Part shown: positions 1-32,029 of the stretch, one piece after another
Numbering within the stretch: the stretch's first letter is position 1
How the letters are laid out: every line of letters starts with the position of its first letter
Source: a virus
IMG/VR virus record: IMGVR_UViG_3300025120_000286
Coordinates: 1 to 32,029 of that record
DNA length: 32,029 bases
Strand: one strand, 5' to 3'
Position numbers and translations under genes: made by a program
The notes under the pieces: model-generated
Told to the model about the DNA's origin: nothing
Databases searched by the model: none
What the model saw: the letters and a program-made list of their open reading frames with translations, nothing else

Positions 1-266
1 GTTATAACTTATATAACAGCTCTGGTCACTCAGACGGCTGTATAGCGTTTCAGTACGGTAAAAATAGCATAATGGACACAGTACGCTTACAACCACCACA
101 AAGTTTCGTAATTAAGCCTGAAGTAGGTAAATTACTATTATTCCCTTCTTGGTTACAACATATGGTTTACCCATTCTTTGGCGAAGGCGAAAGAAGAACT
201 GTAGCGAGTAACCTTAATTGTTGGGATATACAACAACAAACTACATCGACACAGGAGATGCAATGA
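1..266 (+). CDS. Putative 2OG-Fe(II) oxygenase, C-terminal part (5' end outside window)
   Basis: The reading frame is open from the window edge (frame of base 3), so the start lies upstream and about 88 C-terminal codons are visible. The end resembles the small phage 2-oxoglutarate/Fe(II) oxygenase family (2OG-FeII_Oxy_5-like). It has a hydrophobic strand ending in LLLFPSWLQHMV, where the His is the likely distal iron ligand, then an ERRTVASNL segment whose Arg would hold the 2OG carboxylate. The upstream HxD iron motif is not in the window. Such enzymes hydroxylate proteins or small molecules; in phages the substrate is usually unknown. It lies next to tail genes and overlaps the next gene by an ATGA junction. 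An in-frame ATG at 72 is internal to the domain and is unlikely to be the start. Confidence 0.7.
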   Translation, partial: YNLYNSSGHSDGCIAFQYGKNSIMDTVRLQPPQSFVIKPEVGKLLLFPSWLQHMVYPFFGEGERRTVASNLNCWDIQQQTTSTQEMQ

Positions 267-487
267 CAGAAGAAAGCAAAGCAAAAATAGGTGATAAAGA
301 AATATTAGAATCAGAAATGACTGATCAACAAAAATATTTAGCAAAACAAATAACTGATTTAAGAAATAAAGAATCAGAAATTAAATTCCAATTAGATCAA
401 ATTTCAGCAGCTTTGACTGTTTTTCAAAATACTTTTATAGCTTCAACTCAAGAAAAAGCTGATGAAGTTTTAGAAAAAGATAAATAA
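263..487 (+). CDS. Small coiled-coil protein, function unknown
   Basis: This encodes 74 residues, rich in Glu, Lys and Gln, with a heptad-like central stretch (roughly residues 20-60) that should form a coiled coil. I do not recognise a family. The ATG at 263 is preferred over the in-frame ATG at 218: it follows an AGGAG at 253-257 and overlaps the upstream stop as ATGA, the normal junction in this genome, whereas the 218 start would overlap the oxygenase by 49 bases. Similar-sized coiled-coil proteins sit beside tail and lysis genes in many marine phages, but no function can be assigned from the sequence. Confidence 0.65.
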   Translation: MTEESKAKIGDKEILESEMTDQQKYLAKQITDLRNKESEIKFQLDQISAALTVFQNTFIASTQEKADEVLEKDK

Positions 488-491
488 TAAT

Positions 492-674
492 ATGAAAGTT
501 TCTCAAGACCCACTAACAGAAATACGCACTCACGAACGTGAATGTGCTATACGTTACGAACATATAGAAAAACGTCTTGAAGAAGGTTCTGAAAAGTTTA
601 AAAGATTAGAAAGCTTACTTTGGGGGGTTTATCCTTTTATAATTGGTTCTATAGTTTTAACAAAATTTATATAA
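492..674 (+). CDS. Small tail-anchored membrane protein (XhlA-like architecture)
   Basis: Sixty residues: a charged amphipathic N-terminal region, including repeated Glu/Arg/Lys heptads at about 12-42, followed by one hydrophobic segment at about 43-59 (LLWGVYPFIIGSIVLTKFI). This charged coil plus C-terminal membrane anchor is the layout of XhlA-type haemolysin/holin accessory proteins, but I see no diagnostic motif. The start has no clear Shine-Dalgarno sequence; it follows the previous stop by four bases, so translation probably depends on coupling. It may be a lysis or membrane-attachment factor, or a virion-associated anchor. Confidence 0.55.
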   Translation: MKVSQDPLTEIRTHERECAIRYEHIEKRLEEGSEKFKRLESLLWGVYPFIIGSIVLTKFI

Positions 675-683
675 AACAAAAAG

Positions 684-2555
684 ATGCCTTTACAAAAATT
701 AATATTTAGACCAGGAATTAATAAAGAAGCTACTGACTACGCTAATGAGGGTGGTTGGTTTAATTCTAATTTAGTACGTTTTCGTAAAGGTTTACCTGAA
801 AAAATAGGTGGTTGGGTAAAAGCGGGTTCTAATTCTTTTCAATCCACAGCTAGAGCGTTACATGCTTGGGTTGATTTAGCAGGTACTAAATATTTAGGAT
901 TAGGTACTACTTGGAAATACTATGTAGTAGAGGGTGACGTTTATAGTGATATTACCCCTATACGAGCAACAACCACTAATGGAATTGTTTTTGCAGCTAC
1001 TAACGGTTCTTCAACTATAACCGCAACTGACTCTGATCATGGAGCAGTTACTGGAGATTTTGTAACTATATCAGGAGCAGCTTCTTTGGGTGGGAATATT
1101 ACTGCAGGAGTTTTAAATAAAGAATATCAAATAAATTCAGTACCAACACTTAACACTTTTACATTTGTAGCAACAGCTACAGCTAATGCCAGTGATAGTG
1201 GCAACGGTGGTTCGGGAGCAGATGCAGCTTATCAAATAAATGTAGGATTAGATGTTTATGTTCCTTCTACTGGTTGGGGTGCAGACTATTGGGGTGCAGG
1301 TACTTTTGGCAGTGTTTCTGCTTTAACAGCAACAAATCAATTACGTATTTGGTCTCATGATAATTTTGGTGAAGATTTACTTATAAATGCTCGTGGAGCA
1401 GGTGTTTTTTATTGGGATGAAAGCAATGGATCAAATAATAGAGCAGTAGCTTTGTCTGATTTATCGGGTGCTAATTTAACACCTACGTTAGCATTACAAG
1501 TTATGGTTTCCGATATAGATAGACATGTTATTTGTTTTGGTGCAAACCCTTTAAATGCAGGAGGCACTGCTAGAACAGAAGCACTAGACCCTATGTTTAT
1601 TGCTTGGAGTGATCAAGAAAACGTAGAAGAATGGGAACCATTACCAACAAATACTGCAGGATCGTTTAGACTTTCTGCTGGTTCAGCTATTGTTGGGGCT
1701 ATACGATCTAGACAAGAAACTTTAATTTGGACAGACACTTCTTTATATTCTATGACTTTTGTAGGACAACCTTTTACTTTTAGCGTAAATTTAGTAAACG
1801 AAGGAGTAGGTTTAGTAGGACCTAACGCTATGGTTAACACTCCTAAAGGTGTTTTTTGGATGGATAAAAAAGGGTTTTATACTTACACAGGACAAATTCA
1901 AGAGCTACCTTGTAGTGTAACCGAATATGTTTTTAGTGATTTAAATCAAATACAAAGTTATCAAATATTTGGTTTTGTTAATAAAGCTTTCGATGAAGTT
2001 GGTTGGTTTTATTGTTCAGCGAGTAGTACTTTTCCAGATCGATACGTTACTTATAATTATGAGGAAAATGTTTGGATGATTGGAGAACTTTCTAGAACGT
2101 GTTGGTTAGATGAGGGTATTTTTTCAGAACCAAAAGCTACAGAATCAATTAATGATGTAGGCTATATTTACAACCATGAAACAGGAGTAGATAACGATGA
2201 CGCAGCTATGACTAATGTATTTATAGAGTCTAGTGATTTTGATTTAGGTGAGGGAGATGATTTTCAATCGATAAGTAGATTAATTCCTGATATAAAATTT
2301 AATGGAGATGCTGATACAGGAGCTGATGGACAAACTTTAGATATTGTTTTAAAACGAAGAAACTTTCCTGGAGAAAGTTTAACAACCGCACTTACAACAG
2401 CGTGTACCTCAGTTACTACTAAAGTAAATACTAGGGTACGAGGAAGACAAGCGGTTTTAAGAATTCAATCTAATGATACAGATACTTCAGCTGTTGGTAT
2501 GAGTTTTAGATTAGGAGCTACGCGTATAGATGTACAACCCGACGGTAAAAGATAA
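684..2555 (+). CDS. Tail/head-completion structural protein (beta-rich, 623 aa)
   Basis: A 623-residue, beta-rich, Gly/Thr/Asn-rich protein without a signal peptide. The N-terminus (FRPGINKEATDYANEGGWF, then a VRFRKGLPEKIGGW stretch) is a recurring opening of a virion protein family in marine podoviruses. These are large propeller- or stopper-like proteins, compared by function with the P22 gp10 packaged-DNA stabilisation protein. A Thr/Ser/Ala-rich insert at about residues 95-180 looks like an immunoglobulin-like or fibre-like decoration. It is translationally coupled to the following fibre-like gene through TAATG. The structural assignment is fairly secure from family resemblance and context; the precise position in the virion is inferred. 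Confidence 0.65.
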   Translation: MPLQKLIFRPGINKEATDYANEGGWFNSNLVRFRKGLPEKIGGWVKAGSNSFQSTARALHAWVDLAGTKYLGLGTTWKYYVVEGDVYSDITPIRATTTNGIVFAATNGSSTITATDSDHGAVTGDFVTISGAASLGGNITAGVLNKEYQINSVPTLNTFTFVATATANASDSGNGGSGADAAYQINVGLDVYVPSTGWGADYWGAGTFGSVSALTATNQLRIWSHDNFGEDLLINARGAGVFYWDESNGSNNRAVALSDLSGANLTPTLALQVMVSDIDRHVICFGANPLNAGGTARTEALDPMFIAWSDQENVEEWEPLPTNTAGSFRLSAGSAIVGAIRSRQETLIWTDTSLYSMTFVGQPFTFSVNLVNEGVGLVGPNAMVNTPKGVFWMDKKGFYTYTGQIQELPCSVTEYVFSDLNQIQSYQIFGFVNKAFDEVGWFYCSASSTFPDRYVTYNYEENVWMIGELSRTCWLDEGIFSEPKATESINDVGYIYNHETGVDNDDAAMTNVFIESSDFDLGEGDDFQSISRLIPDIKFNGDADTGADGQTLDIVLKRRNFPGESLTTALTTACTSVTTKVNTRVRGRQAVLRIQSNDTDTSAVGMSFRLGATRIDVQPDGKR

Positions 2556-2920
2556 TGTCTAAATTGTTAGAAACAAAACTCCCTACTGCAATAGGACCTC
2601 TTTCTCCAGAAATTTTTAATAGATTAGTTAGGATACTAGAACTTAGTTTAAACAAAGTGGACGTTAATTCAACAGTTAATGTTAATGAAACTGAAAGAAA
2701 TCTTAATCAATTTAACACAGGAGATATAATTTGGAATTTAGCTACCCAACAACTTCAACTTTGGAATGGTAGTCAATGGGTTGATATATACTCAGGGACA
2801 GAAAAAGGTGTTCAAGGTAATGCTAAATTAGGAACGGTTAGTGTTTCTACAGGAGGAAATACTATTATAGCAATAGGTGAGGTAGCAACAGGATACGGCA
2901 CAGAAAACTGGTATACATAA
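2555..2920 (+). CDS. Fibre-like structural protein, small
   Basis: A 121-residue protein. After a helical N-terminal part (about 15-45), it carries a GDIIWNLATQQLQLWNGSQW segment, a short beta element common near the N-terminus of phage tail-fibre and baseplate proteins, and ends in a Gly/Thr-rich tail. There is no enzymatic motif. The start overlaps the stop of the 623-aa structural gene (TAATG), and the lysozyme gene begins two bases after its stop. It is probably a small fibre or head-tail connector accessory protein. The structural role is inferred from the motif and neighbours only. Confidence 0.5.
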   Translation: MSKLLETKLPTAIGPLSPEIFNRLVRILELSLNKVDVNSTVNVNETERNLNQFNTGDIIWNLATQQLQLWNGSQWVDIYSGTEKGVQGNAKLGTVSVSTGGNTIIAIGEVATGYGTENWYT

Positions 2921-2921
2921 T

Positions 2922-3365
2922 ATGAATATAGAACAACTTAAAAAAGATTTAACTTTAGACGAAGGGTGTATAAATAAAATCTATTTAGATCACTTACGTT
3001 TTCCAACACTAGGTATTGGTCATTTAATAACTAGTAAAGATGAAGAATCAGGTATGCCTGTAGGAACCGAAATCTCTGAAAAAAGAGTGTTTGAATGTTT
3101 TGAAAAAGACATAGAAATAGTATGTATAGAACTAGATAGAAACATGCCTTGGTGGAAAAATTTATCAGAAGAAAGACAATTAGTTATGGCTAACATGTGT
3201 TTTAATTTAGGAATGACTAGGTTAAGTAAGTTTAAAAAATTTTTAAAAGCTATGAAAGAAGGTAAGTGGGAAAAAGCATCTATTGAAATGATGGACAGTC
3301 GTTGGGCTACACAAGTTGGTGATAGAGCTGTAAGATTACAAAAACGAGTATTAACGGGAGATTAG
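2922..3365 (+). CDS. T4-type lysozyme / endolysin (GH24)
   Basis: A 147-residue muramidase of the T4 lysozyme (glycoside hydrolase 24) family, which cleaves the MurNAc-GlcNAc bond of peptidoglycan. The catalytic triad is visible: Glu14 in the DEG motif, Asp23, and Thr29 in the PTLGIGHL segment. These match Glu11, Asp20 and Thr26 of T4 lysozyme, with T4-like spacing. The C-terminal half has the usual helical features (a MANMCFNLG helix, and a SRWATQVGDRAVR segment near the end). The length is typical for the family. No signal peptide or N-terminal membrane anchor is seen, so release would need a holin, a candidate for which lies 0.7 kb downstream. Alternatively the enzyme could act from the virion. 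Confidence 0.92.
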   Translation: MNIEQLKKDLTLDEGCINKIYLDHLRFPTLGIGHLITSKDEESGMPVGTEISEKRVFECFEKDIEIVCIELDRNMPWWKNLSEERQLVMANMCFNLGMTRLSKFKKFLKAMKEGKWEKASIEMMDSRWATQVGDRAVRLQKRVLTGD

Positions 3366-3539
3366 ATGAAAGGTGTAAAACATTACAAAAAAGACGGTAG
3401 TGAATACAAAGGTAATTCGCATAAAATGCCGAATGGTAGTTTACATACGAATAAATCACATACTAAAACAAGTGTGAAATTATTTCATTTTAAAGATTTA
3501 AGTAAAAAAGCAAAACTAAGAGCTAAAGGGAAAGCATAA
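3366..3539 (+). CDS. Small basic protein with His/Lys-rich motif, function unknown
   Basis: A 57-codon ORF that starts directly after the lysozyme stop and ends in a TAATG overlap with the next gene, so it fits the operon exactly. The protein is Lys/His/Ser-rich and opens MKGVKHYKKDGSEYKG, followed by a HKMPNGSLHTNKSHTKTS stretch and a basic helical tail. Short proteins of this style sit next to the two basic proteins that follow in several marine phages, but I know of no assigned function. It lacks membrane segments. A packaged DNA-associated or head protein is possible; this is inference. Confidence 0.65.
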   Translation: MKGVKHYKKDGSEYKGNSHKMPNGSLHTNKSHTKTSVKLFHFKDLSKKAKLRAKGKA

Positions 3540-3730
3540 TGCCAAAAAAGACACATAAAACTAAAGACGGTAGAACCGCTAAAAAAGGACTTTATTATAA
3601 TATTAATAAAAAGAAGAAGGAAGGTAAAAAACCTCGCAAAAAAGGTGCTAAAGGAGCTCCTACGGCGGCAGATTTTAAACGTTCTGCTAAAACAGCTAAA
3701 AAACCTATAAAGAAAAAGAAAAAGAAATAA
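3539..3730 (+). CDS. Lysine-rich basic phage protein, function unknown
   Basis: Sixty-three residues, of which more than a third are Lys or Arg; the C-terminus is an almost uninterrupted lysine run. The N-terminal MPKKTHKTKDGRTAKKGLYY pattern recurs in small basic proteins of many tailed phages. Both ends overlap neighbouring genes by a single TAATG base, so the three basic proteins at 3366-4029 are made as a translationally coupled set. Strong positive charge suggests binding to DNA, RNA or the negatively charged capsid interior. No fold or catalytic feature is visible. Confidence 0.7.
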   Translation: MPKKTHKTKDGRTAKKGLYYNINKKKKEGKKPRKKGAKGAPTAADFKRSAKTAKKPIKKKKKK

Positions 3731-4029
3731 TGGCAACTGAGCGTAAAGAAAAATCTATACGCCGCACCACTAAAGGTAAGGGTGCTAATTACCGTAAAAC
3801 TAAATCAGGTGCTGGGATGACAGCTAAAGGTGTAAAAGCCTATAGAAAGAAAAATCCTGGATCTAAATTAAAAACAGCGGTTACAGGTAAGGTGAAGAAG
3901 GGAAGTAAAGCAGCAAAAAGAAGAAAATCTTACTGTGCAAGATCAGCGGGACAAATGAAAAAATTTCCTAAAGCAGCTAAAAACCCTAATTCAAGATTAA
4001 GACAAGCAAGAAAAAGGTGGAAGTGTTGA
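3730..4029 (+). CDS. Conserved basic phage protein (DUF6321-like)
   Basis: A 99-residue, strongly basic protein. The central SGAGMTAKGVKAYRKKNPGS segment, the KGSKAAKRRKSYCARSAGQM segment with a conserved Cys, and a C-terminal RKRWKC ending match a widely distributed phage family of unknown function (I recall DUF6321). It has no membrane segments or signal. It is the last of three consecutive basic genes and is followed after one base by a membrane-protein gene. The two cysteines (about residue 69 and the last residue) could bind metal or form a disulphide. A DNA-condensing or capsid role is plausible but unproven. Confidence 0.72.
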   Translation: MATERKEKSIRRTTKGKGANYRKTKSGAGMTAKGVKAYRKKNPGSKLKTAVTGKVKKGSKAAKRRKSYCARSAGQMKKFPKAAKNPNSRLRQARKRWKC

Positions 4030-4030
4030 T

Positions 4031-4339
4031 ATGGAAGAACCAATTAAAAAAAAGTTAGAGCTAGATATAGAGGTAACTCCCAATAACTTATCTCTAAATC
4101 CATTTCAAAAATGGATACATCTAGCTAAAACCGTAGACGCTTGGCGAATATTCCCCCGAGTTTTCGTTAGCGTCTACATCGTTTTGCTATACGAAGTAGT
4201 AACGTGGTTTATGACTTTGCCAGAACCAAATCTAGAACAATCAGCGTTAGTTTCGATAGTAGTAGGTGCTATGGCAGCAGTCTTTGGTATCTACGCAGGC
4301 ACCTCAGGGCAAAGCAAGACTTTTAAAGGCGAAGAATAA
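4031..4339 (+). CDS. Small membrane protein, holin candidate
   Basis: A 102-residue protein with a charged, soluble N-terminus (about 1-38), two hydrophobic segments (about 40-62, after VDAWRIFPR, and about 72-92), and a short polar tail. Size, two membrane spans and closeness to the lysozyme gene are what is expected of a class II-type holin, which would release the endolysin through the inner membrane. Related proteins in marine phages are usually left unnamed. No motif proves holin activity, so lysis function is inferred. The next gene begins immediately after the stop codon. Confidence 0.6.
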   Translation: MEEPIKKKLELDIEVTPNNLSLNPFQKWIHLAKTVDAWRIFPRVFVSVYIVLLYEVVTWFMTLPEPNLEQSALVSIVVGAMAAVFGIYAGTSGQSKTFKGEE

Positions 4340-4522
4340 ATGAAAATTTTTTTAACAGAGTTTCGTGTAGGTGCTTCTATTTATGAAGGTCCTAATATCG
4401 TTGCAGAATCTTTTGAAGAGGCTGAAGAACAAGCAGAAGTTTTTAATGTAATCGTTATTGGTATTTTAGATACCGATTTTGAAATAACTGATGTAGAGAA
4501 ATGGAAACCTACTTTACATTAA
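4340..4522 (+). CDS. Small acidic protein, function unknown
   Basis: Sixty residues, acidic, predicted beta-alpha-beta: MKIFLTEFRVG strand, EGPNIVAESFEEAEEQAEVF helix, then a VIVIGIL strand. This is a compact ferredoxin-like or small phage accessory fold that I have seen as an unnamed protein in many marine phages. It overlaps the next gene by 22 bases and begins directly after the holin candidate. No function can be given. Confidence 0.6.
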   Translation: MKIFLTEFRVGASIYEGPNIVAESFEEAEEQAEVFNVIVIGILDTDFEITDVEKWKPTLH

Positions 4523-4797
4523 TAGCTGAGCTAGGTGTTCCTATTGCAGGAGCCTTAACTATGGCGTATTTTATCTTTTTAATTATGAAACAACTTATGA
4601 ATGGTTTAGTTGCAGAAATTAAAACCGTTCAAGGTATTACTAAAATGTTAATTACTAGAGCTTCTATAATGAACAACGATATTATAAGAATAGATACTAG
4701 TGTATCTTCAGCTTTAAATTTAAAACCTGATTTAGATAGAATTGCTAGAGCAGAAAATTTTGTTGAAGACGGCAAAATAGATGCTCGTAGAGATTAA
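4501..4797 (+). CDS. Membrane-anchored coiled-coil protein, first of a tandem pair
   Basis: Ninety-eight residues with one N-terminal hydrophobic segment (about 5-30, LGVPIAGALTMAYFIFLIM), followed by an amphipathic helical region. Its LIAELGVP, AYFIFLI, VAEIKTV and DIIRIDTSV elements line up with the protein encoded directly downstream, so the two genes are diverged tandem duplicates. The layout (N-terminal membrane anchor, cytoplasmic coil) resembles BhlA-type holin-like proteins, but there is no family-specific signature. It starts inside the previous gene and ends in a TAATG overlap with its paralogue. Confidence 0.62.
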   Translation: METYFTLIAELGVPIAGALTMAYFIFLIMKQLMNGLVAEIKTVQGITKMLITRASIMNNDIIRIDTSVSSALNLKPDLDRIARAENFVEDGKIDARRD

Positions 4798-5051
4798 TGG
4801 ATATAGTAAAACTAGTTTCAGAGTTTGGTTTCCCTGTGGTAATGGTGATAGGGTTGGGTTATTTTGTTTATTATGTTTGGCAAACTATAACTAAAACTAT
4901 TGACCCAGCAGTAGCTGAAATGAAAACCACTATAATAAGACTTACTGATCAATTAAGATTATTAGATCAAGACATGATAAGGCTTAAAGAAAAAGTAAAT
5001 ACTGTTTTAGAACTAAAAGAAGATGAGAAAAAGAAAGAAAACAAAAGCTGA
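4797..5051 (+). CDS. Membrane-anchored coiled-coil protein, second of a tandem pair
   Basis: Eighty-four residues: an N-terminal membrane segment at about 5-30 (FGFPVVMVIGLGYFVYYVW) and a long amphipathic helix with regular hydrophobic spacing (LTDQLRLLDQDMIRLKEKV). It ends in a Lys/Glu-rich tail. It is a paralogue of the preceding gene and resembles BhlA-like small phage membrane proteins that are common in uncultured marine phages. Its 3' end overlaps the csgF-like gene by 29 bases, so the last phage housekeeping gene and the first curli gene are physically interlocked. Lysis or envelope function is inferred. Confidence 0.62.
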   Translation: MDIVKLVSEFGFPVVMVIGLGYFVYYVWQTITKTIDPAVAEMKTTIIRLTDQLRLLDQDMIRLKEKVNTVLELKEDEKKKENKS

Positions 5052-5520
5052 CGAACAAGTAGAAAATTTGTTCTTAGTTATTATGGTTACTACAATGTTA
5101 GTTTTAGGTCTATACAGTGCTTTTATTGATGCTGACCAAATAACCCATAAATTTAAATCACCAAGTTTTAATGGTGAAGGTACTTCTAGTCATTATCTTA
5201 CAATTGAAAATCAAGAATTTAGTCGTAAATTAACAATTAAAGAAGAAATTAAAGCTTTACAAGATGAAATAGAACGAGAAAAAGAAAATAGCACATTAGC
5301 TAGGTTTATGAGAAACCTTGAATCAAGAGTCTATGCTGAACTTTCTAGACAGTTAGTAGATAACCTGTTTGGTGAAACACCTCAAAGTTCTGGTACAATA
5401 CAATTAGAAGGAAACACGATTCAATATACAAGTGATGGTGTTACATTAACATTAAAAATAACCGAGGAAGATGGAACAGTTACTGAAATTACGATACCTA
5501 TCGGTACTTTTACTTTCTAG
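5023..5520 (+). CDS. csgF: CsgF-like curli secretion accessory protein
   Basis: A 165-residue exported protein similar in layout to CsgF, which in E. coli (138 aa) plugs into the outer-membrane CsgG pore and links secretion to curlin nucleation. A hydrophobic signal or anchor spans about 16-35. Directly after it comes THKFKSPSFNGEG, which matches the FxFRNPxFGG signature at the mature CsgF N-terminus, the part that inserts into the CsgG channel. A helical region (about 70-120) and a C-terminal strand pair (GTIQLEGNTIQY, then VTLTLKITEEDGTVTEITIP) follow, as in CsgF. The very basic N-terminus (RKRKK) and longer middle helix differ from E. coli. It overlaps csgG by 50 bases, which supports the assignment. 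Confidence 0.85.
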   Translation: MRKRKKTKADEQVENLFLVIMVTTMLVLGLYSAFIDADQITHKFKSPSFNGEGTSSHYLTIENQEFSRKLTIKEEIKALQDEIEREKENSTLARFMRNLESRVYAELSRQLVDNLFGETPQSSGTIQLEGNTIQYTSDGVTLTLKITEEDGTVTEITIPIGTFTF

Positions 5521-6292
5521 TTGTTCGTTATTTCAACAGCTTGAAGATACTTACGAACAACGATTTGAAAATCTTGATGTAGTTTCTATCCAGGAGTTAC
5601 AGTCTGTTGCTTTACGTGATGTAGAAGTTCCTGAAGTTAGTCCTGTGGTTGCTGTATATCCAACAGCTTTTACTGACCAAACAGGGCAACGTAAAAGTAA
5701 TAGTGAATTTGCTTTATTCAGCACCGCAATAACCCAACAACCCAATGCATTACTAATAAGAGCATTAAAACACGCAGGAAACGGTAATTTCTTTAGAGTA
5801 GTAGAAAGAGTTGGTTTAGATAATTTAACTAAAGAAAGGCAATTAATACGTTCCGCTAGAGAACAATTTGCTAATGAAGAAGAAAAGAAAAAACAATTAG
5901 CACCTTTATTGTTTGCAGGTATTTTAATCGAGGGTGCTGTAATTTCTTATGAAGCTAATTTAGAGTCTGGCGGTACAGGTGCAAGATATTTAGGGATTGG
6001 AAATAGTATTCAGTACAGAGAAGACAACATAACAGTTAGTTTACGTATGGTCTCTGTAGCTACAGGAGAAGTTCTTTTAGAAGTATTAAGTCAAAAAACT
6101 ATATTTAGTTATGGTAAGTCGGAAGATGTTTTTAAATTTGTTGAGTTAGGCACAGAGCTTGTAGAAATAGAATTAGGTAATGCTAGAAACGAATCATCAA
6201 CAATAGCTTTAATGAAAGCAATAGAAGGTGGTGTTTTAGAAATTATAAAACAGGGCTATAAAAGAAAATTTTGGGTTTTACAAAAAGATTAA
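5471..6292 (+). CDS. csgG: CsgG-like outer-membrane curli secretion channel lipoprotein
   Basis: A 273-residue protein (E. coli CsgG is 277) of the CsgG family, which forms a nonameric outer-membrane pore for export of unfolded curlin subunits. A lipoprotein signal peptide ends in LLSSC with Cys18 as the acylated residue. Family landmarks follow in order: AVYPTAFTDQTGQ (about 61-73), FSTAITQQPNALLIRALK (83-100), ERVGLDNLTKERQLIRSARE (112-131), ILIEGAVISYEANLESGG (151-168), ARYLGIG (171-177), an NITVSLRMVSVATGEVL strand, and a C-terminal FWVLQ. The eyelet region before FSTA lacks the E. coli Tyr51 and has a one-residue insertion. The short overlap with csgF and the curlin-like gene downstream give strong context. 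Confidence 0.93.
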   Translation: MEQLLKLRYLSVLLLSSCSLFQQLEDTYEQRFENLDVVSIQELQSVALRDVEVPEVSPVVAVYPTAFTDQTGQRKSNSEFALFSTAITQQPNALLIRALKHAGNGNFFRVVERVGLDNLTKERQLIRSAREQFANEEEKKKQLAPLLFAGILIEGAVISYEANLESGGTGARYLGIGNSIQYREDNITVSLRMVSVATGEVLLEVLSQKTIFSYGKSEDVFKFVELGTELVEIELGNARNESSTIALMKAIEGGVLEIIKQGYKRKFWVLQKD

Positions 6293-6300
6293 AAAAAGTT

Positions 6301-6318
6301 ATGATGGGACGGTCATGA
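6301..6318 (+). other. Five-codon leader micro-ORF upstream of the curlin-like gene
   Basis: After an AAAAAAAGTT leader at 6291-6300 there is an ATG ATG GGA CGG TCA TGA reading frame whose stop overlaps the ATG of the curlin-like gene at 6315 (ATGA). This could couple translation of the curlin-like gene to initiation at the A-rich leader. It may equally be chance, since the ORF is only five codons and no conservation data are available. Confidence 0.3.
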
Positions 6319-7043
6319 TAAAGAAGTTTGTACTATCTTTGCTATTGTTTACGTTATTTCCATTGTTTGCAGCGGATAATGAAATATATGTAGACCAATC
6401 AGGAACAGGGGCGAATATAGACCTTGAACAATTAGGCGTATCTAATATTATAGGTGGTTTAGGTTCTTCTGCAGGAAATTTAACTGCTTTTGATTTAGAC
6501 GGCACAAGCATGACTTTAGACATAAACATGATTGGTGCTACTAATAAATTTTTAGGAGACATCACAGCGAATAGTTTTACAGGGTTATATAACTTCACAG
6601 GATCAACAAATACTTTTACAATTCAAGTAGACCCTACAAATACATACGGAGCTAATAGTTCTAATCAAAACATAGCAGTTACAGGAGCAGGAAACACGTT
6701 TACGCTTAATCAAGCAACAACAGCCTTAGCTGCAACTTTAGATTTAGATTGGATTATTCAAGGTTCTAACAACACTGTAACGTCTAATATTAATATTGAC
6801 GGTGCAACTAACTACATGGATATAGACGGTAGTGATAACACAGTTAATTACACAGGAACAGGTGTTAATGCATCAGCGGGTGGTTACTTTTATTTAGATC
6901 ATACAGGCGGACAAAGAACGTTTAACATTCAACAACTGAGTACTTTAGATAATGACTGGCTTAAAATTTTATCAGTTGGCGGTAACGCTTCTTCTACTGT
7001 CTGTGTCGTTCAAAACGATCAAGGCACAAGCACCTCTTGTTGA
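6315..7043 (+). CDS. Secreted curlin-like (CsgA/CsgB-type) repeat protein
   Basis: A 242-residue protein with a clear Sec signal peptide (MIKKF, then a hydrophobic run to about residue 19, cleavage near AADN). The mature part is Gly/Asn/Thr/Gln-rich with poorly conserved strand-turn repeats of the type found in curlins: NEIYVDQSGTGANIDLEQLG (22-41), GNTFTLNQ (126-133), NNTVTSNINIDG (152-163), DNTVNYTG (174-181) and FNIQQL (203-208). It ends with two Cys (VCVVQ and STSC). It lies immediately downstream of csgF and csgG homologues, so it is the probable export substrate. The repeats are looser than in E. coli CsgA, so a surface adhesin or a minor, nucleator-like subunit is more likely than a canonical fibre subunit. 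Its last 92 bases overlap the FecR-domain gene. Confidence 0.72.
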   Translation: MIKKFVLSLLLFTLFPLFAADNEIYVDQSGTGANIDLEQLGVSNIIGGLGSSAGNLTAFDLDGTSMTLDINMIGATNKFLGDITANSFTGLYNFTGSTNTFTIQVDPTNTYGANSSNQNIAVTGAGNTFTLNQATTALAATLDLDWIIQGSNNTVTSNINIDGATNYMDIDGSDNTVNYTGTGVNASAGGYFYLDHTGGQRTFNIQQLSTLDNDWLKILSVGGNASSTVCVVQNDQGTSTSC

Positions 7044-8070
7044 TATTGGGGATATATCTGAACTAAACGGTTCTGCACAAATAGTACGAGACAAACCCTA
7101 TACCGCTGATTTAAATTTTTCTATACAAAGTAACGACGAAGCAATTACTACAAACGGTAGAATGGCTATTACGTTTTTAGATGATTCTATTGTAAAACTA
7201 ACTGAACACTCACAACTCACCATAGACGAATATATCTACGACCCCGACCCTTCTAAATCTAAAATGGCTCTTACTTTCGGATTAGGTACGGCAAGGTTTA
7301 TTACAGGAAATTTAAATCGTATAGATAAACAAAACATTAAATTAAAAACTCCTACAGCTAATATTGCAATTCGTGGAACTGATTTTACAGCGACAGTAGA
7401 TGAATTAGGTCGTAGTTTAATCATTCTTTTACCAGATGCTTTAGGTTTATCTAGTGGAGAAATAGAAGTAGTTACCGCAACAGGAACAGTTTTATTAAAT
7501 AAACCGTATCAAGCAACAACTGTTTCGGTTTTTGAATCAGCCCCCAGTAAACCCGTTATCTTAGATTTAACTTTAGACGTTATTGATAATATGTTAATCG
7601 TTACGCCCCCTAAAGAAAAAGAAAAAATACAAGAAGAAAACATACAAACCAAAAGAGAAAACATATTAGATTTTAATGATTTAGATATTGACTATTTAGC
7701 TGAAGACTATTTAGCTGAGGATGAGCTTGAGTTTACCGAATTAGATATCAATTTTTTAGATGTAAATTTTTTAGAAGATTTATTAAATGTTTTAGACGCT
7801 TTAGCTATAGCCAAAGATGAAGATGTATTAGCTCAAGCTACTAGTACACAAGTAACAGGAACTTTATTAGGTAAAGACCCAGACACACAAATAACAACAT
7901 TAATAACAGGAAATGTTGTTAGTTTAAGAAGAACTGTAAATGAAAGTGTTAGAGTTGATTTAAACGGTAGTGAAGCTTATACAGTAATTTTGATACAAGA
8001 CGGAGTATCTAATATAATCAAAGTTAATGGAGGAAGTAATAGCGTAATTACTATTACTCAAAGCGATTAA
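6952..8070 (+). CDS. Secreted FecR-domain protein with curlin-like C-terminal tail
   Basis: A 372-residue protein with an N-terminal signal peptide (hydrophobic 9-20, cleavage likely near AQA at 25-27). A FecR domain covers about 40-195. Its hallmarks are NGRMAITFLDDSIVKLTEHS (68-87), the IDEYIYDP strand, and KTPTANIAIRGTDFTATV (132-149), the TPxAxxGIRGT signature with Ala-Ile in place of Gly-Ile. A highly acidic, Asp/Leu-rich linker (237-285, including DYLAEDYLAED) follows. The last 40 residues carry repeats of curlin character (EAYTVILIQDGVSN, then SNSVITITQ). FecR domains act in the periplasm as signal transducers or binding modules; stand-alone FecR proteins often sit beside CHASE2 cyclases, as here. 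The start lies inside the curlin-like gene; a later ATG would lose the signal peptide. Confidence 0.85.
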   Translation: MTGLKFYQLAVTLLLLSVSFKTIKAQAPLVDIGDISELNGSAQIVRDKPYTADLNFSIQSNDEAITTNGRMAITFLDDSIVKLTEHSQLTIDEYIYDPDPSKSKMALTFGLGTARFITGNLNRIDKQNIKLKTPTANIAIRGTDFTATVDELGRSLIILLPDALGLSSGEIEVVTATGTVLLNKPYQATTVSVFESAPSKPVILDLTLDVIDNMLIVTPPKEKEKIQEENIQTKRENILDFNDLDIDYLAEDYLAEDELEFTELDINFLDVNFLEDLLNVLDALAIAKDEDVLAQATSTQVTGTLLGKDPDTQITTLITGNVVSLRRTVNESVRVDLNGSEAYTVILIQDGVSNIIKVNGGSNSVITITQSD

Positions 8071-9824
8071 TGAAAAAGTTAATACTACCTATATTATTTT
8101 TACTTGGATTACCTTTAGTGTTTCAAGTCGCACCTGTTGAAATATTAAAATTAAAAACATTTGATGCTTTTGTAACTACACCAGAGCCTTCTGGTAATTT
8201 TGTTATTTTAAATATTACTGAAGAAGATGTAGATGCGGCAGGCGGTTATCCGTTTCCTAGAGAGGAACTAGCTAAGATACATTTAGACTTATTGCGTAAA
8301 GGTGCTTTAGGCGTTGGTTGGGTATTAGCTTTTCCACACGAAGATAGGTTTGGTGGTGATCATTATTTTAAAGAAGCATTATCGTATGCTCCTTCGGTTA
8401 TCGCTGTTTTTGAAAACGATAATGGTATATACCCTAAAACAGTAGGTACTGTTATTATGGGTGAGGGTAACGGTGGTTATATGTCTAAAGGTACCGTACA
8501 AAATATTTCAGGATTAAACGCAGCAGAAGGAGTAGCTTCCGCTCCCGTAGATATAGATAACTTAGTTAGACGGATACCACTTCTATATAAGACCCCAGAG
8601 GGGTGGTTAGCGGCTTACGGTACACAAGTATTAAAAGCCCTAACAGGGGCTAAAACTTACGTTATAAAAACTAATACGAATGGGTTAGAAGAAATAAGAG
8701 TAAAAGGTTTACCGCCAGTAAAAGTAGATTCTTTAGGGCGTAAGTGGGTTAGTTGGGTAGACACTCCTACAACAACATTAAAAGAAATGAATGTAAAAAA
8801 TAAATTCGTTTTTGTTGGAGTAACTGCTAAAGGCGTTATGCCACAGTTAGCTACACCAACAGGGTTACTTGAGCCACACAAGATACAAGCAGCATTAGCA
8901 GAATCAATATTGGTAGAAAATAGTCCATATATCCCCGACTATAGTATAGCCGTTGAAGTTTTAGTGTTTGTTATATCCCTGCTTTTAGTTTGGGTTGCGT
9001 TAAACAACTTAGGCATTACTGCAGGAGTCCTTTGTTTTGGTGTAGTTATGTCTAGCACCGCTATCGGAGGCTATTATGCCATACAACAAGGATTATTAAT
9101 AGATGCAACTTGGTCTTTAATAAGTCAATTTATAACAGGTACAGTAGCCTTTTATTTAAGATTTAGAGAACAATTTAAATTACGATTACAAATTAAAAAA
9201 CAGTTTGAACATTATCTAGACCCTAGACAAGTAAAACAATTACAAAAGAATCCAGATTTATTAAAACTAGGTGGCGAAAAGAAAACAGCTACGTTTTTAT
9301 TTACCGATGTTAGAGGGTTTACCGCTTTATCTGAATCAGTAACTCCTGAAGAAGTGACTTATATAATGAATAAAGCATTAACCGCACAACAAGCAGCAGT
9401 ACAAAAACACGGTGGTATGGTAGATAAATACATAGGTGATGCGATGATGGCTATATTTAACGCACCTTTAGATTTATTAGATCACCCGAACATAGCGGTG
9501 AGTTGTGCTCAAGATATTTGGCAAAATATGTCAGACCTTAATGTAGAACTCCAAGCGGAAGGCTTGCCCCCAATAGCCATAGGAATAGGCATAAACACAG
9601 GAGAAGCAGTGATCGGTAATATGGGTTCTTCATCTAGATTTGATTATACCGCTATCGGTGACGCAGTAAATACCGCGGCTAGATTAGAATCAGCAACGAA
9701 AGAAGCAGGAGCAGATATACTTATTGGGGAAAATACTAAAAATTTATGTAAACATAGCTTAAAAGAACTAACACCGATGAAAGTAAAAGGCAAAGAAAAA
9801 CCTTTAAAAATATACACACTTTGA
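8070..9824 (+). CDS. CHASE2-domain class III adenylate/guanylate cyclase (membrane receptor)
   Basis: A 584-residue receptor cyclase. An N-terminal membrane helix (4-22) is followed by a periplasmic CHASE2 domain (about 25-285, with FVILNITEEDVDAAGGYPF and VSWV, KFVFVG motifs) and three transmembrane helices (about 292-310, 316-336, 345-364). A linker (HYLDPRQVKQL) leads to the cyclase domain (about 405-584). Catalytic residues are all visible: metal-binding Asp413 (FTDVRGFTAL) and Asp457 (KYIGDAMMAIF), substrate Lys453, base-selecting Thr527 (FDYTAIGD), and transition-state Asn534 and Arg538 (AVNTAARLE). Lys plus Thr favours ATP over GTP. It is coupled to the FecR-domain gene by TAATG. This is an unusual gene for a lytic-type phage; ligand and effector are unknown. 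Confidence 0.93.
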   Translation: MKKLILPILFLLGLPLVFQVAPVEILKLKTFDAFVTTPEPSGNFVILNITEEDVDAAGGYPFPREELAKIHLDLLRKGALGVGWVLAFPHEDRFGGDHYFKEALSYAPSVIAVFENDNGIYPKTVGTVIMGEGNGGYMSKGTVQNISGLNAAEGVASAPVDIDNLVRRIPLLYKTPEGWLAAYGTQVLKALTGAKTYVIKTNTNGLEEIRVKGLPPVKVDSLGRKWVSWVDTPTTTLKEMNVKNKFVFVGVTAKGVMPQLATPTGLLEPHKIQAALAESILVENSPYIPDYSIAVEVLVFVISLLLVWVALNNLGITAGVLCFGVVMSSTAIGGYYAIQQGLLIDATWSLISQFITGTVAFYLRFREQFKLRLQIKKQFEHYLDPRQVKQLQKNPDLLKLGGEKKTATFLFTDVRGFTALSESVTPEEVTYIMNKALTAQQAAVQKHGGMVDKYIGDAMMAIFNAPLDLLDHPNIAVSCAQDIWQNMSDLNVELQAEGLPPIAIGIGINTGEAVIGNMGSSSRFDYTAIGDAVNTAARLESATKEAGADILIGENTKNLCKHSLKELTPMKVKGKEKPLKIYTL

Positions 9825-9907
9825 TATATAATCAATTTATCAGTATTCTGCTGCAGCTTACGGGAAGTGCTTTAACCCGCTAAAACGTTAATAAACGCAG
9901 AGGAACT
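9825..9907 (+). promoter_or_regulatory. Short intergenic leader with a possible -10 box and weak hairpin
   Basis: This is one of the few non-coding gaps on the plus strand. A TATAAT box lies at 9827-9832 just after the cyclase stop, with only a poor -35 match. Downstream the leader is less AT-rich than its surroundings. It has a CGGG (9861-9864) / CCCG (9876-9879) hairpin arm pair and a CTGC (9848-9851) / GCAG (9897-9900) pairing that would close next to the AGAGGA ribosome-binding site at 9899-9904. The hairpin lacks a following T-run, so it is not a standard terminator. It probably starts transcription or controls translation of the next operon. Confidence 0.35.
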
Positions 9908-10012
9908 ATGGTTGGAGTAGATAAGAAAACATATCTAAAAAAGAAAGGGAGTCGTTCTGACTTCTATATTTACACGCCTACTAAAACTATTAAAACTAGG
10001 AGTAGATTTTAA
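9908..10012 (+). CDS. 34-residue basic leader protein, function unknown
   Basis: A short ORF with a good ribosome-binding site (AGAGGA four bases before ATG) whose stop overlaps the next gene by TAATG, so it is very likely translated. The protein is basic (MVGVDKKTYLKKKGSRSD, then a Thr/Lys-rich tail) with no membrane segment. It may serve as a coupling leader for the cupin-like gene or be a small regulator. Confidence 0.5.
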   Translation: MVGVDKKTYLKKKGSRSDFYIYTPTKTIKTRSRF

Positions 10013-10566
10013 TGAGTCTTTCTTTAATTAAAACTCCAGAACTAACCTATCAAGAAGCTTGCGAGTTTTTTGATTATAAGAAAAATAAAATAGAGTTTCA
10101 AAGCAAAATAAAACAATTTGAAGAAGCTGTTGTAAAACACTGTAAAGAAACTAATCAAGAAGAATTAAATTCACAAATAACAGGTGAAACCGAAGGGGCT
10201 GTTACGCATAACTTTGCAGACGGTCAGTATATAAGACAAATAATTATGCCTAAAAATATATTAGTCGTTTCTAAAATACATGCTAAAAACCATCCTTTCT
10301 TTATTATGAAAGGCGAAACGTCTATTTATAGCAATAAAGGCATAGAACGTATCAAAGCACCGTTTCATGGAATAACCGAGGCAGGTACAAAAAGAGCATT
10401 ATATATACACGAAGAATGTACTTTTATTACTGTACATAGAACTGATTGTTTAACAGTAGATGAAGTTATAAATGAAATAACTGTTACTGATTTTTCTAAA
10501 TTAGAATTAACAGGTTTCGATATAAAACAAATAGATAACATTTTAAATCAACAGGAAATTTTATAA
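10012..10566 (+). CDS. Cupin-like phage protein
   Basis: A 184-residue protein. Its N-terminal third is helical and charged. The C-terminal two thirds form a beta-rich, cupin-like domain seen in many phages: HNFADGQYIRQIIMPKN, then LVVSKIHAKNHPFFIMKGETSIYS (the HxxxHP region could hold metal), APFHGITEAGTKRALY, and HEECTFITVHRT. In several phage genomes such proteins are encoded beside tail or internal virion genes, but a biochemical role is not established. It follows a 34-codon leader ORF and overlaps the next virion gene. Fold assignment is by motif similarity only. Confidence 0.6.
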   Translation: MSLSLIKTPELTYQEACEFFDYKKNKIEFQSKIKQFEEAVVKHCKETNQEELNSQITGETEGAVTHNFADGQYIRQIIMPKNILVVSKIHAKNHPFFIMKGETSIYSNKGIERIKAPFHGITEAGTKRALYIHEECTFITVHRTDCLTVDEVINEITVTDFSKLELTGFDIKQIDNILNQQEIL

Positions 10567-11765
10567 TGAGTACTGCAATTACTGCTGCTGCAATAACTAT
10601 CGGAGGCACTCTTCTTGCAGGTAAAATCGCAGCTAATAGACATAAAGAGGTAGAACCAAAAGCACAGATTGGATCAGGAACTGCCCCCCAATTAACTCCT
10701 GGACCTGCTACAGAGTTTGCACCAATAGAAGGAAGTGAATTAGCATCCGTTGGAGAGTTTAATTACGACGATCCTTATAGTCCTTCTGGAATAGACCCGA
10801 GTACTAACGATATACTTAAACTATTAATGAGTTCAGGAATAGACCCGAGTACTTTAAATGAACGGGGTGTTGCAGGACTTGCGATTGGCGGAGCGTTAAA
10901 AGCCGCTAAAGGGGGTGAATTAAATTTACAAGAACTTTTAAGTCAAGGGGGGAAAAGACCTGAACCTTTTCAAAATTTACAAGAACTAGATGATTTTTTA
11001 GATTTTACTGAAGGTAACGAATTAAATTTACAAGAACTTTTAAGTAAAATGGGTGGTTTCGGTACAAGTTTAATGCCCTCTCAAAAAGAGGGTATATTGA
11101 GTTTAATCCCCTCTAGCGATAATGAAGAAACATCTTTAGTAGAATTAGATGCAGATGGAATATCTCTAGTAGACTCTAATCAAAAAATAGCTCCAGTAGC
11201 TATGTATAACAGTACTTCTAATAATCCTATATTAGCTATTAATAAAAATTCTATGAAAGAAGAAACATTAGCAGGATTAGATAATACTATAAATCCTACG
11301 TTAATGGATCGTTTTTCATCAACAGCAGCTCCTGCGATTAATTATGCTAACGAAAATCCAGAAATGTTTAAAGCTTATGCAAATGCGGGTTTTAGTGTAT
11401 TACAAGCATTACTCGATAAACCTAGAGAAGTAGAACAAAAAGGCAGTTTAGTTAGGACTAAAACATTACCGACAGGTGGGTTAGGGGCTAAAAGAGATTA
11501 TTTAAGACAAATGACACCTATACAAGGTAGTACGTTTGCAGCAGACGGCGGAGCATTAAACAGACGTATGTTTAAACCTATGTTAGAAGGTGGCGATATT
11601 GAAGGTCCAGGAGGACCTAAAGATGATGTAATACCTGTTATGGCTAGTAACGGTGAGTTTATGTTATCTAACGCCGCAGTAAAACATATGGGAAAAGGTA
11701 ATCATGATAAAGGTATTGCTATGTTAGAACAATTTAATAAACAAGGTAATAAACGATATGGCTAG
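10566..11765 (+). CDS. Virion protein with internal repeats, probable internal/ejection protein
   Basis: A 399-residue protein with an N-terminal hydrophobic stretch (AITAAAITIGGTLLAG). It has two kinds of in-frame repeat, SGIDPST (twice, 16 codons apart) and ELNLQELLS (twice, 34 codons apart). The C-terminal domain has the GPGGPKDDVIPVMASNGEFM stretch and a KHMGKGNHDKGIAMLEQFN helix. That segment is a widespread signature of marine-phage virion proteins that often lie next to ejection-protein genes. It also contains AADGG, a motif shared with two later proteins. No enzyme domain is visible. The start overlaps the cupin gene and the stop overlaps the next gene. Confidence 0.6.
   Translation: MSTAITAAAITIGGTLLAGKIAANRHKEVEPKAQIGSGTAPQLTPGPATEFAPIEGSELASVGEFNYDDPYSPSGIDPSTNDILKLLMSSGIDPSTLNERGVAGLAIGGALKAAKGGELNLQELLSQGGKRPEPFQNLQELDDFLDFTEGNELNLQELLSKMGGFGTSLMPSQKEGILSLIPSSDNEETSLVELDADGISLVDSNQKIAPVAMYNSTSNNPILAINKNSMKEETLAGLDNTINPTLMDRFSSTAAPAINYANENPEMFKAYANAGFSVLQALLDKPREVEQKGSLVRTKTLPTGGLGAKRDYLRQMTPIQGSTFAADGGALNRRMFKPMLEGGDIEGPGGPKDDVIPVMASNGEFMLSNAAVKHMGKGNHDKGIAMLEQFNKQGNKRYG
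10788..10853 (+). repeat. Pair of 18-bp in-frame direct repeats
   Basis: GGAATAGACCCGAGTACT occurs at 10788-10805 and again at 10836-10853, exactly 48 bases (16 codons) apart, encoding GIDPST both times inside the virion gene. The bases are identical, which suggests a recent duplication or gene conversion. Confidence 0.85.
10917..11045 (+). repeat. Pair of 27-bp identical in-frame repeats
   Basis: The 27 bases at 10917-10943 recur identically at 11019-11045, 102 bases (34 codons) later, encoding ELNLQELLS in both places. Identity at third codon positions indicates recent duplication or strong constraint. Confidence 0.85.
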
Positions 11766-13332
11766 TAGAGAAGAACAAGAATATTCGAGTCAAGCCCCCG
11801 CGGGTTATATAGGAGATTTTTTACAAAAAGATATCTTTCCTAGAGCTCAAACGTTTTTACAAGATCAGTTTAATAATTACGGAGCAGATAACTCAAGCCC
11901 CTTTACTTATACAGGTGAACGAGTAGCAGGTTTTGATCCTAGAGAAACTAGGGCTATGGGTTTAGCTGACCAAGCGATTGGTAGCTATATGCCTTACTTA
12001 AATAGACAATCGGGATTATTAGGTGACGCTTCGGGCATCATGCGTAGTGGTGCTGATTTAGGTGGACAAAGTATAAACACAGGTTTAGCCGCGGGTCGTG
12101 GTTTAGCAGGTGAAGGTGCAGGTTTAACTAGAGGAGCTAATTTTACTCAATCAGGTCGAGGTGATTTTTTATCCGCAGTACCTAATTATAACGAAGCTCA
12201 AGGGTTAACTAGAGCAGGAGCACCTACGTTTACTTCTGCTAGAGGAACGTTAGGTAGAGCAGAAAATTCAGGAGCAGGTTCTACAGGAATGTTTAATCCT
12301 AATACTCAAGTTAGTTCGTTTTTTAATCCTTACGAAGATCAAGTTGTTCAACAAACGTTAAAAGATGTCCGTGAAGGTTTAGCTCAAGGTGATATGGGGC
12401 TTAGAGATGAAGCCGTAAGTGCGGGAGCTTTTGGTGGGTCTAGGTCTAGAATGAGACGTGATGAATTAGCAGAGAATACCGCTAGAGGAGCCGCAGAAGC
12501 AATAGCAGGTATCCGTAGTGGTGGTTATGAAGGTTCTAGAAACGCCGCACAACAAGCATTCGAAGCACAACAAGGTAGACAAAGTGGTTTCGCAGGATTA
12601 CAAGCAGGATTAGCAGGACAAGAAGCAGGTTTCGCAGGACAAGAAGCACAAAGTGCTTTAGCTAGAGCAGCACAATTAGGTAGTATAGAAGCACAAAACG
12701 CTCAAGCCAAATTAGCTAGAGGAGAAGCGTTAAATCAATCAGAACAATTAGCAGTAAGTAATGCTTTAGGTAGAGGAGCACAATTAGGTCAATTAGGACA
12801 AACTCAATTCGGTATGGGATTACAAGGCGGACAGGGAATAGCGGGACTCGGTAGTCAATTAGGTCAGGGCTTAGGTGCTTTAGGTAGTCAATATGGTCAA
12901 ATAGGTTCAACACTTCCAGGATTACAACAACAAGATATAAGTTCACAAATGGCTATGGGTGGTTTAGGTAGAGGTAGAAATCAATCGTTATTAGATTTAG
13001 GTTATCAAAACTTTGTAGGTCAATACAATTTACCAATGCAAACGTTACAAAATGCTGGAGCACTTACTGCTTCCCTCGGACCGTTAGCAGGTGGTTATGG
13101 TTACGCAGGCGGAGCTGCTCCTTCTTTTGGTAGTGCGTATGCTCCTGCTATAGGACGTTTACCAAATTATAATAGCGGTATTGCTAGTAATATCTATGGA
13201 CCTAATGCAGAAGGACAAACATCAAACCAAGTACAAGCAGGATCAGATATTGCAGGGCAATTTCCTGATTTCAGTGATTTTATAAATATTGGTAATACTG
13301 ATTTTGGAATGGCGGGTTATCCAATTGGCTAA
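11758..13332 (+). CDS. Ala/Gly/Gln-rich internal virion protein
   Basis: A 524-residue protein with few cysteines and abundant Ala, Gly, Gln and Arg. The N-terminal QAPAGYIGDFLQKDIFPRAQ start and the central FFNPYEDQVVQQTLKDVREG then SAGAFGGSRSRMRRDEL region are typical of a marine podovirus internal virion family. Amphipathic helical repeats follow, including three exact-length heptads at about 277-297 (GFAGLQA, GLAGQEA, GFAGQEA), then a Gly/Gln/Leu-rich low-complexity stretch. By analogy with T7-type core proteins it could enter the cell during DNA ejection; that role is inferred. The ATG at 11758 lies within the end of the preceding gene. Confidence 0.65.
   Translation: MASREEQEYSSQAPAGYIGDFLQKDIFPRAQTFLQDQFNNYGADNSSPFTYTGERVAGFDPRETRAMGLADQAIGSYMPYLNRQSGLLGDASGIMRSGADLGGQSINTGLAAGRGLAGEGAGLTRGANFTQSGRGDFLSAVPNYNEAQGLTRAGAPTFTSARGTLGRAENSGAGSTGMFNPNTQVSSFFNPYEDQVVQQTLKDVREGLAQGDMGLRDEAVSAGAFGGSRSRMRRDELAENTARGAAEAIAGIRSGGYEGSRNAAQQAFEAQQGRQSGFAGLQAGLAGQEAGFAGQEAQSALARAAQLGSIEAQNAQAKLARGEALNQSEQLAVSNALGRGAQLGQLGQTQFGMGLQGGQGIAGLGSQLGQGLGALGSQYGQIGSTLPGLQQQDISSQMAMGGLGRGRNQSLLDLGYQNFVGQYNLPMQTLQNAGALTASLGPLAGGYGYAGGAAPSFGSAYAPAIGRLPNYNSGIASNIYGPNAEGQTSNQVQAGSDIAGQFPDFSDFINIGNTDFGMAGYPIG
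12586..12648 (+). repeat. Three 21-bp tandem repeats coding seven-residue units
   Basis: Units at 12586-12606, 12607-12627 and 12628-12648 encode GFAGLQA, GLAGQEA and GFAGQEA. The last two share GCAGGACAAGAAGCA exactly. The seven-residue period suits a helical rod or coiled-coil segment. Confidence 0.8.
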
Positions 13333-15061
13333 CGGTGTAGGTGGATATAACCCATTCCCAACTTTTGGAGGGGGTGACGGTGGTGGTGGTATTACCCAAG
13401 TTAAACTTGCTCCTTCGCCAGTGCGTTTTCCTACAGCATCAAGTCCTAGAACAACAACGGTTGCTGATGCAAGAGAAGATGTAAGTCCATTAGCGTACCT
13501 TGCACCTGTAGGTTTAAGTTTTTTAGCTAATAAATTTTTTAATACTCAAGCAGAACCACAAACCAACTTAGACGCAGAAGCATTAAGTAAACTTTCTGAT
13601 TTTGAATTAGCTAATTATCAAACTGAACAATTATACGGTCCTAAAACAACACAAACTACTGGACAACGTATTGGACAATTAGCTACGCAATACTTACCCG
13701 CCTTATTTACCAATAATGATAAAGAATTAGCAGCGTACATAAGCACTGCAACTAATTTTGATAATGCTCAAACCACTAATAAAACAAACAAACAAATTAA
13801 AAGACGGACATATACTCAAAATTTATTAAAAGAAATGACTCCTAAAAACATGACGTTTGTTGATTTAGTAGAGTATGAAAAATCAGGTGATTTAACCAAA
13901 GCAGTTAGGAAAGGTTTTTTAGAAGGTAAACCTGATTTAGATCGTTTCGGTTATACTGTTAATATTGATGATGGTTATTATTCTACAGAATCAGATTCAG
14001 CCCAAAACTACGCAGGCAATGGGTCAGCTAATTGGGTTCCTTTAGAGTTTTTAGATAAAGTAACAAAAATACCAAGAGGTTCTTCTGCGGATGAGAATAA
14101 TTTAAATGATTGGTTAAAAGCACAAGAACTAAGAGAAAACTCTTTATTAGACGTTTACGGCACTATTGGTACATTAATTCCAATACTGAAAGATCAAGCA
14201 ACTGGAGATAATCTTGGTGGTATAGGTGCTGGAGGTCAAGTAACTTTAGCACTAAATAACGGTTTTAATAACGCTAGTTCAAGTTTAAGAGCGGTAGCTA
14301 GTTTGGCAGGGTTCGATAGTCCGTTTAGTACTGATGAAGAAGGTGGTCTTTTTGAAAAAGGAACTGGAGAAAACGCTCAAGCTATAGAGGGTTTATTGCT
14401 AAGACAAATAAGCGGAGAAGATGTAGATGATGAATTAAATAAAGCTTTAGGAATTTTTCAAAAGAAAACAGGATTTACTTTTAAAAGAGAATCAGGTGCT
14501 TTAGCTACTGTAGAATACAATGCCAGTATGTTAAAACTAGCGTATACAGCTGCGGCTGCTGCAGGTCAATCAGGAAGAACATTATCAGATAAAGATTTAG
14601 CGTTCTTTTTAGAGATGGTGGGTTATGGAAAGGCTACAGGTCCTATTAATCAAATGAAATATTTAGTTAATTTTGTTGGTCGAATAACACAAGAAGTAGA
14701 AAACAATGTTGACGTTACGTTTGGGGTTGGAGGAAGAAAACTTCAAAGTGTGTATGCTAATAGTTTAAGTAGTCCTAAAATACAGGGAATTACTCGTAAT
14801 TATTTTGAAACTGCTCTTAACGGAGAACCTGTATTATTTGATCAAAACGTTTCTATTTCTGATTATCCAAAACTAAAGTTTACTAAAGTACCTTTTTTAA
14901 CTAGGTTTACAGGAAAAGATACAGAAGGTAACTATGTAAATGCTTCTATGCGGAAATTTTTTGAAGCATTAGATAATTCAGACTTGGATCCCAATAGTAT
15001 AAATCAAGTAATTGGTATTGGTGGGTCAGCTAATCTCAACGGTTTATTTAACCAACAATAA
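13325..15061 (+). CDS. Internal virion protein (TTG start proposed)
   Basis: About 578 residues, no transmembrane signal. I favour TTG at 13325 as the start: it gives MANGVGGYNPFPTFGGG, sits 8 bases inside the end of the previous gene, and has a purine-rich GGCGGG just upstream. The longer frame beginning with TTG at 13289 adds twelve residues and has no ribosome-binding site. The Gly-rich N-terminus is followed by mostly helical sequence. A motif SGRTLSDKDLAFFLEMVG at about residue 426-443 appears in other marine-phage virion proteins and echoes the triple SDKDL motif of the 297-aa protein downstream. It is probably part of the internal or ejection complex with its neighbours. Confidence 0.6.
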   Translation: MANGVGGYNPFPTFGGGDGGGGITQVKLAPSPVRFPTASSPRTTTVADAREDVSPLAYLAPVGLSFLANKFFNTQAEPQTNLDAEALSKLSDFELANYQTEQLYGPKTTQTTGQRIGQLATQYLPALFTNNDKELAAYISTATNFDNAQTTNKTNKQIKRRTYTQNLLKEMTPKNMTFVDLVEYEKSGDLTKAVRKGFLEGKPDLDRFGYTVNIDDGYYSTESDSAQNYAGNGSANWVPLEFLDKVTKIPRGSSADENNLNDWLKAQELRENSLLDVYGTIGTLIPILKDQATGDNLGGIGAGGQVTLALNNGFNNASSSLRAVASLAGFDSPFSTDEEGGLFEKGTGENAQAIEGLLLRQISGEDVDDELNKALGIFQKKTGFTFKRESGALATVEYNASMLKLAYTAAAAAGQSGRTLSDKDLAFFLEMVGYGKATGPINQMKYLVNFVGRITQEVENNVDVTFGVGGRKLQSVYANSLSSPKIQGITRNYFETALNGEPVLFDQNVSISDYPKLKFTKVPFLTRFTGKDTEGNYVNASMRKFFEALDNSDLDPNSINQVIGIGGSANLNGLFNQQ

Positions 15062-15070
15062 AAAAAAGTT

Positions 15071-18000
15071 ATGGCATTAGAATTATCAGAAGAAGAATTT
15101 GAAAAACGAAAAAGTGAATTATCTTCACAACATTTTGAACAAAATGAAAGTAAAATTTTAGGTGATTATTTTAGTGAGGGTGATTTAACTGTTTTAACTT
15201 ATGGAAAATATTTCCCAGAAATATTAGATGATCTAAAAACAAATCCTGGGAAATATAGTGAAAACTCGACTGTAGAAAGTTTTAATTCTTATTTTTCAAA
15301 TTTAGGAGAACGTTACAGATTATACAATCGACCTCCTGTAGACCCTAAAATAGACGTTGCAGAAACAGGTGGTAGTCCTTTTCAAGATTTTAAAGAATTT
15401 TTAGGGTTTGAAAGAAATCCTGATATAGCTGAGTTACAACAAGCGGGTTTTTCTGGTTACGAAGAATATAAAGACCCTAATAGAAACATTATTGGTGCTA
15501 AAGGTCGGGATAGAAATTCTTTATTAAATATGAGTTATTACATGCCGCGTAATAAAACCCCTAGAGATTTAAAATTTGCATTAAACACTATTTATGAAAA
15601 AACAGGACAAAAAGGTAATGCTGAATGGGCGTTCCCTACTGATCCTAATAAAGGTATAGCTATAAAACAAGAAGGGGCTAATGATAATAAATACGTACTT
15701 TTTGATTTACCTCAATTCACCCCTATGCGTGATGTTCCTGATTTTTTACAGACAGAATCTATACCAATTATAGGGGAATTATTAGCGGTAAGAACTTTTG
15801 GTGCTAGAGGAGGTGGAAAAGATGTATTTAAAAATTCTACTGAAGTAGCGGGTATTGGGAAACTTAAAGAATGGACTACGACAGCGGCAAGTTTTGGGTT
15901 CGGTGCTGCTTTCGGTGATTATTTACGTTTACAATATGGTAGCCATATAGGAGCACACGACAGAACACAAGCCGAAATGGCAGCAGAATCAGGTATAACA
16001 GGACTTCTTTCTACAGCGGGTGTTGGTACCTTAGACGCTATTTCTAGAGGATTGCCTTTACTAAAAGATTTTTTTAGCAATAGAGTTATTCCAGATAGTG
16101 TTTTTGTAGATTTAGAAGAATCTATTATACGAGCTAAAAGAAGTGCTTCAGGTAAACCTGCTGATGGCATGCCTGTAAAAATAGACACCCCTTTTGGTCG
16201 AGTTTCTGACAAAAATTTTGAAATAACCACTCCTATAGGAAAACTTATTCGTAGTAATGTGGATGCTATTGGAACAGCAGCTCAAGAAATAACTACTAAA
16301 GAATTAGATGAAGCGGTTAGTAGTTTAATTCCAGGAGGAAGATTTATTTTAAGTAATTATTCAAAAGCTCAATACGATAGAGGAGAAACTACCCCCAGTT
16401 TAACATTAGGTTCCGCTAGTTTAGATAAAATAGCTGCAGAGTATGAAATTTTATTATTAAGAAATTCAAATGATCCTAAACTTAAAAAAATATATCAACA
16501 AATATTAAAAGGCGATCAGGAACTAATGCGAAGATTTTTAAATAATCTAAATAAAAATATTGGAGCTGAGATCGATCCCGACCTGACTAGTAATACTTTA
16601 GAAAATTTATTTAAAGATGATGCTTATGATCAATTAGATGCTATAGAAAAAGTTACTGCTAATGCTTTAGACAGTGTGTTAAAAAGCATGGGAGCAACGG
16701 ACATTGCAGAAGGTGGTTCAAGTTTATTTAAAAATGTTCCAGACCCTGTAATAAGCACTGAATTATTTAATAAAGAACAAACAAGACTAAGAGAAATTAG
16801 ATCAGGATATACAGAACCTTTTAGAGATAATTTTCTTAACACTGTTAAAGATCCACGTTACGAAAAATTAAGATCAGGAGCGGGTAAAACTAAAGGACCT
16901 GTAACTGAGTGGGCTAACCTTGCTAAACAATCTAAAGGTATTTTAACAGATTTTGATGCACTATCTGCTAAAGAAGATTTATATCAAATATTAGGTAGTG
17001 ACGGAGCAAATACTTTAAGAAAACTACAAGGATTAGGACCAAAAGTAGAAAACCAAAAAGGTACAGGGGGTAAATTTATAAGACCTGAATATACTTTAGA
17101 AGAATTAAACGGTGCTAGAGAAATATTAAATAAATATGCTTCTTCACAAACAGATAATCCTTTAAGTGCCGAGGCTGCAAGAAAATTAGAACGTGGGTTA
17201 GAACATCAAATGTATCAAACTTTAATAGAGGGAGCTAGTTTTGAATCAGGAATACCTGTCACTAGCTCTAAAAAACTAGGTGAGTGGATGCAACAAAACG
17301 AATACGGTATTGATATACAACAAGCCGCAATCGATCAAAGAAATGCAATCTATGATGCAAGTATTTTAATTGATATAGAGAAGACTCAAAATTCTGAAGA
17401 ATTTGTAATTAATTTATTTAATAATAAGGCAGGTAATGTTAAAAATACAAAAGTAGAAAATTTAGTTAAAGTTTTAACAGAAAGTAATGCTCCTGAATTA
17501 GGTGAAATTCAAGGCTCTGCTATAAGTGTGTTTGCAGATTTTATAAATAAACCTGTAAACGGAGAAGCACCTAAATCAATAGAAAGAGTTAGACGGGCTA
17601 AACAATTTATTAACGATAATAAAGGCACGCTACAAGCATTTTTTCCAAAAGAAACATACGGTAACTTGAACAATTTTAAACAATTTGAAAAAATAATATC
17701 TGACGTAGAAAATACCCAAGTAGCAATTAATGAAATACAAAATAATTTTAATAGTGGTTTTGGAAATATTGTTCAAGGCATTTTAAATGAGTCGTCTGGA
17801 GCAAAACAACAAGGAAATTTTGTACAACGTTTAACTTTTTTAAAACCTTATTTAGAAAATAATCCTATATTACAAGCAAAAACTGCTTCAGTTGCTAAAG
17901 CATGGTTATTAAGTAATGTTGTAGAAAGAGGAGCTGACGGTAGAAATATTTATGTACCTAAAAATTTAGATAAAATTTTGTATTCAGGTTTTGGACCAAA

Positions 18001-18514
18001 AGAAACGGGTTTAAGTTTTGAAGACGTTATGGCACCTTTAATAGGTCCTCAAGGTAAACAATATGTAAAAAATTTAGAAGAATTAGATTTAATATATAAA
18101 CGTTATAGTAGTAGGGAAATAGCGGTAGAAAGTATTAACAAAGAGTCTTTAGCACCACAGACTTCTTTTTTAGAAAGATTAATTTTTCCACCATTAACAC
18201 AAACAGGCAGACGAGTAACGGCAGTACGAACTATGGCAGCTCTTAATAGTGCTCGTTATTTAGGTGAATTGTTGTTAAGTCCTGATAAATTAAATACCGC
18301 AATTAAAAGTAGAAAAAGAAGATTAACTACACAAAATTATGTACGATATATGATAGCTATTGGTAGTTTAAATTTGTTTGATGCAACAAACGATTATAGA
18401 AATTATAATCCAAATACAAAAGAATATTCTAAAATTAAAACTTTACAATATACAGGTAATTCAGTAAATCAAATATTAAATAAAGTAGGTATTCAACAAA
18501 ATATCCCTAAATAA
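15071..18514 (+). CDS. Large internal virion / DNA-ejection protein candidate (1147 aa)
   Basis: The largest gene in the window (1147 codons). The protein is mainly helical and charged, with an N-terminal acidic segment and a Gly/Ala-rich region around residues 260-310 (AASFGFGAAFGDYLRL, ESGITGLLSTAGVGTLD) that could be a membrane-interacting stretch. Long coiled helical regions follow, and a basic C-terminal part (RKRRLTTQNYVRYMIAIG). It has no lytic transglycosylase or other catalytic motif that I can see. Size, position at the end of the virion-gene run and composition resemble the largest ejection (core) protein of podoviruses, such as T7 gp16, but without that protein's transglycosylase domain. 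It is preceded by an AAAAAAAGTT leader rather than a Shine-Dalgarno sequence, and it overlaps the next gene by TAATG. Confidence 0.58.
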   Translation: MALELSEEEFEKRKSELSSQHFEQNESKILGDYFSEGDLTVLTYGKYFPEILDDLKTNPGKYSENSTVESFNSYFSNLGERYRLYNRPPVDPKIDVAETGGSPFQDFKEFLGFERNPDIAELQQAGFSGYEEYKDPNRNIIGAKGRDRNSLLNMSYYMPRNKTPRDLKFALNTIYEKTGQKGNAEWAFPTDPNKGIAIKQEGANDNKYVLFDLPQFTPMRDVPDFLQTESIPIIGELLAVRTFGARGGGKDVFKNSTEVAGIGKLKEWTTTAASFGFGAAFGDYLRLQYGSHIGAHDRTQAEMAAESGITGLLSTAGVGTLDAISRGLPLLKDFFSNRVIPDSVFVDLEESIIRAKRSASGKPADGMPVKIDTPFGRVSDKNFEITTPIGKLIRSNVDAIGTAAQEITTKELDEAVSSLIPGGRFILSNYSKAQYDRGETTPSLTLGSASLDKIAAEYEILLLRNSNDPKLKKIYQQILKGDQELMRRFLNNLNKNIGAEIDPDLTSNTLENLFKDDAYDQLDAIEKVTANALDSVLKSMGATDIAEGGSSLFKNVPDPVISTELFNKEQTRLREIRSGYTEPFRDNFLNTVKDPRYEKLRSGAGKTKGPVTEWANLAKQSKGILTDFDALSAKEDLYQILGSDGANTLRKLQGLGPKVENQKGTGGKFIRPEYTLEELNGAREILNKYASSQTDNPLSAEAARKLERGLEHQMYQTLIEGASFESGIPVTSSKKLGEWMQQNEYGIDIQQAAIDQRNAIYDASILIDIEKTQNSEEFVINLFNNKAGNVKNTKVENLVKVLTESNAPELGEIQGSAISVFADFINKPVNGEAPKSIERVRRAKQFINDNKGTLQAFFPKETYGNLNNFKQFEKIISDVENTQVAINEIQNNFNSGFGNIVQGILNESSGAKQQGNFVQRLTFLKPYLENNPILQAKTASVAKAWLLSNVVERGADGRNIYVPKNLDKILYSGFGPKETGLSFEDVMAPLIGPQGKQYVKNLEELDLIYKRYSSREIAVESINKESLAPQTSFLERLIFPPLTQTGRRVTAVRTMAALNSARYLGELLLSPDKLNTAIKSRKRRLTTQNYVRYMIAIGSLNLFDATNDYRNYNPNTKEYSKIKTLQYTGNSVNQILNKVGIQQNIPK

Positions 18515-18909
18515 TGAATAATTTTTATAACACAGTATTTCAATCAATAGACGCGACAAACGCTAGAAGGTTTGCAAACAACGCAACAACTAACGCTACT
18601 GATCAATACGAAGCTGATGTTGCTGAGTATTTAAGTAACGAAGCGGGTAATCTTGAAAAAGGTATTGCAGGTTTATTAAATAAAGAAGTAGGTTTTAAAA
18701 GAAATCTAGGTGATGACGTTACCGCTAGTTTTGATTATAACTTTGGTAATGATCAAACTAACATGGGTATAGAAAAACGATTCGCTAACGGCGGTATGGT
18801 TTCTAATAATAATTCATTCGATAGTGGTATATCAGGGTTGCCAATGAGTGAACAAGGTGATACACTAACAACACAGATATTCCAAGCGGGATTTCGACCA
18901 AGGAGATAG
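18514..18909 (+). CDS. Small virion-associated protein, function unknown
   Basis: A 131-residue Asn/Ala-rich protein. A GLLNKEVGFKRNLGDDVTAS segment and a DYNFGNDQTNMGIEKRFANGGMV segment are beta-like, with the FANGG motif shared in form with the AADGG and AAEGG of two neighbouring proteins. It is coupled to the 1147-aa gene by TAATG and is followed two bases later by the repeat-rich 297-aa gene. A virion role is inferred from position; no known domain is recognised. Confidence 0.55.
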   Translation: MNNFYNTVFQSIDATNARRFANNATTNATDQYEADVAEYLSNEAGNLEKGIAGLLNKEVGFKRNLGDDVTASFDYNFGNDQTNMGIEKRFANGGMVSNNNSFDSGISGLPMSEQGDTLTTQIFQAGFRPRR

Positions 18910-18911
18910 AT

Positions 18912-19805
18912 ATGGCAGGTATAGAAGATTTAATGAATATAAGAACAGCAGGTGGTACGGCTAATGCACCACCTGCTGGAATGCCTATGGGTGGACCTCC
19001 TATGGGTGCACCCCCTATGGGTGGACCTCCTCCTGGAATGCCTATGGGTGGACCCCCTCCTGGAATGGGTGGAATGGCAGGTGGACCTCCTCCTGGAATG
19101 GGTGGACCCCCTCCTGGACCCCCTATGGGCGGTGGCGAATCAGCTCCTTCGATAGAAGAAGATGCAGGAGCGTTAGCTGAAGCAGTAGTTGGTAGAACTC
19201 AAGGTGATATCGATAGTGCTTTAAATATTTTAGATACTGCAAAAGCTATGTTAATGGCTAGTGTTGATCAAGAACCTATGATGGCTGCAGAAGGCGGACC
19301 AATGTATATGAATATGGGTGGTTCTGTTGACTATAAAATGAATGGCGGACCAATGTATATGAACATGGGTGGTGGATTAAAAGCTGTCCCTAATGATAAT
19401 CCAGGATTAAGTAAACTTCCTCAAGATGTACGAAACAATATGGGTTATATGAATATGGGTGGACCGTTGTACGCGGCTGAAGGTAAAGAAATATCCGATT
19501 CGGATACTTTAAGAGCTATGATAATGAATAGCTTACAAGATGATGACCCTTTAACTCAATTAGGTAGAAGAGCAACAGGTAGAGGTGTGTCTGATAAAGA
19601 TTTAGGAATGATGGAGGTTAGAAATACAGCGGATGAAATGCTTAATATCCTAAATCCTGGATATATGAGAGGTAGAGAACTGTCTGATAAAGATTTAGAA
19701 TTTGCAAAAAAAATTATTTCAAATACAAATGAAAGAAATAGAAATATGTCTGATAAAGATTTAGGTTTATCTGCTGACGCGTATTACGAACAATTTTTTA
19801 ACTAA
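18912..19805 (+). CDS. Repeat-rich virion protein (Pro/Gly/Met repeats, MYMNMGG and SDKDL repeats)
   Basis: A 297-residue protein. Residues about 20-75 are a Pro-Gly-Met collagen-like low-complexity run (GMPMGGPPMGAPPMGG pattern). A short acidic helical part follows (SIEEDAGALAEAVVG, ALNILDTAKAMLM), then three GG-P-MYMNMGG-type units and three SDKDL units at the C-terminus. No enzymatic feature is seen. Related Pro/Gly-rich proteins lie at the end of virion operons in uncultured marine phages, possibly as scaffold or head-decoration proteins. Its last eight bases overlap the convergent helicase gene, with no terminator between them. Confidence 0.6.
   Translation: MAGIEDLMNIRTAGGTANAPPAGMPMGGPPMGAPPMGGPPPGMPMGGPPPGMGGMAGGPPPGMGGPPPGPPMGGGESAPSIEEDAGALAEAVVGRTQGDIDSALNILDTAKAMLMASVDQEPMMAAEGGPMYMNMGGSVDYKMNGGPMYMNMGGGLKAVPNDNPGLSKLPQDVRNNMGYMNMGGPLYAAEGKEISDSDTLRAMIMNSLQDDDPLTQLGRRATGRGVSDKDLGMMEVRNTADEMLNILNPGYMRGRELSDKDLEFAKKIISNTNERNRNMSDKDLGLSADAYYEQFFN
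18969..19136 (+). repeat. Pro-Gly-Met low-complexity repeat
   Basis: Imperfect repeats of CCTCCTATGGGTGGA type encode PPMGG/PPPGM units. The run is far more GC-rich than the surrounding genome and should adopt an extended or polyproline II-like form. It may be unstable in length between relatives. Confidence 0.85.
19293..19373 (+). repeat. Near-identical MYMNMGG-coding repeats
   Basis: The segment beginning at 19293 (GGCGGACCAATGTATATGAA) recurs at 19344 with one silent T/C change, giving GGPMYMNMGG twice, 17 codons apart. A shorter degenerate copy is at about 19441-19466 (MGYMNMGGP). Confidence 0.8.
19588..19764 (+). repeat. Three identical 18-bp copies coding SDKDL
   Basis: TGTCTGATAAAGATTTAG is identical at 19588-19605, 19681-19698 and 19747-19764. 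Each copy is in frame and preceded by a Gly-Arg or Asn-Arg pair two residues earlier. The unequal spacing (93 and 66 bases) argues against simple slippage. Confidence 0.85.
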
Positions 19806-21240
19806 TCCAATCTTTCCATTTTTCGTCACCTAATACTTCCTGAGCGAGGTTTAGTTTATTACGTAACGCTTTTACGATTTTTTCGTCAACGGTACCTTTA
19901 GCAACTAAATCAATATAAGTTACTTTATTTGTTTGACCAATACGATGAGCACGATCTTCAGACTGTAAACGTTTTTCTAAATCATAATTGTTACTATAAT
20001 AAATAACATTACTCGCTTCGGTAAGCGTTATACCATAACCCCCTGTTTGAGTATTACTTATTAAATATTTCAATGGTGAATCAGGATTTTGAAAACGTCT
20101 AATTATTTCTTGTCGTTCCTCATCAGGAGTTTCCCCGTAATAAGTAGCTACGCTTTCTGTTCCCGCTAGTTCTTGAATCGTTTTTAATATTCTTTTTATA
20201 TCGTATTGATAGTTAGCCCAAATAATAGTTTTACCTTGTACTTCTGCTAAAATATCAATTAACTCATCTAAACGATTGCTTTTAACTTCTACTTCATTAC
20301 CTTGATCGTTTCTAACAAAACCACAAACCACTTGATGTAGTCGTAATATTTGAGTAAGTACAGAAGTAACGCTTACTGTTTCATGTGAATCTAACTCTGC
20401 CATAGCATAGTCTTTAAGCTCTTTATAAACTTTCTTTTGTTCAGGAGTTAATTCAACAAGTCTCCGTTGATAAATTTTATCAGGTAAATCTAGACACTCT
20501 TTCTTAAGCACCCTATAAGAAAACTCATTTACTTTTGTAGTTAATTCTTCTAAATGTTGATAACCTACCACTTGTCTAAAAGTTCTAGCTCCCATATTCC
20601 TGTTTATTAATTGTGCATATCTGTTTTGAAAAGAATAAAATGAGTTATGCCCTAACAAATCTTCTGATAGAAAAGCACTTTGACTATATAAGTCTAGGGG
20701 TGATTGAGTAACTGGAAAGCCTGTTAAAATCCTACGGTATTTAGTATTAATAGCTAATTTTAATAAGTTCTTAGTACGTTGTGCTTTAGGATTCTTAATA
20801 GTTGTAGACTCGTCAACAGCTATTAAAACATTATGTAATCTAATAAATTTTTCTACAAAAGCTACACCTTTTTTAGTACTGAAAGCTTCTACATTTATAA
20901 TTAGTATTTTTAAATCATCAGTAACTTCAAATAAATCAGTTAGTTCTTTTTTCTGTGTTTTAGTAGGTGCAGGATTCCAAACACCGATGCGTTTTAATAT
21001 ATGATCGGGCATATGAGCAGGTATTTCTTTTTCAGACCAGTTCCTATAAACCCCTTTAGGTGCGATTATAATAGCCGCATTTATACCACCTTTATCATAA
21101 AGGATAGATATATTATCAATAAGTACTTTAGATTTACCTGTACCCATTTCCATAAAATAAGCGTACTCTTGCTTATTCCATGATCTTTTTAACGCTTCAA
21201 GCTGATGCTCGTAAGGCTCTGTTTTAAACTTATATTTCAT
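19798..21240 (-). CDS. SNF2-type DEAD/H-box helicase/translocase
   Basis: A 480-residue SF2 ATPase of the SNF2-like group found in many phages. Motif I is EMGTGKS (31-37), motif II is VDES (142-145), motif III is LTGFP (172-176) and motif VI is QSEDRAHRIGQ (426-436). The helicase C domain has a YYGETPDEERQEII segment and an NTQTGGYGITL motif V. Such proteins move along dsDNA and may help replication, recombination or remodelling; no nuclease or other fused domain is present. It is the only minus-strand gene in the window, converging on the virion operon with an 8-base overlap. Its promoter probably lies in the AT-rich gap to its right (a TATAAT on the minus strand at 21266-21271). Confidence 0.9.
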   Translation of the reverse strand: MKYKFKTEPYEHQLEALKRSWNKQEYAYFMEMGTGKSKVLIDNISILYDKGGINAAIIIAPKGVYRNWSEKEIPAHMPDHILKRIGVWNPAPTKTQKKELTDLFEVTDDLKILIINVEAFSTKKGVAFVEKFIRLHNVLIAVDESTTIKNPKAQRTKNLLKLAINTKYRRILTGFPVTQSPLDLYSQSAFLSEDLLGHNSFYSFQNRYAQLINRNMGARTFRQVVGYQHLEELTTKVNEFSYRVLKKECLDLPDKIYQRRLVELTPEQKKVYKELKDYAMAELDSHETVSVTSVLTQILRLHQVVCGFVRNDQGNEVEVKSNRLDELIDILAEVQGKTIIWANYQYDIKRILKTIQELAGTESVATYYGETPDEERQEIIRRFQNPDSPLKYLISNTQTGGYGITLTEASNVIYYSNNYDLEKRLQSEDRAHRIGQTNKVTYIDLVAKGTVDEKIVKALRNKLNLAQEVLGDEKWKDWIS

Positions 21241-21265
21241 TATTACTTTCTAATTTCTAATACCG

Positions 21266-21271
21266 ATTATA
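21266..21271 (-). promoter_or_regulatory. Candidate -10 box for the helicase gene
   Basis: On the minus strand this reads TATAAT, 26 bases before the helicase ATG. No convincing -35 hexamer is present. The CTTAC/GTAAG inverted repeat lies just upstream, where a regulator could block RNA polymerase. Confidence 0.4.
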
Positions 21272-21272
21272 T

Positions 21273-21289
21273 CTTACAAATTAAGTAAG
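21273..21289. promoter_or_regulatory. Short inverted repeat, possible operator
   Basis: CTTAC (21273-21277) and GTAAG (21285-21289) are perfect inverted arms separated by seven bases, next to the candidate minus-strand -10 box. The arms are short, so chance cannot be excluded. Confidence 0.3.
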
Positions 21290-21440
21290 TTATAGCCCAA
21301 ACAAAAGAAATTACTCATGCCCTCTAATAGAATTCTTGAGTTTCTAATAATTTTTTCTTAAAACTAATATTGGTAATTCCTTATCGGACCGTACTTCTTT
21401 AAAGAATATATTAGATTATTAACGATATTAGTAATTCTTA

Positions 21441-21467
21441 AAAAGTTTTTTATAAAAGTTTTTTTAT
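21441..21467. repeat. Tandem AAAAGTTTTTTAT repeat
   Basis: Two adjacent copies, 13 and 14 bases long, lie in the AT-rich control region. They may be a DNA-bending A-tract/T-tract element or an unwinding site. Confidence 0.5.
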
Positions 21468-21493
21468 TTTTAAAACTACATATCCATAATAGC

Positions 21494-21520
21494 TTTACTT
21501 TGTCGGTATTGATATATACT
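21494..21520 (+). promoter_or_regulatory. Candidate early promoter
   Basis: TTTACT (21494-21499) and TATACT (21515-21520) are separated by 15 bases, 31 bases before the first early ATG at 21552, which has a strong AAGGAG (21542-21547). The CTTTACTTTG at 21493-21502 recurs exactly in front of the other early gene group at 26985-26994, which supports a shared regulatory role. The spacer is short for a sigma70 promoter. Confidence 0.5.
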
Positions 21521-21551
21521 ATTTAAAAACTAGAAATAAGAAAGGAGAAAA

Positions 21552-21878
21552 ATGACAGTATATGTTATACAAGAAGTCCCAGGACGAAACATCGCCTCTG
21601 CTCGGCAGTATGGAGATTTTGAAGTCTTGTTACCTTCTAACACACAGATTATGTTGAGTGCTTCTCCTTCGGTACGTAGAATGAAAAAAGTTTTACAAGA
21701 CTACAAGGAAGAAGACTACTTACTTTTAATAGGTGACCCCGCCGCAATTGGAGTAGCGTGTTCTATCGCTGCATATTATAACCGAGGACGATATAGTATC
21801 CTTAAATGGGATCGACAGGAAGGGGTATATTATCCTGTAGATATCGACTTACACCAGAAAGGAGAATTAGATGAATAA
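21552..21878 (+). CDS. Early phage protein, function unknown (108 aa)
   Basis: First gene of the early/replication cluster. A compact alpha/beta protein with YVIQEVPG and DYLLLIGDPAAIGVACSIAAYYNRG segments; a conserved unnamed family of marine phages opens its replication operon in the same way. The strong Shine-Dalgarno (AAGGAG, five bases from ATG) suggests high expression. It overlaps the next gene by eight bases. It could be a small regulator of replication, but no functional residue is recognisable. Confidence 0.7.
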   Translation: MTVYVIQEVPGRNIASARQYGDFEVLLPSNTQIMLSASPSVRRMKKVLQDYKEEDYLLLIGDPAAIGVACSIAAYYNRGRYSILKWDRQEGVYYPVDIDLHQKGELDE

Positions 21879-22443
21879 ACCCACCTTTGAAGACTTAGTC
21901 GGAGACGAAAACGTTCAGGAATGGACCAATGATGTCTCAGATAATGAACTTTCTACGGTTGCTACTTTAGCTAATAAACAATTAGAACTCGCTATAGAGT
22001 TAGAAGTGTTAGAAGTTGAAATAAAAGCTAAGAAAGAACAACTTCGTTTGACATCTGAGCAAGAGTTACCTGACGCTATGGCGGAAGCAGGACTTACTCA
22101 AATAGTACTTAAGACTGGAGAGAAAATCTCTGTCAATGAGTTCTATAGTGCTCACATATCTAAAGCAAACCAAGAAAAAGCGTATCAATGGTTAATATCT
22201 AATGGTCACGAGGACTTAATAAAGAACGAAGTTCTACTTAAGTTTGGTCGTGAAGAAAGCATGATAGTTGATGAAACTGTTGATGCTTTAAAATCCAGAG
22301 GACTTGCTCCCGAGGTACGCCAGAGCGTTCACCCAAGTACACTAAAAGCTTTTGTAAAAGAGCAGTTTACAGCGGGGAACGATATTCCAACCGAGCCTTT
22401 TGGTATCTATATAGGTACAAAAGCAATCATTAAAAAGGACTAA
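21871..22443 (+). CDS. Early phage protein, function unknown (190 aa)
   Basis: A 190-residue protein with a helical, Glu/Lys-rich N-terminal half (heptad-like LANKQLELAIELEVLEVEIK) and a beta-containing C-terminal part. It follows AAAGGAG and overlaps the previous gene; the next gene, the ssDNA-binding candidate, starts four bases after its stop. Similar proteins next to ssDNA-binding proteins are common in T7-like marine phages and usually lack an assigned function. The position suggests an accessory role in replication. Confidence 0.65.
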   Translation: MNKPTFEDLVGDENVQEWTNDVSDNELSTVATLANKQLELAIELEVLEVEIKAKKEQLRLTSEQELPDAMAEAGLTQIVLKTGEKISVNEFYSAHISKANQEKAYQWLISNGHEDLIKNEVLLKFGREESMIVDETVDALKSRGLAPEVRQSVHPSTLKAFVKEQFTAGNDIPTEPFGIYIGTKAIIKKD

Positions 22444-22447
22444 TATC

Positions 22448-23230
22448 ATGACTAATGAAAAAACAGAAATAGCTGAAAAGAAGGAGACGTCTATCAGCAC
22501 ATTTGACGATAATCTATTGTCAGGCGGTACAGGGTTAGAAGAAACTACTACGGAGGATTTCGCAATCCCCTTTATTAGAGTTCTACAACCTATGTCACCA
22601 CAACTAAATAAACAACACGGTAAGTATGTAGAGGGTGCTGGACAAGGCGATCTTTATAATACGGTTACTGGTGAAGCATACGACGGAGCTAAAGGTATTA
22701 GCATCGTTCCTTGTGCTTATACTAAGAAGTTTATTGAATGGGTACCTAGAGAGAAAGGCGGTGGTTTAGTCAACGCTAATCACGATATCTCTATTCTTAA
22801 CTCTTGTACTAGAGACGGAGAGTCTAGAAGGTATTTTACTAAAGAAGGTAATGAAATCGTAGAGACTGCACAATTCTTTGTGTTAGTAGTAAACGGAGAC
22901 GTTGCTCAACAAGCTGTTATTGCTTTTACTTCTACTCAATTAGGGGTAGCTAGAAAATGGTTAACGATGCTTAGAATGGCTAGAGTACAGAACTCTAAGG
23001 GTCTTTCAGTAGAAGCTCCTATGTTCGCTTATACATACTCTTTAGCTACTACTACTCAATCTAACGATAAAGGTAGTTGGAACGGCTACACGATCAGTCA
23101 AGAAGGTGCTACGGAGTTATCTGTAGCTATGATGGCTAAAGACTTTATGTCTGCGGCTAGGTCTGGTGATGTACAAGTTAAAGAAGAACAGCAGCAAGAT
23201 GTTGCGAATGCGGCTAACGAAGCATTTTAA
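22448..23230 (+). CDS. Putative single-stranded DNA-binding protein
   Basis: A 260-residue protein that I recognise by pattern as the group often called ssDNA-binding protein in uncultured marine podoviruses: a DFAIPFIRVLQPMSPQLNK start, a GDLYNTVTGEAYDGAKGISIV core and a WNGYTISQEGATELS segment. The acidic/Gln-rich tail ends in a terminal Phe (AANEAF), similar in principle to the acidic, Phe-ending tails of T7 gp2.5 and SSB that recruit replication partners. It stands between an accessory gene and the primase gene. The role is inferred from family memory and context; no OB-fold residues can be proven by eye. Confidence 0.55.
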   Translation: MTNEKTEIAEKKETSISTFDDNLLSGGTGLEETTTEDFAIPFIRVLQPMSPQLNKQHGKYVEGAGQGDLYNTVTGEAYDGAKGISIVPCAYTKKFIEWVPREKGGGLVNANHDISILNSCTRDGESRRYFTKEGNEIVETAQFFVLVVNGDVAQQAVIAFTSTQLGVARKWLTMLRMARVQNSKGLSVEAPMFAYTYSLATTTQSNDKGSWNGYTISQEGATELSVAMMAKDFMSAARSGDVQVKEEQQQDVANAANEAF

Positions 23231-23247
23231 TATAACGGAGAAATTTT

Positions 23248-24771
23248 ATGTCGTTAGCAGAGCGATTTGCTACACGCTATGCAGGGCTACGCCAAGCATA
23301 TGGAACTTTCACCGCTAGTAATGACTTACGAGAGGATGGCAAGGCAAATGGTAAAAACGTTACCATATCTAAAGAGTTATCAGATACTGATCTCTTAAAG
23401 TTATGGCAAGACCATTTGTCGGGTCAGCAAAGTGTTGGTATTGTTTCTATAGACGAAAACAATTGTTGCGTCTGGGGAGCGATAGATGTTGATGAGTATC
23501 AGCTAGACTTAAAAGGTTTAGCTAAGAAAATAGCTAAACACGAGTTGCCCCTTGTCGTCTGTCGTAGTAAAAGTGGCGGAGCACACATATATTTGTTTTT
23601 AGACGAGCCTGTATTAGCGTCCCTAATGCAAAGAAAATTGAGACAGTTGGCAGCTTCTATTGGTTTTGGACAAGCGGAGATATTCCCTAAACAAACCAAG
23701 CTACTGTTAGAACGTGGAGATAGAGGAAGCACTTTAAATATGCCTTACTTCGGAGGAGAGAACTCGACTAGGTATGCGTATGGTAAAGAAGGACAAGCAC
23801 TTAGTCCAGAAGAATTTTTAGACTATGCTGAAGAATTAAAGTTAAAGCCTAGTGCTTTAGAAACCTTAGAGGCAAGTCCTCTAACCGAATCTATAGATTG
23901 GCTAGACCAGTCACCCCCTTGTTTACAGCATTTAGTTGTACAGGGTTTTCCGAAAGGAACTAGAAACTCAGGCTTGTTTAATCTTGGTGTGTTTTTAAGA
24001 AAGAAATACTCTGACGATTGGGAAAAAAGATTAGAAGAAGTAAATATGCAGTATATGCACCCGCCGTTGGGAGCACAAGAAGTATTAACGATTGCTAAAC
24101 AAGTACAAAGAAAAGATTATTTTTATAGGTGTAATGACCAACCCATCGCTAGTCATTGTAACAGTCCTTTATGTAGAACTAGAAAACATGGGATTGGGGC
24201 TAATGGTGGGACACCTTTATTTAGTAACCTTACAAAACAGGACAGTGATCCACCTATTTGGTTCTTAGATGTCGAAGGCGGTAGGCTAGAGCTAGAAACT
24301 GATGACTTATTAAATCAAAACAGATTCCAACGTAAATGTATGGATGCTCTAAATAAAATACCACCGAAGGTAAAAGAAAACGTTTGGAATCAAATTATAC
24401 AACAGCTATTAGATACTATTACTATAGTAGAAGTACCTAAAGAAAGTTCGACAGAAGGTCACTTTATGGAGTTATTAGAATCGTTCTGTACAGAAAGACC
24501 TGCTAGAGAGCGAGACGAGTTATTGTTACATAAGCCTTGGACAGATAAAGGTAGAACTTATTTTAGATTACTAGACTTAATGGATTATTTACATAGAAAT
24601 AACTTTAAAGAATACCAACGAAATAAACTTACGTCTAAATTAAAACAATTACATGGTGAGCCGTATTTCTTTAATATTAAAGGCAAAGGTGTAAACGTTT
24701 GGTTTATTAATGAGTTTATAGCTCAGAATGAAGAACACGATCTGCCTGATTTTAATGACAATTTATTATGA
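23248..24771 (+). CDS. Archaeo-eukaryotic-type primase (AEP / PrimPol-like)
   Basis: A 507-residue replication primase of the AEP superfamily, similar to TOTE/PrimPol-type primases. The catalytic metal pair is AIDVDEY (Asp80, Asp82). It is followed by SKSGGAHIYLF with His113 (nucleotide binding) and by NMPYFGG at 164-170. A zinc-binding cluster lies at 295-314 (CNDQPIASHCNSPLCRTRKH), a knuckle typical of the C-terminal part of AEP primases. A charged C-terminal region (about 370-507) has no helicase motifs, so a separate helicase is required; an SF1 and an SNF2-type helicase are both encoded nearby. The good ribosome-binding site (CGGAG) fixes the start. Confidence 0.85.
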   Translation: MSLAERFATRYAGLRQAYGTFTASNDLREDGKANGKNVTISKELSDTDLLKLWQDHLSGQQSVGIVSIDENNCCVWGAIDVDEYQLDLKGLAKKIAKHELPLVVCRSKSGGAHIYLFLDEPVLASLMQRKLRQLAASIGFGQAEIFPKQTKLLLERGDRGSTLNMPYFGGENSTRYAYGKEGQALSPEEFLDYAEELKLKPSALETLEASPLTESIDWLDQSPPCLQHLVVQGFPKGTRNSGLFNLGVFLRKKYSDDWEKRLEEVNMQYMHPPLGAQEVLTIAKQVQRKDYFYRCNDQPIASHCNSPLCRTRKHGIGANGGTPLFSNLTKQDSDPPIWFLDVEGGRLELETDDLLNQNRFQRKCMDALNKIPPKVKENVWNQIIQQLLDTITIVEVPKESSTEGHFMELLESFCTERPARERDELLLHKPWTDKGRTYFRLLDLMDYLHRNNFKEYQRNKLTSKLKQLHGEPYFFNIKGKGVNVWFINEFIAQNEEHDLPDFNDNLL

Positions 24772-25349
24772 TCAAGTTTTATAAAAATAAATTTGTAGGT
24801 TTTAATCCGTTAATAACTGATTGGGATAAACCCGTAAATAGAGTATTTAATGGTAAAAAAATTAAGGGTAGACCAACTAAAGCTTTTGGTACCGCTGATT
24901 TTGAATACGCAGGTAGAGTTTATAAACCCGTACCGTGGACTCAACCGATGATGTATATAAAAGGTAATTTAGAAACATTTATAAAAAGAGAACTTAACAA
25001 AGAAATTAATTTTAATTTTTGTCTATGTGGTTATTATGGTGTGGATGGAAGGGGCATACCACACCATTCTGATACGGTACCTGCATTAGACGATTTAGTT
25101 GTTTCGATGTCTTTTGGTTCGCCTAGAATATTCCAATGGAAAGAATATACTAAGTCTATTAAAGAACATACCGCAACCAGCATAGTTAATACAAAACATA
25201 TAAGTAAAAAAGGTACAACTGATTATTTAATGGAAAACGGAGACGTGTTTATCTTTGACGGTCACTCACAGATGAAAGCTACCCACGCAGTACCTGATGT
25301 AGTCGGCGGTAGTGAACGAATTAATTTAACTTTTAGGACGGGAATATGA
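24768..25349 (+). CDS. AlkB-like 2OG-Fe(II) dioxygenase
   Basis: A 193-residue dioxygenase of the AlkB type, which removes alkyl groups from nucleic acid bases. Iron ligands are PHHSD (His100, Asp102) and His173 (THAVP). 2OG-binding arginines are in SERINLTFR (Arg184 and Arg190). The FGTADFEYAGRVYKPVPW segment resembles the AlkB nucleotide-recognition lid, and MENGDVFIFDGHSQ is the usual strand before the distal His. It could repair methylated phage DNA, or oxidise or remodel modified bases; the cassette at 27053-30451 makes the second possible. It overlaps the primase by ATGA and the zinc-ribbon gene by ATGA. Confidence 0.88.
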   Translation: MIKFYKNKFVGFNPLITDWDKPVNRVFNGKKIKGRPTKAFGTADFEYAGRVYKPVPWTQPMMYIKGNLETFIKRELNKEINFNFCLCGYYGVDGRGIPHHSDTVPALDDLVVSMSFGSPRIFQWKEYTKSIKEHTATSIVNTKHISKKGTTDYLMENGDVFIFDGHSQMKATHAVPDVVGGSERINLTFRTGI

Positions 25350-25486
25350 AGTGTTGGCATTGTAACGAAGAATTAATTTGGGGTGGAGATCATGATATAG
25401 ATGAAGAAAATGAAGAATACGATATAGTTACTAATTTGTCATGCCCTTGTTGTGAATCTTTTGTAGAAGTTTATCACAAAAAATGA
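25346..25486 (+). CDS. 46-residue zinc-ribbon protein
   Basis: A small protein with two Cys pairs, CWHC at the N-terminus and CPCC near the C-terminus, joined by an acidic spacer: a classic zinc ribbon. It is interlocked with both neighbours by ATGA overlaps, which strongly supports that it is a real gene. It may bind nucleic acid or a replication protein; no specific function is known to me. Confidence 0.72.
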   Translation: MKCWHCNEELIWGGDHDIDEENEEYDIVTNLSCPCCESFVEVYHKK

Positions 25487-26979
25487 CATTACCCGCTCAC
25501 ACCCAAGTAATACTTGGTCCTCCTGGAACGGGAAAGACCAGTACTTTATTAGGTTTAATAGAAGATGAATTAGCAAAAGGTACAAAGCCTGAACGTATTG
25601 GATTTTTTACGTTTACTAAAAAAGCAGTTACCGAGGGTAAAGAAAGAGCTATGGCTAAATTTAGAATAGCTAATAAAGATTTACCATTTTTTAGAACACT
25701 ACATTCATTAGCGTTTAGACAACTAGGATTAACTAGGGAAAGCGTAGTGGGTTATTCTGATATTTTAGATTTAAATGAAAAATTAAACATAAGACTGACG
25801 GGTCGAACTACCTCTGAAGAAGGTCATTTATTTGGTATGACTCATGATGATAGACTAGCGTTTATCGAAAACCTAGCTCGTATGAAAAACATATCGTTAA
25901 AAGAACAATGGCATGAGGTAGAAGATGCGGTTGGTTGGTTTGAATTAGAACGTTTTGCTAGAGGATTAAAGTTATTTAAAGAAGATAGATTATTAGTTGA
26001 TTACACTGATATGTTAGAAATGTTTTTGACACAAGGTGATATACCCAAACTAGATGTTATGTTTGTAGATGAAGCTCAAGACTTATCCCCTTTGCAATGG
26101 GCGGTGGTACGTAAACTTACGGAAAGAGCTGATCGTATCTATGTCGCAGGAGATGATGATCAGGCTATTTATAAATGGGCGGGTGCTGATGTTGATTATT
26201 TAATTAAAAACTCTAAAAACGCTATGATTCTAAAACAGTCGTACCGTGTGCCTTCGGCTATTCATGACGTTGCTAAAAAGTGTATTGATCAAGTACGGTC
26301 TAGAATACATAAAGAATGGAATCCTAAAAAGGAAACAGGACTTGTTCGTTGGGAACCGACTATAGAGCTAATAAACATGGAAGAAGGTGAGTGGTTAGTG
26401 TTAGCTAGGACTAATTATTTACTAGAAGATGTCGATGAGTATTGTAGAAACGAGGGTTGGTTCTTTGAAGTAAAAGGCAGACCCAGTATCACTGAAAACA
26501 AGGTTAGAGCGGTAGTTCATTGGGAACGTATGGTAAAAGGCTTATCGATATCGGTCAACGAGTGTGTCAATATTTTAAAGTATATTAAGATAAACAAACC
26601 TAAAAAATTAGATTTATTAGAATCAGATTTATTATTACAATATCAAGACTTAAAAGATTACTATCCTGAATTACCTGACGGAGCTTGGTATAATTCGTTA
26701 AATTTATTAACTCCAAAAGAAGTAAGTTACATTCGAGCTATGCTTAGACGTGGAGAAAAAATAACTAAACAACCTAGAATTCGTTTATCTACGATCCATG
26801 CTGCTAAAGGTGGTGAATCAACAAACGTAGTATTGCTAACAGATATTACTGCTAGAGTTTATAAAAACTATCAGCAAAATCCTGATGATGAGAATAGAGT
26901 TTTTTATGTAGGTATAACAAGGGCAAAAGAAAACTTGTATTTAATAGAACCTAAAACAACACGCTGTTATCAGTTGTAA
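25483..26979 (+). CDS. SF1 UvrD/Rep-family DNA helicase
   Basis: A 498-residue superfamily 1 helicase. Motif I is GPPGTGKT (12-19), motif Ia TFTKKAVTEG (43-52), motif II VDEAQD (195-200), motif III GDDDQAIYKWAGA (223-235), motif IV QSYRVP, motif V TIHAAKGGES, and motif VI VGITRAKENLYL near the C-terminus. It is shorter than UvrD (about 720 aa) because the 1B/2B inserts are small, closer to Dda-like phage helicases. It probably unwinds DNA at the fork with the AEP primase and polymerase A. It is coupled to the zinc-ribbon gene by ATGA. Confidence 0.92.
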   Translation: MTLPAHTQVILGPPGTGKTSTLLGLIEDELAKGTKPERIGFFTFTKKAVTEGKERAMAKFRIANKDLPFFRTLHSLAFRQLGLTRESVVGYSDILDLNEKLNIRLTGRTTSEEGHLFGMTHDDRLAFIENLARMKNISLKEQWHEVEDAVGWFELERFARGLKLFKEDRLLVDYTDMLEMFLTQGDIPKLDVMFVDEAQDLSPLQWAVVRKLTERADRIYVAGDDDQAIYKWAGADVDYLIKNSKNAMILKQSYRVPSAIHDVAKKCIDQVRSRIHKEWNPKKETGLVRWEPTIELINMEEGEWLVLARTNYLLEDVDEYCRNEGWFFEVKGRPSITENKVRAVVHWERMVKGLSISVNECVNILKYIKINKPKKLDLLESDLLLQYQDLKDYYPELPDGAWYNSLNLLTPKEVSYIRAMLRRGEKITKQPRIRLSTIHAAKGGESTNVVLLTDITARVYKNYQQNPDDENRVFYVGITRAKENLYLIEPKTTRCYQL

Positions 26980-26984
26980 AAGTT

Positions 26985-27009
26985 CTTTACTTTGCATATA
27001 AAAGTAAAG
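26985..27009. promoter_or_regulatory. Perfect 9-bp inverted repeat in early control gap
   Basis: CTTTACTTT (26985-26993) and AAAGTAAAG (27001-27009) form a perfect inverted repeat around seven bases. The 73-base gap at 26980-27052 then has TATAAA (27010-27015), a possible -10 box with TTTACT (26986-26991) as a -35 at 18-bp spacing. The low GC content makes a terminator unlikely, so an operator overlapping a promoter fits better. The left arm recurs at 21493. Confidence 0.55.
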
Positions 27010-27040
27010 TATAAAGTACTAATAATAATTTTTAAAAGAA

Positions 27041-27045
27041 AGGAG
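27041..27045 (+). promoter_or_regulatory. Strong ribosome-binding site for the methyltransferase gene
   Basis: AAAGGAG ends at 27045, seven bases before ATG 27053. It is as strong as the site before the first early gene and fixes this start. Confidence 0.7.
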
Positions 27046-27052
27046 AAAATAT

Positions 27053-27904
27053 ATGTCATCAATTAGAAAGAAATTAACTGTTAATGAAAATGACAGTAAA
27101 AATACTCGAATGGATCTAGCTTCGGCAGGTGTATTGGGTAACTGGAGACCCGATGAGTTAGCTCATATGAGTCGATTCGATAAAATCGCTTCGCTTTGTA
27201 TAGAAGAAGCTAAACTGTTAGGTAGACCATTAGATACTTTAGAAGTAGGCTGTGGTGAGTGTTGGGCTTTACGTTGTTTATATAAGGCTTATGTCGTTAA
27301 GAAATCTGATATTATTAGTTCTTATTACGGCTACGATATAGACCCTGCTTGTCAATTAGAGAATAAGTTTTGGTCTAACGCAGGTGGAAAACTAGAAGAA
27401 TCTACTTGGTTTAAAAACTTTAATGGAGAAATAAGAATACAAGACCTAACGGTAAACCCTATCTTTGATTTACCTGATGAAAGTATAGACTTTTTCTGGT
27501 CAACCGAAGTTATTGAACATATGGGTAGAGAGTTTATTCCCGCATGGTTAGATGATGTTGCTCGTGTTATGCGACCTGATTCTATAGCGTATGTGTCTAC
27601 TCCTAACCACGACGGTTCTAATGATAAGTTACCCGAAGATCATGTATATGAGTGGGGTTTTCAAGAACTTAAAGAAGAACTAGAAAGAAATTTTCATATT
27701 GAAGCAGTAACGGGTACGTTTATTCAAATGCCTAACTTAAAGAAAGCTAGGTTTGATGGCTCTCGAGACGTGGGTTTAGAGTGGACAGACCAACAAATGA
27801 TTATGTTAACAGAACGTTTTGGTAAACAGTTTTTAAGAATGGCAGCAGCAACGGTGTATCCTGAACATTCTAATAACTGTGCTTGGAGATTACGTAAAAA
27901 ATAA
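27053..27904 (+). CDS. Class I SAM-dependent methyltransferase
   Basis: A 283-residue Rossmann-fold methyltransferase (Methyltransf_11/25-like). SAM-binding motif I is LEVGCGECWA (63-72), motif II YYGYDIDP (91-98), the acidic loop SIDFFWSTEVIEHM (144-157), and the post-motif strand VMRPDSIAYVSTPNH (172-186). No target-recognition domain or DNA-methylase DPPY/PCQ motif is visible, so a DNA-sequence-specific methylase is unlikely. It is coupled by TAATG to the hmdU-kinase-family gene, which makes modified-base chemistry or protein/cofactor methylation in that pathway a reasonable guess. The substrate is unknown. Confidence 0.85.
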   Translation: MSSIRKKLTVNENDSKNTRMDLASAGVLGNWRPDELAHMSRFDKIASLCIEEAKLLGRPLDTLEVGCGECWALRCLYKAYVVKKSDIISSYYGYDIDPACQLENKFWSNAGGKLEESTWFKNFNGEIRIQDLTVNPIFDLPDESIDFFWSTEVIEHMGREFIPAWLDDVARVMRPDSIAYVSTPNHDGSNDKLPEDHVYEWGFQELKEELERNFHIEAVTGTFIQMPNLKKARFDGSRDVGLEWTDQQMIMLTERFGKQFLRMAAATVYPEHSNNCAWRLRKK

Positions 27905-28830
27905 TGATTCAATTTATCCCAGAAGAACTTGATAGATATTTCTATTGGCAAGAGGAACGTGAAATGATTCGGCTTAGAAAAGAAGAATCAGAAACTCCTT
28001 CGCCTTGGACTTCTGACCCTATACTACAACAGTTTAAATTCTGTCAAGTGTATAGGGAGGATGATAGAACTACTCGTTGGTTTAGAGAACATATAAGGGA
28101 ACCGTTAAAAAACAAACCAGAAGTCTTAATGGCTACGGTTATCTTTCGTTGGTTTAATCTTATAGAAACGGGTAGAACATTAATAGATAATGATCTATTA
28201 GTTAATTGGGATAGAGAGAAAGCTATAGAAGAAATAACTAAACAACCTAAATGGATCACGGGTTCATACATTATAAAAACACCTAATCGTATGAATAAAG
28301 TTACAGGAGTAGCCGAGTGTGTTTCACATATGTGGAGTGATCGAAATTATTTAGTAGATAAGTTAGAAAAGAACACAGCTGATGGAGAGTGTTCTTTACA
28401 AAGTTGTTGGGAAACTTTACGTGACTACCCTTATATGGGTCCATTTATGGCATATGAAGTGGTTACTGATCTTAGGCATACTTATTTATTAGACGAAGCA
28501 AATGATATTCTCACGTGGGCTAATGCTGGTCCTGGAGCAATGCGAGGACTTAATAGATTAACAGGTAGGGATTTAAAGTTTTGTAAACGTAGTCACTCTT
28601 GGGGCGATGAAATGGAACAGTTATTAGCAATAGCCATAGATAGAAATTCATTCGTTACTAAACGTAATGATTTGAAATATGAGTTAAGAGAGATAGAAGG
28701 TGGTCTTTGTGAGTTCGATAAGTACTCTAGGATTGTTAAAAACGAAGGTAGAACACGTTCTATATATAAACAAAATGATCTTCCTAAAGTAGAAGATTTG
28801 ATAAAAGGAGTAAGTAAGTATGACATTTAG
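27904..28830 (+). CDS. 5-hmdU DNA kinase helical-domain / aGPT-pyrophosphorylase family protein
   Basis: A 308-residue helical protein. FCQVYREDDRTTRWF (47-61), FRWFNLIETG (81-90), WITGSYIIKTP (117-127), GPFMAYEVVTDLR (179-191), DILTWANAGPGAMRGLNRL (201-219) and IEGGLCEFDKYSR (264-276) recall the family described by Iyer and Aravind for phage thymine hypermodification: alpha-glutamyl/putrescinyl-thymine pyrophosphorylase or the helical domain of 5-hydroxymethyl-dU DNA kinase. These proteins act on 5-hydroxymethyluracil in DNA so that an amine or amino acid can be attached. A P-loop kinase domain is not visible, so it is the stand-alone version. A TS-family gene downstream could supply 5-hmdUMP. 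Confidence 0.75.
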   Translation: MIQFIPEELDRYFYWQEEREMIRLRKEESETPSPWTSDPILQQFKFCQVYREDDRTTRWFREHIREPLKNKPEVLMATVIFRWFNLIETGRTLIDNDLLVNWDREKAIEEITKQPKWITGSYIIKTPNRMNKVTGVAECVSHMWSDRNYLVDKLEKNTADGECSLQSCWETLRDYPYMGPFMAYEVVTDLRHTYLLDEANDILTWANAGPGAMRGLNRLTGRDLKFCKRSHSWGDEMEQLLAIAIDRNSFVTKRNDLKYELREIEGGLCEFDKYSRIVKNEGRTRSIYKQNDLPKVEDLIKGVSKYDI

Positions 28831-29041
28831 TAGTAATGAAGCTATAGAGCTTCTAGAAAAGTGGGGAGATTCTGTTGATATATTCTATACGCAGTTCTTA
28901 GAAGTATCTTTTTTCTTAAAAGTGTCTGCTTCAGAAAACATGGCAATAGCTTTTGTAAAAAAGAAACTACCTATGTTGAGTGAGCAAGAGATAGCTTATC
29001 TAATAACCGAAGTAGTATTGGGATATCAGGAGACTTTATGA
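28820..29041 (+). CDS. Small acidic helical protein, function unknown
   Basis: A 73-residue, mostly helical protein that overlaps the previous gene by 11 bases and the TS-family gene by four (ATGA). An AAGGAG precedes it at 28805-28810. It has no membrane segment or known motif. Because it is locked between two putative base-modification genes it may belong to that pathway, but that is position only. Confidence 0.6.
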   Translation: MTFSSNEAIELLEKWGDSVDIFYTQFLEVSFFLKVSASENMAIAFVKKKLPMLSEQEIAYLITEVVLGYQETL

Positions 29042-30123
29042 AAGTAATAACAGCAAGAAATGTAAACGATGCTTTTAAACTAGGGGTAGATTTCTTTTTA
29101 GATAAAGATAACTACAGGCAACAAGATAGTAGAAACGGTACAACACTAGAAGCTAATGAACCTGTAACTACGGTTTATCGGAAACCTACTGAACGAGTAT
29201 TGTTTTCTCAAAAACGTGATGCTAATCCGTTCTTTCATTTTATAGAAGGGTTATGGATGTTGCATGGACGTAACGACTTAAGACCTTTAACCTTTTTTGT
29301 AGACTCTATGCGAAACTTTTCTGATGACAATAAAACTCTATGGGGAGCCTACGGTTGGCGTTGGAGAGATTATTTTGATAAAGATCAATTAGATATTATT
29401 ATCGCTATGTTAAAACGTAATCCAGACGATAGACGAGCCGTTTTACAGATGTGGGACGTAAGAAAAGATTTAGATAAAGACGGTAAAGACGTGCCTTGTA
29501 ACACGAATATATATTTTAAAATCAGAGATAATAAATTAAATATGACTGTATGTAATCGTTCTAATGATATGATTTGGGGAGCTTACGGTGCTAACGCAGT
29601 ACATATGTCTATGTTACAAGAATATATGGCTACGTTAATTGGTGTAGAAGTTGGTGTGTATACTCAAATTAGTGATAGTTTTCACGTTTACGAAAACGAC
29701 GTTTGGGAACGTTGTAAACAATTAGGCGTTATTGATATTCATAGTTGGCGTTCTACTAAAAACGAATACGAACATATCGAACAAAAAGAACTTATACCTT
29801 TAATAACTCATTCTAAAACTTTCCATTGGGAGCTAAATTTATTTTTTGAGGCGTTTAACGACGTTATAACTACAGGAGAAAAGTTTTCAACTAAAGAATA
29901 TACAGGACCAATAAAAACTTTTAAAAATTCGTCTATACGAGACATAGCAATACCTATGGTTAATGCTTATATGTTTCATAAACATAGACGTTACGAGGAT
30001 TCTTATGCCGAGATTAATAAAATTAAAGCATATGATTGGATGACGGCATGTTTCGATTGGGTCCGAAAAAGAGACGTGTCGTATACTTTAAACAATACGG
30101 ACAAAGGAGAAACTCATGGATAA
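29038..30123 (+). CDS. Thymidylate synthase-family enzyme, probable dUMP hydroxymethylase or TS
   Basis: A 361-residue enzyme of the ThyA fold (E. coli ThyA is 264), with C-terminal additions. The catalytic Cys154 is in DVPCNTNIYF; the usual His after Cys is replaced by Asn. The phosphate/dUMP loop is CNRSNDMIWGAYGANAVH (172-189); Asn186 corresponds to the Asn that reads a uracil ring, where dCMP hydroxymethylases have Asp. The conserved HxY is HVY at 217-219, and RRAVLQMWD (132-140) carries the phosphate-binding arginine region. Together with the neighbouring hmdU-kinase family protein, dUMP hydroxymethylation is as likely as normal thymidylate synthesis. No dihydrofolate reductase is seen nearby. 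Confidence 0.85.
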   Translation: MKVITARNVNDAFKLGVDFFLDKDNYRQQDSRNGTTLEANEPVTTVYRKPTERVLFSQKRDANPFFHFIEGLWMLHGRNDLRPLTFFVDSMRNFSDDNKTLWGAYGWRWRDYFDKDQLDIIIAMLKRNPDDRRAVLQMWDVRKDLDKDGKDVPCNTNIYFKIRDNKLNMTVCNRSNDMIWGAYGANAVHMSMLQEYMATLIGVEVGVYTQISDSFHVYENDVWERCKQLGVIDIHSWRSTKNEYEHIEQKELIPLITHSKTFHWELNLFFEAFNDVITTGEKFSTKEYTGPIKTFKNSSIRDIAIPMVNAYMFHKHRRYEDSYAEINKIKAYDWMTACFDWVRKRDVSYTLNNTDKGETHG

Positions 30124-30451
30124 ATGGGAAAATATGAAAACAGTCGCACAAAACGATCTACATGCTTTAAAGAAAGCAGAGACGTCTTATGGCGATTCAT
30201 GGAAACGTCGTGGGGGTGTTGGTGCTTTTATGATGTTAGCACGTAAGTTCGATAGAATCGAACATCAATCAGAGAAACATGGTTGGGATATATTTGAAGC
30301 AGGTAAGGCTTTTCAAGGAGAAGCTGGTCTATTAGATGATATAAGGGATTTACGTAGATATCTACTATTAGTCGAAAACGATATTCTTCATCAAGATTCT
30401 TTAACTGAATCTGAAGAATTAGTTGAAACAATAATTAGCGGAGAAGAGTAA
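30116..30451 (+). CDS. DUF1599-like (Nmad1-type) phage protein
   Basis: A 111-residue all-alpha protein. The KKAETSYGDSWKRRGGVG then MLARKFDRIEHQ pattern and the DDIRDLRRYLLLVENDI helix resemble the DUF1599 group, described as nucleotide modification associated domain 1 because it recurs near phage base-modification genes. It overlaps the TS-family gene by eight bases and follows a strong AAAGGAG. The family match is by eye and moderate. If right, it extends the modification cassette by one gene. Confidence 0.55.
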   Translation: MDKWENMKTVAQNDLHALKKAETSYGDSWKRRGGVGAFMMLARKFDRIEHQSEKHGWDIFEAGKAFQGEAGLLDDIRDLRRYLLLVENDILHQDSLTESEELVETIISGEE

Positions 30452-30750
30452 TGGGTTGGTTTAAAAATTTAGTTTCATATGTAACGTCTTACGAGTCTAA
30501 AACTGTTGATGAGAAAAAACTCTTAGATAAAGCTAAGAAAGATGCTGAAGTTGTTTTAGAGAAGTTTGAAGAAAAAGTCAAACCTGTTAAAGCAGTTAAG
30601 CCTAAACGAGCTAAAAAGAAAGGTAAGTTTGTAGCTGATGATAAATCTACTCCAGACGTAAACGAAGCTTGGGAAGGCGGTAAAGCACCGATTAAAAAAC
30701 CCAAAGCGTACACAACTAAAGTCACTCGTATAGGTAAAAAGAAAAAGTAA
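30451..30750 (+). CDS. Small Lys-rich protein, function unknown
   Basis: A 99-residue protein with a short aromatic N-terminus (MGWFKNLVSYVTSYES), a charged helical middle and two Lys-rich stretches (KPKRAKKKGK; and the RIGKKKK end). It overlaps the previous and following genes by single TAATG bases. It probably binds nucleic acid or a replication partner such as the polymerase encoded next; no domain is recognisable. Confidence 0.6.
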   Translation: MGWFKNLVSYVTSYESKTVDEKKLLDKAKKDAEVVLEKFEEKVKPVKAVKPKRAKKKGKFVADDKSTPDVNEAWEGGKAPIKKPKAYTTKVTRIGKKKK

Positions 30751-32029
30751 TGCAAATACCGTTGTTCGCTCCAGAAAGCACTTGGTCTATTCCTGAAGTT
30801 TTTCCTCAGTTTTCTGAGACAGAAACTATCGCAATAGATTTAGAAACATACGATCCACATCTCATGACTTGTGGTCCAGGATGGGCTACGGGTCGTGGTC
30901 ATGTGGTGGGTATTGGAGTCGCAGCAGAAAATTGGAGTGGTTACTTTCCTATCCGTCACGAAGGTGGTGGTAATTTAGATGAAGAAGTGGTATTACGTTG
31001 GTTACGTAAGTTGTTATCGTCTAATAAACGTGAAGTTATATTCCATAACTCACTCTATGATGTAGGTTGGTTAAGGAGAGAAGGCGTAGAGGTCAAGGGT
31101 AAAATACTAGATACTATCGTTGCGGCTCCGTTAATTGATGAGAATAGATTTTCGTATTCATTAGATAATTTAGGTAGTTCTTTTTGTGATGAACAAAAAG
31201 ATGAATCTTTATTACGTGATGCAGCTCTAGCTTTTGGTATAAATCCTAAATCAGAGATGTATAAACTACATTCTAAATACGTTGGTCACTACGGTGAGCA
31301 AGATGCGGCACTAACTCTTAAACTTTGGAATAAATTAAAATTAGAAATAGTTGAGCAAAACTTAGAATCTATATTAGATATGGAATGTAGGTTGATACCA
31401 TTGTTATTAGAGATGCGTTGGCGAGGCGTTAGAGTTGATGAACAAAAAGCTGAAGACGTTAGTAAACAACTCTCTACCGAAGAACAAAAGATACAAGTAG
31501 AGATTAAACGTAAATATGGTAGCGATGTCAATCTATGGGCTAATGCTTCTCTACAAAATATTTTCGATAAGAATAAACTATGGTATCCACGTACCGCAAA
31601 AGGTATGGCTAGTTTCCAAAGAGACTGGTTAGAAGGACATGAACACGAACTACCTCAACTTATTGTAAGAGCTAGGAAGCTCAACAAAGCTAGAACTACC
31701 TTTATCGATAAGATGATAACGGATCATTCTTTTAACGGTAGAATACATGCAGAAGCTCATGCTATGCGTAATGATCGTGGCGGCACGGTTAGTGGTCGAT
31801 TTAGTTATAGCAACCCTAATCTACAACAAGTTCCTGCACGTGACCCTGAGATAGGTAATTTGATTCGTTCTTTATTTATTCCCGAAGACGGCTGTGAGTG
31901 GGGGGTATTTGATTATTCACAACAAGAGCCTAGACTTACGGTACATTACGCTGACCAAATGAATCTAACAGGGGCAAAAGATGCGGTAACTCTATATAGA
32001 GACGAAGCCGCAGACTTTCATCAGATAGT
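30750..32029 (+). CDS. Family A DNA polymerase, 5' part (continues beyond window)
   Basis: A replicative family A polymerase with 3'-5' exonuclease; 426 codons are visible. Exo I is AIDLETYDP (Asp30, Glu32), Exo II FHNSLYDVGWL (Asp104), Exo III HYGEQDAALTL (Tyr181, Asp185), all intact for proofreading. The polymerase region begins with GGTVSGRFSYSNPNLQQVPA (the TGRLSSxxPNLQNIP motif) and motif A FDYSQQEPRLTVHYAD, where the catalytic Asp is present and Pro replaces the usual Leu of SQIELR. Motifs B and C lie outside the window. Coupled by TAATG to a small Lys-rich gene. This marks the replication module of a T7-like or pelagiphage-like virus. Confidence 0.95.
   Translation, partial: MQIPLFAPESTWSIPEVFPQFSETETIAIDLETYDPHLMTCGPGWATGRGHVVGIGVAAENWSGYFPIRHEGGGNLDEEVVLRWLRKLLSSNKREVIFHNSLYDVGWLRREGVEVKGKILDTIVAAPLIDENRFSYSLDNLGSSFCDEQKDESLLRDAALAFGINPKSEMYKLHSKYVGHYGEQDAALTLKLWNKLKLEIVEQNLESILDMECRLIPLLLEMRWRGVRVDEQKAEDVSKQLSTEEQKIQVEIKRKYGSDVNLWANASLQNIFDKNKLWYPRTAKGMASFQRDWLEGHEHELPQLIVRARKLNKARTTFIDKMITDHSFNGRIHAEAHAMRNDRGGTVSGRFSYSNPNLQQVPARDPEIGNLIRSLFIPEDGCEWGVFDYSQQEPRLTVHYADQMNLTGAKDAVTLYRDEAADFHQI

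Follow-up and report, generated by a model that had tools for sequence, protein, structure and literature searches.

The window, a 32,029-nt stretch of viral DNA, carries at positions 5023-9824 five consecutive genes for CsgF, CsgG, a curlin-like protein, a FecR-domain protein and a CHASE2 class III cyclase on an overlap-packed phage contig. Two small genes, h1 and h2, precede them. Gene starts were set at the first start codon in each ORF, and the features are as follows.

4501-4797, plus strand: h1, 98 aa, phrog_18771, small membrane protein with a tail that reads as coiled-coil-like
4797-5051, plus strand: h2, 84 aa, paralogue of h1
5023-5520, plus strand: CsgF, 165 aa, Pfam CsgF
5471-6292, plus strand: CsgG, 273 aa, outer-membrane pore lipoprotein, Pfam CsgG
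6315-7043, plus strand: curlin-like secreted protein, 242 aa, predicted beta-solenoid with curlin homology
6952-8070, plus strand: FecR-domain protein, 372 aa, Pfam FecR, signal peptide on reading
7861-8067, plus strand: FecR C-terminal tail, residues 304-372, possibly curlin-like
8070-9824, plus strand: CHASE2 cyclase, Pfam CHASE2 and Guanylate_cyc
about 8115-8981, plus strand: CHASE2 sensor domain (Pfam), followed on reading by a membrane region
about 9282-9818, plus strand: class III adenylate cyclase domain (Pfam Guanylate_cyc)

All five ORFs described in an earlier, sequence-only reading of this DNA were present, and Pfam CsgF, CsgG, FecR, CHASE2 and Guanylate_cyc matched above their curated cut-offs. 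Its account of the junctions (29 nt into the upstream gene, otherwise overlaps or at most 22 nt) agreed with the measured ones. h2 and csgF overlap by 29 nt, and csgF and csgG by 50 nt, with the CsgG signal peptide encoded within csgF. A gap of 22 nt separates csgG from the curlin-like gene, which overlaps the first 92 nt of fecR, and fecR has 1 nt in common with the cyclase gene. With the first-codon starts, good signal sequences were read, with the ...LLLSSC lipobox in csgG and MTGLKFYQLAVTLLLLSVSFKTIKAQA in fecR. The window contained no Rfam match and no tRNAs, and the PADLOC scan matched only the cyclase. At the DNA level, the first 25 kb matched a single phage record, HTVC027P, over 240 bases at 78%.

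A chimera, assembly seam or host fragment was ruled out because the block order recurs in 80 IMG/VR loci; since the 80 rank highest among 259 relatives, the conservation is that among near kin. All five genes were found in 48/48 loci with room for them, of 81 closely related viral loci (window included), and the isolates HTVC008M and Melnitz carry the block, in line with the conserved order that had been proposed. Within the best 80 of 259 relatives, a csgF/csgG overlap of 50 nt was seen in 66/71 cases, and one of 92 nt between the curlin and fecR genes in 67/75. CsgG of one locus (L001) was 100% identical to that of the window and is perhaps from the same population. The block is under purifying selection. 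pN/pS values against the window (four pairs per module gene) were 0.12-0.17 for CsgG, the most constrained of the five, 0.16-0.21 for curlin, 0.17-0.21 for FecR, 0.22-0.35 for CsgF and 0.34-0.37 for the cyclase, the least constrained; two neighboring phage genes, with one pair each, gave 0.22 and 0.68. The order CsgF-CsgG-CsgA/B-FecR-adenylate cyclase, which Wittmers et al. 2022 described for myoviruses and for nine podoviruses of the HTVC023P type (PMC9599517), was found here. The likeness to HTVC023P rests on the DNA polymerase (48% identity; 53% for 023Pt_psg01, the nearest, and 47% for DSL-LC04). The tail protein was nearest to that of DSL-LC04, a phage recorded from Gammaproteobacteria (40%, compared with 36% for HTVC023P).

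The CsgF and CsgG profile matches on which the sequence-only reading depended were obtained, for CsgF with Pfam at 4.7e-17 (phrog_35372, 2.1e-45) and for CsgG with Pfam at 1e-45. CsgG has the character of a CsgG-family outer-membrane lipoprotein pore: E. coli, Caulobacteraceae, HTVC008M and Melnitz all share its lipobox Cys18, and it is 51% identical to the Caulobacteraceae CsgG over 211 aa. In CsgF, F44, P47 and F49 of the N-terminal F-x-x-P-x-F motif, which we take to be the region docking in CsgG, do not vary across six sequences that range from E. coli CsgF to the phage proteins. An E. coli CsgF query gave nothing below 1e-3 in these phages (best 0.02), and a PDB search with the CsgF profile gave no CsgF chain at E<=1. 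Single E. coli CsgE, CsgC and CsgD sequences, queries that divergent homologues could escape, had no match at E<=10 in the ORFs of the window and loci L001-L082, where the control query, E. coli CsgG, found 83 proteins including that of the window. The claim of a complete system therefore does not hold, because no CsgE was found and the curlin repeats are sub-threshold; the window is also without the second curlin gene of the myoviruses.

For the curlin-like protein of the window, no Pfam match exceeded the cut-off (Curlin_rpt, E 1.5, residues 22-41). When 15 podovirus-type copies were made into a profile, it matched the four curlins of the Caulobacteraceae (E 4.9e-13 to 3.5e-15) and the first curlin in each of HTVC008M (5.4e-21) and Melnitz (2.3e-16); the second Melnitz curlin was a weak match (1.6e-4), and the second HTVC008M curlin was not listed. 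Curlin_rpt itself was above cut-off in both Melnitz curlins, the second HTVC008M curlin and the first curlin of a Caulobacteraceae contig (L088), and below it in the first HTVC008M and second L088 curlins. An E. coli CsgA query had no match in these phages, and a CsgB query found one HTVC008M protein (1.1e-4) and not the protein of the window. Judged by the profile matches, the curlin-like protein is homologous to the Caulobacteraceae and myophage curlins. Its AlphaFold2 model (pLDDT 84.3, pTM 0.81) is all beta beyond the signal peptide, and the top solved-structure matches were beta-helix proteins (VIA-align, Z up to 16.5), consistent with a predicted secreted beta-solenoid. No Foldseek match was obtained at E<=0.001; the VIA-align list named no curlin chain, which was not read as evidence either way.

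The FecR protein (Pfam E 3.7e-9) has full-length homologues in Caulobacteraceae (39% identity) and HTVC008M (38%). Its structure model was poor (pLDDT 55), too poor for structure search. The protein ends in NGGSNSVITITQSD, and Gln370 is nearly invariant among 19 sequences including Caulobacteraceae, being lost in L090. Alignment of the tail with curlins by hhalign gave a score of 23.9, which 0/60 column shuffles reached (maximum 17.6), at a probability of just 11.5%; the tail is thus possibly curlin-like. Ten window proteins, including the FecR neighbors on both sides, were scanned and contained no sigma factor, and a role as a classical iron regulator is not favored.

The cyclase gene matched Pfam CHASE2 at 2.2e-22 and Guanylate_cyc at 7.7e-20. 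D413, K453 and D457 were found in 63/63 copies of the window and loci L001-L080, and D531, N534 and R538 in 62/63, the remaining copy being gapped; these copies diverge to 62% identity. Ser replaces Asn534 in the Melnitz and L091 cyclases. We take the class III residue roles to be two metal Asp, an adenine-specifying Lys/Asp pair (K453, D531) and a transition-state Asn/Arg pair. With all three sets present, the domain classifies by its residues as a class III adenylate cyclase, and all five of its top solved relatives are named as adenylate cyclases. The phage cyclase keeps its catalytic residues and looks active.

The order CsgF-CsgG-CsgA-CsgA-FecR-CHASE2/cyclase was also found on two Caulobacteraceae MAG contigs (L088 and L089), of which the one examined was chromosomal by reading; FecR and cyclase therefore belong to a cellular curli operon too. 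In a cyclase tree of 31 rows from one search, Caulobacteraceae and phage cyclases grouped apart from 16 other FecR-linked cyclases (100/100). The Caulobacteraceae, myovirus and podovirus-plus-L216 groups joined at an open fork, and the published nesting of the podovirus module within myovirus modules was not resolved in this tree. FecR and CHASE2 genes are often neighbors without curli. CHASE2 lay within 5 kb of FecR in 25/70 cellular loci, within 200 bp in 9, and CsgF or CsgG in 0/70; 45/70 had no CHASE2 within 5 kb, some loci extending less far. FecR was near CHASE2 in 10/13 SAR11-family CHASE2 loci.

The reading that we favor, at a probability of about 50%, is that an alphaproteobacterial-type curli operon was acquired laterally by the phage and is expressed in infection for surface-fibre export, together with a FecR-CHASE2 cAMP sensor. 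CsgG would form an outer-membrane pore into which CsgF docks, and the exported curlin-like beta-solenoid protein would build a fibre or coat on the infected-cell surface. Periplasmic FecR and the inner-membrane CHASE2 cyclase would be the ligand and receptor of a pair that monitors this envelope or fibre system and signals its state as cAMP. The benefit would most likely be a changed infected-cell surface, by superinfection exclusion or aggregation; these two and uptake are hypotheses already in print (PMC9599517, PMC7029224). Counted for this reading were the profile matches, the 48/48 loci, pN/pS, the catalytic residues, the Caulobacteraceae operon, the CsgF motif, FecR-CHASE2 adjacency, a FecR and CHASE2-kinase operon that regulates biofilm in Burkholderia (PMC5192318) and expression of phage curli-module genes in ocean metatranscriptomes (PMC9599517); phage curli genes were reported at all 65 ocean stations examined (PMC9599517). 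Counted against it were the missing CsgE, the failure of E. coli CsgA and CsgF to find the phage proteins, the sub-cut-off Curlin_rpt, the low-confidence FecR model, the 45/70 cellular FecR loci without CHASE2, Ser for Asn534, a host that is only putatively SAR11, the DSL-LC04 polymerase being comparably close, and the absence of clumping from cytograms and TEM of Melnitz-infected cultures (PMC9004378). The Melnitz authors argued for a possible divergence of CsgF and CsgG (PMC9004378).

The h genes bear on another explanation. h1 had no Pfam match at E<=1, and h2 matched phrog_18771 (E 7.4e-27) and the "holin" phrog_4898 (E 0.0034). Ten h family members gave 17 weak Pfam matches, none of them a kinase domain; three, h1 not among them, matched phrog_4898 (best 1.4e-5). 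An h gene adjoins csgF directly upstream in the podoviruses, HTVC008M and Melnitz, and by this position h1 is probably the "histidine kinase" of PMC9599517. That published label was rejected, with no kinase domain matched at E<=1 by the h genes of the window or the family members scanned; by their sequences the h genes encode small membrane proteins, weakly holin-like. The curli module stood beside h in 60 of the 65 IMG/VR h loci that were followed by at least 1.5 kb of sequence, CsgF/CsgG being missing at L235, L242, L246, L248 and L249, and in 6/6 phage records with h (HTVC008M twice, four Melnitz strains). This count covers 79 loci (L217-L295, an 80th row, L039, being left out), several of which share contigs with L001-L080. 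In L248 a tail-protein homologue was read directly after h2. The pore itself may be the point, as an ungated CsgG/CsgF channel for large nutrients or cofactors or as a lysis timer with the holin-like partners, the curlin-like protein being secondary. The CsgE gate that was not found with the E. coli query, the strong constraint on CsgG and the company of the h genes fit such a pore, and lysis timing was proposed for Melnitz (PMC9004378) and uptake for pelagimyophages (PMC7029224). However, the curlin-like protein does not look secondary, because it is constrained like FecR and present wherever there is room, and CsgF retains its N-terminal motif; we regard this explanation as rather unlikely.

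The use of the cyclase depends on the host group. The cyclic-nucleotide-binding domain PF00027 was found in 9/147 SAR11-family genomes (completeness not given) compared with 88/115 control Alphaproteobacteria, a control in which genome size is a confounder: among the listed genomes of the class no larger than 1.5 Mb, 11 had the domain and 11 did not, with 7 no-match genomes outside the listing. The nine SAR11-family genomes gave 10 matches, seven of which fall in reading frames 372-1002 aa long, G006 contributing two. No SAR11-family genome had a cyclase above cut-off outside phage-type modules; one (G451) had a match below it (20.0 vs 21.9 bits). The cyclic-nucleotide sensor of the sequence-only reading keeps its cyclase with catalytic residues. 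A role for its cAMP in host physiology becomes less likely, as most SAR11-family genomes show no PF00027 and none a cyclase above cut-off outside phage-type modules. An active-looking cyclase in a host group that shows hardly any cAMP system of its own, or none, would point to an unknown SAR11 receptor, a phage-brought one or another host, and the purpose of the phage signal is reopened. The FecR-cyclase pair could be a passenger from the ancestral operon with no present signaling role, as this host background, the weakest constraint of the five genes and the Ser in Melnitz and L091 would allow. Against this, catalytic residues are invariant in 62-63 of 63 copies despite their divergence, pN/pS of the cyclase is still about 0.36, and Melnitz and HTVC008M have kept the gene, making a passenger improbable. 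We give a slim chance to a self-contained, surface-sensing lysis or occupancy timer, in which the curlin-like FecR tail would report fibre or pore status to CHASE2 and the cAMP would reach a phage-encoded or unrecognised receptor, possibly via the two holin-like h proteins; such cAMP would be private to the phage because the host group shows no cyclase of its own and, as a rule, no known cAMP-binding domain. The slimmest chance falls to a Pycsar-like superinfection or abort switch, in which a second phage disturbs the envelope and a cyclic nucleotide stops the cell: the cyclase domain matched PADLOC Pycsar cyclase models (best 7.8e-29) and homology places the sensor on the periplasmic side, but such a match can come from the common class III fold, every viral copy reaching K453 and D531 is of the adenine type, and a cyclic-nucleotide-binding effector was found in 0/3 of the window (a genome fragment, without PF00027 in its 32 kb), HTVC008M and Melnitz.

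Among known systems, Pycsar combines a pyrimidine cyclase with a cyclic-nucleotide-binding effector, whereas the cyclase here is of the adenine type. From FecI-FecR-FecA the window shares the FecR domain, and the adjacent ECF sigma factor was not seen among the scanned proteins. The window CsgG and CsgF are 40 and 20% identical to the E. coli proteins; csgE, csgC and csgD homologues of csgDEFG/csgBAC were not found in the phages, and neither FecR nor a cyclase is among the annotated genes of that E. coli stretch. The Burkholderia BiofilmReg operon places a secreted FecR-domain protein beside a CHASE2 sensor protein, as in the window, with a LysM-FecR protein, a histidine kinase output and a response regulator; curli genes are not mentioned in the text available (PMC5192318). 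The curli-FecR-cyclase operon is already known as a kind in phages of SAR11, an abundant ocean bacterium (PMC9599517), and annotated in the Melnitz record, which settles the earlier doubt whether the pair had been described with csgG/csgF. What stood of the interpretation is phage-borne curli-export genes with a FecR-cyclase pair in conserved order. The pelagiphage T8SS module has the gene order of the window with one or two small genes ahead, and CHASE2, present in the window cyclase, occurs 0 times in the main text of that report (PMC9599517). HTVC008M (KC465899) and Melnitz (MZ577097) share hh-CsgF-CsgG-curlin-FecR-...-CHASE2 cyclase with the window, but in both a second curlin gene follows FecR, ahead of the cyclase, and the 50-nt csgF/csgG overlap is absent. 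New here are the cellular curli operon with FecR and cyclase, the upstream genes without a kinase domain, the cAMP-reader counts and the curli-free FecR-CHASE2 neighbors. FecR and cyclase were said to be absent from bacterial curli operons (PMC9599517), whereas the two Caulobacteraceae contigs have both. Their operon carries two curlin genes ahead of FecR and no h genes were found in it; L088 has glycosyltransferase and TonB-receptor neighbors by reading. It holds all five families in the same order as the phage, with a similar ...NGGG..I.VTQ tail on FecR, and sharpens the question of what curli are for in a phage.

By protein comparison, the partial DNA polymerase of the window, a viral record of 32,029 bases, was nearest to that of the uncultivated phage 023Pt_psg01 (53%), followed by HTVC023P (48%), DSL-LC04 (47%) and HTVC027P (46%). 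The tail protein matched that of DSL-LC04 best (40%); for Roseobacter phages and HTVC023P the identity was 33-36%. On these sequence matches the window is called an HTVC023P-like phage. SAR11 is its likely host; the recorded host of DSL-LC04 is Gammaproteobacteria. The coordinates and overlaps assigned to the five module genes in the sequence-only reading were all reproduced with open reading frames and Pfam. The block is flanked by small membrane-protein genes on one side and a tail-fibre-like gene (phrog_12032) on the other. The window contains the following features:

3-266 and 24768-25349, two genes of the 2OG-Fe(II) oxygenase family
3539-4029, two short, extremely lysine-rich proteins, the second matched in 20 of 83 sources searched (window counted)
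5023-9824, genes for CsgF, CsgG, curlin-like protein, FecR and CHASE2 cyclase
27904-28830 and 29038-30123, a protein of the HMUDK_hel family (PF18723, 8.4e-42) with thymidylate synthase (PF00303) close by

The last pairing suggests hypermodified DNA. Some HTVC023P-type clades carry thymidylate synthase and a pyrophosphorylase gene for hypermodification, according to the available part of Wittmers et al. 2022 (PMC9599517).

A viral scan was performed with CsgG, and the best 80 of 259 relatives were used. Whether the block keeps its order on marine viral contigs had been raised as a check; in the window and these 80 loci the order was constantly h(h)-F-G-A-R-C (small membrane proteins h1/h2, CsgF, CsgG, curlin-like, FecR, cyclase), interrupted only by locus ends. 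All five genes were visible in 64 of 81 loci, window counted, and in 48 of 48 loci with room. The SAR11 myophages HTVC008M and Melnitz had an extra curlin ahead of the cyclase. Across the window and the 80 loci, a 50-nt csgF/csgG overlap was found in 66 of 71 cases and a 92-nt curlin/fecR overlap in 67 of 75; in both, the end of the upstream gene encodes the signal peptide of the downstream one. Between the window and four relatives, pN/pS was 0.12-0.37 for the five genes, highest for the cyclase; for two phage genes in the neighbourhood the values were 0.22 and 0.68 (single pair each). The module is a true, well-conserved one in phages. It is also already described: the full module and its expression appear in the available part of PMC9599517, which settles the earlier doubt whether the FecR-cyclase pair had been reported with csgG/csgF. 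For myovirus curli, sibling capture, uptake and lysis timing are among the ideas in the accessible parts of PMC7029224 and PMC9004378. A 1.5-kb unannotated "Salmonella phage" record (GenBank OR851715.1) matched CsgG at 44% and is possibly host DNA deposited under a phage label.

The lipobox cysteine of CsgG and the N-terminal F-x-x-P-x-F motif of CsgF are common to the window phage and E. coli, which argues against the suggestion for Melnitz, in the part of PMC9004378 available, of a CsgF in phages that has drifted apart from CsgG. E. coli CsgF as a one-sequence query did not find phage CsgF (best 0.02). Window CsgG shared 51% identity with CsgG of the Caulobacteraceae contig L088 (211 residues) and with that of HTVC008M (75% of query). 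E. coli CsgA and CsgB as queries both missed the curlin-like protein, which also stayed under the Pfam Curlin_rpt cut-off; it is a clear homologue of the first curlins of the myophages and of Caulobacteraceae curlins. Its structure was predicted as all-beta with good confidence; the best solved-structure matches were beta-helices (Z up to 16.5), and Foldseek returned nothing at E<=0.001. The second curlin of HTVC008M (L081, 9405-10730) has a PA14 domain (PF07691, 2.7e-6) before its curlin repeats, which could bind surface sugars. Besides its PF04773 domain, window FecR has a stretch that is acidic and LD-rich, as well as a tail at the C terminus. There is a hint that this tail may be curlin-like: its profile score against curlins was 23.9, compared with a maximum of 17.6 over 60 column shuffles, at a probability of only 11.5%. 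The predicted structure of the tail region was poor.

The label "histidine kinase", given in PMC9599517 to the genes directly upstream of csgF (matched here by position), was rejected, as genes at that position have no kinase domain. Weak matches to phage holin families came from 3 of 10 members (best 1.4e-5). Among 50,697 phage records, h1 occurred in six (HTVC008M twice and four Melnitz strains), and FecR in the identical six. Of the 65 IMG/VR loci that had h genes and enough room, 60 carried CsgF and CsgG and five did not; the h genes are tied to the module. A related phage (L248, 5995-6806) keeps h1 and h2 without the curli block, directly followed by a tail-protein gene. On L216, a phage-like contig in a SAR11-family bin, two genes (8510-9539) just outside the h genes read as IscA- and IscU-like iron-sulphur scaffold proteins.

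The cyclase gene product has CHASE2 and class III domains (Pfam). Its six catalytic positions are kept in 62-63 of the 63 copies supplied by the window and the 80 loci, the sole exception being a gap; Asn534 is replaced by Ser in the cyclases of Melnitz and the bacterial-genome locus L091. A cAMP route to curli expression is discussed in the available part of PMC9599517. The cyclic-nucleotide-binding domain was detected in 9 of 147 SAR11-family genomes of unstated completeness, compared with 88 of 115 class control genomes. Genome size accounts for part of this gap, since the listed class control genomes of <=1.5 Mb divided into 11 with and 11 without the domain. The domain (PF00027) was found in none of HTVC008M, Melnitz and the window. 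Given this scarcity, a route of that kind lacks a recognised receptor in the majority of the SAR11-family genomes covered. Class I cyclase was found in 0 of 147 SAR11-family genomes, class III cyclase over the cut-off in two (a third, G451, had one match under it) and CsgG in two. In both counts the two genomes are G006 and G432, and in each of them the cyclase sits inside a phage-type module; the G432 contig reads as phage, and the reading of G006 was confined to the module.

Some genomes of the SAR11-family host group have a native FecR-CHASE2 system of their own. CHASE2 was present in 15 of 147 SAR11-family genomes, two of which (G006 and G432) have the phage-type module. FecR lay near CHASE2 in 10 of the 13 remaining loci (for example L121, 6443-8503 and 9803-10378), and no CsgG match was obtained in genomes with CHASE2 outside a phage-type module. 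In a set of 70 FecR loci of cellular origin, in which neither CsgF nor CsgG occurred, CHASE2 was within 5 kb of FecR in 25, an uneven sample with nine from SAR11; it was within 200 bp in nine, and 45 loci showed no CHASE2 inside the 5 kb. Nine SAR11 loci from the bacterial FecR scan encode a CHASE2 protein without cyclase residues, and the one of these that was read looks like a SpoIIE-type phosphatase. Burkholderia has an operon of FecR and a CHASE2-kinase (PMC5192318, available part). Together, these cases support the view that FecR and CHASE2 work as a pair in sensing and that the output attached to them can be exchanged.

Within the literature searched, four points are new: the CHASE2 assignment with FecR pairing, a cellular operon containing FecR and cyclase, the corrected "histidine kinase" label and the missing cAMP receptor. 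Among the papers listed, neither CHASE2 in the phage module nor the missing receptor was found by title, abstract or term counts, a scope mostly outside subscription papers and bioRxiv preprints.

The FecR scan of bacterial genomes kept 79 loci. Seven (L084-L087, L090-L092; six contigs) held phage-type modules, with h genes on every contig. Two Caulobacteraceae MAG contigs, L088 and L089, had CsgF-CsgG-CsgA-CsgA-FecR-cyclase, and no h genes were found there; the MAGs share a sample label and may lack independence. L088 is flanked by genes read as glycosyltransferases, a TonB-type receptor and a peptidase, and its operon reads as chromosomal from this sequence context. Cellular curli operons with FecR and cyclase are rare: only these MAGs had them in the family (2 of 199 genomes at E<=1e-40), and 1 of 385 class genomes gave a full-length FecR match, the other 18 matching genomes covering the FecR domain part only. 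In the cyclase tree, module cyclases formed a single group against 16 other FecR-linked cyclases (100/100), with the branching order inside the group left open. The operons and this grouping make FecR and cyclase common to the cellular operon and the phage modules. In the available part of PMC9599517, phage modules are said to resemble alphaproteobacterial ones, and FecR and cyclase to be absent from bacterial curli operons. However, the Caulobacteraceae contigs do hold both in a curli operon.

Follow-up and report, generated by a model that had tools for sequence, protein, structure and literature searches.

A compact gene cluster in a marine viral genome encodes what we read, with a probability of about 0.45, as a thymidine-hypermodification cassette with an exchanged decorating branch. 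The cluster lies in a 32,029-nucleotide stretch of the viral record IMGVR_UViG_3300025120_000286 (hereafter the window). In it, a SAM-dependent methyltransferase (MT) occupies the place that a 5-hmdU DNA kinase holds in related phage systems. An earlier note, made from the sequence alone, had described a 5-hmdU-based cassette in which kinase/pyrophosphorylase proteins decorate the hydroxymethylated base. The type of cassette is supported: a PF18723 protein and a predicted M6-like hydroxymethylase place it with the M6/PaMx11 systems. The decorating part is not, since the window holds only the stand-alone helical protein, and neither the kinase nor the amino acid:DNA transferase (ADDT) was found in 47 related viral records.

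The operon and its virus

The window phage is a marine pelagiphage of the HTVC023P type, with SAR11 bacteria as its probable host. As the earlier note had proposed, positions 27053–30451 form one tight, co-directional, overlapping operon on the forward strand. It begins with the MT gene (27053–27904) and continues through hel (27904–28830), a 73-aa open reading frame (ORF; 28820–29041), the gene of a thymidylate synthase (TS)-family enzyme (29038–30123), and a gene for a conserved 111-aa protein (30116–30451). Beyond it, on the same strand, are a lysine-rich 99-aa ORF (30451–30750) and the 5' part of a DNA polymerase A gene (polA, 30750–32027), an open ORF that leaves the window. From MT to polA, successive coding sequences overlap by 1, 11, 4, 8, 1, and 1 bases. 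Homologues of polA occupy the same position in M6, Ab18, and their relatives, and are the usual downstream neighbour of the hel–TS cassette. The gene order of the operon recurs across related viral contigs, and dN/dS values (NG86, window versus three relatives) are low: 0.06–0.10 for MT, the gene under the tightest constraint in this comparison, 0.13–0.18 for hel, and 0.14–0.27 for the TS-family gene. Because of this recurrence and the low dN/dS, we consider the operon to be more than a chance arrangement.

The 73-aa and 99-aa ORFs were absent from the earlier note. The former has homologues in many related loci and matched no family in Pfam and NCBIfam profile searches; the latter has homologues in most relatives. 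The 111-aa protein, also kept in relatives, had been described as DUF1599-like. Neither the window protein nor 12 pelagiphage homologues matched Pfam DUF1599 at E ≤ 1, and NCBIfam returned nothing. We thus dropped its assignment to DUF1599 (nucleotide-modification-associated domain 1), which lacks profile support.

Two further forward-strand genes precede the operon. The AlkB-like enzyme of the earlier note is indeed an AlkB-like 2OG-Fe(II) oxygenase (24768–25349; PF13532, E 1.4e-16), and between it and MT lies a UvrD/Rep-type helicase (25483–26979; PF00580, E 5e-28) that probably serves replication rather than modification. AlkB-like genes were detected near 49 of 63 MT–hel loci versus none of 42 kinase–hel loci. 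This association may reflect phage lineage; the AlkB-like enzyme is at most a possible partner of the cassette.

A predicted hydroxymethylase and a helical protein

Assignment of the 29038–30123 product to the TS family was borne out by profile searches (PF00303, E 3e-23; phrog_5131, E 8e-113). Its nearest relative is the dUMP-hydroxymethylase-type enzyme of phage M6 (44% identity), and its best PDB match is the CMP 5-hydroxymethylase MilA, at 80 bits versus 58 for the best TS. The enzyme retains Cys154, Glu70, Arg174, Asp177, His216, and Tyr218, and its base-specifying residue, Asn186, is of the uracil type. The active-site residues Trp80 and Trp83 of thymidylate synthase (ThyA) are replaced by Met91 and Phe94, and Cys154-Asn155 stands in place of the Cys-His motif of TS. 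These active-site residues and the PDB ranking disfavour a true ThyA. On sequence grounds, we predict with high confidence that the protein is a dUMP hydroxymethylase making 5-hmdUMP.

The protein encoded by hel matched the PF18723 HMUDK_hel model over residues 9–281 of 308 (E 8e-42), in agreement with the family suggested for it (HMUDK_hel/aGPT-PPlase1). It shares 44% identity with the Ab18/PaMx11 group and 37% with M6 gp55. When aligned with the proteins of M6, Ab18, Pam3, RHph_I72, Sonora, PhiW-14, and another pelagiphage, it was found to contain all invariant residues. The charged invariants of hel are R19, R51, D54, R82, K132, D189, D201, C269, E270, and K273. A PDB sequence search recovered just one chance-level aminotransferase match. 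The predicted structure is all-helical (pLDDT 95); its best PDB match, a weak one (E 0.8, probability 0.57), is the PaMx11 glycinyltransferase 8z2n, followed by weak fold matches to HhH DNA glycosylases. Without a P-loop domain, and with PF18723 spanning nearly all of an entirely helical model, hel was rejected as a bona fide kinase.

M6, Ab18, ViI, PhiW-14, and Pam3, the five hypermodifiers of known or predicted kinase type that we tested, all have hel; it was not found in SPO1, which carries plain 5-hmdU, or in SP-15, T4, and AXL3. We therefore place hel in the decoration step, and infer that it is an enzyme that binds 5-hmdU in DNA or flips the base.

The gene upstream of hel

In Ab18, Pam3, RHph_I72, Sonora, and M6, the gene directly upstream of hel encodes a kinase; in Pherbot it encodes a P-loop protein. 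In the window this position belongs to MT, a correspondence previously missed. Among 177 distinct hel loci, 69 had MT, 59 had a kinase, 49 had neither, and none had both; 18 contigs that did not extend far enough upstream were excluded from this count. MT beside hel arose about once, and no more than two changes on the tree are needed to explain the MT group; the MT–hel pairing is thus essentially one evolutionary event, and the exclusivity counts are not independent. Reading 69 versus 59 as many independent events is ruled out by the tree. Two further lineages of hel have TAGT glycosyltransferases in this position, and in the group with neither kinase nor MT the upstream genes include those of a TAGT glycosyltransferase and of Pyr_excise-like, LicD-like, and unknown proteins.

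Neither the PF18748 model nor a three-kinase profile detected a 5-hmdU DNA kinase in 47 related viral records of up to 84 kb, most of them fragments of unstated completeness, as the window itself is a fragment; the controls M6, Ab18, and ViI were all positive. The ADDT model (PF18724) likewise found nothing in the 47 records and was positive in its three controls. In one 65-kb relative, no small Walker-A protein besides UvrD was found. A highly diverged kinase elsewhere in the genomes of the window's clade is unlikely.

The product of MT is, as had been noted, a class I SAM-dependent methyltransferase (Methyltransf_23, E 8e-9; Methyltransf_11, E 5e-7). A 59-row alignment that included AXL3-type phages revealed the family-wide invariants D34, H38, R41, G66, C67, G68, D95, E152, E155, H156, P184, H197, E200, G221, N275, and W278. 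The window protein keeps those beyond the SAM motif (H38, R41, E152, E155, H156, H197, E200, N275, and W278). The family profile matched AXL3, MW202510, and MW202621, and none of 10 phages without MT. A PDB sequence search gave no relatives, and the fold is nearest to small-molecule methyltransferases, which does not indicate an O-methyl acceptor.

In unrelated phages, including AXL3, the MT family resides near cytosine-type hydroxymethylases, with a TS-family gene within about 6 kb of MT in 61 of 80 loci. At the base-specifying position, all 63 enzymes of the AXL3-type setting have Asp and all 169 hel-linked enzymes have Asn, and the hydroxymethyl group is therefore the feature common to both settings. 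We predict that MT methylates the 5-hydroxymethyl group. Of 37 restriction enzymes, 35 fail to cut AXL3 DNA, and cleavage is confined to sites made up of A and T alone (PMC7504290); 5-hmC alone could cause this resistance.

Proposed route, alternatives and known systems

In the route that we propose, the TS-family enzyme would hydroxymethylate dUMP, and the nucleotide would enter DNA as 5-hmdU, a step strongly supported by the sequence. The glycosylase-like helical hel protein would then recognise or flip 5-hmdU in DNA for the phage's decorating enzyme. MT, replacing the kinase and the ADDT, would methylate the base, most simply at the 5-hydroxymethyl hydroxyl to give 5-(methoxymethyl)uracil, and the modified base would shield the DNA from host nucleases. 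We see it as an even bet that the DNA is modified independently of a kinase and with the use of MT; 5-methoxymethyl-dU as the specific product is proposed more tentatively. We hold the full scheme to be doubtful. In it, SAM methylation of 5-hmdU in DNA would yield 5-(methoxymethyl)uracil, and in AXL3-type phages enzymes of the same MT family would make the cytosine analogue. Kinase, methyltransferase, and glycosyltransferase would be exchangeable decorators in the place next to hel, and hel would present the base to each of them. We know of no prior report of 5-(methoxymethyl)uracil as a DNA base, and text searches of the literature, whether for 5-methoxymethyl-deoxyuridine in phages or for an O-methyltransferase in hypermodification, returned nothing relevant.

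An intact hydroxymethylase and the absence of kinase and ADDT would also fit DNA that, like that of SPO1, contains 5-hmdU with no further decoration; hel and MT would then be relics or serve other ends. We hold this to be unlikely: SPO1, the model plain-5-hmdU phage, is where hel was not found, and both genes are under strong purifying selection with family invariants kept. Alternatively, hel might itself install a group on 5-hmdU without a kinase, and MT might methylate the adduct or an intermediate to a methylated amine or ether. Its charged invariants are typical of an enzyme, and its nearest solved fold, if only by a weak match, belongs to a glycinyltransferase whose substrate is phosphorylated 5-hmdU. 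However, it is hard to see what would serve as the activated leaving group if there is no kinase, and AXL3-type loci carry MT without hel, bar one weak exception, making this quite improbable in our view.

We give little credence to the full kinase-dependent route of the earlier note (5-hmdU to a phosphorylated form to an amino-acid derivative), with kinase and transferase encoded elsewhere or too diverged. In its favour, hel and the TS-family enzyme are closely related to their counterparts in M6 and Ab18, and PF18748 alone barely detects the Ab18 kinase (15 bits); the empty searches of the 47 records with the three-kinase profile and the ADDT model, the 65-kb relative, and the presence of MT in the kinase's usual place all speak against it. 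Similarly improbable is that MT is an ordinary phage methyltransferase of RNA caps, proteins, or metabolites that adjoins the cassette by chance. Its fold is generic, cap and metabolite methyltransferases are among its structural matches, and one relative is annotated as a "capping protein", but the family recurs independently beside pyrimidine hydroxymethylases in unrelated phages, and MT beside hel has a fixed place, a one-base overlap with hel, and the strictest selection.

Should the methyltransferase route prove true, hel, though named after the kinase, would be a common element for different decorating enzymes rather than a kinase part, and very common ocean phages would bear an undescribed modified base. 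MT would be a candidate enzyme methylating 5-hydroxymethylpyrimidines in DNA, and a specific prediction would follow for how the DNA of the isolated phage AXL3 is modified. Even if the model is wrong, TS plus aGPT-PPlase1 in pelagiphages need not imply the M6 pathway, since kinase and transferase are missing from this clade.

In Bacillus phage SPO1, 5-hmdU replaces T and is made at the nucleotide level, as in our model; SPO1 differs in that neither hel nor MT was found in it. The TS and aG/PT-PPlase1 pair was already known in HTVC023P-type pelagiphages, near polA and together with CsgG, FecR, and cyclase genes (Wittmers et al. 2022, PMC9599517); that paper makes no mention of a methyltransferase (0 occurrences), and the passages found in it do not speak of an absent kinase or transferase. 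PaMx11 and Ab18 (Abidjanvirus; glycinyltransferase gp46/PUGT) carry the closest hel of any isolated phage and share the order X–hel–TS, but there X is a P-loop kinase, preceded by ADDT, an FAD-dependent oxidoreductase, and an acetyltransferase. The M6/Yuavirus cluster (gp51–gp59, 5-NedU) resembles the window in hel (gp55), the TS-family hydroxymethylase (gp58), the adjacent polA, and gene order. M6 additionally carries the kinase gp54 (PF18748), the ADDT gp51 (PF18724), a radical SAM enzyme, a PLP enzyme, and Nmad5; in the clade of the window, kinase and ADDT are both missing and MT fills the place of the kinase. The cassette of Stenotrophomonas phage AXL3 (gp27–gp31), in which no hel was found, differs in its cytosine-type (Asp) hydroxymethylase and its dCMP deaminase, NTP-PPase, and TMP-kinase-like genes, but shares with the window the same MT family (gp31) adjoining a pyrimidine hydroxymethylase.

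The operon and its phage

The window is a fragmentary 32-kb virus record, which also carries primase, AlkB-like and UvrD-like genes and has the operon at its end. The genes that the earlier note had joined into one operon proved to be real and tightly coupled, with successive overlaps of 1, 11, 4, 8, 1 and 1 bases from the SAM methyltransferase gene (MT, 27053-27904) through polA. The order AlkB-UvrD-MT-hel-(73 aa)-TS-111 aa-99 aa-polA is repeated in IMG/VR relatives whose hel is 62-100% identical, the 73-aa (28820-29041) and 99-aa (30451-30750) genes being absent from some of them. The 111-aa protein (30116-30451), previously called DUF1599-like, loses that label, as no DUF1599 match was found.

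T8SS genes and a TS/aGPT-PPlase1 pair adjoining polA have been described in pelagiphages of the HTVC023P type, from clades V, VIII and IX (PMC9599517). The CsgG, FecR and CHASE2/adenylate cyclase genes at 5471-9824 are this phage-borne curli (T8SS) cluster, and the common features make the window a phage of that kind, with SAR11 as its probable host. At 22448-23230, the window strongly matches the cyanophage Pam3 gp34-like family (PF23977); Pam3 itself bears a full kinase-type cassette.

A cassette lacking kinase and transferase

The PF18723 profile covers nearly all of hel (27904-28830, E 8e-42), bearing out its proposed HMUDK_hel membership. Hel is 44% identical to Abidjanvirus proteins and 37% to gp55 of the thymidine hypermodifier M6, and no kinase domain was found in it. 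Its structure model is all helical (pLDDT 95); the best PDB match, at a weak E of 0.8, is the PaMx11 5-PmdU glycinyltransferase (8z2n), and later, likewise weak matches include the HhH DNA glycosylases AlkA, EndoIII and OGG1. Twelve residues are invariant in 96 diverse homologues (R19, R51, D54, R82, N85, K132, D189, D201, W205, C269, E270 and K273). Since hel is present in PhiW-14, ViI, M6, Ab18 and Pam3 and was not found in SPO1, SP-15, T4 or AXL3, it seems tied to decoration rather than to 5-hmdU synthesis.

The TS-family enzyme (29038-30123) is closest to that of M6 (44%). Among solved structures, the CMP 5-hydroxymethylase MilA is nearest at 80 bits, the top-scoring thymidylate synthase reaching 58. 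Catalytic residues that are kept are Cys, Glu, Arg, Asp, His and Tyr; Trp80 and Trp83 of TS are lost, and the base-recognising position is Asn.

By Pfam, M6 encodes a 5-hmdU DNA kinase (gp54, PF18748) and an amino acid:DNA transferase (gp51, PF18724). None of 47 related records (33-84 kb) was matched by either profile or by one built from the three known-type kinases, and the controls M6, Ab18 and ViI were positive each time. In a 65-kb relative, UvrD alone among the predicted genes gave a classical Walker-A match; when 32 proteins of this relative were scanned against Pfam, the 25 families listed included a dUTPase and no kinase. The absence is strong but not absolute, because the completeness of the 47 records is not given. 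In public records, the pathway kinases M6 gp54, Ab18 ORF12 and ViI 061c are labelled 'terminase small subunit'.

The position directly upstream of hel

This slot holds a P-loop kinase in Ab18, Pam3, RHph_I72, Sonora and M6, and in Microbacterium phage Pherbot a P-loop protein that our own profile identifies as a kinase. Two wider scans of many phages yielded 177 hel loci, after removal of duplicates and of 18 loci with scant upstream sequence: 69 with MT, 59 with a kinase, 49 with neither and none with both. On the hel tree, at most two changes explain the MT group; the exchange thus occurred about once, and the mutual exclusivity of MT and kinase counts as one event, not 69.

Two separate other hel lineages, lacking kinase and MT, carry a TET-associated glycosyltransferase (TAGT, PF20691) in the slot (L285:7049-7984 and L222:5141-5866), which suggests glycosylated 5-hmdU. 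Some kinase-less, MT-less marine loci (L213, L235 and others, about 7.5-8.0 kb) have a T4 endonuclease V-like Pyr_excise protein there. Homologues of the AlkB-like gene (24768-25349) lie near 49 of 63 MT-hel loci and 0 of 42 kinase-hel loci, which may reflect phage lineage only.

MT is a class I methyltransferase whose model (pLDDT 86) resembles small-molecule methyltransferases. The best-supported pathway is one in which dUMP would be converted to 5-hmdUMP and incorporated into DNA, hel would present the base, and MT would methylate it, most simply at the hydroxymethyl oxygen. The sequences themselves show the families, residues, gene order, absences and selection (MT dN/dS 0.06-0.10) on which this pathway is built; base flipping, DNA as substrate, O-methylation and nuclease protection would be its predicted features.

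MT relatives and known systems

Isolated phages have almost no MT relatives, and the few found belong to nucleotide cassettes that also encode a TS-family enzyme, NTP-PPase, a TMP-kinase-like protein and dCMP deaminase. Of 80 IMG/VR loci with this kind of MT, 61 have a TS-family gene no more than about 6 kb away, 55 an NTP-PPase and 52 a dCMP deaminase. An Asp in the base-specifying place is the mark of a cytosine enzyme, as in T4 dCMP hydroxymethylase, and MilA has it too. All 63 TS-family enzymes from these AXL3-type loci carry Asp, whereas all 169 hel-linked enzymes carry Asn; one MT family is thus found with hydroxymethylases of the 5-hmC type as well as the 5-hmU type, and the 5-hydroxymethyl group is common to both settings. 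The cassette of MT, NTP-PPase, TMP-kinase-like protein, cytosine-type hydroxymethylase and dCMP deaminase is widespread (AXL3, NC_071036, 24050-28084; loci L093-L172), with modified cytosine as its predicted product. In L146, two MT-family copies (6001 and 9881) flank one hydroxymethylase cassette.

The accessible literature yielded no report of the missing kinase and transferase, of a methyltransferase replacing them, or of a link between MT and cytosine-type hydroxymethylases, and earlier mention of such a methyltransferase is possible; the TS and aGPT-PPlase1 pair in pelagiphages is already known. Of 37 enzymes tried on the DNA of AXL3, a member of the MT family group, just 2 cut it, each at a site made up of A and T alone, and the authors left the nature of the modification open (PMC7504290); the pattern is consistent with altered C.
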